Of a stretch of 64,000 bases of DNA, positions 1 through 64,000 are shown piece after piece. The notes below the pieces were generated by a model, which worked only from the letters and a program-made list of their open reading frames with translations, was not told where the DNA came from and did no database searches. A program made the translations under genes and the position numbers. The stretch is from Verrucomicrobiia bacterium (GTDB lineage: Bacteria > Verrucomicrobiota > Verrucomicrobiia > Limisphaerales > Fontisphaeraceae), in contig JAOAIT010000027.1 of the NCBI GenBank assembly GCA_026414565.1, positions 62,001 to 126,000 of the forward strand. The letters are read 5' to 3'. The number at the start of each line of letters is the position of its first letter. Within the stretch, counting starts at the first letter, position 1.

Positions 1-33
1 CCCTCCCATGCGCGGCGCGGGCACAGCCCGCCC

Positions 34-74
34 GGGCCTGGGTTTTTTGAACTTGTGAAAGGGGGCGGGCGGGG
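34..74. repeat. Left copy of 41-bp perfect direct repeat flanking the island
   Basis: A 41-base segment containing the core TTTTTTGAACTTGTGAAAGG and ending in a G/C-rich tract recurs without mismatch at 6233-6273, 6199 bases downstream and in the same orientation. The two copies enclose the four-gene ATPase/helicase operon and little else. This is seen directly. An attachment-site pair or a duplication made on insertion is inference, because no integrase or transposase is visible between the copies. A dispersed genomic repeat used for homologous exchange is the alternative. Confidence 0.85.
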
Positions 75-631
75 CGTGGCCGCTTTAGTAAGCCTGGCGG
101 GGTAGTCCTATGGCGGCAATTACAGTCTTTGGCCCAGCCCGTACGCCGGGCAGTGATTCAGCTATTACAGAGCAAGTATTAAGCAGCCCCGGAATTGCTG
201 AATTGAAAAACTGGCTTGCGGCTCAATGACGGGGCTATGTATGATTTTGTCATTGCCGGACGGTTTTACGAGCGCCAATTTTTTACAAAAACTGAGGATG
301 GGGCGAATTGTTACCCCGGCCTCCTTTGTAGCCCGCTGCGCGATGAAGGCCAGCGGAGGGCTGGTTTTCCGCCGCACAGCCCGGTGCTTCCAGCGGGGGC
401 TGGCTGTCTGGTGGGGCTGGTGGGCCGGCCGCCTCGGCCCCTTTATTAGCGTAACCTCCTTGTGGCTCGCCGAAAGCTGCGGCGCAAACGTCAGGGGGCT
501 GGCGCTCCGGCGGCAAGCTCCGCCTTGGCTGTGCCCCCCCGTTCAGTGCGAGGCACCGGAAATCACGGCATGCTCAACCCGATATTTTTCACCGGGTACG
601 TCACGGTATTTAACAGGAGACAAATCCCTTT
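75..631. other. Stretch upstream of the island operon with no convincing gene
   Basis: About 560 bases hold only short overlapping frames that look like chance. The best is a 39-codon ORF at 110-229. An AGGAGA at 615-620 lies 11 bases before the ATG at 632 and is the likely ribosome-binding site of the operon. No good sigma-70 promoter could be picked by eye, though the A/T-rich patch at 580-612 is the most plausible promoter region. Confidence 0.5.
110..229 (+). CDS. Possible 39-aa small ORF just inside the left repeat
   Basis: An ATG-initiated frame encodes a 39-residue peptide starting MAAITVFGPARTPG and ending ELKNWLAAQ, with a plausible C-terminal helix. A G-rich tract (99-102) lies a little upstream but is not a clear ribosome-binding site. 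It could be a real small protein, the N-terminal remnant of a larger gene lost when the island formed, or chance. The family is not recognised. Confidence 0.2.
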   Translation: MAAITVFGPARTPGSDSAITEQVLSSPGIAELKNWLAAQ

Positions 632-1477
632 ATGAATCAGGCTCAACTACCTATCACATCGCAGCCCGCGGATTGGCTCGCTGAAACCAGAAGCCAGGCG
701 CGGGAACGAGCCGCACGAGCTAAAACCGAGGCCGAAGCGGCTGCCCGTGCCCAGGCCATTTGGGAAAAGCTCGCCAGCAACGTCGAAAAGAAATGGTGGT
801 TCCACATCCGGGCCATCCTCGAGCAGGAAGCGGCGTTCTTCCATCAGTTGCGCGAGACCGCCAACAATGTGGCACCCCATCTGGAAGGGCTTTATGAGGA
901 GGCGAAAAAACAAACTGAGGAATTGCTACTCCAATTGCCACGGGACATGGAACGAATGGCGGCAAACCACCAACTGCCCTTGGACCGATCCCAAAGTCGC
1001 CATCCGCGTTATAAGTTTCGAGATGGCTTCATCACGGTCGAGATTGACGAGCTGAAGCGCTTGGCCCGCATCAAGGACTACGAGGAGCGATTGGCTGAAT
1101 TGCCGCCCGACACCGAGGCCATCGCCGAAGTTTTGAAGCGGGAGGACCACCGGCTTTTTGGGCGGCGTTTTGATGGGGCGGAATTTCTGGCGTGCTTGCG
1201 GAAACATTACCTTGCCATTCTGAAGAAGAACAAACAGGCGGATGGTGATCCCGTCCCGCTTCGGCATATCGCCCGCCGTATGGCGGACAAAAAGCGGCAT
1301 TTTAGGCGGGACGAGTTTCTGATTGATCTTTCACGCCTCGTGGTGGAAGGCCCAGCGGAGGTTGATGGCATGAGGTTCGATTTGCAGCAGACTAAGGATA
1401 CCGAACAGGGGATGTTGCTCTACGGTCCAGCCGGGCGCGGGATGGTCAACTTGCTGATATTTAGAAAGGAAAAGTGA
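632..1477 (+). CDS. Uncharacterised protein, first gene of the ATPase/helicase operon
   Basis: A 281-residue soluble protein with no signal peptide or membrane segment. Residues about 15-110 are rich in A, E, K and R and look like a long helical or coiled-coil region. After a basic linker around residue 125, the second half looks globular and mixed alpha/beta, ending in a strand-like MVNLLIFRKE. I do not recognise a family or any catalytic motif. It starts at an ATG 11 bases after AGGAGA and ends 4 bases before the next start, so it is the promoter-proximal member of a four-gene operon. Its position suggests an adaptor, DNA-binding or sensor role for the two ATPases that follow. That is inference from context only. 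Confidence 0.8.
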   Translation: MNQAQLPITSQPADWLAETRSQARERAARAKTEAEAAARAQAIWEKLASNVEKKWWFHIRAILEQEAAFFHQLRETANNVAPHLEGLYEEAKKQTEELLLQLPRDMERMAANHQLPLDRSQSRHPRYKFRDGFITVEIDELKRLARIKDYEERLAELPPDTEAIAEVLKREDHRLFGRRFDGAEFLACLRKHYLAILKKNKQADGDPVPLRHIARRMADKKRHFRRDEFLIDLSRLVVEGPAEVDGMRFDLQQTKDTEQGMLLYGPAGRGMVNLLIFRKEK

Positions 1478-1481
1478 TGCC

Positions 1482-2747
1482 ATGACAACGAACAAACTCG
1501 CCGTTCCAGTGATTGAGGCCCTGAGAAAAGGTCTTCCTCCTCAGCGAGGCACGCATTTGTATGCTGTGGGCCACGAAAAATTGATGGAGGGCATCAAGCG
1601 GTTCCACCTGACCGGGATCGAGGACAAGGGGATTATCCGGTTCATCAGCGGCTCGTGGGGTGCCGGTAAAACGCATTTCTTCCGGCTCATGCGTGAACTC
1701 TCCTTCGACCAGGGCTGCCTTGTCTCCAACGTCGAGCTGAACGTGAACGAAGCGCCGCTGAACCGCTTCGAGAGAGTCTTCTATGGAATTCTTAGAAACA
1801 TCATCACCCCGACGTTCTTCCGCGAATACGGCCAGCCACAAGCCGCGCCCTTTGGCATCGTGTTGCAGGAAGCCTTGACGTTCTTGGCGACCGGACAGCA
1901 CGCGCTGACGGAAACAGCGACCCATGAGAACTATACCAAGGCGGCGGAAAAACTGATGGCGTGTGAGGCGCTCGATATTGATTTCCGCAAGATCGTGAAA
2001 AAATACTGGGAGACGTTCCTGCCAGACAATCCCGACCCCGTGATCATCAAGCAGACCAGGGACGAGATTTTGCAGTGGTTCAGCGGCGAAGGGACGTTGG
2101 GCAGCTACCGCAAGAAATACGACATTAACAAAATGGTCAGCAAGGAGAACGCTAATGTGATGATGCAGTCCCTGTCGGCCTTTGTGAAACTGGCTGGATA
2201 TCAGGGGTTGGTCATCCTCTTTGACGAGGCGGAGATGTCTTACTCCGTGATGCGGAAAAGCGCCTTGCGCGACGCTCACAACAATCTGCTGCACCTGATC
2301 AACAATGTTGAGGCCCTGACCGGTCTGTTTCTCATCTACGCCACGACTCCTGATTTTTACACCGATCCCAAGCACGGGATCGTCATCAGCGGGATGCTCC
2401 AGACCCGCATCGGGAAACCCGAAGACAAGCCGCCACGCGCCTTGGATGTGATCTGGAATCTCGATGCCATTGAGTTCAACCTCGCGCAATACCAGGAGGT
2501 TGGCCGAAAGATTCGCGGGATATACGCCTCGGCGTATCCTGGAAGCGAAGCCCAGCTTCCAACTGATGCGGACACCGACCTGTTCGTAAAGCAGTTGTTT
2601 GACCTGCATCCGAGTTTGTCCCAAGTGCGCTTTTGGCGCGTGCTGACTTCGGGCTGCGTCCGGCACTTTGACGATGCGATGGAAGGCGAAGTGAAGTCCG
2701 CGGAGCAAATCCACAGGGATGTCATGGAGATACTCAAGGAGTCGTGA
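1482..2747 (+). CDS. BrxD-like (DUF2791 family) P-loop ATPase, first copy
   Basis: A 421-residue AAA-type ATPase. The Walker A motif GSWGAGKT is at residues 57-64 and the Walker B motif LVILFDEAE at 243-251. The N-terminal ALRKGLPP and the block VELNVNEAPLNRFE after Walker A match my memory of the BrxD/DUF2791 ATPases of type 2 BREX. In that system BrxD accompanies the helicase BrxHI, and here too a helicase follows. The start is 4 bases after the upstream stop and the next gene begins 3 bases after its own stop. It is paralogous to the next gene. Its role in the cell is probably nucleotide-dependent assembly on DNA or on partner proteins. The family is fairly secure, the function inferred. 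Confidence 0.85.
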   Translation: MTTNKLAVPVIEALRKGLPPQRGTHLYAVGHEKLMEGIKRFHLTGIEDKGIIRFISGSWGAGKTHFFRLMRELSFDQGCLVSNVELNVNEAPLNRFERVFYGILRNIITPTFFREYGQPQAAPFGIVLQEALTFLATGQHALTETATHENYTKAAEKLMACEALDIDFRKIVKKYWETFLPDNPDPVIIKQTRDEILQWFSGEGTLGSYRKKYDINKMVSKENANVMMQSLSAFVKLAGYQGLVILFDEAEMSYSVMRKSALRDAHNNLLHLINNVEALTGLFLIYATTPDFYTDPKHGIVISGMLQTRIGKPEDKPPRALDVIWNLDAIEFNLAQYQEVGRKIRGIYASAYPGSEAQLPTDADTDLFVKQLFDLHPSLSQVRFWRVLTSGCVRHFDDAMEGEVKSAEQIHRDVMEILKES

Positions 2748-2750
2748 CGT

Positions 2751-3941
2751 ATGAACCAGCGAGACGCACTCAGGGTGGTCGAGGAGTTGCGAAAGGGGAT
2801 TCCGCCCGTTGGATATGTCGAACATTTCACCGTCGGGCGTCAGTCCGACATTGACGCTTTACAGGGGCATCTCGACAACGGGAACACGACCGTCTTGCTG
2901 CTGCGGGCGAACTGGGGGAGCGGGAAGTCACACCTGCTGCGTTTGGTCCGCGAGCGGGCGCTGCGGATGGGATACGCGGTAAGCTATGTGCAACTCGATG
3001 CGCGGTCGGGGGTGCGCTTCAATCGCATGGACCAGATCATGGGGGCCATCCTGCGCCAGGTGGAACTCCCGATTCGCGGCGCGTCAATAGGGGTTCGTGG
3101 GCTGATGAATTTCTTGTGCGAGACCATCGAGAATGCCCGCACCAGCGATGACGCGGAGTTCTGGGACGAGTTATCGAGCAACGGAAAATGGGACTTTTCC
3201 GAAGCTCTCAAATCCGAGGGGCTTTACGTGGCCATACGGGCTTGGATGACCGGGGACACGGAAGCCCAGGAGACCGTGGTGGACTGGCTGCAGAACCCGG
3301 CTAATTACCGGACACAACGGAGGCGGCTTTATGAGACGTTGGTTTCAGGCTTGCGTGGGCATTTCCGCGACCCACGCCCCGATTACCAATTTTATCAGGA
3401 TGGGGTCTTCATCTTCTTCCACGACGGCTACCGTCAGAGCTGGGATGCCTTGCAGGACACGCATCTACTGCTCCGGAGAGCGGGTCTCAAGGGGTTCATT
3501 CTCTTGTTCGACGAGTTTGAGGACGTGCTTACGGCTCCGAACATGAGGATTGACCACCAGGAAGCCGCTTTCTGGAACCTGTTCCGATTCTTTTCCGGGA
3601 AGAAGTTTGAGGGCATGAGCTTTTATGCGGTCACGCCTGGCTTTGTCCAAAAATGTAAGGAGCGGCTTATTGAAAGGCACAGGTTCGATTTCGACTACAG
3701 TCGTTTCGACCACTTGCCAACCTTCGCCATGAGTCCGCTGTCCGAACGCGAACTCCAAGAACTGGCAAGGCGGATCATAGCCGCACATGCTCTAGCCTAC
3801 GGGTATGAAGCGGGGCCAGACACTGTTGCGGCAGTTCGCCAGGTTGTTGAACGGGCGGCGCAGTCACCCGTCCAGAATCGCGCCCGTCACACGATTCGGG
3901 AGGTCGTCGCTAAACTGGATTCGTTGATGAATTTTTGCTGA
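2751..3941 (+). CDS. BrxD-like (DUF2791 family) P-loop ATPase, second copy
   Basis: A 396-residue ATPase with Walker A ANWGSGKS at residues 53-60 and Walker B GFILLFDEFED at 248-258. It shares the layout of the preceding gene: the ELRKGIPP opening, a VG-containing turn before the P-loop, the GKSHLLRLVRE helix, then VSYVQLD and an F-N/E-R block. Identity is clearly low, so this is an old duplication or a fixed heteromeric pair, not a recent copy. It starts 3 bases after the upstream stop. Its stop at 3941 lies 5 bases before the ATG chosen for the helicase, and within a possible TTG start for that gene at 3935. Translational coupling is therefore likely. Confidence 0.85.
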   Translation: MNQRDALRVVEELRKGIPPVGYVEHFTVGRQSDIDALQGHLDNGNTTVLLLRANWGSGKSHLLRLVRERALRMGYAVSYVQLDARSGVRFNRMDQIMGAILRQVELPIRGASIGVRGLMNFLCETIENARTSDDAEFWDELSSNGKWDFSEALKSEGLYVAIRAWMTGDTEAQETVVDWLQNPANYRTQRRRLYETLVSGLRGHFRDPRPDYQFYQDGVFIFFHDGYRQSWDALQDTHLLLRRAGLKGFILLFDEFEDVLTAPNMRIDHQEAAFWNLFRFFSGKKFEGMSFYAVTPGFVQKCKERLIERHRFDFDYSRFDHLPTFAMSPLSERELQELARRIIAAHALAYGYEAGPDTVAAVRQVVERAAQSPVQNRARHTIREVVAKLDSLMNFC

Positions 3942-3946
3942 ACGAC

Positions 3947-6067
3947 ATGGCGCAGTTCGATCCCAGAGTAGGAGCCGCTTTTTTCGGGCGGTTCACCGAA
4001 CTTCGTCCGCTTCAACAAGCTGCTATTCCACCCCTCACGAACGGAAAAAATCTGGTCCTGGCAGCAGGGACGGGTTCAGGAAAGACCGAGGCGGTCGTGG
4101 CCCCGCTGGTCAGTCGCTATTGGTTGGATGCAAAGCGGTTTGAGAAGACGTTTCTGCTGTACGTGACGCCGACCAAGGCCCTAATCAACGACCTTAGCAA
4201 ACGGTTGGGTCCACCATTGGAAAACTTGGGACTGCGCGTGGCTGTGCGCCACGGAGACCGTGACCAACTGGGGGCAGGAGCGGCGCACGTAATCATCACG
4301 ACGCCGGAGTCCTTGAACATACTGCTCATGAAAGGCGAGGAGCGGTTGCCAGACATACAGGCCGTGGTCGTCGATGAAGTGCATCTCCTCTACAATACCC
4401 AACGCGGCTTGCAGTTGGCCCTGTTGCTCAATCGGCTCAGGAAGCTGGCCGGTCGCCCCCTACAATGGGCGGCGCTCTCTGCGACAATCTCCCGGTTGAC
4501 CGATGTGCGTGACTTCCTGTTTGGGCCGAGTGAGGATTGTGTGATCGCCGAGTTTCCAGCCGTTCGCGCCCTCGACGCCCAGATTATTGTGTTCAAGCGC
4601 ACCGAAGACCTGGGGACGACGTTTGTGCGCTTGATGGACTGCCCGCGCCGTAAGCTCCTGGTCTTTGCGGACTCGCGTTGCGCGTGCGAGGAGATCGCCA
4701 AGGTGCTCCAGGGAGTGCCCCAGTTGCGGGAATGCACCATGACGCACCACTCCTCGCTCTCGCAGGACCTCCGTGAGTCCACGGAGCGGACCTTTGCTGG
4801 ATCGGCTCGCGCCATTTGCGTGGCTACCAGCACCTTGGAGCTTGGGATCGACATTGGCGACATCGACGCAGTGGTTTTGTGGGGTGTACCGCCTGGGATC
4901 GAATCCTTCTTGCAGCGTATCGGGCGTGGCAACCGACGAGCCAACAAGACTAACGCGATTTGCCTGGTGCCCCCTGGGCCTGATGCCTTGAAGGAGGCAC
5001 TGGTCTTTTCGACCCTAACCTATCTGGCACGGCAGGGAAAAATGCCGGTCATGGCGCCCCTTCAACTCTATGGCGCAGTGGGGCAGCAAATCGCCTCGAT
5101 TTTGTTCGCCAAAGACGGCGCATTCACCCGGATTGCCGATCTTGTTGACGACCTGGGCGCGTTTGTCCACCTGGATCGCCCGGCGGTTGAGCGGGTTTTG
5201 GCAGGCATGGCGGAACACGGCCTAACGCAACGGCATGGCTTCCAGAACCGTTATGGAGCTGCGGATGGCCTCTGGGAACTTGCTGACAAAGGCATGTTGT
5301 ATGGCAACTTCCCCATCGGCTCTCAGACCGTGGACATCCGGCATGGCCAACGGCTCATTGGGACCATCCCCCAGATCAACTTGATAAAGATAACCAAGGG
5401 AACCATCATCAGGTTCGCCGGAAAATCGTGGCGCGTGCTGGCTGCTGCGCGCGATGGGATCGTGGTTGAACCAACTTCTGGCTTCCGTCGCGACGAAATG
5501 ACGCCGGTCTATGGTGGAAACGCGGCAGGAGGGATGAACAGTTTCATCAGTAACCACCTTTGGGCACGGCTGTTCAACATCGAGCAAAGTAACTGCGACA
5601 TGCCCAAGAGCACTTGGGAGCTGGTAAAACGCTTCGTTGATTCGATACGGGCAGCCTGCAAGCCGGAGTCGCTCCCTTATGCTCGCACGCCACGAGGCTT
5701 TATTTATTTCACCTTCGGTGGTGCCTTTCTCAATAAAGTAATTTCGAGCTTTATGGGGGCTGGCAAGCCCCTTGACTGCGCTCTGGCAGTCGAGTCCTCG
5801 ACGCGCTTGGACTTTCGCAAAATCCCGGCATCCACAGCCCAGTTGCTTGCTGAGGCCAAACGGCACTTTGTTGGGGGACCTGAGCAGACTTTTTTCCAGC
5901 AGTGCCTGCCCCTTGACTTGCAGGAACGGGAGTTCATCGACCGTTGGCTCAAGGACGAGGCCGCGCAGGATGTCTTAAACCGGCTCCGCTCAGCATCGTT
6001 AATTGAAGTGCCATTTTCTCTTTTCGAGCCTCTGCTGCTCGGCTACCAGCCCGGGCAATCTGAGTAA
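3947..6067 (+). CDS. Lhr-like DEAD/DEAH-box (DEVH) superfamily 2 helicase, BrxHI-like
   Basis: A 706-residue superfamily 2 helicase from the ATG at 3947; a TTG at 3935 would add four residues. Motif I AGTGSGKT is at 40-47, motif Ib TTPES near 118-122, motif II DEVH at 143-146, motif III SAT at 178-180, motif V around TSTLELGIDIG (295-305) and motif VI QRIGRGNRR at 323-331. The LGIDIG and QRIGRGNRR signatures are typical of the Lhr group. A C-terminal region of about 350 residues follows, as in Lhr-core proteins and BrxHI. It should translocate on or unwind nucleic acid using ATP. It is last in the operon and is expected to work with the two BrxD-like ATPases. All motifs look intact, so the enzyme is probably active. 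Confidence 0.9.
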   Translation: MAQFDPRVGAAFFGRFTELRPLQQAAIPPLTNGKNLVLAAGTGSGKTEAVVAPLVSRYWLDAKRFEKTFLLYVTPTKALINDLSKRLGPPLENLGLRVAVRHGDRDQLGAGAAHVIITTPESLNILLMKGEERLPDIQAVVVDEVHLLYNTQRGLQLALLLNRLRKLAGRPLQWAALSATISRLTDVRDFLFGPSEDCVIAEFPAVRALDAQIIVFKRTEDLGTTFVRLMDCPRRKLLVFADSRCACEEIAKVLQGVPQLRECTMTHHSSLSQDLRESTERTFAGSARAICVATSTLELGIDIGDIDAVVLWGVPPGIESFLQRIGRGNRRANKTNAICLVPPGPDALKEALVFSTLTYLARQGKMPVMAPLQLYGAVGQQIASILFAKDGAFTRIADLVDDLGAFVHLDRPAVERVLAGMAEHGLTQRHGFQNRYGAADGLWELADKGMLYGNFPIGSQTVDIRHGQRLIGTIPQINLIKITKGTIIRFAGKSWRVLAAARDGIVVEPTSGFRRDEMTPVYGGNAAGGMNSFISNHLWARLFNIEQSNCDMPKSTWELVKRFVDSIRAACKPESLPYARTPRGFIYFTFGGAFLNKVISSFMGAGKPLDCALAVESSTRLDFRKIPASTAQLLAEAKRHFVGGPEQTFFQQCLPLDLQEREFIDRWLKDEAAQDVLNRLRSASLIEVPFSLFEPLLLGYQPGQSE

Positions 6068-6194
6068 TGCTAAAACCCAATTGTTCATCGAAAACATTAT
6101 TGGGGACTTCCTGAAGTATCAGCTCACGGCCTACGCCTTTGCTGATTCCGATCTCTACGCGCAGAGGCGGTTGGCGCTTATCACTTTGAGCTAA
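6060..6194 (+). pseudogene. Short ORF remnant at the right edge of the island
   Basis: An open frame beginning at a CTG overlapping the helicase end, with a TTG at 6081 as another possible start, encodes about 44 residues. They include TQLFIENIIGDFLKYQL and end in QRRLALITLS before a TAA. Composition is protein-like, but there is no ribosome-binding site or ATG inside this part. It ends 38 bases before the right repeat. It may be the remnant of a fifth operon gene truncated at the island edge, or chance. No family is recognised. Confidence 0.3.
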
Positions 6195-6232
6195 CCATAG
6201 GGGGAGTCACGGTCTAACCAGCCTTTCCTGAT

Positions 6233-6273
6233 GGGCCTGGGTTTTTTGAACTTGTGAAAGGGGGCGGGCGGGG
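6233..6273. repeat. Right copy of 41-bp perfect direct repeat flanking the island
   Basis: Identical over 41 bases to 34-74. It lies 38 bases after the stop of a short ORF remnant (6060-6194) and 230 bases before the histidine kinase start at 6504. Sequence to its right is G/C-rich like the rest of the chromosome, whereas sequence to its left belongs to the less G/C-rich insert. Confidence 0.85.
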
Positions 6274-6503
6274 TTAGATTAGGGTGCACATGGCAATTCC
6301 CTCGCGGTAACTCGATGGTGGCTTGGTGTTTGGTGGGGTGCAGGCCAGGGCGAGGGGCGGCTCTGAGGGTGCGGATTCCAGAAAACAACCGGGTAGCCCG
6401 GCCCGCCGGCGTCAGGGGGTGGCGGGCGCACGCCACGCGGCCAGTAGCGAATCCCGCCGCGCCCGCCGGGCGCCTCTTCTGTCGGCAGCGCCAGGAGCGT
6501 GAC
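6274..6503. other. Leader region of the two-component operon; no separate gene seen
   Basis: These 230 bases between the right repeat and the histidine kinase start are very G/C-rich in their second half. The reading frame of the kinase stays open upstream to 6315, but that extension is proline/arginine-rich and precedes a canonical receiver-domain start, so it is treated as untranslated. No promoter could be assigned with confidence. Confidence 0.4.
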
Positions 6504-7700
6504 ATGGCCAGAGTATTGGTGGTGGAAGATGATCCGTCGGTCTTGCGGACGTTGGAGCGGATGCTTCGGTCTGAAGGGCACGAGACTTTCAGCGCCATGG
6601 ACATTCCGCAGGCGCTGCGAATTTTGCAGGAGCAGGCGGTGGACGTGGTGGTGACGGACATCCGGCTGCCCGGGGCCTCGGGCCTGGAGCTGCTGCGCCA
6701 TCTGCAGGACGCGCATCAGGAGATTCCCACGATTGTCATCACCGGCGAGCCTTCGCTGGAATCGGCCGTGGAGGCCGTGCGGGCGCGCGCCTTCGAGTAT
6801 CTGGCCAAGCCGGTGGGCAAGGCCCAGCTTTTGCGCACGGTGGCCCAGGCGGCGCGGCTCAAACATTTGGAGGATGAACGGCGGCGGCTGGAGGCGGCCA
6901 ACCGCGCCTATCAGGAGAACCTGGAGGAGCTGGTGGCCCAGCGCACGCAGGCCCTGCAGGAAAGCGAGGCGCGGCTGCGGCAGTCCGAACAGCAACTGCA
7001 TGCGCTGGCGGCGCGGCTGATCCATGTGCGCGAGGCCGAGCGCGCGCAGATGGCGCGGGAAATCCATGATGAGCTGGGCCAGTTGCTCACCGGCTTGAAG
7101 ATGGATTTGCACTGGCTGCTGCGCCAGTGCCAAAGCCCCCCGGAGAAACGCTCGCCCGAGGCCATCGCCCGCCGCCTGCAGGATGCCCTGGCCATTACGG
7201 ATGACACCATCAAATGCGTGCAGCGGCTGGCGGCCGAGCTGCGCCCCAGCGCCCTGGACAAACTGGGGTTGTGCGCCGCCCTGCGGCAGGAGCTCCGCCA
7301 GTTTGGCGAGCGCTCCGGGCTGGCCGTGACCAGCGCCCTGCCCGAGGAGGAACCGGCCGTGCCCACGGACATTGCCATGGCGCTCTTCCGCATCACCCAG
7401 GAGGCGCTCACCAACGTGGCCCGCCACGCGCAGGCCACGCGGGTGGCGGTGGCCTTCCGGGAGACCGCGGAGGGCTGGGAGCTGGAGATCACCGACAACG
7501 GCCGCGGCATCCGCGACGAGGAAATGGAGCATCCCAACGCCCTGGGTTTGCTGGGCATGCGCGAGCGGTTGCTGCCGTGGCGGGGCTGCATGGCTTTGCG
7601 GCGTCCGCCGGCGGGCGGCACGCAGGTGCAAGTTTTTATTCCCCGCCCCAAAGAGGAGGCGGAAGGAGGCCAGCATGAGAAACATTCTCATCGTGGATGA
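6504..7700 (+). CDS. Receiver-containing NarX/DegS-type histidine kinase
   Basis: A 398-residue cytosolic signalling protein. A receiver domain comes first (1-118, acidic pocket EDD at 8-10, phosphoacceptor D52 in TDIRLP, conserved K102). A coiled coil follows (about 120-175), then a HisKA_3 dimerisation domain with phosphorylatable H188 in REIHDELGQ, and a HATPase domain with N-box EALTNVARHA (300-309) and G-box DNGRGI (331-336). The ATG at 6504 is chosen because AGGAG lies 7 bases upstream and MARVLVVEDD is a classic receiver start. It has no membrane segment, so its input is probably phosphorylation of the receiver by another kinase. It overlaps the response-regulator gene by 26 bases, suggesting the two are a cognate pair. 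Confidence 0.92.
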   Translation: MARVLVVEDDPSVLRTLERMLRSEGHETFSAMDIPQALRILQEQAVDVVVTDIRLPGASGLELLRHLQDAHQEIPTIVITGEPSLESAVEAVRARAFEYLAKPVGKAQLLRTVAQAARLKHLEDERRRLEAANRAYQENLEELVAQRTQALQESEARLRQSEQQLHALAARLIHVREAERAQMAREIHDELGQLLTGLKMDLHWLLRQCQSPPEKRSPEAIARRLQDALAITDDTIKCVQRLAAELRPSALDKLGLCAALRQELRQFGERSGLAVTSALPEEEPAVPTDIAMALFRITQEALTNVARHAQATRVAVAFRETAEGWELEITDNGRGIRDEEMEHPNALGLLGMRERLLPWRGCMALRRPPAGGTQVQVFIPRPKEEAEGGQHEKHSHRG

Positions 7701-8307
7701 CCATGAGATCGTGCGGCGCGGGCTGCGCGCCTTGCTCGCGGAAAAAATGCCGGGCACGCGCTTTGAGGAGGCGGCCACCTCGGCGGAGGCCGAGGCCAAA
7801 ATCTTTCAGGGCCGCTGGGATTTGATCCTGCTGGACCTGAATCTGCCCGGGCGCAACGGGCTGGAGGTGCTGGACATGGCGCGGCGGCATTGCCCCAAAA
7901 CGCCCGTCATCGTGCTCACGGTGTATCCCGAGGCCGAGTTTGCCCTGCGCGCCATCAAGCTGGGGGCGCAGGCGTACTTGAACAAGCAGACCGCCGCGGA
8001 GGAATTGCTGGCGGCGGTGAACAAGGTGTTGTCCGGGGGCAAATACATCACCACCACGCTGGCCGAGCAGCTCACCTCGGCCTTGAGCACGGAAACGCCC
8101 GTGGCGCCGCACGAGAGCCTGACGGAGCGGGAGCTGCAGGTGCTGCGGCTGGTGGCGCAGGGGCGGACCACCAAGGAAATTGCCGCCGAGCTGCATCTGA
8201 GCGCCAAGACCATTGCCACCTACCGCTCGCGCATCGCCGCCAAGACCGGCCTTTCCACCACGGTGGGCATCACGCGCTACGCCATGCAGCATCGGCTGGT
8301 GGAATGA
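7675..8307 (+). CDS. NarL/FixJ-family response regulator
   Basis: A 210-residue two-domain transcription regulator. The receiver domain has acidic residues D8 and D9, phosphoacceptor D54 in LLDLNLPG and conserved K104. A LuxR-type helix-turn-helix (about 145-205) contains LTERELQVLRLVAQG and AELHLSAKTIATYRSRI. The start at 7675 lies just after a GGAAGGAGG-like site and inside the end of the kinase gene. The protein very likely receives phosphate from that kinase and controls genes that cannot be identified here. Neither flanking operon is an obvious target. Confidence 0.93.
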   Translation: MRNILIVDDHEIVRRGLRALLAEKMPGTRFEEAATSAEAEAKIFQGRWDLILLDLNLPGRNGLEVLDMARRHCPKTPVIVLTVYPEAEFALRAIKLGAQAYLNKQTAAEELLAAVNKVLSGGKYITTTLAEQLTSALSTETPVAPHESLTERELQVLRLVAQGRTTKEIAAELHLSAKTIATYRSRIAAKTGLSTTVGITRYAMQHRLVE

Positions 8308-8507
8308 GCCGGCCCGGCCGCGATGACCGCCTGCCGGCCCGGGGCCGGGGGCTGGCACAGGTCCGGGTGGCACAACCCCTCCCGCTCCATTATAATACCC
8401 TCGTCCGGTCGTCCGGCGGGCGGCGGGCGCCAGGGCGGGCAGCGGCCGGCGTGGCCGATGGCCCGGCCCGGCTCCGTCCAACCGATTGAAAGGCCGGGTG
8501 AAATTGA

Positions 8508-11500
8508 ATGTCGGCGGCTGAGGCAAAGGGTGGCTGGGCCGCCTTTGAGAACACTCCCGCGGCACAGGCCCTCCTCGCCGCGTTGGAGCAGGGGGGCGTG
8601 TTGTCTTTGCCCCGGATTGCGCCGGCCGGCGTGGGATTGCTGGCGGCCTGGCTGGCCTCCCGGTTTCCCCGGCGGCTGCTTGTCGTCGTCGAGGAGGGCA
8701 GCAAGGCCCAGGAGGAACGCCTGCAGGACATCACCACCTGGCTGGCGCTGGCGCCCACCGGCGGAGGGCCGCGGCCGGTGCTCAATTATCCGGCCTGGGA
8801 GAGCTTTCCCCATGAGGGCCGGCTGCCATCCATCGAAACCTTGAGCGAGCGGCTGGCGGCGCTGGTGGCTTTGCAAAACTCCCCGGCGGCGGGGGTGCCG
8901 GTGGTGGTGACGCAGGTGCAGGCGTTGCTGCAAAAAACTATCGCGCCCGAGGCCCTGCGCGCCCACACGCGGACGTTGCGGCGGGGGGATGCCCTGCATC
9001 CGCTGGATTTGGTGGAGTGGCTTGAAGACGAGGGCTACGAGCCGGAGGCCAAAGCCACCCTGCCCGGCACGCTGGCCCTGCGCGGGGGCATCCTGGATGT
9101 TTATCCGCCCGCCAGCCCGTGGCCGGTGCGCCTTGAGTTTTTTGGCGATCAAATCGAGTCGCTGCGTTTTTTTGATCCCGCCACGCAGATCTCCCGCGAG
9201 ACGGTGGAGCAGGTGACCCTGGCGCCGGCGGGCGAGCTGGGATTGTTGCGGCAGGGGCGGCTGGCCGCGGCGGCGTGGATGGAGCACTGGCCGGCGGATG
9301 CGCTGGTGCTGCTGCACGACCCCCCGCGGCTGGTGGCGCAGGCCATGGCCTGGCGGCAGCAGGCGCCCCCGGACGAATCGCTGCTGCTGGACTGGCCGGC
9401 GGCGCGCGAGCGGCTGGCCGGCGGACGGCGCGCCGTGCTGGAAATCTCGGACGTGCTCGGCGTGTTGACGGAGCCGGGCGGGGAATTGACGGTGCAATCG
9501 CTGGAGGCCTTCCGGCCCGCCGCGCCGGCGGAGCCGGATCCGGCCGTGGCGGACCGGCAGCGGCGCGAGTTTTTGCAGCAGTTGCACCGCTGGCTGCGCC
9601 AGGGCTTTGCCGTTTGGGTTTTGTGCCATGAAGAAAGCCAGTGCCGCCGCTTCAAGGAGCTGTGGCAGGAGCTGCGCCTGGCGGAAGGCCCGGAAGGCAG
9701 GCCCCTGGAGCCGCGGGTGGATTTGGCCGCCCTGCAGCAGGGCTTTCTCTGCCCGGGCGCGCGCTGGGTGGTGGCCACCGATGCCGAAATCTTTGGCCGC
9801 TACAAGGCGGCCCGCCCGCGCCGGCTCAAATCGCCGCAGGCCCAGGCCGCCCGCGCCGCGTGGGCGCTGGATTTTTCGGAAATGGCGCCGGGGGATTTGG
9901 TGGTGCATGTGCGGCACGGCATCGGGCGGTACGTGGGCCTGGAGCGGCTCACCCCCGCGCGGCGGCCGGGCGAGGCCGCCCCGCCCGCCGGCGGTCAGGA
10001 ATGCCTGGTGATCGAATACGCCCCGGCGCGCGAGGGCCAACCGCCGCCCAAATTATATGTGCCCATCAGCGAGGCGCATCTGGTCAGCCGCTACGTCGGG
10101 GCCGGCAAGGGCCGCCCCAAGCTCAGCGTGCTGGGCAGCCGCCGCTGGGCCAAAACCCGGGCCGAGGCGGAGGCCGCCGCGCAGGCGCTGGCGGCGGAGT
10201 TGTTGCAGGTGCAGGCCCTGCGCGCCACGCAGCCGGGCCATGCCTTCCCGCCGGACGGCCCCTGGCAGATGGAGTTTGAAAACGCCTTCCCCTTTGAAGA
10301 AACCCCGGATCAATGGAAGGCCATTCACGAGACAAAAAAGGATCTGGAACAGCCCCGGCCCATGGACCGTTTGATTTGCGGGGATGTGGGTTTTGGCAAG
10401 ACGGAAGTGGCCATCCGCGCCGCCTTCAAGGTGGTCATGGGCGGCAAGCAGGTGGCCCTGCTGGCGCCCACCACCGTGCTGGCGCAGCAGCATTATCGCA
10501 CCTTCACCGAGCGCATGGCCGCCTATCCGGTGAAGGTGGAGGTGCTCTCGCGCTTCCGCCGCCGGAGCGAGCAGGCCGACATCCTGCGCCGGCTGGCGGG
10601 GGGCGGGGTGGACGTGGTGATTGGCACGCACCGGCTCCTGCAGGCGGACGTGGCGTTCAAAGATTTGGGGCTGGTCATCATTGACGAGGAGCAGCGTTTT
10701 GGCGTCGAGCACAAGGAGCAGCTCAAGCGCCTGCGGGCGCTGGTGGACGTGCTCACGCTCAGCGCCACGCCCATCCCGCGCACGCTGCACCTGGCGCTCA
10801 TGGGCGCGCGGGACATGAGCCTCATCGAGACCCCGCCGCCGGACCGCCTGCCCATTGAAACGCACGTGGCCGAATTTGACGAGCGGCTCATTCAGGAGGC
10901 CATCCAGCGCGAGCTGAACCGCCAGGGCCAGGTGTATTACCTGCACAACCGCATCGAGGACCTCGAGGCGGTGGCGCAGCGCGTCAAGCTGCTGGTGCCC
11001 CGGGCGCGCGTGGTCATGGGCCACGGCCAGATGCCCGCCCGCGAGCTGGAGCGGGTCATGACCCAGTTCGTCAACGGCGAGGCGGATGTGCTGGTTTCCA
11101 CCACCATCATCGAGAGCGGGCTGGACATCCCCAACGCCAACACCATCATCATTGACCGCGCCGATCGCTATGGCCTGAGCGATTTGTATCAGTTGCGCGG
11201 GCGCGTGGGCCGCTACAAACACCAGGCCTACGCCTACCTCCTCATCCCGCGCCATGCCGCCCTGTTGAACGATGCCCGCAAACGCATCAGCGCCATCCGC
11301 CAATACTCCGCCCCCGGCAGCGGCTTCAAGGTGGCCATGCGCGACCTGGAAATCCGCGGCGCCGGCAACCTGCTGGGCACGGAGCAAAGCGGGCACATCA
11401 ACGCCGTGGGGTTTGATTTGTATTGCCGCCTGCTGCGCCAGAGCATCGCCCGGCTCAAGGGCGAGGAAATCCGCGCCTGGCCGGAGGCCGAGGTGCGGCT

Positions 11501-12056
11501 GGACTTCCTCGCGCTCCACCCCGGCGAGGAAACACCCCCGCCGCCCGCGCCGCCGCGGCGGCGCGCCCGGGAGCCCGCGGTGCACATCCCGCGGGAGGTG
11601 GCCGTGTACGTGCCGCTGGACGAGGTGGACGAAAGTCTCGAGAGCGAGGACGAGGGCCGGATTGGCCGCGAGGCCTGTTACCTGCCGGAAGCGTACATCG
11701 CCGAGCCGGCCTTGCGCCTCGAGGCCTACCGGCGCCTGGCCGCCACCGACAGCCCCGAGGGACTGGAGCAGCTCAAGGGCGAATGGCGCGATCGTTTCGG
11801 CCCGCTGCCCGAGCCGGTGCAACGCCTGTTGTTGCTCCAGGAAATCAAACTGCTGGCCGCGCGCAAGGGCATTGAAGCGCTGGAGACTGACGGCGCCCGG
11901 CTGAAAATCCGGCGGGGGGGTGATTTCCTTCAGTTTGGCGGCAAGTTTCCCCGCCTGCAGAAGCGCAGCGCCACCGGGCGGCTGGGCGAGATCCGCCGCT
12001 TTCTGCGGCAGTTGCAGGATGTCTCACCCCCGCCGGCGCCGGCTCCGGGGCAATAA
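8508..12056 (+). CDS. mfd: Transcription-repair coupling factor Mfd
   Basis: An 1182-residue ATPase, close to the usual length of about 1150. It releases RNA polymerase stalled at DNA damage and recruits UvrA. The N-terminal UvrB-like region contains PAWESFPHEG and an LRGGILDVYPP block. The RNA-polymerase-interacting domain has MAPGDLVVHVRHGIGRY. The translocase has Walker A GDVGFGKT at 625-632, DEEQRFG at 726-732, SATPIPRTLH and a TRG-like C-terminal part (GRVGR). A C-terminal D7-like domain contains YLPEAYI. The ATG follows GGTGAAATTGA with only a weak ribosome-binding site. The gene appears monocistronic, 200 bases downstream of the response regulator. Its stop codon abuts the terminator of the convergent fasciclin gene. 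Confidence 0.97.
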   Translation: MSAAEAKGGWAAFENTPAAQALLAALEQGGVLSLPRIAPAGVGLLAAWLASRFPRRLLVVVEEGSKAQEERLQDITTWLALAPTGGGPRPVLNYPAWESFPHEGRLPSIETLSERLAALVALQNSPAAGVPVVVTQVQALLQKTIAPEALRAHTRTLRRGDALHPLDLVEWLEDEGYEPEAKATLPGTLALRGGILDVYPPASPWPVRLEFFGDQIESLRFFDPATQISRETVEQVTLAPAGELGLLRQGRLAAAAWMEHWPADALVLLHDPPRLVAQAMAWRQQAPPDESLLLDWPAARERLAGGRRAVLEISDVLGVLTEPGGELTVQSLEAFRPAAPAEPDPAVADRQRREFLQQLHRWLRQGFAVWVLCHEESQCRRFKELWQELRLAEGPEGRPLEPRVDLAALQQGFLCPGARWVVATDAEIFGRYKAARPRRLKSPQAQAARAAWALDFSEMAPGDLVVHVRHGIGRYVGLERLTPARRPGEAAPPAGGQECLVIEYAPAREGQPPPKLYVPISEAHLVSRYVGAGKGRPKLSVLGSRRWAKTRAEAEAAAQALAAELLQVQALRATQPGHAFPPDGPWQMEFENAFPFEETPDQWKAIHETKKDLEQPRPMDRLICGDVGFGKTEVAIRAAFKVVMGGKQVALLAPTTVLAQQHYRTFTERMAAYPVKVEVLSRFRRRSEQADILRRLAGGGVDVVIGTHRLLQADVAFKDLGLVIIDEEQRFGVEHKEQLKRLRALVDVLTLSATPIPRTLHLALMGARDMSLIETPPPDRLPIETHVAEFDERLIQEAIQRELNRQGQVYYLHNRIEDLEAVAQRVKLLVPRARVVMGHGQMPARELERVMTQFVNGEADVLVSTTIIESGLDIPNANTIIIDRADRYGLSDLYQLRGRVGRYKHQAYAYLLIPRHAALLNDARKRISAIRQYSAPGSGFKVAMRDLEIRGAGNLLGTEQSGHINAVGFDLYCRLLRQSIARLKGEEIRAWPEAEVRLDFLALHPGEETPPPPAPPRRRAREPAVHIPREVAVYVPLDEVDESLESEDEGRIGREACYLPEAYIAEPALRLEAYRRLAATDSPEGLEQLKGEWRDRFGPLPEPVQRLLLLQEIKLLAARKGIEALETDGARLKIRRGGDFLQFGGKFPRLQKRSATGRLGEIRRFLRQLQDVSPPPAPAPGQ

Positions 12057-12085
12057 AAAAGGCGGAGGCCGCAAGGACCTCCGCC
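12055..12085 (-). terminator. Intrinsic terminator of the fasciclin gene
   Basis: Read on the minus strand, an 8-bp stem (GGCGGAGG at 12061-12068 paired with CCTCCGCC at 12078-12085) is followed by a run of six T (12055-12060). It lies 24 bases past the fasciclin stop and directly after the mfd stop. On the plus strand no T run follows the stem, so it serves mainly the minus-strand gene. Confidence 0.85.
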
Positions 12086-12108
12086 AGACGTGGGAGCGGG
12101 TGATTTGC

Positions 12109-12642
12109 TCAGGACTTCGGCAGAATGACCGAGTCAATGACGTGAATGACGCCGTTGTCCGCGAGGATGTCGGTCTTGACCACGCGGGCGTTGTCCACCA
12201 TGACGCCGTCGCTGGTGACTTTGATTTGCACCGGCTGGCCCTGGGCGGTTTTGGCCTCCATGGTTTTAACGTCCGCGGCCGTTACCTTGCCGGGCACCAC
12301 GTGGTATTTCAGCACCGCGATGAGCTTGTCACGGTTCTCCGGCTTCAGCAGGTTTTCCACCGTGCCCGGGGGCAGCTTGGCAAAGGCCTCGTCGGTGGGC
12401 GCAAACACGGTGAAGGGGCCTTTGCCCTGGAGCGTTTCCACCAGCCCAGCGGCCTTGATGGCGGCCACCAGCGTCTTGAAATTGTCCGCCCCCGCCGCCA
12501 CCGCCACCAAATCACGGGCGGCGGTGGAGGCTGCCGGGGAGGAGGTGGCCTGGGAGGCCGAGCAATTATCGGCGCGCAGGGCCGGGGTGAGGGTGAAGGC
12601 CACCGTCAACATGGCCACAGGAAGGATGCGAGTCGTTTTCAT
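12109..12642 (-). CDS. Secreted fasciclin (FAS1)-domain protein
   Basis: A 177-residue protein with an N-terminal signal peptide ([16 protein letters not shown], cleavage likely near residues 23-25) and one FAS1 domain. The domain shows the hallmark H1 block [17 protein letters not shown] and the H2-like block [13 protein letters not shown] at the C-terminus, with YHVVPGKV between. Bacterial proteins of this kind are exported and thought to mediate adhesion or surface interactions; the ligand is unknown. It is a single-gene unit with its own terminator. Length and domain are complete. Confidence 0.93.
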
Positions 12643-13179
12643 GGTACTTTTTGTTTATGTAGTTGAGCTGCCGTTTATTTGCCAGGTCAACGGGCGCAGT
12701 TGACTAATAGCTGATGATAAACTGTCTTAGAATTGTATAATGTCAAATTAGACAAACCCAGATTATCTCGATGAGTTATATCATCTTTCGGACGTAGCCA
12801 CGGCTGCTTAACAGCCAATGGAGCCCCTGGCTCGGGGCCTTGGAGCCTGAGCGGCACAGGAGGTTGAGCCGGATTCAGGCCCTGAGTCATCGGCCCATGG
12901 CAAGATTCCAGTGAGGGGCGGAGGTTGAAAACTCGGCGCTTTCGCGCGGAGGAAATCGGCATGTCCTTCCGCCACGGCCGGGGCGAAGCACCGTCCCTCC
13001 GTGGTTCACGAGATGAACAAAATCGCTCGCAAAATATGGCCAAACCTTGCCAAAGCCGGTGTAGCAAGTGGCGGGCCGCCTTTTTAGTGTGTTTATGCGA
13101 TGCTGCATGACCAGCCTGTGCCTTCTCGGTGGCGCCGACGGTTGCACAGGCGGGGTTGGCGTGGCGGCAAAGGTTGCGC
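12643..13179. other. Intergenic region between divergent fasciclin and radical SAM genes
   Basis: About 540 bases without a convincing gene. A conspicuously A/T-rich patch (12698-12790) contains TATAAT at 12736-12741 on the plus strand and TTGACA on the minus strand nearby. It also contains an imperfect inverted repeat (GTCTTAGAATT ... AATTAGAC, about 12723-12753). This is a plausible promoter or operator zone for the fasciclin gene, but no correctly spaced -35/-10 pair was found. The rest is ordinary G/C-rich sequence. Confidence 0.35.
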
Positions 13180-14106
13180 ATGAGCGGGAGTCATTCCATG
13201 GACGGGCACGGGCCGGTAGCGACTGTCTCTGAGGCCCAGGGACGGGGGCACGCGAGCTTGGAGCGGGTGCTGCCGCCGATGGCCAGCGCGTATGATTTTT
13301 TGCGCAATCAGTATGTGTACATCATCGTGTCGGCGCGGGCGCGGGGGTTGTCGGTGGGGGTGAATCTGAATCCGGAGCGGCGCTGTAATTTTGACTGTCT
13401 TTACTGCGAGGTGCCGCGTCCCCTGCCGGGCGGCAATGTGCCGGTGGACGTGGAGGTGATGGCGCGGGAGGTGGAGCAGACGCTGGAGTATGTGCAATCG
13501 GAGCGGCTGCGCCAGCATCCGGTGCTGGGGACGCTGCCGCGGGAGTTTGTGCAATTCCGGCATGTCTCGCTGAGCGGGTTGGGGGAGCCGACGCTGTGTC
13601 CGAATTTTGTGGACGTGGTGCAGACGCTGGCACATCTGCGGGTGCTGGGGCGGCGGCCGTATTTTCATCTGGTGCTGGTGACCAATGGGAGCCAGTTGGA
13701 TCAGCCGAATGTGCAGTCCGGGCTGAAGTACTTCATGGCCAGCGATGAGATCTGGATCAAACTGGATGCGGGCACGCCGGAATATTTTTTGCAGATCAAC
13801 CGCACGCCGGTGGCCTACGACAAGATTTTGCACAACATCCTGCTGATTGGGCGCCAGCGGCCGGTGGTGATTCAAAGTTTGTTTGTGGCGGTGGACGGGG
13901 AGGAGCCGCCGGCCCGGCAGATCGAGCAGTACGCCCAGCGCCTGAAGGAATTGAAACAGGCCGGCGCCCAAATTGCCCTGGTGCAAATCTATTCGGCCAC
14001 GCGGCCCACGCATCAGCCGGCGTGCAGTCATCTGCCGCTCAAATCCCTCAGCCGCATTGCCCAGATTGTGCGCTGCGCCACCGAGCTGCCGGTGGAGGTG
14101 TTTTGA
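13180..14106 (+). CDS. Radical SAM protein, COG0731-like Fe-S oxidoreductase
   Basis: A 308-residue radical S-adenosylmethionine enzyme. The CxxxCxxC motif for the 4Fe-4S cluster is at C69, C73 and C76 in RRCNFDCLYC, followed by SLSGLGEPTL, the SAM-binding GEP-type motif, and by VLVTNGSQLD. This layout matches the small COG0731/NrdG-like radical SAM proteins related to wyosine-base synthesis enzymes, whose bacterial substrates are mostly unknown. The ATG at 13180 is preferred over the upstream frame because AAAGG precedes it; an ATG at 13198 is also possible. It stands alone, convergent with the SGNH-TPR gene and 26 bases away. Confidence 0.88.
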   Translation: MSGSHSMDGHGPVATVSEAQGRGHASLERVLPPMASAYDFLRNQYVYIIVSARARGLSVGVNLNPERRCNFDCLYCEVPRPLPGGNVPVDVEVMAREVEQTLEYVQSERLRQHPVLGTLPREFVQFRHVSLSGLGEPTLCPNFVDVVQTLAHLRVLGRRPYFHLVLVTNGSQLDQPNVQSGLKYFMASDEIWIKLDAGTPEYFLQINRTPVAYDKILHNILLIGRQRPVVIQSLFVAVDGEEPPARQIEQYAQRLKELKQAGAQIALVQIYSATRPTHQPACSHLPLKSLSRIAQIVRCATELPVEVF

Positions 14107-14132
14107 CGCCGGCAGGCGCCCCGGGCGCAGGC

Positions 14133-16661
14133 TTAGGGCCGGTTTTGTAACAGCTCGAGTTGCTGGCGGGCGGCGGCGTTCTGCGGATCGGCGAGCAGGG
14201 CCGCCTCAAACGCCTCGCGGGCGGCCTGGCGCATATTCAGGCGGAGGAGCACCATCCCCAGATTGACCCACGGCGCCGGCTCTTTGGGGCGCAGGGCGGC
14301 CGCGGCGGCGAATTCCTCACGGGCTTCCACGTATTGGCGGCGGCGGGCCAGGGCCACACCGAAATTGAGCCGCGCCTCGTAGCTTTGCGGCGCCTGGCGG
14401 GCGGCCGTTTGAAGCTGCTCGAAGGCCTCGGTTTCCCGGCCGGCGCGGGCCAGCTCGAGGCCGTAGTTGAGGCGGGCTTCCAGAAAGTCGGGCGCGGCCT
14501 CGAGCAAAGCGGCATAGTGCGCCAGGGCTTCCTCGGTCTGGCGAAGCTCGGCCAGGGTGTTGGCGAGGTTGAAGCGGGCAATGGCATCGTCGGGGTTCAG
14601 CTCGACGGCGCGGCGGTAATGGACGAGGGCGGTTTGGGGACGGCCCATTTCCTTGAGGCACTTGCCCAGGTTGACATGGGTGGCGGCGTGAAGGGGGTCC
14701 AGTTGCAGGGCGGCATAAAAGCGTTCGAGGGCCTCCTCCATCCGCTGGGCGCGTTGCAACGTCAAGGCCCAGTTGGCGGCGGCGGCCACAAAGCGGGGGC
14801 GCCAGCGCAGGGCCTGTTGGAAGGCGGCTTCGGCCTCGCTCCAGCGTTGTTGGGCCATGAGGCTCAGGCCCAGGCCGTTCCAGGCCTCGGCCGAGAGCGG
14901 GCGCAGGCGGAGGGCGGCGCGGAAGTGCTGCTCCGCCAGGTCGGGGAGTCCCTGTTTGTCGGCCAGATTGCCCAGCCGGTAGAGGGCCTCGACGTGGGCG
15001 GGCATGAGTTTGCGGACCTGCTCCCAATCCTGTTGCGCGCGCTGCAGCTCGCCGGCGGCCTCCCAGAGTTCGGCCCGCCGGGCGTACAGGACCCAATCGC
15101 CGGGCCGGCGGGCGAGGGCGGCGTCGTGCACGGCAGCCTGCTCGCGCAGGGCGGCGGGCGTGAGGCGGGGGCGCCACTGGTCCAACTGCGCCTTGAGCTG
15201 CAGGCGTTGCGCGGCGTTGTCCCATTGCCCGGTGAAGGGGGGCTGCTCCAGCCGGCGCAGGACCTGCTCGGTGACCTGGTGCTGGTCAAAGTCCGTCAGG
15301 GCCAGGCGGGCCGCCACCAGGTTGGTGGAAGGCAGGGACGCGGCCTGGCCCAGGGCCGCGGCCACGGCGGCGGCGACGGCATAATTGCCTGCGAAATTGA
15401 GGTGCACATGCTCCCAAAAGAACTCACGGCCGGGGGTCTGGTGCGGGCTGGCCTGGGCCAGTTGCGCCTCCGCATCCACCAGGACGACGCCGGCGTCGTG
15501 AAATTCGGCGGCCACGCGGCGAATGATCTGGTTGATCCGGGCATCGGCGCGGAAGCGCAGGGCATCCTCCTGCAGCGCGGCGGCCCAGTCGGCCCGGGCG
15601 GGCGCCTCCTGGCCCAGCGCCCTTCGGCAATGGCCGCGCAGGAAGAGCGCCCCCGCGTGATGCGGGCTGAGGCTCAAGGCTTCCTCCAGTTTCTCCAGGG
15701 CGTCGGCGGGATGCTGCTGGTGCATCGCCGCGGCGGCCTCGCGCAGCAGGCGGTCAAACCGCGCCGCAGTCTCCGGGGGCAGGGCGGGGCGATGGACGGC
15801 GGCCAGCGGGGCACAATCGCGCAGGTTGACAGGAATGGTGCATAAATAGACCGGGATGCGGGCGCGCCGGGCCGTGGCCAGGATGTCCCGCAGGTTTTGC
15901 TCGAAATGGGCGTACACTCGCTCAAGCTGGGGCGCATCGGCGGGGACGCGGTGCTCCAGGAATAATTCCATGCCCTCCCAGGTGGGCGGCTCGCCGCCCG
16001 CCAGGGCGCGGCGGCAATCGTCCAGCGCCTGGCCGAGCTTGAATTTTTTGGCGGCCAGGGAGGCGCGAATCAGGGCGAGGCCGGGGGCGCGGCGGCCAAA
16101 GACGGTGCCGGCGCCGAAAGGCCCCACCACTTCATTGTTGCCCATGAACAGCAGCCAGGCATCGGCCTGCAGCGGCAGGGCATCCCGCGCGATGTCCCGG
16201 ATGACGTGCGAATTGATGGCCGTGGCGGCGGCATTGATGACCTCCACCTTCTGGGTGGGCCGGCACTCCTGCAACATCACCTCCAGGACCCGCGGCAGGC
16301 CATAGGCCGGCTCGGGATCGCCCATGGCGGCGGACTCTCCCAGCACCACCAGGCGGAGGGTGCCGGGCGGTTTGGGGGCGGCGATCCGCATCGGCTGGGG
16401 CGTGCGGGCGACAGCGGGCGGGAAATAGCGCCAGCCAAACCGGGGATTGGTCTCCCATACGCGGCCCTCCTCCGTTTGGGTCCTCAGGAAGAACGCGGTG
16501 GGATAGCCATAACCGCCCACGCGCAACCCCAGCTCCACGGCCAGCAGCAGCAACCAGGGCAGGGCGAAGATCACCCACCGCAGCCACGGCCGCCGCCGCC
16601 GCACAGGCGCGGCTGGGGCCGTGGGGGGCGGCTTGTGCCGGGTCACCGGGGTTTTGCGCAT
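14133..16661 (-). CDS. Membrane-anchored SGNH-hydrolase-like protein with TPR repeats
   Basis: An 842-residue protein. Its N-terminus is cytoplasmic and basic, followed by one membrane segment (about 28-48, FALPWLLLLAVELGL). A periplasmic SGNH-type domain follows, with S110 in VLGESAAMG, MGNNE at about residues 173-177 as the N-containing block, and H420 in WEHVHLNFAG near its end. The family usually has GDS; here it is GES. A first TPR unit is embedded before the H block (about 300-345), and a long C-terminal array of about ten TPR units runs from residue 500 to the end. This suggests an acyl- or carbohydrate-ester hydrolase or acetyltransferase partner with a protein-binding arm. The substrate is unknown. 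Similar fusions are common in Verrucomicrobiota and Planctomycetota. Confidence 0.85.
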   Translation of the reverse strand: MRKTPVTRHKPPPTAPAAPVRRRRPWLRWVIFALPWLLLLAVELGLRVGGYGYPTAFFLRTQTEEGRVWETNPRFGWRYFPPAVARTPQPMRIAAPKPPGTLRLVVLGESAAMGDPEPAYGLPRVLEVMLQECRPTQKVEVINAAATAINSHVIRDIARDALPLQADAWLLFMGNNEVVGPFGAGTVFGRRAPGLALIRASLAAKKFKLGQALDDCRRALAGGEPPTWEGMELFLEHRVPADAPQLERVYAHFEQNLRDILATARRARIPVYLCTIPVNLRDCAPLAAVHRPALPPETAARFDRLLREAAAAMHQQHPADALEKLEEALSLSPHHAGALFLRGHCRRALGQEAPARADWAAALQEDALRFRADARINQIIRRVAAEFHDAGVVLVDAEAQLAQASPHQTPGREFFWEHVHLNFAGNYAVAAAVAAALGQAASLPSTNLVAARLALTDFDQHQVTEQVLRRLEQPPFTGQWDNAAQRLQLKAQLDQWRPRLTPAALREQAAVHDAALARRPGDWVLYARRAELWEAAGELQRAQQDWEQVRKLMPAHVEALYRLGNLADKQGLPDLAEQHFRAALRLRPLSAEAWNGLGLSLMAQQRWSEAEAAFQQALRWRPRFVAAAANWALTLQRAQRMEEALERFYAALQLDPLHAATHVNLGKCLKEMGRPQTALVHYRRAVELNPDDAIARFNLANTLAELRQTEEALAHYAALLEAAPDFLEARLNYGLELARAGRETEAFEQLQTAARQAPQSYEARLNFGVALARRRQYVEAREEFAAAAALRPKEPAPWVNLGMVLLRLNMRQAAREAFEAALLADPQNAAARQQLELLQNRP

Positions 16662-17008
16662 GCGCGCATCATACGCTGCCCCAACGGAAGAAGCAAAACA
16701 ACAGAAACAGCCCGGGGAAAACGGGGGAGGGCCAGGGCTGAGTCAATGCGCGGCCCGCGTCGTGACACAATGACACAGGGGGGTGGCGAAAAATGAACAC
16801 TGTGCGGCGTCTGCAACTTTTGTTTTTTTTGCGAAGCCAGGCAGCGGGCGGCGGCGAGCCTGGGGCAGTGGAAGGAGAGACGGAGCAGGAAGAGCGGAAA
16901 AGCAAAAGGCCGGGCGAAAACCTCTTCCCCGGATTTGGAGGGTTGGCCGGGGACGGCTTGCGCCAGGCAGCGAGCGCGGGGCAGGCGGTGCGCCCGCGCA
17001 AAACCCGA
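16662..17008. other. Intergenic stretch without a recognised gene
   Basis: About 350 bases between the SGNH-TPR start and a small minus-strand ORF. Overlapping plus-strand frames here have biased low-complexity translations and no ribosome-binding site, so they are not called. A TTTTTTTT run at 16821-16828 on the plus strand is not preceded by a clear stem. Confidence 0.4.
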
Positions 17009-17179
17009 TCAGTCAATGTGATGCAAATTCAGCGGGGGAGGCAGCCGATCCTGCAGCTCCAGCCGCCGCAATTCGCGATACAGCAACACGGCAGGCGGGA
17101 CGAGGAACTTTTGAATGCCCCCGCTGAAAACGGGCGTTGACCGCCGGGCATTGGTCTTGCGTTGATTCTTCGTTTTCAT
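17009..17179 (-). CDS. Possible 56-aa basic small protein
   Basis: A minus-strand ATG frame of 56 codons encodes MKTKNQRKTNARRSTPVFSG and then a helix-like stretch with VLLYRELRRLELQDR, ending NLHHID. The N-terminus is strongly basic and the middle amphipathic, so the translation looks protein-like. An A/T-rich region lies upstream (17180-17250), as expected for a promoter, but I see no strong ribosome-binding site. The family is not recognised. It could be a small nucleic-acid-binding protein, or chance. Confidence 0.4.
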   Translation of the reverse strand: MKTKNQRKTNARRSTPVFSGGIQKFLVPPAVLLYRELRRLELQDRLPPPLNLHHID

Positions 17180-17342
17180 AGGGCATTTTCAGTTAAAGGT
17201 TTCAGTTTTCTTATCGTCACACTAACCAGCTTCATTAAATGGTTAAGCTAGGATCGTGCCAAAGTCAGAAATAAGGGCGGGCAGCGGCTTTTTTTCTGCT
17301 GTCCGCGCTTTTGCAGCGGTGTTAAGGTGGCGAGGGTGTGGC

Positions 17343-17933
17343 ATGAAAGATTGGATTATCAACTATTTACGCGCGCAGCAGGCGGCGCTGGCGGCGATTC
17401 CGCCGGACGCCGTGGCGGGGCTGATCGAGCTTCTGCGCGAAGCGTGGGCCGCAGACCGGCAAATTTTCGCCTTTGGGAATGGCGGCAGCGCGGCAAATTG
17501 TTCTCACTTCGCCACGGACTTGGGCAAGGGGGCCTCGGACAAGCTGGGCCGGCGGTTTCGGGTGATGTCGTTGACGGACAATGTAAGCTGGCTGACCGCC
17601 CTGGGTAACGATTATGCCTACGAGGAGGTATTTGTCCGCCAACTGCAAAATTATGCGCGGCCGGGGGATGTGGTGATTGGGGTGAGCGTGAGCGGCAGCT
17701 CGCCCAACTGCGTGAAGGCCCTGGCGTGGGCCCGGGAGCATGGTTGTCGCACCGTGGCGCTGGTGGGGGCCAAACGCGGCCCCATGGCCGGACTGGCCGA
17801 GCAGGTCATCGTCATCCCGGACACCCATTACGGGCGGGTGGAGGACGCGCAGATGGGGATTCTGCACATGCTGTGCTACGCCTTTATGGAGCTTCCCCCG
17901 GCGGCGGCGGCTCCGCCTGCAGGGGGAGCCTGA
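17343..17933 (+). CDS. SIS-domain phosphoheptose-isomerase-like protein (GmhA/DiaA family)
   Basis: A 196-residue single SIS domain. FGNGGSAANCSHFATDL (about 44-60) is the phosphosugar-binding signature of the GmhA group. VSVSGSSPN is the second phosphate-binding serine loop, and EDAQMGILHMLCYAF near the C-terminus supplies the conserved E and H. GmhA converts sedoheptulose 7-phosphate to D-glycero-D-manno-heptose 7-phosphate for lipopolysaccharide; DiaA relatives instead bind DnaA. The ATG at 17343 gives the usual family length and follows a purine-rich GGTGGCGAGGGTG; the frame upstream is not protein-like. No other heptose gene is nearby, so the exact substrate is uncertain. Confidence 0.85.
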   Translation: MKDWIINYLRAQQAALAAIPPDAVAGLIELLREAWAADRQIFAFGNGGSAANCSHFATDLGKGASDKLGRRFRVMSLTDNVSWLTALGNDYAYEEVFVRQLQNYARPGDVVIGVSVSGSSPNCVKALAWAREHGCRTVALVGAKRGPMAGLAEQVIVIPDTHYGRVEDAQMGILHMLCYAFMELPPAAAAPPAGGA

Positions 17934-17994
17934 GCGGGCGCGAAAAATTGGCATTGCAATTTTTGGCGGAGAAGGCCAGATTAGCCCTGTGGTT

Positions 17995-18072
17995 CGGGGC
18001 GTAGCGTAGCCTGGCTAGCGCGCTTGTTTCGGGTACAAGAGGTCGTGCGTTCAAATCGCACCGCCCCGACCA
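17995..18072 (+). tRNA. tRNA-Pro (anticodon CGG)
   Basis: A full cloverleaf of 78 bases. The acceptor stem is CGGGGCG (17995-18001) paired with CGCCCCG (18062-18068), followed by discriminator A and an encoded CCA end (18070-18072). The anticodon stem CTTGT/ACAAG carries the loop TTCGGGT, giving anticodon CGG. The TTCAAAT T-loop is present. C at position 1 is typical of proline tRNAs. A TTTTTT run follows the CCA and probably ends transcription. Confidence 0.95.
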
Positions 18073-18135
18073 TTTTTTATTCCCCCCCTGTTTGATTTCC
18101 CTTCTGCTGCAAATTGGGGCCCCGCCGGCGGCCGC

Positions 18136-18780
18136 CTAGTACAAGTGGAAGAAGACTGGCAGCACCTGTTTTTCGTGCAGCAATTCCAGGGAATGAACCA
18201 CGAGGTAGGCCACGACAAACCAGACCACGCTGAAGAGATGTTTGCGGAAGAGCCGCGGGTTGACCACCAATTCATTGCTTTCCCGGTAATCGCGGATGGC
18301 CTGCCAGCGCGGGAAGAAGGCGGGCACAGCGCGGCGGTATGCCGCAAAGCGCTCCCCGTGCAGGGCGAGGAGCTTCTTTTCCTCCTCGCGGATGACCCAG
18401 GGGTAATACAGCGCAAACAGCGCGGCCGTGAGGCCCACGAAGGTGAAGGTTTCGGTGGCGGCGGCCACGCCCACGGCGCCCAGGGCGCTGAAGAAATAAA
18501 GCGGGTTGCGGCAGAGGGCGTAGGGGCCTTCGGTGACGAGGACGCGGTCCTTGCGACCGGCGATGTAGAGGGTGCACCAGGAGCGGCCGACGAGGGCGGC
18601 CAGCACCAGCACCATGCCGCTGATCTCGAGCACAAAATCCAGCCACCCATCTTCGGGCCAGGCGTGCTGGGAGACGGCGGCCACGGCCAGCAGCGCCGCC
18701 GCGGCCAGGCGCGTGGTGGCGATGCGAAAGCGCCGGACCGCCCACGGCCAGGAAAAAGCCAACGCTTTGCTTTGCGCCAT
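18136..18780 (-). CDS. Isoprenylcysteine carboxyl methyltransferase/PEMT-family membrane protein
   Basis: A 214-residue polytopic membrane protein with about five hydrophobic segments. The signature GPYALCRNPLYFF (around residues 97-109), followed by EEEKKLLALHGERFAAYRRAVPAFFP, is the SAM-binding C-terminal motif of the ICMT and phospholipid N-methyltransferase fold. Bacterial members methylate lipids or isoprenoid-linked substrates, and the target here cannot be told. The ATG at 18780 is chosen because the longer frame upstream is proline/arginine-rich with no family features. The gene ends 63 bases from the tRNA, facing it. A trailing hydrophobic segment after the signature is longer than in typical members. 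Confidence 0.8.
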   Translation of the reverse strand: MAQSKALAFSWPWAVRRFRIATTRLAAAALLAVAAVSQHAWPEDGWLDFVLEISGMVLVLAALVGRSWCTLYIAGRKDRVLVTEGPYALCRNPLYFFSALGAVGVAAATETFTFVGLTAALFALYYPWVIREEEKKLLALHGERFAAYRRAVPAFFPRWQAIRDYRESNELVVNPRLFRKHLFSVVWFVVAYLVVHSLELLHEKQVLPVFFHLY

Positions 18781-19012
18781 AGGCGTTAATTGTTCTGGGA
18801 GAAACCCTAGCATTTTTTCCCCGGCTTTGCCAATGCGGAAGGCCGCCGGCCCGGCGGCGCCGGCGGGACCGCGGCGGGGTCCGCGAGGCAAAATAAGGCT
18901 GGCGTTCGCCAAAAAAATTCTGGCTGGCATTGTCAGAACGGTTAAGGTGGAGGTCTCATGCCCGTCAGCAGCAGGGCCTGCTGGGGGCCGTGGCAAGGAA
19001 TAGAATGCATAT

Positions 19013-20467
<1,455 letters not shown>

Positions 20468-20488
20468 GGACTCCGGGTTTTCCCGCTC

Positions 20489-20522
20489 CGCCGTCCGGGC
20501 TGCCGGACGGCGTTTTTTTTAT
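20489..20522 (+). terminator. Intrinsic terminator of gnd
   Basis: A 10-bp perfect stem (CGCCGTCCGG at 20489-20498 with CCGGACGGCG at 20503-20512) has a four-base loop and is followed by eight T (20513-20520). It begins 21 bases after the gnd stop. The T run overlaps the TAA of the convergent minus-strand gene ending at 20519. Confidence 0.92.
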
Positions 20523-21496
20523 TCCAGCTCCAGCCGCCAGCGGCCCAGCAGGTGGAGATTGTCCAGCAGCACGGCGCGCGGGGCGTCGGACTCCATTTCC
20601 AGCGTCACGGTGTCCAGCCGGCCGCGGTGCTCGGGCGGGATGACATCAAACAACGTTTCGATTTTGGTCCAACGGGAATCCAGCGGATGGGCGGTTTCGA
20701 CGGTGAACACCTGCTGGTTGGTGGTGCCGCCGTCGGCAATGAAGGCCCAGCGGAGGGTGGCCCGGCCCTCGAGGGTGCGCGCCCAGAGGCCCAGGCCGCG
20801 GGCGTTGAACAAGTCCAGATGCCAGCCCCGCACCACGGTGGTGGCCACCGCCACGCGCCGGCGCTGCGGGGGCAGGGCGACACAGAGCGCGGCATAGCCG
20901 TTGTAGGCGTTGGTGTGGAGGGACAGGGCATGTCCCGCCGGCACGTGGCTGTGCCAGCGCCAGTTGTCCAAACCCTCCTCAAAGCCCTCCAGAAACGGCC
21001 AGAAGGGCCGGGCAATCTCCTCCAGCCCCGCCGCGCGCGGATGGCACACGCGCATGGGGGAAAAGCGCGTGGGCTGTCCGGGCGCGGTGACAGCCAGAAA
21101 ATAAACCAGGGGCACGTCGAGGTGCGGCACGGGGACGGAAACGTCCCAGGTGTCGGGCCGGCGGGTGAGCGGGGTGGTGCGCCAGGCCCGGGCTGGCCAG
21201 TGGCCGGGCGCATCGAGACTGTGCCACAACACCACCGTGGCGTTGGTGGGGAGGGCGGCCTCGCTCCAGGAGACCTTGAGCTTGCCGGCGATGCCCTCGC
21301 AGCGCAGCGTGTCAAAGCCGTTGGTGGCGGGCACCATGCCGGGCTGCGGATAAACCGGCGTCCCCTCCACCCAGGCATCCCCGGCGGGGGCGTCCGGGGC
21401 GGCAGCCGGACAGAGCAGGAGCGGCAGGAGGCCCAGCAGGACTGCGCCCCAGCTCCACGGCCGGCTTCCCCGGCCTCGGCGCGGCGGCCGGTGCAT
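20519..21496 (-). CDS. Secreted protein with a C-terminal carbohydrate-binding-like jelly roll
   Basis: A 325-residue exported protein. A signal peptide (GAVLLGLLPLLLCPAA, cleavage near residue 32) is followed by a beta-rich domain. A second domain of about 150 residues begins FEEGLDNWRW and ends ESDAPRAVLLDNLHLLG, a pattern typical of galactose-binding-like jelly rolls that describe a glycan-binding module. No catalytic motif is visible. The ATG at 21496 is taken because the frame upstream is an out-of-frame reading of the preceding small gene. It lies 2 bases after that gene's stop, so the two are probably co-transcribed. Function beyond possible glycan binding is unknown. Confidence 0.7.
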   Translation of the reverse strand: MHRPPRRGRGSRPWSWGAVLLGLLPLLLCPAAAPDAPAGDAWVEGTPVYPQPGMVPATNGFDTLRCEGIAGKLKVSWSEAALPTNATVVLWHSLDAPGHWPARAWRTTPLTRRPDTWDVSVPVPHLDVPLVYFLAVTAPGQPTRFSPMRVCHPRAAGLEEIARPFWPFLEGFEEGLDNWRWHSHVPAGHALSLHTNAYNGYAALCVALPPQRRRVAVATTVVRGWHLDLFNARGLGLWARTLEGRATLRWAFIADGGTTNQQVFTVETAHPLDSRWTKIETLFDVIPPEHRGRLDTVTLEMESDAPRAVLLDNLHLLGRWRLELE

Positions 21497-21498
21497 GC

Positions 21499-21738
21499 TT
21501 ATTTCTCGGACTTTTGGGAGCGCCCGCCGCCCTTGCTGCCGGCGGTCAGGATGGTGCCGGTCAGCACGCCGATGGCAAAAAAGACATAGTACATGATGGC
21601 GGCCGGCTGTTTGATTTTGCTGGAAAGCACGGGCGGCATGGAGAACTCCACCGTCTGGCGGTTTTCCATGCCCATCAGCACCAGCGCCAGCAGCACCAGG
21701 ATGAGAAACAGGGTTTTGAGCAGCAACTTGGTATTCAT
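21499..21738 (-). CDS. Small LapA-like (DUF1049-type) inner membrane protein
   Basis: A 79-residue protein with two membrane helices, about 7-24 (KTLFLILVLLALVLMG) and 48-66 (AIMYYVFFAIGVLTGTILTA), separated by NRQTVEFSMPP. That arrangement, with an N-containing turn, a short periplasmic strand and a second helix followed by a basic tail, is the layout of LapA/DUF1049 proteins. Those help organise lipopolysaccharide assembly in Gram-negative bacteria. Assignment rests on topology and a few motif residues. It is in one operon with the secreted protein downstream, 2 bases away. Confidence 0.75.
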   Translation of the reverse strand: MNTKLLLKTLFLILVLLALVLMGMENRQTVEFSMPPVLSSKIKQPAAIMYYVFFAIGVLTGTILTAGSKGGGRSQKSEK

Positions 21739-21808
21739 AAAAAGATCTCGCCCGGCCCGACATTACGCGGGCCGTCCGTGGTGAAAAGGAAAAACTGGGG
21801 CGGAGCCG

Positions 21809-23503
21809 CTAGGGAGCGTCATGCACGCGGATGACCCTGGGATAAAGCCGGGGGGCGCGGCCGTCGTCCACCACCACATCAAAAGTCCAGCCGCGGTCCC
21901 AGCAGTCCTGCATGGCCAGGAGGGCGCGGCGCATCAGGCGTTGATAACGCTGGGAGGCCGCGTTTTTGCCGTCGCGATCGAGGACGCGCACCCACCAGAG
22001 ATGCTCAAGGGAGAGGAAGCAGCCGTCGGGAATGACAATGGCGGCGCGGGCGGGCGGGGGACGGTGCCAGAGGCTGCCGCGCGGGTGCTGCTGCGCATGG
22101 GCGCGGAGATGGCGGGCCAGGGCCAGTTGCTCGGGCCAGGGGACATGATGCTCGTGATCGGAGGACCAGAACCAGAGGTAGCGGGCGCCGCGGTCATAGG
22201 CGAGCGTGAGGGCGAGCGACGCAATCTGGGGATCGCATTGCCCGTAAATGGCCGTGCCCCAGTGTTTGCCCAGGGGCAGGGTGCCGCCGCGCAGGAAGGC
22301 GTAATGGTATTCGAGCAGCTCGCGCGCGGTGTGGGCGCGGGGGCGGCCGGTGAACTTCTGGACGGCGCGGTCAAACTCGGCCAACTGGTAGCGTCCCTCA
22401 TGGACCAGGCCGGCGCCCCCGCCGCGCATCTGGTAAAAGGTGGTTTCATGCAGGGTTTCCCAGGAGGGGTAATCCACCTGTTGCACGCGCAGATCGCCCA
22501 GATTGATGCCGGCCTGCTCCAGCGCGTGGTGGAGATGCCAGGAGCCGTAGGGGCCGGCGCTCTCGTACGTGGCGCGGGTACGTTTTTCGATGAGGGCGGC
22601 GGCGTCGGCAAAGTAGCGCAGGGTGCGGTGCACGTTGGTGTCGCCCACCATCAGGATGGAAGGCTCGTCCATGAACATGACCGGCCCCAGGTAATTGGCG
22701 CGGTATAAATCGGCCGGAAATTGGAGGGGAACGGGGCCGTCGGCGGGGCAGTGGTAGAAGACCGGCTCGCCGCGCACCCAGGGCACCTGCCCGGGCATGA
22801 GGGTGAACAGGTTGAAGCCCGCCTGGATCATCTCCCGGAGGTCCGCCGCGGTGTAGGGGACGTAGTGGTAATCCTGGCGTTGGGGCGACTGCGGCAGGCG
22901 CACGCCTTCCTTGTCCTTGAAGGGGCGGCTGTTGCCCACCAGCAGCTCGCGATCGAGGACGAGCCGTTTGGCGTCGGGCCAGGAGGCCCAGGGGGCGTTG
23001 GTGCGGCTGTAGTGCAAAGTCCACACGTGGCCCAGCAGCTCCACGGATTCGGGCAACTGGCTTTGGCGGCCGCTGCCGGGGGCGGCGTGGGGCAGGAAAT
23101 GACGCTGGAAATCAGCCCACGCAGGCAGGAGGGCCAGGCCGCTGAAGCGCTCCACATACTCATAACATTCGCCGGTGGGCGGCAGGCGCAGTTGGTAGCG
23201 CAGGATCACGCACTGGTTGGAGCGCGGCCAGGGGTCATCGGCCGTCAGCCAGCGCACCACGCACAAGGGCGGCTCCTCGTAGCGCGCGCGCGGGCGCAGC
23301 TCCATCTGCCACCAGGTGGCGGTGCGCCGGCCGAGGCGCTCCGCCGGCCCGCGGCTGAGGCGCAGGCTTTCCAACGTGACCGGCTGGCGGTTCCGGGCGG
23401 TGAGGGCCAGGTAACTGGCTTCGGGGCCGGGTTGAGCGGGGGCGGGCATCCCGGCGCACAGCGCGGCGATCCCCAACGCGACAAAGAAGGGGAATGATTT
23501 CAT
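21809..23503 (-). CDS. Secreted protein of unknown function, possibly TIM-barrel
   Basis: A 564-residue exported protein with a clear signal peptide (FFVALGIAALCAGMPAPAQ). The first 170 residues are beta-rich and include many aromatic residues. From about residue 215 alternating strands and helices (LREMIQAGFNLFTLMPG, GPVMFMDEPSIL, YLWFWSSDHEHHVPW) suggest a TIM-barrel glycosidase-like fold. The E in MDEPSI may be an acid/base residue, but no known family is recognised. The ATG at 23503 is chosen for the signal peptide; the longer frame upstream is not protein-like. It is divergent from the cyclase-like gene with 248 bases between them, which probably hold both promoters. Confidence 0.75.
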   Translation of the reverse strand: MKSFPFFVALGIAALCAGMPAPAQPGPEASYLALTARNRQPVTLESLRLSRGPAERLGRRTATWWQMELRPRARYEEPPLCVVRWLTADDPWPRSNQCVILRYQLRLPPTGECYEYVERFSGLALLPAWADFQRHFLPHAAPGSGRQSQLPESVELLGHVWTLHYSRTNAPWASWPDAKRLVLDRELLVGNSRPFKDKEGVRLPQSPQRQDYHYVPYTAADLREMIQAGFNLFTLMPGQVPWVRGEPVFYHCPADGPVPLQFPADLYRANYLGPVMFMDEPSILMVGDTNVHRTLRYFADAAALIEKRTRATYESAGPYGSWHLHHALEQAGINLGDLRVQQVDYPSWETLHETTFYQMRGGGAGLVHEGRYQLAEFDRAVQKFTGRPRAHTARELLEYHYAFLRGGTLPLGKHWGTAIYGQCDPQIASLALTLAYDRGARYLWFWSSDHEHHVPWPEQLALARHLRAHAQQHPRGSLWHRPPPARAAIVIPDGCFLSLEHLWWVRVLDRDGKNAASQRYQRLMRRALLAMQDCWDRGWTFDVVVDDGRAPRLYPRVIRVHDAP

Positions 23504-23751
23504 GGTATGCCGGCACCTTAAGGAGATCCGCGCCGCGGGTAAAGCCGGGATTGTGGAGCGGGCACGGTGGCGGGACTGCCCGGGAGGGCGGCCGCAAGCC
23601 GCGAGACCTCGCTGCCGCGGGCTGGGGCGCGCCTTTTTGCATTGTTTTGCGGGGGGGCCGGGGGTATCTTGGGAGGGCATCGCAATGGACCGCGCTCCAT
23701 CATCGCCGGATTCAACCGACGGGCCGCGCTGCGGGCCTGGGGGAGGTGCGC

Positions 23752-25608
23752 ATGGTCAGGTTTGACGCGCAGCGGCTGCAGGCGGCCTTGCACACGGCCG
23801 CCACGGCGCTGGCCCAATGCCGTCCACCGGCCGCCCCCTGGCAGGGTCATCTTCCCGGCAGTCCCACCGCCACGGCGGCGGTGGTGTGCGCCCTGAGCCT
23901 GGCCGACACGGAATGGAAAAGCGCCGAGGACACGCTGCGCCGGCTGGCGCGGCAGGGGGCGGAATGGTTGAGCCATCACGCCAATGGCGACGGCGGCTGG
24001 GGCGACACCCTGCGCAGCTTCAGCAATGCCGGCGCCACGGCGCTGGCCTGGGCGGCGCTGGGGCTGGCGCCGGGCGCGGACGAGGCGTTGGGTGAAGCCG
24101 GCCGGGCGGCGGAACGCTGGCTTTGCCAGAAGGTGGGCAACACGGCGCCGGCCATTCTGGCGCCCATGATTCGCAACCGGTTTCGGGGGGATCTGGCTTT
24201 GGCGGCCGGCGTGTTGATGACGTGCGTGCTGGCGGGGCGGCTGGGGAGTGACATACGCGCCTGGCGGCATGTGCCGGAGCTGCCCTTTGAGCGGGGGGCG
24301 TTGCCGCCGGACTGGTGGGCCATGGCCCGGCCGCCGGCGGCGGCGTGGGCCATGCCGTTGTTGCTGGCCGCCGGGCAGGCGCGGCACCACAACCTGGCCG
24401 GCGGCTGCTTTTTCACCCGCCTGATGCGCGAGCTGTTTCGCACCTCCACCCTCAACCGGCTGACGGCCCTGCAGGCGGAGGATGGCAGTTTTCAGGCTTC
24501 GCCCCTGTTGACCGCATTAACCACCATCGGCCTGCTGGCCGCCGGTTACGGCCGCCATGCCGTGACCGAGAAGGGGGTGGATTATCTGGTGGCCGCGGCG
24601 CGGGCGGACGGGAGCTGGCCGATCTTCAGCAGCCCGGATGTCTGGCTGACGGCGCAGGCGGTGCAGGCATGCACGGCGCCGGCGTTGAGTCCGCACCGGC
24701 TGCCGGCGTTGAATGAACTCAATGCCCTGCGCCGCTGGCTGCTGAGCCAGCAGCAGCGGCAGGGGGCGGAGGGCCTGCGCCCGGCGGCGGCCGGCTGGCC
24801 GGCCAGTGCCCATCCCGGGGCGTGGGCGGAGACGCCGGCCACGGCGGAGGCCCTGCTGGCCCTGCGTTCGCTGGGGGATCCGGGGCCGGAGGTGATTCAG
24901 GCTGTGCTGGGCGGGGTGGCCTGGCTGTTGAACGTGCAGAATCGCGATGGCGGCCTGCCGCCCCGGCGGCGGGGCTGGCGCCAGCCGGCGCTGGAGGACA
25001 GTGGCGCGGAGGAGACGGCGCTGGCGTTGCGGGCGTGGCTGGCGTGGCTGCATGTGCTGCCCCCCGATCAGCAACATCGCGTGCAGGCGGCGGTGCATCA
25101 TGCCATCCGCTTCCTCATGGATGAGCAGCGGCAGGATGGCGCGTGGCGCTCGCGGCATTATGGCAACCAGTACGCGCATACGGAGGAGAACCTGACGATG
25201 GGCACTGCGGGGGTGCTGCTGGCGCTGCCGGAGCTGGTGGCCCGGTCTTATTTCGAGCTGGTGGAACCGCTCAACAGCGGGGTGTTGTGGCTGGTGAAGC
25301 ATCAAAACACCGACGGCAGTTGGGGCGGGGGCCACGGCGGGCCGCCGTCGGTGGAGGAGACCGCCCTGGCGCTGGAGGCGCTGGCGGAGGCGCTGCAGCA
25401 GCCGGGACCGCTGCTGCTGGAGACGCGGGAGCAGGTGCGCAACGCGCTGGCGTGGGGGGCCAACTGGCTGGTGCAACACCTTGAGGGCGGCAACTGGACC
25501 ACGCCGGCGCCGCTGGGGTTGCAATGGGGTCAGTTCTGGTATTACGAGGAAACCTGGCCGGCGCTGGGGGTCACCCGCGCTTTGGCAAAACTGGCGCGCC
25601 TGGTGTAG
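23752..25608 (+). CDS. Squalene-cyclase-fold (terpenoid cyclase-like) protein lacking DxDD
   Basis: A 618-residue protein built of repeating helical units with QW-like motifs: DGGWGDT, LQAEDGSFQ, RADGSWP, NRDGGLP, QRQDGAWR and NTDGSWGGG. These show the alpha-alpha barrel fold of squalene-hopene cyclases and related prenyltransferase-type proteins. In class II cyclases an acidic DxDD supplies the proton. At the equivalent place here I read D296-V-W-L-T300, so the middle and last acidic residues are lost. It may therefore be a non-catalytic or differently acting homologue. The ATG at 23752 follows GGGAGGTG. There is no signal peptide. No hopanoid gene (hpn, shc partner) is nearby, which fits a divergent role. 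Confidence 0.82.
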   Translation: MVRFDAQRLQAALHTAATALAQCRPPAAPWQGHLPGSPTATAAVVCALSLADTEWKSAEDTLRRLARQGAEWLSHHANGDGGWGDTLRSFSNAGATALAWAALGLAPGADEALGEAGRAAERWLCQKVGNTAPAILAPMIRNRFRGDLALAAGVLMTCVLAGRLGSDIRAWRHVPELPFERGALPPDWWAMARPPAAAWAMPLLLAAGQARHHNLAGGCFFTRLMRELFRTSTLNRLTALQAEDGSFQASPLLTALTTIGLLAAGYGRHAVTEKGVDYLVAAARADGSWPIFSSPDVWLTAQAVQACTAPALSPHRLPALNELNALRRWLLSQQQRQGAEGLRPAAAGWPASAHPGAWAETPATAEALLALRSLGDPGPEVIQAVLGGVAWLLNVQNRDGGLPPRRRGWRQPALEDSGAEETALALRAWLAWLHVLPPDQQHRVQAAVHHAIRFLMDEQRQDGAWRSRHYGNQYAHTEENLTMGTAGVLLALPELVARSYFELVEPLNSGVLWLVKHQNTDGSWGGGHGGPPSVEETALALEALAEALQQPGPLLLETREQVRNALAWGANWLVQHLEGGNWTTPAPLGLQWGQFWYYEETWPALGVTRALAKLARLV

Positions 25609-26923
25609 CCCCCGGGGCGGCCGGAGCGGCCGGGGCGGACTTCTGCGGCATGCGGCTGTGGTGCCGGAAAACCAGGCGCGAGAGCGGCTTTTTGGGCGAG
25701 TAATACACCATCATGTCCTGCAGCCGCATGAGCACCCACGGCTCGCGCGGGGCATAGCCGTTTTTGGTGAACACAATGTCATCAGCCACATACACGCACA
25801 TGTGCACGGTGCGGATGTCCGGCCCCATCGGCTCGTAGAGCAAAATCAGATCTCCGAACAAATCCGCCTGGGGCACCATGCGATATTCCTTGCGCAACGC
25901 CTGCTCCTGGAAGCGTGAATCAATGAAACGATCGTCGGGCTGGTCCTTGAGGAAGTTGTAGGAGGACCAGAAACAATCGGGCCAGCGTCCGGCGATGGTG
26001 TTGGTGGGATGCGGGTAGGAATAGAGCAACAGGCGCGGCACGGGCGGAAAAAACCAGGCCACATTCACGCTGCCGCCCTGGGGGAGGCGCTTGAGGGATT
26101 CGAGCAGGGGGCGCGCCTGCACCATGCGATTGGGCAGGCCCCAGTAGTGCATCAGTTCGTCCACATCACTGCGGGGGGTGACGCGCAGATTCACCATCAG
26201 CGTGCGCACGCGGGCAATGGTGCGGCTGGCCTGCAGGTAATCCTCGGCAGTGAATAACCGGGCCAGCGCCTGCCGGTCGGCAAAACACAACAAACCGTCT
26301 TTTTGGTACATCATGCGCTCGAGGATGCGCACGGCGTTGTCCGAGAGATTGTGATGCGCGAACCATTCGTCAAACTCGGCCCGCACGGCAAAGGGATAAC
26401 AGTAGGGCACGTTGAACTCGTGTTCGGCCAGCACGGCATAAATGCGGGCGCGGGGTTCGGGGGGCAGGTCGCGGATGACTTCGAGCGCCGGCTCGAGGAA
26501 GACGCCCGCGGGCGTGATCTGCCAGCGGTTGGTGTCTAACAGACTGGCCTCCAGGGCCGCCGGCAGATTGCAGCTCCGAAAGAACTCCTGCAGCCGCGCC
26601 GGGGTGTAGCCGGCGAAAAACCAGGTGTTGGTGGCGGGCGGCGGCGGGTCATATTCAAAATACTCCACCGGCCGCTCCAGCCAGATGGGCACGGTTTCCA
26701 GGATGCCCCAGCGGTTGGTGGCCGATTCCTCCAGGGCCTCGAGTTTCGCCGGGTCCAGGCCGCCGGGAGGGGGGGGCCACAAGGAGCGCCCCACATATTG
26801 GGCCGCCAGGGTGATGAGCACCCCGGCCAGCACCCACAGGAGAGTGTGCAACAAGTGCCGCTGCCGCACCGCGCCGTTTTGTCGGGCGGGACGGGCCGCG
26901 GGTGGGCGCCCTTTGATTTTCAT
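25571..26923 (-). CDS. Membrane-anchored protein with a likely NlpC/P60-type papain-like domain
   Basis: A 450-residue protein with a basic N-terminus and one membrane segment (about 24-44, LLHTLLWVLAGVLITLAA). The C-terminal part has the layout of NlpC/P60-like cysteine peptidases. A cysteine begins a helix (C317 in WPDCFWSSYNFL), a GDL strand follows (FGDLILLYEP), and H374 lies in a strand (TVHMCVYVADD) ahead of FTKNG. Such enzymes cleave peptidoglycan peptides or act as acyltransferases. The central region of about 200 residues is unrecognised. Its 3' end overlaps the convergent cyclase-like gene by 38 bases. The family call is inference from motif spacing. Confidence 0.6.
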   Translation of the reverse strand: MKIKGRPPAARPARQNGAVRQRHLLHTLLWVLAGVLITLAAQYVGRSLWPPPPGGLDPAKLEALEESATNRWGILETVPIWLERPVEYFEYDPPPPATNTWFFAGYTPARLQEFFRSCNLPAALEASLLDTNRWQITPAGVFLEPALEVIRDLPPEPRARIYAVLAEHEFNVPYCYPFAVRAEFDEWFAHHNLSDNAVRILERMMYQKDGLLCFADRQALARLFTAEDYLQASRTIARVRTLMVNLRVTPRSDVDELMHYWGLPNRMVQARPLLESLKRLPQGGSVNVAWFFPPVPRLLLYSYPHPTNTIAGRWPDCFWSSYNFLKDQPDDRFIDSRFQEQALRKEYRMVPQADLFGDLILLYEPMGPDIRTVHMCVYVADDIVFTKNGYAPREPWVLMRLQDMMVYYSPKKPLSRLVFRHHSRMPQKSAPAAPAAPGATPGAPVLPKRG

Positions 26924-27173
26924 AAAAGCCTCCCTGCTGGCGGCTGCAGGCGGGTCCCATCATTTTTCGGACCCCAACCAAGAAGTCCCCCTCCCCGCCG
27001 AAAAAGAAACCCGTTGACCGTCGGCTTTGATGAACACCCGTCCTCTGGGACGCTATACCCCTGCCTGCAACCCATGCAAAAATAAAGACGGGCTTGTACC
27101 CCCCGGAGGTTACAAACGCAACGGTTTTCTGGAAAAAAAAGATGCGGGGCGGGCCGTCCGGCGCCGGGCGTAC

Positions 27174-30100
27174 CTACCAGACGGTAAGTTCGGCCAGGGA
27201 GGCAAACGGCTGCCGGTCAAAACCGCTCAGGATCTCGAGTTTGAGAAAACGGCCATGGGCCGTCTGCGGAAACTGCAGCTCCTTGGGGCTGGCCGAGGCG
27301 GGCAATTCGGCGCGCAGGATGGGCAGGCCCCATTGCTGGCCGTCGGCGCTCACGTAAAGGGCGAATTCGCGGATCCAGCCGTTTTTATTGTTGTCCTGGC
27401 GCGGGGTGAGGGTGACGCCGCGCAGGCTGGCGGGTTGTTTGAACTCGAGCACCAGGGAATGGGGGAAACCGGGCGCGCCCTCGCCCCAGGGGGTATGCCA
27501 CAGCGTGTTGGGGTCATCGTCCACCACATGGCGGGCGGGATGGTCCGGATGTTCACTGCTGGCCCGGAGCACCCGGGCGCCGAGCTTTTGCATGAGGGAG
27601 GGCGGCGCCAGCAGCGCCTGCACCTGCGCGGGCGTCCAGCGGTGCGCGGGCTTGAAATGGGGGCCGGCCATGTAATCGAGCAGGCTGCGCCGGAGCTGGC
27701 GGGCCACGGGGCGCTGCGCCAAATCCGTGCTTAAATCCATGGCGCAGGCCAGCAGGCGGCCCCGGCCCACCTGGGCTTCGATGATCAGCCCGAGTTTGCG
27801 CGAGGTGAACCAGTCGTCAATGGCATGCACCACCGGGCGGAACTCGGGCGGCGTGCCCGTCAAAATGAATGGATGCGCCCGCGAGACCAGCTCCCACCAT
27901 TGCCAGTTGGAATGGTATTCGGTGGGGAATTGGGCCAGGGCCGGATGTTTGGGATCGCAATAAATGCCCAGGGTGTGGGGCGCCTGGCGGCGTGTCCAGG
28001 CCGTATTCCAAAAGATGCTGGAAAAGCCAATCTGGACCCGGCCGAGGGCGTCGCCGCGGATGGTCTGGGGCGGGGGGTTGAACAACACCTTGCCGCCGCG
28101 CTCCAGCACGGCCAGGGTGGCGGCGTCCAGCTCGGTGGCCCAGTGAATGTCCGGCGGCGGGGCGGTGTTGACCTGGGCGGGGTACACCCAGAGATCCCAG
28201 TCGTTGGCGTACGGGGTGCCTTCCACGGCCAGCTCAAGATTGAGTTTGGCCGGGGCGGGCATTCCCTGGAGCGGCACCTGGATCGTGCCCACCGGGCTGC
28301 AGATGCCGGTGGGAAGGGGGCCGGTGAAGAGTTTGCCGGTGGCCAGCGCGCGGCGGTTGTGGCGCAACGTCCAGCGCAGGACGCCCTGGGGCAAATCCTG
28401 CGGCGCAAACCAGGCCAGTTCCAGTTGCGCCTGAAGCGTGTCGGCGGTGGTGAAAATGCGTTTGGGCAGCCGGGCGATGGGCACCACCGGGCCGGAGAAC
28501 CGGCGATACTCGGCGGCGGTGATGTAACCCTTGCTTTCCCAGAACGGGTCCAGCACGCCCACCAGGGCGGTGCCCTGGCCGGGGAAATCATGCAAATCCA
28601 GCAGCTCAAATCCCGCCATGCCGGGCGTGCGCAGGGCCGACTCAATCTCCTCCTTGTAACAGAGCGCCTGCAGCTTGCCGGAGGCGAGCAGGAAGGCGCG
28701 GGCCTTGTCGCCCAGGCCGTTCTGGACGAGGAAATCGCGGAAAATCTCGAAGTTTTTGGGCTTCAGCCAGCCCTTGTATTTGGACATCTCCGCAAAGTTG
28801 GGAAACACACACCACTGCCCGATCTCATGGCTGACAACCGGCGCCGAGGCGCGGGCGATGAAATCGCGGTAATCGGTGACCGTTTCCGGCGGGCGGGCGT
28901 TGATGCGCGAGTTGAGGCCGCCGCCCCAGGCGTGAATGCGCGGCTCGGGCACCACATGAAAATCATTTTCCGGGATCATGGGCCAGCCGGCGCCGCTGGT
29001 GTACAAGCGGCGCGAGTCCAGGCTTTTGCAATAACGGATGAACTCGCCCAGCCAGCGTTGTTGATTTTTACCGGCCGGTTCGTTGCCGTAGGAGAACATG
29101 ATGAACGAGGGATGATTGCCCAGGGCGCGAAAGATGCGGGCCGCCTCCTCATGCAGCCAGGCGTCCACGTTGCGGCCATCGCCCACGCTGCTGCCCTGGT
29201 TGGCCCAGGAGCCGGCCTCCACGTAGTACAAGAAGCCCAGCTCATCCGCCGCCTGAAAGGCCGCCGCCGGCGGGGTGTGGGAATGAAAGCGGATGTGATT
29301 CAAGCCGTGCGCCTGGCAGATGCGAATGATGCGTTTCCAGGCCTCCACGTCCGTGGGGGGATAGCCGGTCAGGGGAAAGATGTTGCACTCGAGCGTGCCG
29401 CGCAGAAACAGTTTGCGGCCGTTGAGGGCGATTTGCGTGCCCTGGCGCCGCACTTCGCGCAGGCCAAAGGAAACGGTGCGGCTGTCGGCCGCCGCGCGCG
29501 GCGCCGCCGCGGTTTCCAGAGTGGCGGTGAGCCGGTAGAGGGCGGGCGCAAACTCATCCCACAACAGCGCCTCCGGGCCCAGCGGGTATTCGCACTCCAC
29601 CACGGCCCCTTCCGGCGTCCAGGAAACGGGCACGGTTTGCGGGGGCGGGCGGTGGGAGCGGGGGCTGTTGTAGCTTTGGGCCGCGAAAGTGAGCAGGCCG
29701 CTGCCGGGGCGGCCGGTGAGGTTGCCCAGGCGGGTTTTGATGGTGACACAGCGCCGGGCGACATCGGGATAGACCTGCACGTCATCCACCCAGACCGGCG
29801 CAGTGGCGCGCAATTCCAGGGCGCCCACGATGCCGTTCCAATTGCCCTGGGTGTGATCGGAAACACTGTGGGCGTTGACGCCCACCTGGATGTGGACGCG
29901 GTTGTCCACCCGCACCGTCAGGCGGTGTTTGCCCGGGGTGAGGGCCGTGCCCAGGTCGTACTCGTGGGGCGTGCCCAGGCTGTTGCAGGAGCCGATGCGG
30001 CGGTCATCCACCCAAACGGTGGTTTCCCAGTGGGCGCGTTCCAGATGCAGGACGACGCGCTTGCCGGCCCAGGCGGGCGGGATTTCGATGTCGCGCTGAT

Positions 30101-30482
30101 ACCAGGCCACGCCCACGTAATGCCGCTCCGGTTGGAGCCAGAAGGGCACCTTGATGTGGCCCGGCTGGCGGTAGGGGGCATAGCGGGGATCATGAAACCA
30201 GGAGCGGTCCACGATGTCGCCCGTCCAGCGGGTGTCCACCGTGACCGGATCGCCAAAACCCTGCTCCTGCAGGGAGCCGGGCAGGCGCAGTTTCTGTTGC
30301 AGCGTGCGGCGGTGCCAGCCTGCGTTGGTGCCCTGGTCCTGCCGGTCCAGTTCAAACCGCCAGGTGCCCGCCAAATTGAGGCGCTCGATGGCGCTGGCGG
30401 CGAGGTGGCCGCTCAGCCAGAAGGCCGCCAGCACCCACAGGCTGGCGGGGATGCAGCGAGAGATCATGGAGTGTGGTGACAT
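27174..30482 (-). CDS. Secreted glycoside hydrolase family 2-type glycosidase with discoidin-like C-terminus
   Basis: An 1102-residue exported enzyme. The signal peptide is VLAAFWLSGHLAASA. The sugar-binding domain includes LAGTWRFELDRQ, followed by the immunoglobulin-like domain and a TIM barrel. GH2 catalytic residues are visible: the acid/base E468 in SYGNEPAG and the nucleophile E553 in VVSHEIGQW. The C-terminal 135 residues (ending FASLAELTVW) look like an F5/8 type C (discoidin) carbohydrate-binding domain. It should remove beta-linked galactosyl, glucuronyl or mannosyl units from polysaccharides outside the cytoplasm; which one cannot be told. An ATG at 30467 is an alternative start. 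It is a single-gene unit, consistent with glycan degradation. Confidence 0.88.
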   Translation of the reverse strand: MSPHSMISRCIPASLWVLAAFWLSGHLAASAIERLNLAGTWRFELDRQDQGTNAGWHRRTLQQKLRLPGSLQEQGFGDPVTVDTRWTGDIVDRSWFHDPRYAPYRQPGHIKVPFWLQPERHYVGVAWYQRDIEIPPAWAGKRVVLHLERAHWETTVWVDDRRIGSCNSLGTPHEYDLGTALTPGKHRLTVRVDNRVHIQVGVNAHSVSDHTQGNWNGIVGALELRATAPVWVDDVQVYPDVARRCVTIKTRLGNLTGRPGSGLLTFAAQSYNSPRSHRPPPQTVPVSWTPEGAVVECEYPLGPEALLWDEFAPALYRLTATLETAAAPRAAADSRTVSFGLREVRRQGTQIALNGRKLFLRGTLECNIFPLTGYPPTDVEAWKRIIRICQAHGLNHIRFHSHTPPAAAFQAADELGFLYYVEAGSWANQGSSVGDGRNVDAWLHEEAARIFRALGNHPSFIMFSYGNEPAGKNQQRWLGEFIRYCKSLDSRRLYTSGAGWPMIPENDFHVVPEPRIHAWGGGLNSRINARPPETVTDYRDFIARASAPVVSHEIGQWCVFPNFAEMSKYKGWLKPKNFEIFRDFLVQNGLGDKARAFLLASGKLQALCYKEEIESALRTPGMAGFELLDLHDFPGQGTALVGVLDPFWESKGYITAAEYRRFSGPVVPIARLPKRIFTTADTLQAQLELAWFAPQDLPQGVLRWTLRHNRRALATGKLFTGPLPTGICSPVGTIQVPLQGMPAPAKLNLELAVEGTPYANDWDLWVYPAQVNTAPPPDIHWATELDAATLAVLERGGKVLFNPPPQTIRGDALGRVQIGFSSIFWNTAWTRRQAPHTLGIYCDPKHPALAQFPTEYHSNWQWWELVSRAHPFILTGTPPEFRPVVHAIDDWFTSRKLGLIIEAQVGRGRLLACAMDLSTDLAQRPVARQLRRSLLDYMAGPHFKPAHRWTPAQVQALLAPPSLMQKLGARVLRASSEHPDHPARHVVDDDPNTLWHTPWGEGAPGFPHSLVLEFKQPASLRGVTLTPRQDNNKNGWIREFALYVSADGQQWGLPILRAELPASASPKELQFPQTAHGRFLKLEILSGFDRQPFASLAELTVW

Positions 30483-30618
30483 GGCCGCGGATTATGCGCC
30501 AGCCAGCGCCCCGATTCAATGCGAACCTTGCCGGGGAGAACGAGGAGGGGAAAGGCAAAAGGCAAAGTGAGAAATGCGAAGGGGAAGGCAGGCGTGTTTT
30601 GCGGGAGGGACGGCGGGT

Positions 30619-31674
30619 TCAGCAAATGCGGGGCAGTTGCTCGCCGGAGAGCATGTCCACAATGCGCAGGGCGCCGATGCGGCTGCGGAGCTGCAGGAGG
30701 CCCTCGCCGGCGGCCTGCACGCGGCCGATGCGGCAACTGCCCTCGCCGTGGGGCTGGGCGCGCATGAGGGCCAGGGCCTGCTCGGCCTGCGCCTCCGGCA
30801 CCAAGACGGCGAGACGCCCTTCGTTGGCGACGTAGAGGGGATCCAACCCAAGGATTTCGCAGGCGGCGCGCACATCTTCGCGGACGGGGATGGCCGCCTC
30901 CTCGATGAGCATGTCCAGCCGGGCGGCTTCGGCGATTTCAATGAGGGCGCTGGCCAGGCCGCCGCGGGTCAGGTCGCGCAGGCAATGGATTTCGATGCCG
31001 GCCTCGAGCAGCGCCAAAACGAGCGCGGCCAGGGGGGCGGAGTCGCTTTCGATGGCGCTTTCAAAGGCCAGGCCTTCGCGCACGGCCATGATGGCCATGC
31101 CGTGGCGGCCAATATCGCCGTTGAGGAGGATGGCGTCGCCGGGGCGGACGCTGGCTGGGCCGATGCGCAGAGGGTGCTCGAGGAGGCCCAGGCCGGTGGT
31201 GTTCAGATAAATGCCGTCCCCCTTGCCGCGATCCACCACCTTGGTGTCGCCGGTGACCAGTTGCACCCCGGCGCGGGCGGCGGCGGTTTGCATGGAGGCA
31301 ACGACGCGCCGCAGGGTGTCCATGGGCACGCCTTCCTCGAGGATGGCGGCAACGCTGAGGTACAAGGGGCGCGCGCCGCACATGGCCAGGTCATTCACCG
31401 TGCCGTGGACGGCCAGCGAGCCGATGTCGCCCCCGGGAAAGAACATGGGGCGGACGACGTAGGAATCGGTGGAGAAGGCCAGCCGCAGGCCGCCGATTTC
31501 CAGGACGGCGCCGTCATGGCGCGCCTCGAGGGCGGGGTTGCGAAAGGCGGGCAGGAAAAGGGACTCGATGAGCTGGTGGGAGAGCCGCCCGCCGCCGCCA
31601 TGCGCCAGGAGCACGTGGGGATACTGGGTCAGGGGGAGGGGGCATTGGGGGGAGAAATCCAGGGGCGCGCTCAT
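30619..31674 (-). CDS. hypE: Hydrogenase maturation protein HypE
   Basis: A 351-residue protein that dehydrates the thiocarboxamide on its own C-terminal cysteine to thiocyanate, the source of the cyanide ligands of NiFe hydrogenases. It has the PurM-like fold with [13 protein letters not shown] near the start, [19 protein letters not shown] and [13 protein letters not shown], and [15 protein letters not shown] in the middle. The last residues are PRIC, so the modified C-terminal cysteine is present. It is the last gene of the hypF-hypC-hypD-hypE operon, 6 bases after hypD. Length and motifs are complete. Confidence 0.96.
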
Positions 31675-31680
31675 GGGGGT

Positions 31681-32793
31681 TCAGGAAGCCGCCGCCGCGG
31701 GGGGCCGGGCGGGACGGCGGTAACGGTAATACGCCGCGCAGGCGCCTTCGCTGGAAACCATGGTGGCGCCCAGCGGATGTTCCGGCGTGCAGCGCGTGCC
31801 GAAGGCGGGACATTCGGAGGGTTTCTTCACGCCCTGCAGGACGAGGCCGCTGATGCATTCGGGCGCTTCGGCGGCGGTGAGCTGATCCACCTGGAAGCGC
31901 CGGGCGGCGTCAAACTCCTGATAAGCCGGCCGCAAGCCCAGCCCGCTGCGGGGGATGAGGCCGATGCCGCGCCACTGGCGGGGGATGACCTCAAAGACCT
32001 CCTGCATCAACTGCTGGGCGGGGCGGTTGCCTTCGTAGCGCACGGAGCGGGCGTATTGATTCTCCACCTCGTGGCGGCCCTCCTCGAGCTGTTTCACGCA
32101 CATGAAGATGCCCTGCATGATGTCCAGCGGCTCGAAGCCGGTGACGACAATGGGCACACGGTAGCGGGCGGCCAGCGGGGGATATTCATGGTAGCCCATC
32201 ACTGCGCACACGTGGCCCGCGGCCAGAAATCCCTGCACGCGGTTGTTGGGCGAGGCCAGGATGGCCTCCATGGCCGGGGGCACGAGCACATGGGAGACGA
32301 GCACGGAAAAGTTCTTGAGGCCCAGGCGGCGGGCCTGGGCCACGGCCATGGCGTTGGCCGGAGCGGTGGTTTCGAAGCCCACGGCAAAGAACACCACCTG
32401 CCGCTCCGGATGCGCCCGGGCCAGTTTGACGGCGTCCAGGGGCGAATACACCATGCGGACGTCGGCGCCCTCGGCCTTGACGGAGAACAAATCCTTCCGG
32501 GTGCCGGGGACGCGGAGCATGTCGCCAAAGGAGCAGAAGATGACGCCGGGCTGGGCGGCGATGGCGATGGCCTGATCAATGATCTCGACGGGCGTGACGC
32601 AGACGGGACAGCCGGGGCCATGCACGAGGGTGATCTGCCGGGGCAGCAGTTCATCCACACCAAACTTGATGATGGCATGGGTCTGGCCGCCGCAGACCTC
32701 CATGAGGGTCCAGGGGCGGGTGACCAGGGCGGCCAGGGCGCGGGCGAATTGCTGCACCGCGGCGGCATCGCGGTATTCATCCATGAAACGCAT
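31681..32793 (-). CDS. hypD: Hydrogenase maturation protein HypD
   Basis: A 370-residue Fe-S scaffold on which the Fe(CN)2CO unit is built with HypC. Conserved segments are [21 protein letters not shown] (with the two cysteines of the active loop), [16 protein letters not shown] and VSGFEPLDI-like [10 protein letters not shown]. Cysteines near the C-terminus ([39 protein letters not shown]) match the 4Fe-4S ligands. The start is one base after the hypC stop and its own stop is 6 bases before hypE, showing tight coupling. It appears full length. Confidence 0.96.
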
Positions 32794-32794
32794 A

Positions 32795-33079
32795 TCAAGG
32801 CCCGCCGGTGGAAGAGGAGGAGGGCGGCGGCGGCGTTTCGTGCAGCTCGGCCAGCTCGCCCATTTGTTGGAGATACTCGAAAACCTGCCGGGCTTCTTCG
32901 GGATCCACCTTGCTCAGGGCGAAGCCGACATGGACGATGACGTAATCGCCCACGCCGGCCTCGGGCACGAAGTCGAGGCTGACTTCCCGGGCAATGCCGC
33001 CGAAGTCCACTTTGCCCATGCGCGCGCCGGTATCGGACTCGGCCACGCTGACAATTTTACCTGGCACCGCCAGACACAT
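32795..33079 (-). CDS. hypC: Hydrogenase maturation chaperone HypC
   Basis: A 94-residue protein of the HypC/HupF family. It begins [10 protein letters not shown], with the essential C2 that carries the iron unit from HypD to the hydrogenase large subunit. The beta-barrel core includes [33 protein letters not shown], read here as two consecutive segments. The C-terminal tail has extra P and S residues. It lies between hypF (3 bases) and hypD (one base), part of a single transcript. Confidence 0.95.
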
Positions 33080-33082
33080 AGG

Positions 33083-35374
33083 TCATTGATTTTCAGTTTG
33101 CGCGCCCAGGACCGCCTGGCCCAGCGCCAGCCCGCCGTCATTGGGCGGCACGCGCTGATGCCACAGGGGGCGGAAGCCCGCGGCCCGCAACGCCTGAACC
33201 GCGCCTTCGGTGAGGCGCTGGTTCTGGAAACAGCCGCCGGTGAGCGCCACGTGCTCCAGGCCGGCGCGCTGCGCCACGGCCACGATGAGATTCACCAGCG
33301 ACTGATGAAATGTGCCTGCGATTTGGGCGGTTGGCAATCCCGCGCGCACGGCCTGCAAGATGGCCTCCACCATCGGCCCCCAGTCCGCCAGCAGCAGACC
33401 ATCCTCTTCGTGCAGGGCCAGGGGATAGGCGGCCTGGCCGGTCCAGGGCGCGGCGGCCCATTCCAGCTCCATGGCGGCCTGGCCCTCGAAATGCGCGCGC
33501 TGGCGCAGGCCGATCAGCGCGGCCACGGCGTCAAACAGGCGGCCGGCACTGGTGGTGCGGGGGCAGTTGAGGCCGCGGGCGAGCATGGCGCGCAGCACGG
33601 GCCATTCCGCGGGTTGAAAGGCGGCGCGCAGGGGATCCGCGGCCCGCTCAAACACCGCATCGCCCCACAGGGCAAAGAGCACGCCTAGGGCGGCGCGGCG
33701 GGGTTCGCGCACGGCGGCCTCGCCGCCCGGCAGGGGGAAGGGGCGCAGGTGTCCCACACGCCGCCACCGGCCGGCGTGGAGATGAATGAACTCGCCGCCC
33801 CAAATGGTTTGATCCGGGCCGTAGCCGGTGCCGTCCCAGGAGACGCCGAGCACGGGGGCCTCCACTTCATTTTCGGCGACACAGGCGGCGACGTGGGCCA
33901 CATGGTGCTGAACCGCCCGGCACGGGAGGCCGGACTGGCGGGCCAGTTGGGTGGAGACGTAATCCGGGTGCAGATCGCACACGGCCAGTTGAGGCGGCTG
34001 GCGCAGCAGGCGCGGCAGGTCGGCCACGGCCCGCTGGTAGGCGGCGCGGGCCTCGGCGGTTTCGAGGTCGCCCAGGTGCTGGCTCAGAAACACGTGGCGG
34101 CCGGCGGCCACGGCCACGGTGGTTTTCAAATGAGCGCCGAAGGCCAGCAGCGGCGGCAGAGGGGTGCGCAGAGTCATCGGCAGCGGCGCATAACCCCGGG
34201 CGCGGCGCAGGACCAGCTCGCGGCCGAGCATGACGCGGACAATCGAATCGTCCACATGCCGGGCGATGGGCCGGTTGTGGACGAGGAAGAGATCGGCCAG
34301 GCCCGCCAGGCGGCGCAGGGCCTCGTGCTCATCCGTGCAAATCGGTTCATCCGAGAGATTGCCGCTGGTGGCGACGAGGGGGAATTGGAGATCGGCCAGG
34401 AGGAGATGATGGAGGGGCGTGTAGGGCAGCATGATGCCCAGCCAGGGATTGCCCGGAGCCACATTCTCGGCCACCTCTCCGCGGGCGCGGCGGCGCAGCA
34501 GGACGATGGGGGCCTCCGCAGATTGGAGCAGGCGGGCCTCGAGGGGATGGACCTCGCAAAGCTGCTCCACCTGGGCGAGGGCGGGAAACATGAGCGCCAG
34601 CGGTTTTTCCTCGCGGTGCTTGCGCTGGCGCAGCCGGGCCACGGCCTCCGGGTTGCGCGCATCCACCAGCAGATGAAAGCCGCCCAGTCCTTTAAGGGCC
34701 AGGATTTGACCGGCGCGGAGGGCGGCTTCAGCCTGCTGGAGCGCCGCCTCTTTTTCGGCGAGGACGGCGCCGGCGGGGGACCAGAGGGCGAGCTCCGGGC
34801 CGCACACGGGGCAGGCATTGGGCTGCGCGTGGAAACGGCGGTCGGCGGGATTCTCGTATTCCGCCTGGCAGGCGGGGCACATGCGGAAATGCCGCATGGT
34901 GGTGCGCGGCCGGTCATAGGGCATGTCCTCGATGATGGAGAAGCGCGGGCCGCAGTGCGTGCAGTTGATGAACGGATAACGATAACGGCGGTTGGCCGGA
35001 TCCAGCAACTCGCGGCGGCACTCGGCGCAGGTGGCGAGGTCCGGAAGGATCAGGGCAAGCGGTTCGCCGGCCGTGTCGGAAGGGCGGATTTCAAAGCCGG
35101 TGTAGCCGGCGGGGGCCAGCAACACGCTTTCGCAACTGTGGATGCGCGCGGCGGGCGGACATTCGGGGGCCAGCCGCAGGAGGAATTGCTGGACGGCGGG
35201 GGCGGGACCCTCCACCTCGGCCGTCAGGCCCTGGAGGGAGTTGTGGACCCACCCGCACAGGCCCAGGGTGGTGGCCAGCCGGTGCACAAAGGGGCGGAAG
35301 CCCACGCCCTGCACCGCGCCCCGCAACATGACGCGGGCGCGGACGATTTCGGCAGATGCACCGGCATTTGGCAC
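33083..35374 (-). CDS. hypF: Carbamoyltransferase HypF
   Basis: A 763-residue enzyme that transfers carbamoyl phosphate to HypE. Domains in order are an acylphosphatase domain (about 10-100, RGAVQGVGFRPFVHRL) and two CxxC zinc fingers (CAECRRE...CTHCGPR and CPACQAE...CPVCGPE, about 115-200). Then come a YrdC-like domain and a Kae1/TobZ-like domain with VQHHVAHVAAC and GGCFQNQ near the C-terminus. The start here is a GTG at 35374; no ATG is placed better. It is first in the hyp operon. No hypA, hypB or hydrogenase structural gene is in the window, so the client enzyme must be elsewhere. Confidence 0.95.
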   Translation of the reverse strand: MPNAGASAEIVRARVMLRGAVQGVGFRPFVHRLATTLGLCGWVHNSLQGLTAEVEGPAPAVQQFLLRLAPECPPAARIHSCESVLLAPAGYTGFEIRPSDTAGEPLALILPDLATCAECRRELLDPANRRYRYPFINCTHCGPRFSIIEDMPYDRPRTTMRHFRMCPACQAEYENPADRRFHAQPNACPVCGPELALWSPAGAVLAEKEAALQQAEAALRAGQILALKGLGGFHLLVDARNPEAVARLRQRKHREEKPLALMFPALAQVEQLCEVHPLEARLLQSAEAPIVLLRRRARGEVAENVAPGNPWLGIMLPYTPLHHLLLADLQFPLVATSGNLSDEPICTDEHEALRRLAGLADLFLVHNRPIARHVDDSIVRVMLGRELVLRRARGYAPLPMTLRTPLPPLLAFGAHLKTTVAVAAGRHVFLSQHLGDLETAEARAAYQRAVADLPRLLRQPPQLAVCDLHPDYVSTQLARQSGLPCRAVQHHVAHVAACVAENEVEAPVLGVSWDGTGYGPDQTIWGGEFIHLHAGRWRRVGHLRPFPLPGGEAAVREPRRAALGVLFALWGDAVFERAADPLRAAFQPAEWPVLRAMLARGLNCPRTTSAGRLFDAVAALIGLRQRAHFEGQAAMELEWAAAPWTGQAAYPLALHEEDGLLLADWGPMVEAILQAVRAGLPTAQIAGTFHQSLVNLIVAVAQRAGLEHVALTGGCFQNQRLTEGAVQALRAAGFRPLWHQRVPPNDGGLALGQAVLGAQTENQ

Positions 35375-35451
35375 AGAGGGACATTAGCCGGCCGGTGCCG
35401 GCGCCGCAATGCCGGGGAGCGGCGGCGGGCGCGAGTTCGCCGGGGTGTTAA

Positions 35452-35485
35452 AACGGGCCGGCGCCGCGCGGGGGCGCGGCGCCGG
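35452..35485 (-). terminator. Probable terminator of the DUF4914 gene
   Basis: A perfect 12-bp stem (35458-35469 with 35474-35485, loop GGGG on the plus strand) lies 25 bases past the minus-strand stop at 35511. In the minus direction it is followed by CCCGTTTTA, a short T run separated by four bases. It separates the DUF4914 gene from hypF. The stem is very strong but the T tract is weak. Confidence 0.6.
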
Positions 35486-35510
35486 TTGACAGCCACGGTG
35501 AGGATCGGGA

Positions 35511-37418
35511 CTATTCGGCTTCTTCCACGGTGCCGTGCGGGATGAGGCGTTCGTAGTCTTCCACGGAGCCGTTGTCGAGGACGCACTGGATGATCTGGCG
35601 TCCGAGCGGGTGCAGATCCGGCTCAAGGAACTCGCGGCATTGTTTCTGGAAGAACTCCCGCAGCATGGCGGCGCCTTTGTCGTACGCCTCCGGGCCGACC
35701 TCGATTTGCTTTTCGACGCGCAGGAAGATGGCGGCGATGCTTTGGCCTTCGAGGACGAGCGAGGTCAGGGCGTAGCCGGCGAGCGGGCAGCGGGCGGGCC
35801 GGATCTGGTCCTTGCTGAAGCGGAAGTGGCCGCGGCGGGCGAGGTATTCGCGGGCGATCCACTGGGGCATGAAGCCCACCTGCCAGCAGCCGACGTGCTG
35901 GTTGGGGACGAGGATGTAGCGCACCTTGGGCGAGGACAGGATTTGCTGCAGGAGCAGGTTGGCCTGGTCCACGCGGCGCCCGGTGGCAAAAGGCCAGTAG
36001 GAGCCGACGCCCTCGCTGCTCATGCCTTCCTGGGCCACGATGCTGGGGTTGGCATGGCCGCGCGGGGCGACCAGGCGCCAGACCCAGGCCAGGGCGGGCG
36101 GCAGGATGTGGAAGAGGCCGAAGATGCCGTAGGTGGGTTTCTCCTGGGTGCAGGGTGGAGTGCGCACGCCGAAACTGCGCACGTCCACGGTGACCGGGCC
36201 GTTGACGATGCCCGGGACGATGGAGCGCGGCAGAATGACGCGGGGGTTGGGGCAGGGGACGCCGGGGGCGTCCTGAATGTGCTCCCAGATCAGGGCGGTG
36301 GAGTTGGGGACGGCGTCCACGTTGAGGAAGAGCAGCGGGCGGGGCGGGTGAATGGTCAGCTCCTCCAGGTGGGGGTCCACGCCGTAGCGGGTGATGTGGT
36401 TGATGCGCACGAACCAGGCCTGCTCGGCGTCCATGAGGGCCAGTTTATCCTTGTTGCGCTCATGGCGCAGGCTGGGATGGCAGAGGGCCATGTCATCGGT
36501 CACGGGCCGCAATTCGCAGGCGCGGGGCAGGACCAGGCGGCGGTCCTCGCCGGTGAGCACATTGCGCCCGAGCAGGAGGGTGCCGTCGCGCTGGCGGTGG
36601 ACGTGTTCGAGCATTTCGCTCTTGCCGCCGCCGCTGGCGCCCTCGTGCATGATGGTGATCTTGTTGTCGTAAGGGGTGATGACCTGGACGGTGGAGCAAT
36701 GGGCGGCCACCCAGCCCTCCTGTTCGCCGAGGGCCAGCAACATGCCATAGACCCCTTTCTTGGCGCTGGGACCAGGATAGAGGTTGTAACTGAACATTTC
36801 ATGCAGATGCTCCAGGCGGTTGTGCACGACCACCTGCCGGCCTTCAAAGTGGGTGTGCCGGAAGGGCGGCGCCACGTAGATGACGGCGCGCGGCGCGAAG
36901 GGGCGCTCCAGTTTGGAGACATCCAGGATGCCCTGCAGCAGGGCCAGCCCGAGCGCGAAAAAGCCGGCGTTGGCCGGGGCCACGGCCACGGCATCCACCC
37001 CCTTGCCCTCCGGGCCGGCGACGAAGGCAAACACGGCCAGCTTCTGGGTTTTGAGCCAGGCAAAGGTTTCCTGGCGCAGCCCGGCGAAATCCTTGCCGAA
37101 GCGTTCGCGGAAGGTGGGTTTGTTGGTGGGCTTGTTGTCGCCGATCACCATGCAATCGGGGTCGCGCCGGCGCATGTAGGGATCGGGATAGTTGGCGCTG
37201 ATGCCGTTGCGCACGCGGCACACCGTGGCTTCGACGATGCGTCCCTTGCCGGGCACATCGTAGGCCACTTCATGCCAGTCCTGCCCCGGGGGCGGCGCAG
37301 CCAGGTCCACCAGTTGCTCCACTGAGCTGGCGACCACATAACCGGGACAGGCGTTGAGCACCTCGGCCAGCTCCGCGGGCATGGGGAAGGGGAGGGAGGG
37401 TTGGTTGGTTGCACTCAT
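35511..37418 (-). CDS. DUF4914-family P-loop protein
   Basis: A 635-residue soluble protein matching the DUF4914 family as I recall it, both in length and in segments such as MRRRDPDCMVIGDNKPTNK. A P-loop GASGGGKS is at residues 260-267, preceded by the strand NKITIMHE. That arrangement is reminiscent of the PEP carboxykinase/HPr kinase fold, and a kinase or nucleotide-dependent enzyme is likely; the substrate is unknown. Several H and C residues (HTHFEGRQVVVHNR, CSTVQV) are conserved-looking. It is third in a minus-strand set after a CoA-binding protein and a kinase-like protein, 83 bases from the latter. Confidence 0.75.
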   Translation of the reverse strand: MSATNQPSLPFPMPAELAEVLNACPGYVVASSVEQLVDLAAPPPGQDWHEVAYDVPGKGRIVEATVCRVRNGISANYPDPYMRRRDPDCMVIGDNKPTNKPTFRERFGKDFAGLRQETFAWLKTQKLAVFAFVAGPEGKGVDAVAVAPANAGFFALGLALLQGILDVSKLERPFAPRAVIYVAPPFRHTHFEGRQVVVHNRLEHLHEMFSYNLYPGPSAKKGVYGMLLALGEQEGWVAAHCSTVQVITPYDNKITIMHEGASGGGKSEMLEHVHRQRDGTLLLGRNVLTGEDRRLVLPRACELRPVTDDMALCHPSLRHERNKDKLALMDAEQAWFVRINHITRYGVDPHLEELTIHPPRPLLFLNVDAVPNSTALIWEHIQDAPGVPCPNPRVILPRSIVPGIVNGPVTVDVRSFGVRTPPCTQEKPTYGIFGLFHILPPALAWVWRLVAPRGHANPSIVAQEGMSSEGVGSYWPFATGRRVDQANLLLQQILSSPKVRYILVPNQHVGCWQVGFMPQWIAREYLARRGHFRFSKDQIRPARCPLAGYALTSLVLEGQSIAAIFLRVEKQIEVGPEAYDKGAAMLREFFQKQCREFLEPDLHPLGRQIIQCVLDNGSVEDYERLIPHGTVEEAE

Positions 37419-37501
37419 GTTATTTCAGGTCTGGTTCGATGTTCATGGTGGGCGGTGACACCGGGCGCCATCCAGCGCCTGGCGGCTCCGTCCCAGTTCC
37501 G

Positions 37502-38347
37502 TTATTGTTGGGAGCGCGGCAGCCCCCCCACCGGCCGCATGGGCTGCAACAGCTCGTAGTCCACCAGCGCATACACCGGGCGGCCCTGGCGGTCCCGCAA
37601 TACCTGCCCGTTGTCGCGCCCGCGCAATATGCAGTGCGCCGGCTTAATGTCAAGCATCTGAAAGCCGCAGCGGCGCAATTCCTCGGCGGCCAGCGCGAGA
37701 ATCTCTTCAAAGAACCGCACCCGCTCGGGCATGGGCCAGCCCAGCGCCTCGGCGGCTTGCTCGGCATCCTGGCCGCGAATCCAGGCGTACAACAGGAGGT
37801 ATTGGCGGCAGGGATCCAGCGGGGCGCCGGGATGACGCTGGAGGACGGCGGCGATTTTGTCCTCGCTGCGCCCCAGTTGCCACGGCTCGAGCCGGTGCGG
37901 CGGTGAAAAAATGCCCAGGGGCCGTTTGGTGATGATGCGGCGTCCGCCGCCGGCCGGCCGCGCCGCCCGCAGGGCCAGCACATGGGCCACCTCCTCAAAG
38001 GGGCTGTTGAAGTCCGCGTTGGGGTAGGCGCACAAGACATCCGTATCCAGGGGCACGCGCGTGCCGAAGCGGTTGTAGCGCACCACCACCTGCAGGGATT
38101 TGCCCGCCACGGGGCGGGTGACCACGCGGCAGATGGTGCTGGTGCCCAGGAGCCGCTGGCGGTGGGTGATGAACCACTCATGGGCAAACCAGTTTTCCGG
38201 CTGCAAATGCGCCGCCCACGGGCGGCCCAGCTCGGTGAGAAAAAGATCGCCCGCGGCGCCCAGCGATCGCCATTCGTAGGGCACCCCGAGCACTTCGATG
38301 TTTTGCGGGGCGGTGACGGTCATGAAGGCCGGCGGTTGGCCGGGCAT
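37502..38347 (-). CDS. Protein with kinase-like C-terminal motif, function unknown
   Basis: A 281-residue cytosolic protein. Near its C-terminus the pair MLDIKPAHCILRG and ALVDYELLQ is spaced like the catalytic loop and the metal-binding D of protein-kinase-like folds, with D in DIKP and D in VDYE. No glycine-rich loop is obvious at the N-terminus, so this may be a divergent or inactive kinase. The ATG at 38347 overlaps the stop of the preceding gene (TGATG), and a GTG one codon earlier is also possible. Overlap with the CoA-binding gene suggests co-translation. Family unknown. Confidence 0.65.
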   Translation of the reverse strand: MPGQPPAFMTVTAPQNIEVLGVPYEWRSLGAAGDLFLTELGRPWAAHLQPENWFAHEWFITHRQRLLGTSTICRVVTRPVAGKSLQVVVRYNRFGTRVPLDTDVLCAYPNADFNSPFEEVAHVLALRAARPAGGGRRIITKRPLGIFSPPHRLEPWQLGRSEDKIAAVLQRHPGAPLDPCRQYLLLYAWIRGQDAEQAAEALGWPMPERVRFFEEILALAAEELRRCGFQMLDIKPAHCILRGRDNGQVLRDRQGRPVYALVDYELLQPMRPVGGLPRSQQ

Positions 38348-38715
38348 CACATGCTTTCCGGCGACATGCCCACCGCCAGGATGCTGCAGGCCTGCACCAC
38401 GTTGAGTTTCAAGCGCGCGGCCTCGGCAAGCACTTCGTCCGACTCGGTGCCCGGATTAAGCCACAGCTCGTCGCAGCCCTTGGCGGCGATGTCAGGCAGC
38501 AATTTTAACAAAACGGGCGGCGGGACATAAACAGAAATAATCTCCGGCCGCACCGGCACCTCCCCGAGGGTGGGGTAGGCGCGCAGGCCCTCGATGGTGG
38601 GCTCGTGGGGGTTGACGGGATACACCGTGTAACCCTGTTGCCGGAAGGCGCGCACCGCCTTGTTGCCGAATTTTTGGCGGTTGTTCGAGGCGCCAATGAC
38701 TGCGACACTTTTCAT
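38347..38715 (-). CDS. CoA-binding (CoA_binding_2, YccU-like) protein
   Basis: A 122-residue Rossmann-fold protein. VAVIGASNNRQKFGNKAVRA at the N-terminus is the nucleotide/CoA-binding loop. GYTVYPVNPHEPTIEGLRAY and a C-terminal block with ELWLNPGTESDE and VVQACSILAVG complete the small CoA-binding domain. Family members bind CoA or are regulatory versions of the succinyl-CoA synthetase alpha domain; no reaction is known. The length is normal for the single-domain group. It begins a three-gene run ending in the DUF4914 protein. Confidence 0.85.
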   Translation of the reverse strand: MKSVAVIGASNNRQKFGNKAVRAFRQQGYTVYPVNPHEPTIEGLRAYPTLGEVPVRPEIISVYVPPPVLLKLLPDIAAKGCDELWLNPGTESDEVLAEAARLKLNVVQACSILAVGMSPESM

Positions 38716-38804
38716 CCCCCCAATAAAGCCCCGGGAGTCCGCCGATGCAAGCGAGGGCCGGCATGCGCCGGTCCGGCCGGCGGACGGGGCTGCGGGCGGG
38801 GGCG

Positions 38805-41645
38805 TCAGAACTCGATTTCGTAGTAGGGTGTGTGTTCGGCTTCGCCGTTCAGGATGACGCGGTTGTTTTGGACGGGCAGGGTCTGGCCGGTGCGCACGCC
38901 GTTATGGTCGAGCACATGCACGCGCTGGATGGGGCGGCCGCTCCATTGCAGCTCAGCGCGGACCGGCTCCATGAGGATGGGGGCGGCGCCCTTGTGAAGC
39001 AATTCGTTGCCCGCGGGGCTGAACTTCATGCCGGTGTTGCGGGCGCGGGCCAGGGCCACCACCAGCACGCGGCGGGCATTGGCCAGGGTGGCGTTGCGCT
39101 CCACGGCGGTGACATAGAGGGCCGCAAATCTGGATTGCGGCGTGAGGGTCACCTCGCCCAGGCGCGCCGGCTGCCCGGCGGCGAAGCCCACCACGGCCTT
39201 GGTGCCGGGGGTGTCCATGAGAAAGAAGCCGCTGGTGGGCTGGTTGCCCGGCTTCCAGCGGAGCTGGCGGGTGGTGGAGACGAGGAAATCATTTTGGAGG
39301 TGGGGTTTGAGGTCAAACACGGGGGTGTCGCGCCATTGGGGGGTGAACTGCACCACGCAGCGGGCCACGGCCAGCGCGCCGGCGGGCACCTGGGCGCTGT
39401 CAAGCTCCTTGTCATCATAGCCCTGCGCCACGGAATCTTCGAAGCCCAGTTTGCCCTGGAAGAGGGAGGGGAGGTGGACATGGCGGACGGCCAGGGGCGG
39501 CGCCTCCTGCACGTCGCCGCGCAGCACCTGGCGGGCCACGGCGGGGAAAACGCCCAGGATTTGCGGGGCCATGACGTCCCATTCGCTGCCGCCCAACTGG
39601 CGGCTGAAGGTGGCCTGGTCGCCGTTCTGGAACATGTAGGAGGCGTCCCACCCCTGGAGGCCCATGCCGTAGGCGCCGAGGAGGGCGGGGCCTTCCACGC
39701 CCCACTCGTTGGGGAAGACGTGAATCCACTCGGAAAGCATGAAGGGGCGGTCAGCCACCTGTTGCAGGCCGCTGCTCAGCATGCCCGAGCCGGGACGCGC
39801 CAGCATGGAGCCGGCGCCAAAGGTGCGGCCGCTGCCGCCGCCGAAGTAGTTGTGGCGGTCAATCAGGCCCACGCGGTAGTCGGTGTGGAGATTGGCATAG
39901 TGGCTGAAGGCGCGGCCGGCCTGCCAGTTGCTGCCCAGGATTTCGCCGTCGAAACCGGCGGCGCGGACGGCGGCCACGAAGCGATCATAGGCTTCGTTTT
40001 GCAGGGTGTAGAGGAATTCCAGGGTGTCGAGCAGGCGCTGGCGGCGGAAAGCCTGGCTGCCGTTCAACTGGGCGGGGTCCCAATACCACGGATTGCCCAG
40101 GGGGAGGAGGTTGCGTTTGTCCAGATGCTCGCCGGCGGGGAAGCCGTCATTTTGGAAGCCATCGAGGGCCCGCTCCCCCCAGGCTTTGAGGAGGCCGGCG
40201 TGGCTGCCATATTTTTTGCGCAGCCAGTCGGAGAACCGCTCGCCCACCTGGCGGCGCAAGGTGGCGCTTTTTTGGAGCGGCTGCATGGAGGTGTAGAAGA
40301 AAATGCTTTGTTCATTGATGATTTCGACGGCCCAGACGGCCGGATCTTTGGCGTAGGCGAGGCCGGTGTAGGCGTTGGTATGGCGGAGGAGATTGACGAT
40401 CTGGCGGATGTGGAGGTTCTGCAGCTCCGGGGAGTAAAAGAAGGCGCTGTGCGGGGCGCTGAGACGCCCGCCGCGGCCCTGGAGCTGCCCAAACTCGTCC
40501 ATGAACGGCACGTCCCGGCGATCGGCCGGGCCCATTTTGAGGGTGCCGAAGTGGGCGCTGAGTTTGACGTAGATGCCGGCTTCCTTGAATTTGGCGATCT
40601 GGTAATCCATGCGGTCCAGGCCGGCGGGATCGTATTCGGCCGCGCTGTCCTCGGCCTGGATGCCGGCCCAGCCGGTGCCGTCGGCGAATTTGTGCAGGCG
40701 GACGCTGTTGATGCCGTAGCGGGGATAGAGGGCGGCGCGTTTTTCGGCCAGCGCCTTGTCGGGGGCGCAGGCGTTGTAACAGAGGTTAAGGCCCCACAGT
40801 TTGATGGGCTGGCCCTGGTAAAGGAGCTGATGCTCGCGGCGCACAATCCGCCCGTGGCGGCCGGCCGGCTTGTCGAGCCACGCGCTCATGTCCAGCACGG
40901 AATTGGTGGCCATGCCGGTGCCGCGCCACGGGTACCAGGCGGCCATGTTGTCGGTGTCGGGGATTTCCTCCGCGCTGGCATACCAGGTGACCGGCCCGGG
41001 CAGCGTGAGGGTGAGGTTCAGCTCCCGCGCGTTGCCGGCGGCAAGGCGTTCTTTGGCCAGCACGATGCGCGCGGCGCCGTCGGCGGCGACTTCAATGGGC
41101 GGCTCCAAACGCAGGAGGGCTTCGGCGCCGGCGGGGGTGCGGAAGCGCAGGGCGCTCACGGCGTCGCCCACCGGCCCCAGGGGCAGGGGCAGGTTCAGGG
41201 TGCGGGATTTGCCGGCGGTCTCGGCCACGAGCTGGCCGCCCTTGAAGGCGGCGGCGGGGGCCACTTCGGCAATGAAAAGCGTGAGGGCGGTATCGCGATC
41301 GGCGCTCAAAGCATAGGTGATTTGCAGGGTGTTGGGCTGGGTCTGGCGGGCGGCCAGTTGGAGCGTCAATCTGGCCTGGCCGATGGTGCAGGTGAAGGTG
41401 CCGGCGGCGGTGCGGTTTTCCGCCTTGGTGCTGCCGTTGATGCCGGTCCAGGCCCAATTCGGCCCCCAGGCGGCGAGGCCCAGGCGGAGGAAATCGGCTC
41501 CCTGATGGCTGATGCTGATGCCGCCCCGGCCGTCGGCCAGGGCAATGAACGGCGTGGCGGCGGGCGCGGCCCCCAGGCCAACGGCTCCCAGCAGGGCGAG
41601 AACAGCCAACATTCCGGTACGAAGCACGGCGCGTATGGATTGCAT
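38805..41645 (-). CDS. Secreted clan GH-A glycoside hydrolase-like protein
   Basis: A 946-residue exported protein with a signal peptide (RTGMLAVLALLGAVGLGAAPA). An N-terminal beta-sandwich of about 230 residues precedes a TIM barrel. The barrel has the two glutamates of a retaining GH-A enzyme: acid/base E445 in IINEQS after strand 4 and nucleophile E639 in FMLSEWIHVF after strand 7. A C-terminal beta domain follows. The substrate is probably a plant or algal polysaccharide, and family membership cannot be fixed by eye. The ATG at 41645 gives the signal peptide; the longer frame starts 12 codons earlier. It stands beside the HEAT-repeat and oxidoreductase genes on the same strand. Confidence 0.82.
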   Translation of the reverse strand: MQSIRAVLRTGMLAVLALLGAVGLGAAPAATPFIALADGRGGISISHQGADFLRLGLAAWGPNWAWTGINGSTKAENRTAAGTFTCTIGQARLTLQLAARQTQPNTLQITYALSADRDTALTLFIAEVAPAAAFKGGQLVAETAGKSRTLNLPLPLGPVGDAVSALRFRTPAGAEALLRLEPPIEVAADGAARIVLAKERLAAGNARELNLTLTLPGPVTWYASAEEIPDTDNMAAWYPWRGTGMATNSVLDMSAWLDKPAGRHGRIVRREHQLLYQGQPIKLWGLNLCYNACAPDKALAEKRAALYPRYGINSVRLHKFADGTGWAGIQAEDSAAEYDPAGLDRMDYQIAKFKEAGIYVKLSAHFGTLKMGPADRRDVPFMDEFGQLQGRGGRLSAPHSAFFYSPELQNLHIRQIVNLLRHTNAYTGLAYAKDPAVWAVEIINEQSIFFYTSMQPLQKSATLRRQVGERFSDWLRKKYGSHAGLLKAWGERALDGFQNDGFPAGEHLDKRNLLPLGNPWYWDPAQLNGSQAFRRQRLLDTLEFLYTLQNEAYDRFVAAVRAAGFDGEILGSNWQAGRAFSHYANLHTDYRVGLIDRHNYFGGGSGRTFGAGSMLARPGSGMLSSGLQQVADRPFMLSEWIHVFPNEWGVEGPALLGAYGMGLQGWDASYMFQNGDQATFSRQLGGSEWDVMAPQILGVFPAVARQVLRGDVQEAPPLAVRHVHLPSLFQGKLGFEDSVAQGYDDKELDSAQVPAGALAVARCVVQFTPQWRDTPVFDLKPHLQNDFLVSTTRQLRWKPGNQPTSGFFLMDTPGTKAVVGFAAGQPARLGEVTLTPQSRFAALYVTAVERNATLANARRVLVVALARARNTGMKFSPAGNELLHKGAAPILMEPVRAELQWSGRPIQRVHVLDHNGVRTGQTLPVQNNRVILNGEAEHTPYYEIEF

Positions 41646-41736
41646 AGGCTCAAGCAGAAACAGACCGCCTGCTGCGGTCAAGCCCGGACTTGGCGCCCCC
41701 TCTGCGCGCGGGCGGGCGGCCCTGTGGAGGAGGGAA

Positions 41737-44157
41737 TTATTCCGGCAGCCGGTATTTCAAGCCGGTGAGGCGGGTGCCATCCGGCTTGACGAGCCGGGCG
41801 CAAAATTCCCAGCCCAAATTGTTCTGGGTCAGTTTGATGAGCAGCGTATTCCACCCGGCCTGGAGGGTGAGGTCGGCCTTGTCCGAGCCGGGGGTCAGGG
41901 GACGGGCCACGTTGAGGGCGGCCACCTGGCGGCCGTTGAGCCAGATTTTCACGCCGTCATCGCTGCCAAATTCGAGGCGGGCGGGCTGCTCCTTTTCGGA
42001 GAACACCTGGGTGCGGAGATAGGCCACGCGTTGCTCGCCGCCGAGGGCCTTGAGCACATCCATGACGTAGGGCCGTTTGGGATCGGCGCCGGCGGGCAGC
42101 GGTTGCCAGGCGATGCCGGCGGCCTGGGCGGTTTCGGGCGGGAAGACCACCTCGAACAATTCCTGGAATGATTTGCCGGTTTGTTGGTAGGGGCCGGCCA
42201 ACTGCCAGAGGGTGATATAATCGGCCAGGGCCTCGATTTGTTGGAGGCGGGTTTGCAGTTCCTTCTGGCGGGCGGGATCGCTCACGTTTTTCAGGGCGGT
42301 CTGCAGGGCGCGCGTGCACTGGCCGGGATGCGCCCCGCCGAGGCTGGCCGCCAGCTCGGACACGGCCTGGGCGGCTTCCTGTTGCAGGGCGGCGTCGGCG
42401 GTGAGCTGGGCGGCCAAGTCCAGGGATTCGAGGGCCGGCACGGCTGCCAGGCGGCCCAGGATGAGCCGTTTTTCCTCGGGGCGGCCGGCCAGCCCGAGCA
42501 GCTCGCGCAGGGTGGCGGCCCGCTGCGCGGTGGCGCCGCCGGCGCCTTCCTCATGGATCAGGCGGGTGGCGCCGCGCACGGCAAGCACGCGGACAGTGTT
42601 TTCCGGCGCGGAGCGGGCCAGCTCGAGGAGCGCGGGCAGCACGGCGGGATCCACCGCGTCGCACAAGGCCCGGAGGGCGGCCAGGCGGGCCTGGGGATCG
42701 GCGTCCTGCCGGCCGGCCAGGAGGGCGGCGCGGCTGCGTTCATGCCGGAGCTGGGCCAGCACGGGATACAAGGCCGCCCGGGCGGGCGGCTCGCCTTGCA
42801 GGCCGGCCACCAGCGGCTCGGGGGAGAAATCCGGGCGGGATTGGAGGCGGCGGCAGGCCTCAAGAAGGGCCTCCTGGGCTGCGCGGCGCCGGGCTTCGTC
42901 GGGGGCTTGTTGCAGGGCCTGGACCAGCGCGCCAAGCTGGGCGGGCTGGGCCAGTTGTCCCACGGCGCGCACGGCGGCGGCGCGGGCGTGGTCCGGGCCG
43001 GTGCGGGCCAGTTGGAGGAGCTGGGGCACGGCGGCGGTTTCCTGGCGGGCGGCGAGGGTCTGGATGATTTCGTTTTGCAGGGCGGGGGCGGCAGTGGGAA
43101 GCAGTTGCAACAGGGCATCGGCCAGCGGCTCGCGCAGCCGCGCCAGGGCCCGGCGGGCGGCCTTTTGCTCCTGGGGGTCGGTGGCGGTGGCCGCCTGCAA
43201 CATGGCGGGGGCCTGGGCGGCCTGGCCCAGCTCGGCCAGGGCGTCGAGGGCGGCGATGCGCACGTAACTCTCGGGGCTTTGCAGGGCCGCCACGAGGGCG
43301 GGCACGGCCTGGCGCGAGCCATGACGGCGCAGAATCTCGATGACGGCGGCCTGCACCGGTGGCGGCAGTTGAGGCAGGAGGCGGGACAATTCCTGGGTAA
43401 TTTCGGGCGCCGTCAGCTCCGGCGCCACCTGGAGCGCGGCGCGTTGCTGAACAGCATCGGCGCCCAACAATCCCTCGCGCAGGAGGGTGAGGCGGCGTTT
43501 CTTATCCGCCCGGAGCAGGCCGCACCAGGCGGCCTGGCGGACGGCGGGAGGTTCCTGGGCCGCCGTCAGGCGTTGGTAAACTTTGAGGGCCGCGGCGGGG
43601 TCAGGCCCATAGGCCGTGGCTTCTGCGGCCAGGAGCAGGCCGTCCACAACGGCGGTGCGCACGGGGCCGGTGGTTTTGTCCAGCAAGGGCTGCAGGAGTT
43701 TGAGGGCCTCGGCGCCGCCGCGCCTGCCGAGCGCGCGGGCGGCGGCAATGACGATGTCCGGGTTGCCATTGTTGAGGAAACGGGCCACGGGGGCGATGGG
43801 CATGTCAGGCCGTTCACCAAGCGATTGGAGCACGCCGGCTTTCAAGTCATCGCGGGTATCCGCCAGGGCGGCCACCAGGGCGGCAGTGGCCTGGGGGCCG
43901 GGCAGGGATTCCAGGGCATAGCGGGCCGAATGGGAAAGCTGGGGGTCCAGCAGCAGGCGGGCCAGGGCCGGCACGGCGGCGGCGGTGCCGATGCGCTTGA
44001 GCTGCGCGCAGGCGGCGTCTTTTTGCTCGGGCGGCGCGGCACTTTGCAGCACGGCAATGAGCTGGGCTTCATTGGTGGCGGGGGCCGCGGGGGCGGTCCC
44101 CGGCAGGCAAGCCAGCAGGCCCAGGAGCGCGAGCAGGGGCGGCAATGGGGTTTTCAT
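41737..44157 (-). CDS. Secreted HEAT-repeat protein
   Basis: An 806-residue exported protein with a signal peptide (PLPPLLALLGLLACLPGTAPA). More than fifteen HEAT-like helical repeats follow (for example AAVPALARLLLDPQLSH, VPALVAALQSPESYVRIAALDALAELG). The last about 100 residues form a beta domain with SDDGVKIWLNGRQVAALNV and LQAGWNTLLIKLTQNNLGW, resembling the PA14/CBM-like tails attached to Verrucomicrobial and Planctomycetal secreted proteins. The ATG at 44157 is chosen for the signal peptide. It is probably a scaffold or binding protein in the periplasm. It starts 48 bases after the oxidoreductase stop on the same strand, so the two may share a transcript. Confidence 0.82.
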   Translation of the reverse strand: MKTPLPPLLALLGLLACLPGTAPAAPATNEAQLIAVLQSAAPPEQKDAACAQLKRIGTAAAVPALARLLLDPQLSHSARYALESLPGPQATAALVAALADTRDDLKAGVLQSLGERPDMPIAPVARFLNNGNPDIVIAAARALGRRGGAEALKLLQPLLDKTTGPVRTAVVDGLLLAAEATAYGPDPAAALKVYQRLTAAQEPPAVRQAAWCGLLRADKKRRLTLLREGLLGADAVQQRAALQVAPELTAPEITQELSRLLPQLPPPVQAAVIEILRRHGSRQAVPALVAALQSPESYVRIAALDALAELGQAAQAPAMLQAATATDPQEQKAARRALARLREPLADALLQLLPTAAPALQNEIIQTLAARQETAAVPQLLQLARTGPDHARAAAVRAVGQLAQPAQLGALVQALQQAPDEARRRAAQEALLEACRRLQSRPDFSPEPLVAGLQGEPPARAALYPVLAQLRHERSRAALLAGRQDADPQARLAALRALCDAVDPAVLPALLELARSAPENTVRVLAVRGATRLIHEEGAGGATAQRAATLRELLGLAGRPEEKRLILGRLAAVPALESLDLAAQLTADAALQQEAAQAVSELAASLGGAHPGQCTRALQTALKNVSDPARQKELQTRLQQIEALADYITLWQLAGPYQQTGKSFQELFEVVFPPETAQAAGIAWQPLPAGADPKRPYVMDVLKALGGEQRVAYLRTQVFSEKEQPARLEFGSDDGVKIWLNGRQVAALNVARPLTPGSDKADLTLQAGWNTLLIKLTQNNLGWEFCARLVKPDGTRLTGLKYRLPE

Positions 44158-44204
44158 GGGAGATCGGGGAGGGAAGGGATGCATGGGTTGGCGGAGGGAA
44201 AAAC

Positions 44205-45521
44205 TTAAACCTGCCACGGCGGGCGTTGGGCGATGGAGAGGAGGCGGTTGGCTTCGTCATCGCCGACAAACAGCTCGGCATGGGGATCCCATTTGAGGGG
44301 ACGTTGCAATATCTTCTCAATGCCGCCCAGCAGCAGGGCGCTGGCGGCGCGGTGGGCGATGTCGGCGTCGCAGATGGTTTTTTTCCGGGATTTGACGCAT
44401 TCCAGGAAATTGCCGGAGTGGCTGTCACTATAATAGAGGTGGACTTCGTTGGGGCGCAACGGCTCGCGGATGATGTCCTCGGGGTAGCTCACCAGATTGC
44501 CGCGGTCCACGGCCAGGCGGCCATGGGTGCCCACGAAGCAGCAGCCGCCATCGTGGCCGACGCGCTCGCCGGGGTAGGGCCGGCCGTGGACGACGACGCC
44601 GTTGGCGTAGCGGTAGGAGGTGCGGCCTTCGTCCATGAAGAGGTCCACCGGGCCGGAGTCATCCATGCCGGCGGCCCATTGCACGATGTCGTAGTGATGC
44701 TGCCCCCAGTTCAACTCGCCGATGTCGTAACGATGGGCGCCGGTGTTGCCGTCGTAGGGCGCCCAGGGGGCGGGGCCGAGGTACAAATCCCAGTCCAGCG
44801 TTTCGGGGACGGGTTTGGGGGGGCCGAACTTGGCGCCCCAGGCGATGGCGCCGCCGTCGCGGTAGGCGTAGATTTCCTTGAGCTGGCCGAGGCGCCCGCT
44901 GCGGACGTACTCGCAGGCGCGGCGGAAATAGCCGTTGTACTCGCTGCGCTGCTGGGTGCCGGCCTGATAGACGCGCCCGTAGCGGCGCACGGCCTGGAGC
45001 ACGGCCTGGCTTTCGCGGACGGTGCAGGCGGTGGGTTTTTCGCAGTAAATGTCCTTGCCCGCCTGGGCGGCCATGACGGACATGACGGCGTGCCAGTGGG
45101 CCGGGGAGGCAATCAGCACGGCGTCAATGTCGGCGCGGTCCAGCACGTTGCGGAAGTCGGCATACGCTTCGCAGGGGCGGTAGCCGGTCTGGCCATAGGT
45201 TTGTTGGTAATGTTGATTCACGCGGTCTCGGGCGCGCTCGCGGCGGTCCCGCCACACATCGCAGACGGCGAGCACCTGCACATCCTTGCGGGCGGTGTAA
45301 CCGCCGGCCAGATACGTCCACGCGCCGCCCAGCAAATGCCCGGCGCCCTGGCCGCCGACACCGATAAAGCCCATGGCCACCCGCTCACTGGGGGGCAGCG
45401 CGCCGCCGCGGCCCAGCACGGGAGCGGGGAGACAGAGGGGGGCGGTGAGACAGGCGCCGGTCAGGGCCAGTTGCCGCCGGAGAAACTGGCGCCGCGAGAG
45501 TCCCGGGGATGCGGATTTCAT
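44205..45521 (-). CDS. TAT-exported Gfo/Idh/MocA-family oxidoreductase
   Basis: A 438-residue NAD(P)-dependent oxidoreductase. The N-terminus SRRQFLRRQLALTGACL is a twin-arginine signal, so it is probably exported folded with its cofactor. The Rossmann fold starts MGFIGVGGQGAGH, followed by VLAVCDVW and DAVLIASPAHWHAVM, with EKPTACTVRESQAV as the family EKP motif. RYDIGELNWGQHHYDIVQWA near residue 270 is the catalytic-domain segment. Substrates of the exported group are sugars or sugar acids. It is the first gene in a minus-strand run with the HEAT-repeat protein and is divergent from nusA. Confidence 0.9.
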   Translation of the reverse strand: MKSASPGLSRRQFLRRQLALTGACLTAPLCLPAPVLGRGGALPPSERVAMGFIGVGGQGAGHLLGGAWTYLAGGYTARKDVQVLAVCDVWRDRRERARDRVNQHYQQTYGQTGYRPCEAYADFRNVLDRADIDAVLIASPAHWHAVMSVMAAQAGKDIYCEKPTACTVRESQAVLQAVRRYGRVYQAGTQQRSEYNGYFRRACEYVRSGRLGQLKEIYAYRDGGAIAWGAKFGPPKPVPETLDWDLYLGPAPWAPYDGNTGAHRYDIGELNWGQHHYDIVQWAAGMDDSGPVDLFMDEGRTSYRYANGVVVHGRPYPGERVGHDGGCCFVGTHGRLAVDRGNLVSYPEDIIREPLRPNEVHLYYSDSHSGNFLECVKSRKKTICDADIAHRAASALLLGGIEKILQRPLKWDPHAELFVGDDEANRLLSIAQRPPWQV

Positions 45522-45679
45522 GGTGCAGGATTATGCGGGCGGCGGCGCGGATGTAAAACTTAAACTGGGGCCAGGCATTTTCTGAATGTCAGAGGGGCGG
45601 AAGGTTCAGCGGAGACGGGTGAGGAGGCGGCACGGTGGGGCCGGGGGCCGCCCGGGCTGTTGGCATCGGAAAAAAGCGC

Positions 45680-45713
45680 TTGACGTTAAAGGAGCAGGGG
45701 TGTTAATTATACG
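45680..45713 (+). promoter_or_regulatory. Possible promoter of the nusA operon
   Basis: TTGACG (45680-45685) is a good -35 element. Seventeen bases later TTAATT (45703-45708) is a weak -10, and the overlapping TATACG (45708-45713) would give a 22-base spacer. It lies between the divergent oxidoreductase start and the nusA leader hairpins. Position and A/T content support a promoter here, but the elements are imperfect. Confidence 0.35.
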
Positions 45714-45730
45714 CTGACATTGCAAAACGG

Positions 45731-45786
45731 GCCGGCGTCGAGCCGGCATGAGAAAAGTCGGGAAGGCAACTTCGTCCGACTTTTTT
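45731..45786 (+). promoter_or_regulatory. Tandem hairpins in the nusA leader, possible attenuator
   Basis: A GCCGGC/GCCGGC stem (45731-45736 with 45742-45747) is followed by a 9-bp stem AAAAGTCGG/CCGACTTTT (45753-45761 with 45776-45784). A T run (45781-45786) completes an intrinsic-terminator layout, 33 bases before the nusA ATG at 45820. Because it precedes nusA in the same direction and no plus-strand gene lies upstream, it may attenuate this operon. NusA is known to affect hairpin pausing and to autoregulate in some bacteria; that link is inference here. Confidence 0.6.
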
Positions 45787-45819
45787 GTTCCCCACGGGGA
45801 ACGGAGCACTGGATGGGTT

Positions 45820-47100
45820 ATGAACGCCGAAATCTTATCCGTATTAGAGTACTGGGAACGCGAGAAGGGGATTTCGCGTGAGGAATTGATCAAGATCCTC
45901 AACGATTCCCTGCTGGCGTCCGCGAAACGGGCGGTAGGCCCCGCCCGGGAACTGCGTTGCACGATTGACCCCAAGAGCGGGGAGATCAAGGCGTTTGCTC
46001 GTCTGGTGGTGGTCCAGAAGGTGGTATCCAAACATGACCAAATTTCCCTATTTGACGCCCGGCGGGTCAAACCGGACGCGCAACTGGGGGAGGAGGTCGA
46101 GATAGAGGTGACGCCGGCGGGTTTTGGGCGGATCGCCAGCCAGCACGCGCGGCAGATTCTGACGCAGCTTTTGCGGCGGCATGAGAAGCGCCTGGTCTAT
46201 GAGGAGTTTAAGGATCAGGTGGGGGGCTTGATCACCGGGGTGGTGCGCCGGTTCGAGCGGTCGGATGTGTATGTGGATTTGGGCAAATGCGAGGCGGTGC
46301 TGCCCAACCGGGAACGGGTGCCCAATGAGGATTTCCAGCCCAATGACCGCGTGTTGTTCTATTTGAAGGCGGTGCAGGACACGCCCCGGGGGCCGGAGAT
46401 TATTCTCTCGCGGGCGGATCCGGAGTTTGTGATCAAGCTGTTCAAGCGGGAGGTGTCGGAGATCAATGACGGCACCATCGAGATCAAGGCCATTGCGCGG
46501 GAGCCGGGTTTCCGGACCAAGATTGCCGTGTACACGCGGGATCCGAAGGTGGATCCGGTGGGGGCGTGTGTGGGGCTGCGCGGGGCGCGGGTGCGGAACA
46601 TTGTGCGGGAGCTGAACAATGAAAAGGTGGACATCATCCCGTGGGATCCCAACATCCGCAATTTGATCACCAACGCGCTGAGTCCGGCCCGGATTAAATC
46701 ATTTGAGATTGACGAGGCCCGGCGGCGGGTGAAAATCTGGGTCAGCGAGGATCAGCTCTCCCTGGCGATCGGCCGGCGCGGGCAGAACGCGCGGCTGACC
46801 TCGCGCCTGACCGGCTGGGAAGTGGATATTGAGGCGGAGGCGGTGGCGCCGGTTGGCGGTTTTGCCGAGAAGGTGGCGCAAGCCATCGAGACGTTGGCGG
46901 CCATTCCGGGCATCAACCGGGAGATGGCCGATGCGCTGGTGCACGGCGGGTTGACCAGCCTGGAAGATGTGCTGCAGGCGGGCGAGGGGTATCTTGCCAG
47001 TCTGGAGCGGGTGGGCGAGCACGCGGCGGCGATCATGCAGGCCGCGCGCGAGGAAGCCGCCCGGCGGCAGATCAAACTGGGCGAAACCACCGCCGCCTAA
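45820..47100 (+). CDS. nusA: Transcription termination/antitermination factor NusA
   Basis: A 426-residue RNA polymerase-binding factor. It has an N-terminal RNAP-binding domain (about 1-125), an S1 domain (GVVRRFERSDVYVDLG) and two KH domains with VGLRGARVRNI and AIGRRGQNARLTSRL. A C-terminal helix-hairpin-helix repeat of about 60 residues has IPGINREMADALVHGG. The ATG at 45820 (MNAEILSVLEYWERE) is chosen because the upstream frame runs through the leader terminator hairpin. It is first in the nusA-infB-rbfA-nrnA-truB-ribF run. The rimP gene that usually precedes nusA is absent, and the upstream neighbour is on the other strand. Confidence 0.96.
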   Translation: MNAEILSVLEYWEREKGISREELIKILNDSLLASAKRAVGPARELRCTIDPKSGEIKAFARLVVVQKVVSKHDQISLFDARRVKPDAQLGEEVEIEVTPAGFGRIASQHARQILTQLLRRHEKRLVYEEFKDQVGGLITGVVRRFERSDVYVDLGKCEAVLPNRERVPNEDFQPNDRVLFYLKAVQDTPRGPEIILSRADPEFVIKLFKREVSEINDGTIEIKAIAREPGFRTKIAVYTRDPKVDPVGACVGLRGARVRNIVRELNNEKVDIIPWDPNIRNLITNALSPARIKSFEIDEARRRVKIWVSEDQLSLAIGRRGQNARLTSRLTGWEVDIEAEAVAPVGGFAEKVAQAIETLAAIPGINREMADALVHGGLTSLEDVLQAGEGYLASLERVGEHAAAIMQAAREEAARRQIKLGETTAA

Positions 47101-47183
47101 GGGAAAAGAGACGGATGACAACTGTCCTTGCTTCAGTGTGCGCATGAAAACGCCACGACAGCGGCGGCGGTTGGGAATAAATT

Positions 47184-49853
47184 ATGCCTGTTCGGATTTA
47201 CGAAATTGCCCGCAAACTGGGCCTCGAAAGCAAGGTTGTCCTGGCCAAGGCCAAGGAGCTGGGCATCACCACGGCCAAGGTGCCCGCCAGCACCCTCGAT
47301 AAGATCACCGCCGAGTATCTCGAACAGCACCTGCCCCATCCGGAGACCCCGGCCGCCGCGCCCGCCGAACCCCCCCGGGAGGCCCCCGCGCCGCTCGAAG
47401 AGATCAAAGTAGTCACCGAAGCCTCCGCCGCCGAAGCCGAGGCGGCAGTGGAGCCGGCCGCGGCGCCTGTGGAAACCCCGGCGGCGCCCGAGGCGCCAGC
47501 CATGGTGGAAGCGGCCCCGCCGGCGGCGCCGGTGCTGGCCATGGTGGTGACGCCTCCGGCGGAAACCACCACCGCCACCCCGGCGGCTCCGGAAACGGTG
47601 CCGGCGGAGATTGTGCCGCCCGCTGACAAGGCGGCGCCGGCCGAGGCGCCGGCCCCCGTGGAGGCTCCGCCTCCCACCGTGGTTTCTCTGGTGGAGACTC
47701 CGCCGCCCGCCCCGGCTCCGGCCGAACCGGCCTCCCTCGCCGTGGCCCCTGCGGCGGCCCCGGTGGTGGCGGCTCCGCCGCCTGCGCCGGCCGCCCCCGC
47801 CCCGGCGGCTCCTGCGGAGCCTCCGGCGCCGCCGCCGCCCCCGCCTGCCCCGCCGCCGCCGCCCAAACCCCAGATTGGCGAGAAGGTGGGCTTTGTGGAT
47901 TTGAAGAAGCTGGGCTTTGGGCGTCCGGCCGCCAAGGCCGCGCCGCCGCCCAAACCGGAGCGGGAGAAGGAGAAAGAGAAGGAGAAACCGGCCAGGAAAC
48001 CGGAGCCGCCGCGGCCGGCCGCGGCGCCGCGGGCGCCGGTGATTGTGGCGCCGGCCAACGCGCCGGTGATCACGATGAAGCCGCCGATCATCGTGCGGGA
48101 TCTGGCGGAGAAAATGAACCGGCGGCCCTTCCAGATCATTGCGGATTTGATGGAGTCGGGCGTGTTTGCCACGGTGAATCAGGCGATTGATGAGGCGGTG
48201 GCGACGCGCATTTGCGCCAAGCACGGCTTCCGTTTCGAGCTGGAGCGGCGCGATCGGAGCAAGGCGGTGCATCCGGTGGTGCGGAAGGCGCCGGACGTGG
48301 ATCCGGAGGACAAGCCGGAGGATCTCAAGCCGCGGCCGCCGGTGGTCACCATCATGGGCCATGTGGATCACGGGAAGACGACGCTGCTGGACGTGATCCG
48401 CAAGTCCAACGTGGCCGCCGGCGAGGCGGGCGGGATCACGCAGCACATCGGGGCCTACACCATTTCTTTTCCGCATCCCGATGACAAGCGGCGGATTCAG
48501 CAGATCACCTTCCTGGACACCCCGGGCCATGCGGCCTTCAGCGCCATGCGGGCGCGCGGGGCCAACGTGACGGACATTGTGGTGCTGGTGGTGGCGGCCA
48601 ATGACGGGGTGATGCCGCAGACGCTGGAGGCGCTGAGCCACGCGCAGGCGGCCAAGGTGCCGATCATCGTGGCCATCAACAAGTGCGATCATCCCGCCGC
48701 CAACCCGTTGAAGGTGCGGCAGCAGCTTAATGACAAGGGGCTGGTGCCGGATGAATGGGGCGGCAACACCATTTATGTGGAATGCTCGGCGCTGACCGGC
48801 AAGGGGGTGGACAAGCTGCTGGAGATGATTTTGTTGCAGGCCGATCTGCTCGAGCTCAAGGCCAATCCCAACCGCCCGGCCTCGGGCAACGTGATCGAGT
48901 CCGGGCTGGAGCCGGGCGGGCCGACGGCGACGGTGCTGGTGCGCAAGGGGACGTTGAAGGTGGGGCAGGTGATCCTGTGCGGGCAGTATTACGGCAAGGT
49001 GCGGGCCCTGATCAATGAGGACGGCCAGCGGCTCAAGGAGGCCGGGCCGTCGTACGCGGTGAAGGTGCTGGGGTTGAACGGCATCCCGGAGGCCGGCCTG
49101 GCCTTCCAGGTGGTGAAGGACGAGAAGGAGGCCCGCGAAGCGGCCGAGAAGGTGGCCATGGAGCACCGGGCGCGCGCCCAGGAGGTGCGCCAGGTGATGA
49201 CGTTGGAAAACCTGATGGACAAGCTGAAGGCCACCAACGAGAAGGTGCTGCGGGTGGTGGTGAAGGCGGACACGCAAGGCTCGGTGGAGGCGATTGTCGA
49301 GGCCCTCAAGCGCATCGAGTCCACCAAGGTGTCGCTGGAGATTGTGCACAGCGCGGTGGGGACGATCAGCGAAAACGATGTGGTGCTGGCGGCGGCGGCG
49401 AAGGCGGTCATCCTGGGCTTCCACACCCGGGTGGACAGCGAGGCGGCCGAGGCGGCCAAACGGGAGGGGGTCCAGATCAAGCTGTATGCCATCATTTACG
49501 AGCTGATTGACCAGGTGCGCGATGCCATGGCCGGCCTGCTGGAGCCGATCATCAAGGAAACGGTGATTGGCGCGGCCGAGGTGCGCAAGGTGTTCACCCT
49601 GTCCAAGGGGGGCAACGTGGCCGGCTGCATGGTGGTCCACGGCCGGGTGGCGCGGGGCAAGGCGCGCGTGGTGCGGCGGCGCAATGTCATTTACGAGGGC
49701 CTCATCAGCTCGCTGCGCCGCTTCCAGGACGAGGTGAACGAAGTGCGGGCCGGCATGGAGTGCGGCATCCGCCTGGATGGTTTCAACGAGTTTCAGGAAA
49801 ATGACACCATCGAGTGCTACATCCTCGAGAAGGTGGCCCAGAAACTGGAATAA
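47184..49853 (+). CDS. infB: Translation initiation factor IF-2
   Basis: An 889-residue GTPase that brings initiator tRNA to the ribosome. The N-terminal IF2N helix ([16 protein letters not shown]) is followed by a long, low-complexity linker rich in P, A and E (about 55-250). The G domain has GHVDHGKT at residues 392-399, then DTPGHAAF and NKCD, and domains II-IV end near [24 protein letters not shown], read in two parts. The start follows a short gap of 83 bases after nusA; the ylxR gene often found there is missing. The unusually long Pro/Ala linker is typical of high-GC genomes and explains the size. Confidence 0.97.
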
Positions 49854-49870
49854 CCCCTGACTTTCCCGCC

Positions 49871-50251
49871 ATGTCCGTGCGAGTTGAACGGGTGCGCGAA
49901 CTGCTCAAGCGCGAGCTGGGTGAACTCATCCGCCGGCAGTTGCCGGTGGACGAGGCCGGGCTGATCACGGTGAACGAGGTGACGGTGACCGGCGATCTGC
50001 AGAATGCCACGGTGTATTTCAGCATCCTGGGCGGGCCGGAGCAGCAGAAACGCGGCGAGGAGCTGCTGCAGCAGCGGCGGCTGCTGTTGCAAAACCTGCT
50101 CGGCCAGTCGGTGGTGCTGAAGTACACGCCGCATTTGAAGTTCGTGCGCGATGATTCCATCGCCCGCGGCGATCGCGTGCTGCGGATTCTCGACGAGCTG
50201 GAGAAGCAAACGCCCCCCGGGGATCGTGAAAGCCCGCCCAAAGATTCTTGA
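49871..50251 (+). CDS. rbfA: Ribosome-binding factor A
   Basis: A 126-residue KH-like protein needed for 30S maturation. It starts MSVRVERVRELLKREL, has ITVNEVTVTGDLQNATVYFS as the beta strands of the fold and KYTPHLKFVRDDSI near the end, and finishes with a charged tail. The ATG at 49871 is 17 bases after the infB stop; the longer frame overlaps infB and is not conserved-looking. It overlaps the next gene by 26 bases. Confidence 0.93.
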   Translation: MSVRVERVRELLKRELGELIRRQLPVDEAGLITVNEVTVTGDLQNATVYFSILGGPEQQKRGEELLQQRRLLLQNLLGQSVVLKYTPHLKFVRDDSIARGDRVLRILDELEKQTPPGDRESPPKDS

Positions 50252-51212
50252 ACGGCTGATCGCCGAGCTGCGGCAGCATCAGCGTTTTTGCGTGGTGGGC
50301 CATGTGCGCCCCGATGGGGACTGCATTGGCTCGCAACTGGCGATGACCCTGGCGCTGCAGGCGCAGGGGAAGGAGGTGGTCTGCTGGAATGAGGACGCCG
50401 TGCCCTCCAAGCTGCGGTTTCTGGATCCGGATCACCTGCTGCGGAAGCCGCAGGCCAACGGGGAGTTTGACTGTGTGATTGCGCTGGATTGCGCCTGTGT
50501 GGAGCGCCTGGGGCGCGCGGCGCAGTGCATCGAGCGGCGGCGGGTGCTGCTCAACATTGATCATCATCCCAGCAACACCCGCTACGGCGACATCAACTGG
50601 GTGGCCGCCCGCGCGCCGTCCACCGGCGAGCTGGTGTTCCGGCTGTTGAAGGAAATCGGCTGGCCCATCACGCCGCACATCGCCGACTGCCTGTTCACGG
50701 CGGTCTCCACGGACACGGGATCTTTTCAATATCCCACCACGCTGCCGAGCACCTATCACGTGGCGGCGGAGCTGGTGAAGCGGGGGGCCAACCTGGCCAA
50801 GATCTGCGACGAGGTGTACCAGTCCTATTCGCTGTCGCGGGTGCGGCTGGTGCGCCATCTGTACAACAAGTTTCGCCTGACGCATCGGGATCAGATTGCC
50901 TACTTCTGGCTCAAGCAGGCCGACTTTGCCCGCACGGGCGCGGCCAAGGAAGACGCCGAGGGCCTGATTGACCACCTCCGGGCCATTGAGCCGGTGGTGG
51001 TGGCGATGGTGTTTGAGGAGGTGGCGCCGGAGCTGATCCGGGTGAGCTTTCGCAGCAAGCGCCCGGAGGTGGACGTGAACAAGATCGCCGCGCAGTTTGG
51101 CGGCGGCGGCCACGCGGCGGCGGCCGGGGCGCGGGTGGCGGGCAGTCCGCTCTCGGTGCAGCGGCGGGTGCTGGCCGCGGTGCGCAAGGCGCTGGAGGCT
51201 GCGGGGATTTAA
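50226..51212 (+). CDS. nrnA: DHH-family oligoribonuclease/pAp phosphatase (NrnA-like)
   Basis: A 328-residue DHH/DHHA1 phosphoesterase of the NrnA group, which degrades nanoRNA and dephosphorylates pAp. The metal-binding motifs are VVGHVRPDGDCIGSQLA, IALDCA and LLNIDHHPSN, with the DHHA1 motif GGGGHAAAAGA at the C-terminus. The GTG at 50226 is chosen because the longer frame reads through rbfA in another phase and lacks features. It overlaps rbfA by 26 bases and is followed 2 bases later by truB, so all are one transcript. This position between rbfA and truB is common in bacteria. Confidence 0.92.
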   Translation: MKARPKILERLIAELRQHQRFCVVGHVRPDGDCIGSQLAMTLALQAQGKEVVCWNEDAVPSKLRFLDPDHLLRKPQANGEFDCVIALDCACVERLGRAAQCIERRRVLLNIDHHPSNTRYGDINWVAARAPSTGELVFRLLKEIGWPITPHIADCLFTAVSTDTGSFQYPTTLPSTYHVAAELVKRGANLAKICDEVYQSYSLSRVRLVRHLYNKFRLTHRDQIAYFWLKQADFARTGAAKEDAEGLIDHLRAIEPVVVAMVFEEVAPELIRVSFRSKRPEVDVNKIAAQFGGGGHAAAAGARVAGSPLSVQRRVLAAVRKALEAAGI

Positions 51213-51214
51213 CC

Positions 51215-51937
51215 ATGCCGATACGCGAATTTTCTCCTCTGGATGGGGCCCTGCTGGTGGACAAGCCCGCCGGCCCCACCAGCCATGACGTGGTGGATGT
51301 GATCCGCCATCAATTCCAGCTCAAGAAGGTGGGCCATTGCGGGACGCTGGATCCCGGGGCCACGGGGCTGCTGGTGCTGGTGCTGGGGCTGGCGACGCGC
51401 CTGTCGGACAAGTTCATGGCGGCGGACAAGGTGTATGAGGGCGCCATCAAGCTGGGCGAGACCACGGATTCCTACGATGCGGATGGGAAGGTGCTGGCGC
51501 GCGCGGCGGTGCCGGCGGTGACGCTGGAGCAGCTCAACGAGCTGGCGGCCGTGTTTGAAGGGGATCAGATGCAACTGCCGCCGATGGTCAGCGCGGTGAA
51601 GAAGGACGGGGTGCCGCTGTACAAGCTGGCGCGCAAGGGCATCGAGGTGGAGCGCAAGGAGCGGCTGGTGCACATCTACCGGTTTCGTTTTGTGGCGGTG
51701 GAGCCGCCGCTGGCGTGGTTCCGGGTGGCCTGCACCAAGGGCACCTATGTGCGCACGCTGGCCCATGATTTCGGGCAGCGCCTGGGCTGCGGGGCCCATC
51801 TCAAACATCTGCGCCGGACGGCCTCGGGGCAGTTTGACGTGGCGCAGGCCGCGCCCTTCGAGGAGATCCTCCACTGGACACCCGCGGAGCTGGAGGCGCA
51901 CATCATCCCCTTCCTGAAACTGGTGCGGATGGAATAA
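51215..51937 (+). CDS. truB: tRNA pseudouridine(55) synthase TruB
   Basis: A 240-residue enzyme that makes pseudouridine 55 in the T-loop of tRNAs. The catalytic D46 lies in HCGTLDPGATGLLVL. The segments KVYEGAIKLGETTDSYDADG, AVKKDGVPLYKLARKG and CTKGTYVRTLAHDFG are characteristic. It is shorter than E. coli TruB because the C-terminal PUA-like extension is missing, which is normal in many phyla. Its start is 2 bases after the nrnA stop and ribF begins 36 bases later. Confidence 0.95.
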   Translation: MPIREFSPLDGALLVDKPAGPTSHDVVDVIRHQFQLKKVGHCGTLDPGATGLLVLVLGLATRLSDKFMAADKVYEGAIKLGETTDSYDADGKVLARAAVPAVTLEQLNELAAVFEGDQMQLPPMVSAVKKDGVPLYKLARKGIEVERKERLVHIYRFRFVAVEPPLAWFRVACTKGTYVRTLAHDFGQRLGCGAHLKHLRRTASGQFDVAQAAPFEEILHWTPAELEAHIIPFLKLVRME

Positions 51938-51973
51938 GGGCCGGCGGGGCGGCCCGCACTTTCTGCGGCGGCG

Positions 51974-52897
51974 ATGCGCATCATTCATCAACCGGCGGAA
52001 TTGGCGGCCCAGGGGCGGTCGGTGTGCGCCGCGATAGGCGTGTTTGACGGCGTGCACCGCGGGCATCAGGCGGTGATGGGCCAGGCGGTGCGCGAGGCGG
52101 CGCAGCGGGGCGGGGTGGCGCTGGCCATCACCTTTGACCGCCATCCGCGCAGCGTGGTGGACCCGGAGCGCGCGCCGGCCCTGATTCAACCGCTTTCCCG
52201 CAAACTGGCCGCGCTGGCGGCGGCGGGGGCGGAGGTGGCGCTGGTGTTTCATTTTGACGAGGCCTTCCGCCGGCAGACGGCGGAGGCGTTTGTGCGCTCG
52301 CTGCAGGAGGGTTTGGGCTCGCTGGCCAGCCTGAGTGTGGGGGCCAATTTTTTCTTCGGGCACGGCCGCGCCGGCAATGTGGCGGTGTTGCAGGAGCTGG
52401 GGCGGCGGCACGGGTTTGCGGTGCACGTGGCCGAGCCGGTGTTGCACGGGGGCGAGCCGATCAGCAGCACGCGGGTGCGCGCCGCCATCCGGGCCGGACA
52501 GTTGGCCGAGGTGTCGGCCATGCTGGGGCGGCCGTATGCCGTGTGCGGGCCGGTGCAGCGCGGGCAGGGCCTGGGCCGGCAACTGGGTTTTCCCACCGCC
52601 AACGTGGCGGTGGCCGGGCTGGAGATGCCGCCCCTGGGCGTGTATGCGGCGCGGGTCCTCCTGCCGGACGGGCCGCATCCGGCGGTGGTGAACTGGGGGC
52701 GGCGGCCCACGGTGGCCGGGGGCGCGGTGGCGGCGCAATTTGAAGTGCATCTGCCCGGCTGGCAGGGGGATTTGTACGGGCAGGAGCTGGAGGTGCAACT
52801 GGGCCGGTATTTGCGGGGCGAGCAACGCTTTGGGGATGTGGCGGCGCTGCAGGCGCAAATTGCGCGTGATGTGGCTGCGGCGCTGGCCGACGGCTGA
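51974..52897 (+). CDS. ribF: Bifunctional riboflavin kinase/FAD synthetase RibF
   Basis: A 307-residue enzyme that phosphorylates riboflavin to FMN and adenylates it to FAD. The N-terminal nucleotidyltransferase has AIGVFDGVHRGHQAV and FDRHP, with ISSTRVRAAI at its end. The C-terminal kinase has GQGLGRQLGFPTANVAV and VNWGRRPTV. It is the last gene of the nusA operon and full length. No FMN riboswitch precedes it, as it is embedded in the operon. Confidence 0.95.
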   Translation: MRIIHQPAELAAQGRSVCAAIGVFDGVHRGHQAVMGQAVREAAQRGGVALAITFDRHPRSVVDPERAPALIQPLSRKLAALAAAGAEVALVFHFDEAFRRQTAEAFVRSLQEGLGSLASLSVGANFFFGHGRAGNVAVLQELGRRHGFAVHVAEPVLHGGEPISSTRVRAAIRAGQLAEVSAMLGRPYAVCGPVQRGQGLGRQLGFPTANVAVAGLEMPPLGVYAARVLLPDGPHPAVVNWGRRPTVAGGAVAAQFEVHLPGWQGDLYGQELEVQLGRYLRGEQRFGDVAALQAQIARDVAAALADG

Positions 52898-52999
52898 GCC
52901 GGCCGGGGGCAGGGCCGGGCTGGGGGGAATGCGGTGTTTCCGCGCTTGTCGTTCCGTTTTTCTCGTGCCAACATGCGCGGCAATCAACGCCAACTAATT

Positions 53000-53929
53000 A
53001 TGAGTAAAACCTGTCCACAACTGGGATTGTTCACGGCCATTCTGCCGGATTTAACCCTCAAGGAAATCGTCGAGTTTGCCGCGCGCGAGCGGCTCACCTG
53101 CCTGGAGATTGCCTGCTGGCCGGTGGGCAAGGCGGAGCGGAAGTTTGCCGGGGTGACGCATATTGACGTGGAGACGCTGACGGACAGCCAGGCCGATGAC
53201 CTTCGCGCCCTGTGCGCCCAGAACGGCATCACCATCAGCGGCCTGGGGTATTATCCCAATCCCCTGGACCCGGATCCCGAGGTCTCGCGCAAGGCGGTGA
53301 CGCATCTCAAAAAGGTCATCCGCGCCGCCCGCCGGCTGGGGCTGCGGCAGGTGAACACGTTTGTGGGGCGGGACTGGACGCGGACGGTGGACGAGAACTG
53401 GCCGCGGTTTTTGCGGGTGTGGAAGCCGTTGATTGCGTATGCGGAGGAGAATGATGTGCGGATTGGGATTGAGAACTGCCCGATGTTGTTCACCCGCGAC
53501 GAATGGCCGGGGGGCAAGAATCTGGCCACCTCGCCGGTGATCTGGCGCCGGATGTTTAATGACATTCCCTCGCCCTATTTCGGGTTGAATTATGATCCCT
53601 CGCATTTCATCCTGCAGCGGATGGATCCGCTCAGCCCGCTGGCGGAGTTCAAGGACAAGCTGTTCCATCTGCATGCCAAGGACATGCAGGTGCGGCAGGA
53701 TCGCCTGAATGAAGTGGGGGCCTTTGCCTTTCCCAAGGAATGGCACACGCCGCGCATCCCCGGCTACGGGGATATCCACTGGGGGGCGTTTTTTGCGAAG
53801 TTGCAGGAAATTGGCTATACGGGGCCGGTGTGCATCGAGGTGGAGGATCCCACCTTTGGCCCGACGCTGGAAGGGCGGCAGGCGGCCATCCGGGTGGCGC
53901 GCAACGTGCTGGCGCCCTACTGCGGCTGA
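53000..53929 (+). CDS. Xylose-isomerase-like TIM-barrel sugar epimerase/isomerase
   Basis: A 309-residue cytosolic TIM-barrel protein of the AP endonuclease 2/xylose isomerase-like fold. Metal ligands are visible in the order E in IGIENCPM, D and H in LNYDPSHF, H in LFHLHAKDM and E in VCIEVEDPTF. Members interconvert sugars or inositol derivatives, and in Verrucomicrobia they often accompany Gfo/Idh/MocA enzymes. The ATG at 53000 (MSKTCPQLGLF) fits the start of the barrel; an earlier ATG at 52973 is possible. It is probably a separate unit from the ribF operon. Confidence 0.88.
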   Translation: MSKTCPQLGLFTAILPDLTLKEIVEFAARERLTCLEIACWPVGKAERKFAGVTHIDVETLTDSQADDLRALCAQNGITISGLGYYPNPLDPDPEVSRKAVTHLKKVIRAARRLGLRQVNTFVGRDWTRTVDENWPRFLRVWKPLIAYAEENDVRIGIENCPMLFTRDEWPGGKNLATSPVIWRRMFNDIPSPYFGLNYDPSHFILQRMDPLSPLAEFKDKLFHLHAKDMQVRQDRLNEVGAFAFPKEWHTPRIPGYGDIHWGAFFAKLQEIGYTGPVCIEVEDPTFGPTLEGRQAAIRVARNVLAPYCG

Positions 53930-53950
53930 GCGGGGTGAAGGTTAGAAAGC

Positions 53951-53989
53951 AACGGGCCGCGTCTGGCGACGCGGCCCGTTTGATTTTGA
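53951..53989 (+). terminator. Terminator after the isomerase-like gene
   Basis: A perfect 13-bp stem (AACGGGCCGCGTC at 53951-53963 with its complement at 53968-53980) has a TGGC loop and is followed by TGATTTTGA. It lies between two convergent genes, 22 bases past the isomerase stop and 38 bases from the pyrophosphatase stop. It may act in both directions, though the minus side has no T run. Confidence 0.8.
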
Positions 53990-54027
53990 TTGATCCCCCC
54001 GCCGCCGGGGGCGGGGGTCAGGCCCGG

Positions 54028-56502
<2,475 letters not shown>

Positions 56503-56511
56503 AATCCGCGC

Positions 56512-56542
56512 ATTATTGCAGTAGCTAACCCAATTTTGCCAA
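56512..56542 (-). promoter_or_regulatory. Possible promoter of hppA
   Basis: On the minus strand TTGGCA (56537-56542) is followed 19 bases later by AATAAT (56512-56517), just upstream of the hppA ATG at 56502. The spacing is slightly long. The region is A/T-rich relative to its surroundings, which supports a promoter zone. Confidence 0.3.
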
Positions 56543-56678
56543 GTAAAAGTTTTTTACGTTTTTTGTTCAATCTTTGCCCGCCGCTTGCGTCCGGCCCCCG
56601 TCCGCGGGCGCGGGGGGGAGGGGGAGCGGGCGGGGGCGGTAAAAATTTCCGGTTGGCCCCCGGGCGGGGGGCTGCTAG

Positions 56679-57065
<387 letters not shown>

Positions 57066-57124
57066 GCGGCCGCCCGGGCCTTCCCCGGCGGGGGGCGGCG
57101 GGGGCGACCACAATCCCAGGCAGC

Positions 57125-57619
57125 ATGGTGCGCACCGTGATTTATCCGGGGAGTTTTGATCCGTTGACCAATGGCCATCTGGACATTGTGCAGCGGGCGG
57201 CGCGGTTGTTTGACCGGGTGATTGTGGCGGTGGCGGTGAGCGAGGGGAAGGGGCCGTTGTTTGATCTGGAGGAGCGGGTGTCGCTGATCCGGCGGGCGGT
57301 GATGACGATGCCCAATGTGGAGGTGGACTCGTTCACGGGCCTGCTGATTGATTATGTGGAGAAGCAGAACGGGCAGGCGGTGATCCGGGGGTTGCGGGCG
57401 GTGTCGGACTTTGAGTTTGAGTTTCAACTGGCGTTGATGAACCGCAAGCTCAACCCGCGGGTGGAAACGATCTTCATGATGCCCAAGGAGGCCTACACGT
57501 TTGTGAGCAGCCGGCTGGTGAAGGAGATTGCCACGCTGGGGGGGGATGTGGGGCCGTTTGTGCCGGCGCATGTGAAGGCGGCGTTGACGCGCAAACTGCG
57601 GCAGCGCCGGCGGCGATAA
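57125..57619 (+). CDS. coaD: Phosphopantetheine adenylyltransferase
   Basis: A 164-residue enzyme catalysing the penultimate step of coenzyme A synthesis. The nucleotidyltransferase signature is [18 protein letters not shown], with the TNGH motif. [18 protein letters not shown] and [13 protein letters not shown] are the other conserved blocks. It lies 59 bases after the P-II gene and 23 bases before yceD, so it may be cotranscribed with the yceD-rpmF-fabH genes downstream. Confidence 0.96.
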
Positions 57620-57642
57620 AGGCGCAGAAAGCGAGGTGCAAC

Positions 57643-58125
57643 ATGGCGGTGCAGATCAGTTTGAGCCAGTTGGAGTTGCGCAACCTGCGGCTGGCGGGCG
57701 AGGTGGCGGTGGAGGAGCTGGACATGGACACCGGGGATGCGATGGTGCAGGTGCGGCAGCCGCTGGTGTACGAGCTGGAGGTGGAGAAGGTGGAGGCGGG
57801 GGTGTACGCGCACGGGCGGCTGGCGCTGCGGCTGCACTGCTGCTGCGTGCGGTGCCTGAAGGAATTTGAGCTGGAGCTGGAGCTGGCCGGGTGGTCCCGG
57901 CTGCTGCCGTTGAGCGGGGAGGAGGCGGTGCCGGTGGCAAAGGATGTTGTGGACTTGACGCCGGTCCTGCGGGAAGATATGCTATTGATCTTTCCGCAAC
58001 ATCCGTTGTGTGAACCGGGGTGCGGCGGGTTGCCGCAGTGGAAACAGATGCAAGCCAGTCCGCCGGCGGCGGGGGGCGTGAATTCCCCGTGGTCGGTGCT
58101 GGATCAATTGAAATTGGAATCGTGA
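57643..58125 (+). CDS. DUF177/YceD-family protein
   Basis: A 160-residue protein of the DUF177 (YceD) family, which is found upstream of rpmF across bacteria and is linked to rRNA accumulation. CCVRCLKEFELELEL (about 66-80) carries the CxxC-type cysteines typical of the group. LTPVLREDMLLIFPQHPLC and CGGLPQ near the C-terminus match the conserved LR(E/D)xxLLxxP-xCxxxCxGLCP pattern, with the final cysteine changed. Its position 25 bases before rpmF supports the identification. Confidence 0.88.
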   Translation: MAVQISLSQLELRNLRLAGEVAVEELDMDTGDAMVQVRQPLVYELEVEKVEAGVYAHGRLALRLHCCCVRCLKEFELELELAGWSRLLPLSGEEAVPVAKDVVDLTPVLREDMLLIFPQHPLCEPGCGGLPQWKQMQASPPAAGGVNSPWSVLDQLKLES

Positions 58126-58150
58126 CTGCCGCCAGGCAGGAAAGGCAAAT

Positions 58151-58339
58151 ATGGGTGTACCGAAACGCAAACCCTCGCGCAGCCGGCAGCGAATGCGGCG
58201 CGCCTACAACAGTGTGTTGACGCTTCCGCAGTTGAGCGTGTGCCCGCAGTGCGCGGCGCCGTACGTGCCCCACCGGGTGTGCCCGGCGTGCGGCTTCTAC
58301 CGCGGGCGCCAGGTGGTGACCGTGAAGGTGCAGGGTTGA
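58151..58339 (+). CDS. rpmF: Large ribosomal subunit protein bL32
   Basis: A 62-residue protein beginning MGVPKRKPSRSRQRMRRAYN, the typical basic start of bL32. A zinc finger follows with CPQC and CPAC pairs separated by YVPHRV. So this is the C+ (zinc-binding) form. It lies between yceD and fabH. The plsX gene that commonly separates rpmF from fabH is not here. Confidence 0.97.
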   Translation: MGVPKRKPSRSRQRMRRAYNSVLTLPQLSVCPQCAAPYVPHRVCPACGFYRGRQVVTVKVQG

Positions 58340-58414
58340 GGCAGCCCCGGGTCGGGCGGCGGTGCCGGCGGCCGGCCGGCCGCCCCGCCGCGCTGATTCC
58401 GGGAGTTTCACGGC

Positions 58415-59452
58415 ATGAATTCCCCGGCTCCGAAGCGGTTTGTCAATCCGCGGGCCCGGCATAATTACGCCGGGCGTCCCTGCTCCATCATCGGCGTCGG
58501 CTCCTATGTGCCCGAGCGGGTGCTCACCAACGCGGATTTGATGCGGATGGTGGAGACCACCGATGAATGGATCATCACGCGCACGGGCATCAAGGAGCGG
58601 CGCATCGCGGCGCCGGATCAATACACCTCGGACCTGGCGGCCGAAGCCGCCCGGCGGGCGCTGGCCAACGCCGGGCTGGGGCCGGAGCAGGTGGATTTGA
58701 TCATCGTGGCCACGATCACGCCCGACATGCCGTTTCCCAACACGGCCTGCCTGGTGCAGCAGAAGATCGGGGCGACGCGCGCGGCGGCGTTTGACATTGA
58801 GGCGGCCTGCTCGGGATTCATCTACGCGCTGGAGATCGGCCAGCAGTTCATCATGTCCCGCACCTACGAGACGGTGCTGGTGATCGGCGCGGAAAAGCTC
58901 TCCACCATCACCGACTGGCAGGATCGCAACACCTGCGTGCTGTTTGGGGATGGCGCGGGCGCGGCCGTGCTGCAAAGCCGGCCCAACAGCCACGGGTTGC
59001 TGACCACCTGCATGGGGGCCGACGGCAGCAAGGGCAGCCTCTTGTGCATGCCCGGCGGCGGCAGCCGCCAGCCGGCCACGCCGGAGAGCGTGCAGGCGCG
59101 GCTGCACTACCTGAAGATGGACGGCAAGGAGACCTTCAAGAACGCCGTCACCGCCATGGTGCAGGCGGGGCAGGAGGCCCTGCGCCGCTGCGAGCTGGAC
59201 ATCAAGCAGATCAAGTGCATCATCCCGCATCAGGCCAACCGGCGCATCCTGGACGCCGTGGCCGAGCGGCTGGGGGCCGGGCCGGAACAGGTGTTCATGA
59301 ACCTGGACAAGTACGGCAACACCTCGGCGGCGTCGGTGGCGATTGCGCTGGATGAGGCGGTGCAACAGGGGCGCATTCAGCGCGGGGATCTGGTGCTGCT
59401 GGTGGTGTTTGGCGCGGGCTTCACCTGGGCGGCGGCCGTGATTGAATGGTGA
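58415..59452 (+). CDS. fabH: 3-oxoacyl-ACP synthase III (FabH)
   Basis: A 345-residue ketosynthase that condenses acetyl-CoA or another primer with malonyl-ACP to start fatty-acid synthesis. The Cys-His-Asn triad is C132 in EAACSGF, H272 in IIPHQANRR and N302 in KYGNTSAAS. WIITRTGIKERRIA and the C-terminal GAGFTWAAAVIEW are typical. The N-terminus is about 20 residues longer than E. coli FabH before the barrel starts at IIGVGSYVPERVL, so a later start is possible, though no ATG is better placed. It follows rpmF by 75 bases. Confidence 0.95.
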   Translation: MNSPAPKRFVNPRARHNYAGRPCSIIGVGSYVPERVLTNADLMRMVETTDEWIITRTGIKERRIAAPDQYTSDLAAEAARRALANAGLGPEQVDLIIVATITPDMPFPNTACLVQQKIGATRAAAFDIEAACSGFIYALEIGQQFIMSRTYETVLVIGAEKLSTITDWQDRNTCVLFGDGAGAAVLQSRPNSHGLLTTCMGADGSKGSLLCMPGGGSRQPATPESVQARLHYLKMDGKETFKNAVTAMVQAGQEALRRCELDIKQIKCIIPHQANRRILDAVAERLGAGPEQVFMNLDKYGNTSAASVAIALDEAVQQGRIQRGDLVLLVVFGAGFTWAAAVIEW

Positions 59453-59541
59453 GCGGCGGGCGGGGGCCATTTGACGGCCCCGGGGAGTGTGGTAGATTAG
59501 TTCAAACGAGCGTGCTGGCTGAACCAGCCGCCGTCTGTTTT

Positions 59542-59865
59542 ATGAGCTCTGGCAAACTGGACAAGTCTGGTTTCAAGCCGGTCATTATTGCCAACCGACA
59601 ATATCATCTGGCCCTGGCGCCGGGCACGGTGCGTTTCCGCAAGAATGGTCTGGAATTTCATTCCCCGGTGCCGGTGTCGCCATGGGTGGAGATGACGGTG
59701 GAGCTGGAATCTCCGCACGACGGCTGCCGGGTGAAGTGCACGGGGGTGGTGGTGGCCTGTGACGGGTCGCGGCATCAGGGTTATACGGTCGCGCTGGTGT
59801 TCACCGGCATGAACCGGCAGGCCCGCTCCCGGCTGGGGGAAATGGCCTTTTCCGCCTTGGCCTGA
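59542..59865 (+). CDS. PilZ-like domain protein
   Basis: A 107-residue single-domain protein with a beta-barrel pattern: NRQYHLALAPGTVRFRKNGLEFHSP and VEMTVELESPHDG...VKCTGVVVACDG...YTVALVFTGM, the layout of PilZ-type domains. I do not see a clear RxxxR motif for cyclic-di-GMP, so it may be a non-binding variant. The ATG at 59542 is chosen, with the frame upstream overlapping fabH. It lies 26 bases before the pilT-like gene, a natural partner because PilZ proteins modulate pilus motors. Confidence 0.65.
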   Translation: MSSGKLDKSGFKPVIIANRQYHLALAPGTVRFRKNGLEFHSPVPVSPWVEMTVELESPHDGCRVKCTGVVVACDGSRHQGYTVALVFTGMNRQARSRLGEMAFSALA

Positions 59866-59891
59866 CCGCGCTTCCCGGCTAGGATCGGGGC

Positions 59892-60980
59892 ATGGAACTG
59901 TTCAAGAAGATTTGCGCCGCCGCCGTGGAGGCGGGGGCTTCAGATATTCACATCAAGCTGGAATCTCCCGTCATTCTCCGCATCAACCGGCAACTGGTGC
60001 CCATTGAGTGCCCGCTGCCCACCGAGGAATGGATGGACGAGGTGCTCAGGCACATTGTGCCGCCGCATGCGCGGGCGCGGTTTGAGGAGGATCGGGAAAT
60101 TGACTTTTCCTACCACCTGCCCGGGGTGGGGCGTTTCCGCACCAATGTGTATCAACAGCGCGGCACCTTTGCCATTGCGATGCGCTATGTCAAAACCAAG
60201 GTGCCCAGCTTCCCGGAGCTGGGCCTGCCGGAGGTGATCAAGCGCATTGCCGAGGCGCCCCGGGGCATCGTGCTGGTGGCCGGCACCACCGGTTGCGGCA
60301 AGTCCACCACGCTGGCGGCCATGATCGAGCACATCAACGAGAATTTCAAAAAGCACATCGTCACGCTGGAGGACCCCATTGAATATGTGTTTGAGGACAA
60401 CCAGTCGGTGATCGAGCAGCGGGAGATCGGGCTGGACACCAAGGCCTTTGCCACCGGCCTCAAACACATGCTGCGCCAGGACCCGGACATCATCATGGTG
60501 GGCGAAATGCGCGACGCCACCAGCTTCACCGCCGCGATGAGCGCGGCCGACACCGGCCATCTGGTGCTCTCGACGCTGCACACCACCAATGCGGCGCAGT
60601 CGGTGGGCCGCGTGCTGGACTTTTTCAAGCCGGAGGAGCGCGACACCATCCGGCGGCAACTGGCCTCGACCCTCAAGGCGGTGATCTGCCAGCGCATGGT
60701 GAACACCGTGGACGGCAAGATGACCCCGGCGGTGGAAATCCTCATCAACACCCCCACGGTGAAGAAGCTCATCGAGGAGGACCGCCTCGAAACCCTGCCC
60801 GCCGCCATTGAAACCGGCACCGAGGACGGCATGCAGAATTTCAACCAGCACCTGCTGCAACTGGTGCAGGAGGGGCGCGTCACGGAGAAGGAGGCCCTCT
60901 CCAAGGCCAGCAACCCGCAGGCGCTGGAGATGAACTTCCGCGGCATCTTCCTCTCCACCGGCCATCGCATTCTGGGATAA
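59892..60980 (+). CDS. pilT: PilT-type type IV pilus retraction ATPase
   Basis: A 362-residue hexameric secretion ATPase. The N-terminal PAS-like domain starts with EAGASDIHIK. Walker A is GTTGCGKS at 131-138, the Asp box LEDPIEYVFED, the His box HLVLSTLHTTNA and Walker B RQDPDIIMVGEMRD. Length and the AASDIH-like opening fit PilT (or PilU), which powers pilus retraction and twitching. No other pil genes are in the window. The PilZ-like gene upstream and this gene form a likely small operon. Confidence 0.93.
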   Translation: MELFKKICAAAVEAGASDIHIKLESPVILRINRQLVPIECPLPTEEWMDEVLRHIVPPHARARFEEDREIDFSYHLPGVGRFRTNVYQQRGTFAIAMRYVKTKVPSFPELGLPEVIKRIAEAPRGIVLVAGTTGCGKSTTLAAMIEHINENFKKHIVTLEDPIEYVFEDNQSVIEQREIGLDTKAFATGLKHMLRQDPDIIMVGEMRDATSFTAAMSAADTGHLVLSTLHTTNAAQSVGRVLDFFKPEERDTIRRQLASTLKAVICQRMVNTVDGKMTPAVEILINTPTVKKLIEEDRLETLPAAIETGTEDGMQNFNQHLLQLVQEGRVTEKEALSKASNPQALEMNFRGIFLSTGHRILG

Positions 60981-60988
60981 ATCATCGC

Positions 60989-61624
60989 GTGAAAACCCTT
61001 GGGCTGGCGGTTCTCTGTCTGGCGGGATTTGCCGCCCCGGCCGCTCCCGCGCCGTTGTTCGAGGAAAACTTCGAGCAGGCGCCGGCGGGCAAGCCGTCCA
61101 CCAACTTCATGGTGGTGGACGGCGGTTTTGCGGTGCGGGAGGACCACGGCGCGCGCTTCCTCGAGCTGCCGGGGCATCCGCTGGAAAACTACGGCATCCT
61201 GTTTGGCCCGCCCGCCAGCTCCAACGTCTGTGTGGAGGCCCGCCTTTGGGGGGAGAGCACCGGCCGGCGGCATCCCCTGTTCGCCGTGGGGCTGGGCGGC
61301 ATTGGCGGGTTGAAATTGTGGGTGGCGCCGGGGCGCGAGCAACTGGAGCTGCATCTGGGGGAGCGCCTGCTGGTCGCGCAACCGTTGCGCTGGAAGTCCG
61401 GGGTGTGGACGCAGCTCAAGCTGCGTTGTGTGGCCACGCCGCAGGGCTGGCGCGCCGAAGGCAAGTTGTGGCTTGAGGGGGAGCAGGAGCCGCCGGAATG
61501 GAGCGTGGGCGCTGATCTTCCCCAGCCGCCGCCGGCCGGGCGCGCCTCGGTGTGGGGGGCGCCGGTTTCGGGCAAGCCCATCCGCTTTGATGATCTGCGG
61601 GTCACTGAAGTCCGCCTTCCCTGA
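60989..61624 (+). CDS. Secreted beta-sandwich protein of unknown function
   Basis: A 211-residue exported protein that starts at a GTG 8 bases after the pilT stop. The signal peptide is MKTLGLAVLCLAGFAAPAAPAP, with the first codon read as M. The rest is beta-rich with ENFEQAPAGKPST, GLKLWVAPGREQLELHLG and a final RFDDLRVTEVRLP. This pattern is typical of concanavalin-like or DUF1080-like glycan-binding sandwiches. No catalytic residues can be assigned. Confidence 0.7.
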   Translation: MKTLGLAVLCLAGFAAPAAPAPLFEENFEQAPAGKPSTNFMVVDGGFAVREDHGARFLELPGHPLENYGILFGPPASSNVCVEARLWGESTGRRHPLFAVGLGGIGGLKLWVAPGREQLELHLGERLLVAQPLRWKSGVWTQLKLRCVATPQGWRAEGKLWLEGEQEPPEWSVGADLPQPPPAGRASVWGAPVSGKPIRFDDLRVTEVRLP

Positions 61625-61715
61625 AGCGTCCGGCGGGGGCGGGGATATTGAATCTCCCGCGGGTTTGTCTGGATTGCGGCTTGACCGGCCGTCCGCCGCC
61701 GTTTATATCCACGGC

Positions 61716-62588
61716 ATGATCCACCTGGGCCTGCACACGGATAATTGGCGCCCGTTGAGCGCGAGTTTCGAGACCGCCATTGAGAAGATCGCCGCCACGG
61801 GTTTGAAGCACGTCGAGTTTGCCGTCATTCACGGGCAAAACTTCATTCAGGCGCTGGGCTATGATCCGGGGGTGTCGCTGCAATCCAATCCCCGCGCCTT
61901 GCGGCGTTTTCTGGAAAGCAAGGGCCTCGCGGTCTCCCAGATTGACGGCTCCTATCCCATGATGGGCCCCAACGGCTCGGCGTACGGCGTGCAGTATGTG
62001 CAGCAGAGCATCCGTTTTGCCGCCGAGCTGGGCTGTCCGATGGTGGACACGGTGGACGGGGCGTTTGAGACGCCGGGCCTGACGCGCAAAGAGGTGTTTC
62101 GCGTGACGTGCGATAACTACCGGCAGTGTCTTTCGTGGGCGGAGGATTACCGGGTGATCATCAATGTGGAGCCGCACGGGCCCTACACCAATGACATCGA
62201 GTTCATGCAGAAGCTGTTTGCGCATTTTGAGAGCGAGTATCTGCAGATGAACTTCGACACCGGCAACACCTTCATCGCCGGCCACGATCCCCTGAATTAT
62301 CTCAAGGCCTTGCGCAAGTACTGCACGCACTGCCACATCAAGGATGTCAGCGCCGAGCTGGCCGCCGCCGTGCGCGGCGAGGAAACCGGCATCGGCAGCT
62401 CCATCGTGCCGGTGGGCGGCGGCGTCAATGCGGAAAACATCCGCCGTTGTCTGGCCTATCTGCAGGAGACCGGCTGGGACGGCGCCGTGTCCATTGAATG
62501 CCACGGCTCGGACGAGAACACCGCCGCCAGCGTGCAATGGATGAAGGAGACGCTGAAGCAGTTGCAGCCGCGGAAGCCGAAGAAATAA
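61716..62588 (+). CDS. Xylose-isomerase-like TIM-barrel sugar epimerase/isomerase
   Basis: A 290-residue TIM-barrel protein of the AP endonuclease 2/xylose-isomerase-like fold. Metal ligands are E in VIINVEPHG, D in QMNFDTGNTF, H in CTHCHIKDV and E in VSIECHGSD. Length and residues fit hydroxypyruvate-isomerase or 3-ketoglucoside-type epimerases; the substrate is unknown. The ATG at 61716 (MIHLGLHTDNW) fits the barrel start, since the longer frame reads through the upstream gene. It is similar in fold to the gene at 53000, but sequence differs strongly. Confidence 0.85.
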   Translation: MIHLGLHTDNWRPLSASFETAIEKIAATGLKHVEFAVIHGQNFIQALGYDPGVSLQSNPRALRRFLESKGLAVSQIDGSYPMMGPNGSAYGVQYVQQSIRFAAELGCPMVDTVDGAFETPGLTRKEVFRVTCDNYRQCLSWAEDYRVIINVEPHGPYTNDIEFMQKLFAHFESEYLQMNFDTGNTFIAGHDPLNYLKALRKYCTHCHIKDVSAELAAAVRGEETGIGSSIVPVGGGVNAENIRRCLAYLQETGWDGAVSIECHGSDENTAASVQWMKETLKQLQPRKPKK

Positions 62589-62719
62589 TCCGTTGCGGCA
62601 TGCGGCTGTCGCCGGTGCGGGGACGGGGGGGACACCGAGGCCCCCGGCGGATTCCGGTTTTTAATCTTGGCGTCCCCGCCTTCCCGCCTTATTCCTCACG
62701 CGTGGCCGGAGTGAACGGC

Positions 62720-63580
62720 ATGTTTTGGCGGGCACGGCCGCGCGGCGCCGGCGCGGGAGGGCCGCTGCTTCTGCTGCTGCTGCTGGGGCTGCTGGCGCTG
62801 GGATGCGCCAGCTCCCTGCCGGGGCGTTTGGAGCGGACGATGACGGTGGGACGGGACACGTTCGCCTTCGCCAACGAGCTGAAATGGGCCTACACCAACA
62901 ACCCCGCCACCGGCCGCATGGAGCATCAGCGGCGCGAGCCGCCGCCGGCGTTTGCCCACCGGTGCGTGCCCATGGCGGTGGCGGCGCGCAAATTTTTCTT
63001 CCACGCCCGGTTTGAGCCGCAGCAGCCGGCGGTGGACGAGCGGGAGTATGCGCGGCGGGTGAAGGCGGTGCTCTCCCGCAGCGCGCGCGCGCCCTCGCCG
63101 CCCGGCGAGATGATCGTCATTCCCGGTTACGCCCACCTGTATGAGTTCAGTCTGGCGCACGAGGCGCTGTTGAAGAAGGCCCTGGGCGGGGCGTGGCAGA
63201 GCTATTTGAACACGGGCAACTTGCGGATGGTGTTTCCCTTCAGCCGCCGGGGCCAGACGGAGCTGGCGCGGCGCTGGGAGACGGCCCTGGCGCGCCACTA
63301 TCCGCCGCTGGTGCACGTGGTGACTTTTCCGCGGCTGACGCTCAATCACACAATCATTTTGACGGCCACCGCCACGCCGGAGGAGGTGAGGGAAGGAGCC
63401 TTCGCGCTGGAGCCGTTGCCGGAGGCCGTGTACTTCAAGGCCTACGATCCCAACATGCCCGGGCGCCCGCTTCTCCTGTGGTATCACAAGACGGAGCGGC
63501 AGTTTTATTATCCGCCGACGGAGTATTTTGCCGGGGGGAGGGTGAACGTGTACGAGGTGCGGCGGAGCCGGCGCTACTGA
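62720..63580 (+). CDS. Putative lipoprotein of unknown function
   Basis: A 286-residue protein. An N-terminal hydrophobic stretch of leucines ends in LLALGCASS, a lipobox-like cleavage site with the modified cysteine at about residue 31. The mature part is mixed alpha/beta with VIPGYAHLYEFS, SYLNTGNLRMVFPFSR and FKAYDPNMPGRPLLLWYHK; no family is recognised. The ATG at 62720 is chosen because the hydrophobic segment starts soon after it, and GTG codons at 62702 or 62711 are alternatives. Its 3' end overlaps the convergent gene by 7 bases. Confidence 0.7.
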   Translation: MFWRARPRGAGAGGPLLLLLLLGLLALGCASSLPGRLERTMTVGRDTFAFANELKWAYTNNPATGRMEHQRREPPPAFAHRCVPMAVAARKFFFHARFEPQQPAVDEREYARRVKAVLSRSARAPSPPGEMIVIPGYAHLYEFSLAHEALLKKALGGAWQSYLNTGNLRMVFPFSRRGQTELARRWETALARHYPPLVHVVTFPRLTLNHTIILTATATPEEVREGAFALEPLPEAVYFKAYDPNMPGRPLLLWYHKTERQFYYPPTEYFAGGRVNVYEVRRSRRY

Positions 63581-64000
63581 GGGGCCGGGGCGGCCAGGCG
63601 GTTGGTCAACACCTCCATCAGCCGCGGCGCGTATTCCAGGGCGCGGGCGGGATAATCCGGGTGTTTGCCGCCGGCGCCGCTCAAGCGGTCCAAATCCGCC
63701 GCGGCGGGAGGCCCCAGCGCGATGAGCGCGTTGAGGGCGTGCACGGCAACGTAGGGGCCGGTTTTGGGTTGCGGGGCGAGGTCGAGCAATACCGCGCGGG
63801 CGGCCTGGCGATCAGCCGCGTGGCTGTGCCGGCCCAGGGCCTCGGCGGCGGCAATGCGCACGCAGGGCGCCTCATCCTGGAGGGCGCGGAGGAGGTCCTC
63901 TCGGGTTTTGGCCACGGCCGGCGCGCCGCGCATGAGGAGGCCCATGACGCCCCAATAGCGCACCGCGCTGTCCTGGTCGCGCAGGGCCTGGCGGAGGGCG
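63574..64000 (-). CDS. C-terminal part of a HEAT-repeat protein, possibly a sulfatase (runs off window)
   Basis: A minus-strand frame open to the right edge. At least 141 residues are visible, with HEAT-like repeats RYWGVMGLLMRG, TREDLLRALQDEAPCVRIAAAEALG and PYVAVHALNALIALG, ending MEVLTNRLAAPAPQ. A YWG-type repeat of this kind is the usual tail of Verrucomicrobial and Planctomycetal sulfatases, so the missing N-terminus may be a sulfatase domain. That is inference. The ATG inside at 63963 is probably internal. Confidence 0.7.
   Translation of the reverse strand, partial: ALRQALRDQDSAVRYWGVMGLLMRGAPAVAKTREDLLRALQDEAPCVRIAAAEALGRHSHAADRQAARAVLLDLAPQPKTGPYVAVHALNALIALGPPAAADLDRLSGAGGKHPDYPARALEYAPRLMEVLTNRLAAPAPQ

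Follow-up and report, generated by a model that had tools for sequence, protein, structure and literature searches.

The region directly ahead of nusA in a Verrucomicrobiia bacterium (contig JAOAIT010000027.1, within the window, a stretch of 64,000 nucleotides) is probably a NusA-dependent autoregulatory transcription attenuator of the nusA-infB-rbfA-DHH-truB-ribF operon, centred on a terminator hairpin here called P2. Related hairpins before nusA in much of the phylum, and before rimP-nusA in some distant bacteria, most likely let NusA limit its own production. A preliminary description of this DNA had proposed a conditional terminator with NusA autoregulation in the nusA leader, and comparison together with precedent leaves this as the best-supported reading. 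What is new is an attenuator standing directly before nusA in a phylum in which rimP was detected in none of 96 genomes, a base-pair swap in the window's order that breaks the GGG/CCC signature of related leaders, and a covarying extra 5' hairpin (P1) in the same order.

Anatomy of the nusA leader and its operon

Read from the sequence, the nusA leader extends from TTGACG at 45680 to the ATG at 45820 and holds three hairpins (Table 1). A 9-bp stem with six T ahead of nusA in the same direction, and another hairpin upstream of it, had already been described, and both could be confirmed as P2 and P1, respectively; the third, P3, was absent from that description. The region 45731-45785 folds at -29.8 kcal/mol (z = -4.77), a value equalled by none of 200 shuffles, and a chance hairpin was rejected by this z-score and by scanner controls in relatives. 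The outer arms of P2, AAAAGTCGG (45753-45761) and CCGACTTTT (45776-45784), include four A-U pairs that extend into the U run, and they enclose an inner stem of 4 bp (45762-45765/45770-45773), which is closed by a GCAA loop, and 2 bulged nt at 45774-45775. A simple terminator scan of the window did not list the P2 site, because its rule allows loops of 3-8 and the outer stem of P2 encloses more. In the window, 33 nt separate the U tract from the nusA ATG.

The transcript start is predicted near 45717 from the putative promoter, in which the window's own -10 element is a poor match. A NAnnnT hexamer at a spacing of 16-19 nt, mostly 17-18, could be found in 74 of 75 leaders of the order under a permissive rule without a chance control, and a consensus promoter scan of the window listed nothing at the nusA leader. 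An in-frame ATG at 45748 would give nusA 24 extra residues (45748-45819), translated through P2 and P3; it is probably unused, since just 21 of 74 order leaders have any ATG among the 62 nt ahead of the U tract, and a leader peptide was rejected on the same count.

The six genes from nusA to ribF presumably form one transcript. It had been noted that no plus-strand gene lies upstream, which is correct: on the upstream side, the closest gene matched by Pfam is encoded by the minus strand, and a 472-codon plus-strand frame antisense to it is taken for a by-product of high G+C. As an argument for a conditional terminator, however, this arrangement is weak, and it is the comparison with relatives that carries the case. 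An 824-residue frame on the minus strand (54028-56502) is convergent with the nusA operon, and we take its product to resemble a membrane-bound ion-pumping pyrophosphatase.

Table 1. Features of the nusA leader, its operon and the upstream neighbourhood (positions in the window)
Feature	Position	Strand	Basis and remarks
Oxidoreductase gene, closest Pfam-matched gene upstream	44205-45521	minus	Pfam
472-codon open frame, antisense to the upstream oxidoreductase gene	44145-45563	+	list of open reading frames
-35-like element TTGACG, nusA promoter (putative)	45680-45685	+	TTGAC position kept across order relatives
Weak -10 candidate AATTAT, 19-nt spacer	45705-45710	+	inferred from the window sequence
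P1 hairpin GCCGGC-GTCGA-GCCGGC	45731-45747	+	fold; covariation; near leader 5' end, order-specific
P2 terminator hairpin, 9-bp outer stem AAAAGTCGG/CCGACTTTT	45753-45784	+	fold, order-wide scan, phylum covariation
U tract, six T, then G	45781-45786	+	sequence; kept in order relatives
P3 hairpin GTTCCC-CACG-GGGAAC, directly 3' of the U tract	45787-45802	+	fold
nusA, first gene of the operon	45820-47100	+	Pfam NusA_N 1e-30, KH_5 3.2e-29
infB (IF-2)	47184-49853	+	Pfam IF-2, GTP_EFTU
rbfA frame as listed; the actual start probably lies within it	49814-50251	+	Pfam RBFA 3.4e-24
DHH/DHHA1 phosphoesterase, start uncertain	50151-51212	+	Pfam DHH, DHHA1
truB	51215-51937	+	Pfam TruB_N 3e-51
ribF	51974-52897	+	Pfam FAD_syn, Flavokinase

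Conservation and covariation of the hairpins

Relatives were collected by a NusA search of one-genome-per-species contigs, and the best 80 loci (63-72% identity) were chosen by NusA similarity, not by their leaders; they are labelled mostly Verrucomicrobia, Verrucomicrobiales, Pedosphaera and Limisphaerales, with others such as Akkermansia and Omnitrophota. The preliminary description had proposed looking for conservation of the hairpins, and a terminator module does stand ahead of nusA in all 80 of these best matches, consisting of TTGAC, about 95 nt, a terminator with at least six U, about 32 nt and the ATG. The distance from TTGAC to the U tract is 85-102 nt in all of them, the U tract has exactly six T in 77 and 8 or 9 in the remaining three, and the median from U tract to ATG is 32 nt. 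A hairpin with a U tract was found by scanning in 79 of 81 order leaders, compared with a mean of 2.4 and a maximum of 5 over 10 rounds of dinucleotide shuffling; the two leaders failing the scan (L030 and L047) have irregular stems. With the same scanner, the controls gave 1/81 on the reverse strand, 2/80 inside nusA and 4/77 at -400 to -200.

An alignment of 77 rows (A1; the window and 76 of the 80 loci, four having been dropped as their leaders were identical to another) showed the P2 stem to be nearly invariant in the order, with three of seven pairs never varying and no double changes, and P1 to carry double changes at four of five pairs. P1-like hairpins occur in 65 of the 79 leaders of the order (fraction in shuffles 0.12) but in only 5 of 82 outside it (0.06), and 54 of the 79 have a hairpin at the P3 position (0.24 in shuffles). 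In many members of the order (L001, L005, L011 and others), AACGGTAAAG(A) or a near form stands about 10-20 nt before P1, near the predicted start; it resembles the 5' arm of P2 and could pair with the 3' arm, an alternative pairing that was seen by eye in part of the order. Its role could lie at the start site, in contact with NusA or in alternative folding.

A leader model trained on the window's order (R1) matched 171 of 196 order genomes, and 106 of 111 among the better assemblies, mostly once per genome; since it was trained on the same order, these matches describe spread and are not independent proof. Re-examination of 13 of the 25 misses found seven without a nusA match and six with TTGAC and a P2-type terminator by eye. 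One missed leader, L278, has a bulged stem, and L279, L280 and L281 (genus g184 of family f93) retain the GTCGG...CCGAC stem with an interrupted U tract of the CTTCTGTTTTTTT type.

Across the phylum, R1 gave matches in 22 of 288 genomes, mostly weak, and among the 25 phylum matches listed nusA was in the same locus in five, close behind the match in L081 (the window), L089, L094 and L097 and about 390 nt away in L111. Leaders outside the order were therefore collected via the NusA protein, yielding 105 regions (41 loci from NusA searches, best matches first, 4 via R1 and 60 hand-picked from the lists of the same NusA searches) that are a sample and not every nusA-bearing genome. A hairpin with a U tract was found in 85 of these 105, including other hairpins by eye at L192, L250, L257 and L266, compared with a shuffle mean of 2.4 and 4 on the reverse strand; without the four R1-derived regions the count is 81 of 101. 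The 20 regions failing the scan include some in which a hairpin is visible by eye but is bulged or has a short U run (e.g. L194, L195, L197, L228 and L248) and others with no hairpin by eye (e.g. L184, L190, L204 and L217). At L167 the best-scoring hairpin differs from the core hairpin. TTGAC at the expected distance is missing from 17 of the 82 non-order "core" hits, among which L250 and L257 were wrongly counted.

Frequent stems outside the order are AAGTGGG...CCCACTTTTTTGTT, GAGTGGG...CCCACTCTTTT and AAGTGGGCC...GGCCCGCTTTTTTTTT, giving a phylum form GTGGG...CCCAC compared with GTCGG...CCGAC in the window's order. The fifth of the seven stem pairs is C-G in all 68 distinct order stems placed, the window likewise (L030 and L047 are outside this count), and outside the order G-C in 69 of 71 placed stems and G-T in two, under a placement pattern that restricted the swapped pair to G or C and left 8 non-order hits unplaced. 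The fourth pair varies between T-A, T-G and C-G, and A-T or G-C prevails at the first. Because outgroup leaders carry the GTGGG form, the GTCGG form seen in the window's order is probably derived.

Covariation of the stem was assessed in an alignment (A2) of 105 of the 148 distinct hairpins, namely 35 of the 69 rows from the order, which had been thinned, and 70 of the 79 from outside it; L166, L185, L214, L250, L261, L262 and L263 were left out for a wrong core, a non-core hairpin or being out of register, and L191 and L230 as near-duplicates. Double changes occur at five of seven stem pairs, which was equally achieved in 61 of 500 shuffles, and amount to 80 cells versus 23.9 in shuffles; the count of double-change cells, the pair types and the covariation score exceed all 500 shuffles. 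Slid registers give at most 21 cells and at most 65.9% pairing, compared with 99.5% of cells paired in the alignment, a percentage biased to structure because the rows were found by a hairpin scan, the kinds of pair change being less affected.

The exact P2 stem pattern occurs at one site in the bacterium's own genome, the minus-strand row of the search being the same site because it is near-palindromic. A second own-genome R1 hit (C53, 5e-4) was judged chance and rejected as a sign of a regulon because it lies inside a coding frame, presumably hisF. A second model (R2), built only from phylum hairpins, gave next-best own-genome hits at E 0.07, 0.10 and 0.32 (L274, L275 and L276), of which L274 and L275 were likewise rejected, as both look like ordinary 3' terminators, behind frames that we take to be an Rrf2-type regulator and rplI, respectively. 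This conserved RNA motif without an Rfam match, usually present once per genome, could be used for annotating nusA starts in the order.

Proposed NusA-dependent attenuation and its alternatives

In the proposed mechanism, a sigma-70-type promoter (TTGACG at 45680) would start a leader of about 100 nt, in which RNA polymerase would make P1 first and then, some 65 nt into the transcript, P2 with its U tract. Polymerase-bound NusA would aid the formation of P2 and lengthen the pause at the U tract, such that with plentiful NusA most transcripts would stop there as an RNA of about 65-70 nt, and with scarce NusA the polymerase would read through into the operon. Termination would thus take place at P2, NusA is the candidate effector by analogy with studied leaders, and P1 and P3 may each contribute.

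The choice of effector is informed by the gene content of the phylum. A search with Pfam RimP_N found rimP in none of the 96 phylum genomes mentioned above, nor in the bacterium's own genome, while 10 of the 14 genomes used as controls were positive. In this phylum RimP is therefore unlikely to act as effector, which speaks against it as a necessary effector and makes NusA, of all the products of the operon, the leading candidate. For the 5' arm of P2, pairing with upstream RNA, as expected of an antiterminator, had a median of 0.50 versus 0.58 in shuffled sequences (74 leaders), with 0.17 in the window; no antiterminator was thus found, which is what one would expect of a terminator driven by a factor. 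According to one account (PMC8060035), NusA acts where hairpins are suboptimal and U tracts are interrupted; the CTCTTTTG tails outside the order fit this description, whereas the window's six-U run fits it less well. P2 may indeed need no NusA, because in the window it looks like a good intrinsic terminator. The conservation of the stem sequence is a mark of selection, without telling by what, and as the genome has no second copy of the exact stem, it would be unusual for NusA, a general factor, to contact it in a sequence-specific way.

It is rather unlikely, although several observations would suit it, that the same operon is attenuated in response to another signal, such as NusG, the rate of elongation, the supply of nucleotides, temperature, or a protein of ribosome assembly or RNA binding that reads the stem or P1. 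The stem sequence is kept beyond pairing needs, P1 covaries and is order-specific, and the TTTTTTGTT tail could act as a pause signal rich in T, like the NusG motif TTNTTT (PMC8060035). Nevertheless, no Rfam family and no antiterminator was found in the leader, RimP is improbable in this phylum, and NusA is the only effector reported as shown for such a leader in the literature found (a 2025 review, PMC12288461). A fixed brake would require neither that the stem sequence be conserved nor that related hairpins exist in other phyla, and for this reason a constitutive leaky terminator that sets the read-through fraction is quite improbable, even though six U and a strong hairpin suggest termination independent of NusA. 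That low probability also covers a leader that is chiefly the source of a short stable RNA acting elsewhere, which would match a product of about 65-70 nt whose 5' end lies close to a covarying hairpin but lacks a known target. Intergenic terminators are common, and P2 might serve an upstream plus-strand transcript, or be bidirectional, and precede nusA by accident; this is hardly credible, as the promoter-like TTGAC lies upstream at a near-fixed distance in all 80 best relatives, the upstream gene is on the minus strand, and the reverse-strand scan gave a single hit in 81.

Autoregulation by NusA remains the preferred reading, and a broader version of it is conceivable, if doubtful: P2 might descend from an ancient NusA-sensing terminator of several phyla whose stem sequence is read by the elongation complex, kept before nusA where rimP is lacking, with the order's fixed G-C to C-G swap and its new P1 possibly matched by changes in NusA. 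If this were true, the swap and P1 would constitute a natural mutant set for mapping how NusA recognizes an RNA hairpin. More generally, the order-wide compensatory swap and P1 are natural variants that make it directly testable whether NusA reads the shape or the sequence of the hairpin.

Relation to known leaders of rimP-nusA operons

Among the open-access papers listed in literature searches, judged by titles and abstract openings, no study of a nusA leader in Verrucomicrobia was found. No Rfam family reached its gathering threshold anywhere in the window, including riboswitch, T-box and ribosomal-protein leader families; the best score in the leader was 14.9 bits for ar35 (gathering 45). 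RF01770, the gammaproteobacterial rimP leader, occupies the same operon and place as the window leader, yet it gave no match there up to E 10 and was above the gathering cut-off in none of 20 genomes, a single sub-threshold match in the bacterium's own genome lying elsewhere; a known Rfam RNA as the identity of the leader was thus rejected. The E. coli rimP leader, which scores 102 bits with RF01770, differs from the window leader in having two tandem hairpins of other stem sequences after the tRNA metY, and resembles it in that the first terminator ends in UUUUUUGUU, like P2. In the E. coli locus (L206, 2525-2625) this first terminator has a different stem followed by TTTTTTGTT, as in the order's P2. 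Two terminators upstream of rimP are described for E. coli (PMC6511841), where NusA is said to regulate its own operon.

Precedents also come from Bacillota. In B. subtilis, NusA is autoregulated via NusA-stimulated termination in the 5' leader, according to the 2025 review (PMC12288461), and the terminator tested there is presumably this same hairpin; B. velezensis, a relative of B. subtilis, however, has rimP as first gene, whereas the window operon begins with nusA. For the rimP operon of S. agalactiae, an RNA-seq study reports a short and a long form from one start, with termination 31 nt after it, and suggests NusA feedback (PMC4448216). The S. agalactiae leader is shorter than that of the window, and rimP is present.

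Sequence likeness across phyla was found with R2, run on seven foreign loci. At three of the seven it gave hits with E of at most 0.002 ahead of rimP or of a frame in its place: the B. velezensis leader (2e-4), with the form AGAGTGGG...CCCGCTCTTTTG and rimP annotated behind it as the beginning of the operon, and the leaders of Acetoanaerobium (1e-4) and Methylobacterium (0.0019), in both of which an unannotated frame before nusA is taken as rimP by position. These three hits have in common GAGTGGG...CC(A/G)CTC and a T run. Monoglobus, with annotated rimP, gave a weak match (0.21), and the other three of the seven loci, from E. coli, Neochlamydia and Tsukamurella, gave no leader match. In Neochlamydia (L268, 841-1000) nusA follows rpsA, with no R2 match between them, and judged from this one locus the element may be missing from Chlamydiota.

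Since a model built only from phylum hairpins finds rimP-nusA leaders elsewhere, the window element belongs with the "rimP-leader" attenuator, described by Naville and Gautheret (2010) as the commonest predicted attenuator. In their report (PMC2965389), it has a conserved stem GGGc(...)gCCC and a U stretch with no visible antiterminator, its place is the 5' UTR of the rimP-nusA-infB operon at a distance of 4-130 nt from the leading gene, and NusA is named as the best candidate effector. The window leader likewise lies in an operon 5' UTR, but its first gene is nusA; it has a U stretch of six T, and no antiterminator was found, with one alternative pairing, of AACGGTAAAG with the P2 3' arm, seen by eye in part of the order. 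The GGG...CCC signature of the same account is kept by most of the phylum but fails in the window's order because of the compensatory swap at one stem pair, and the order further differs by the extra hairpins P1, confined to it, and P3. The hairpin itself is shared with rimP leaders of some Bacillota and an alphaproteobacterium, so that an element known from rimP-nusA operons is now extended to a phylum where rimP is undetected and nusA comes first behind it in the window.
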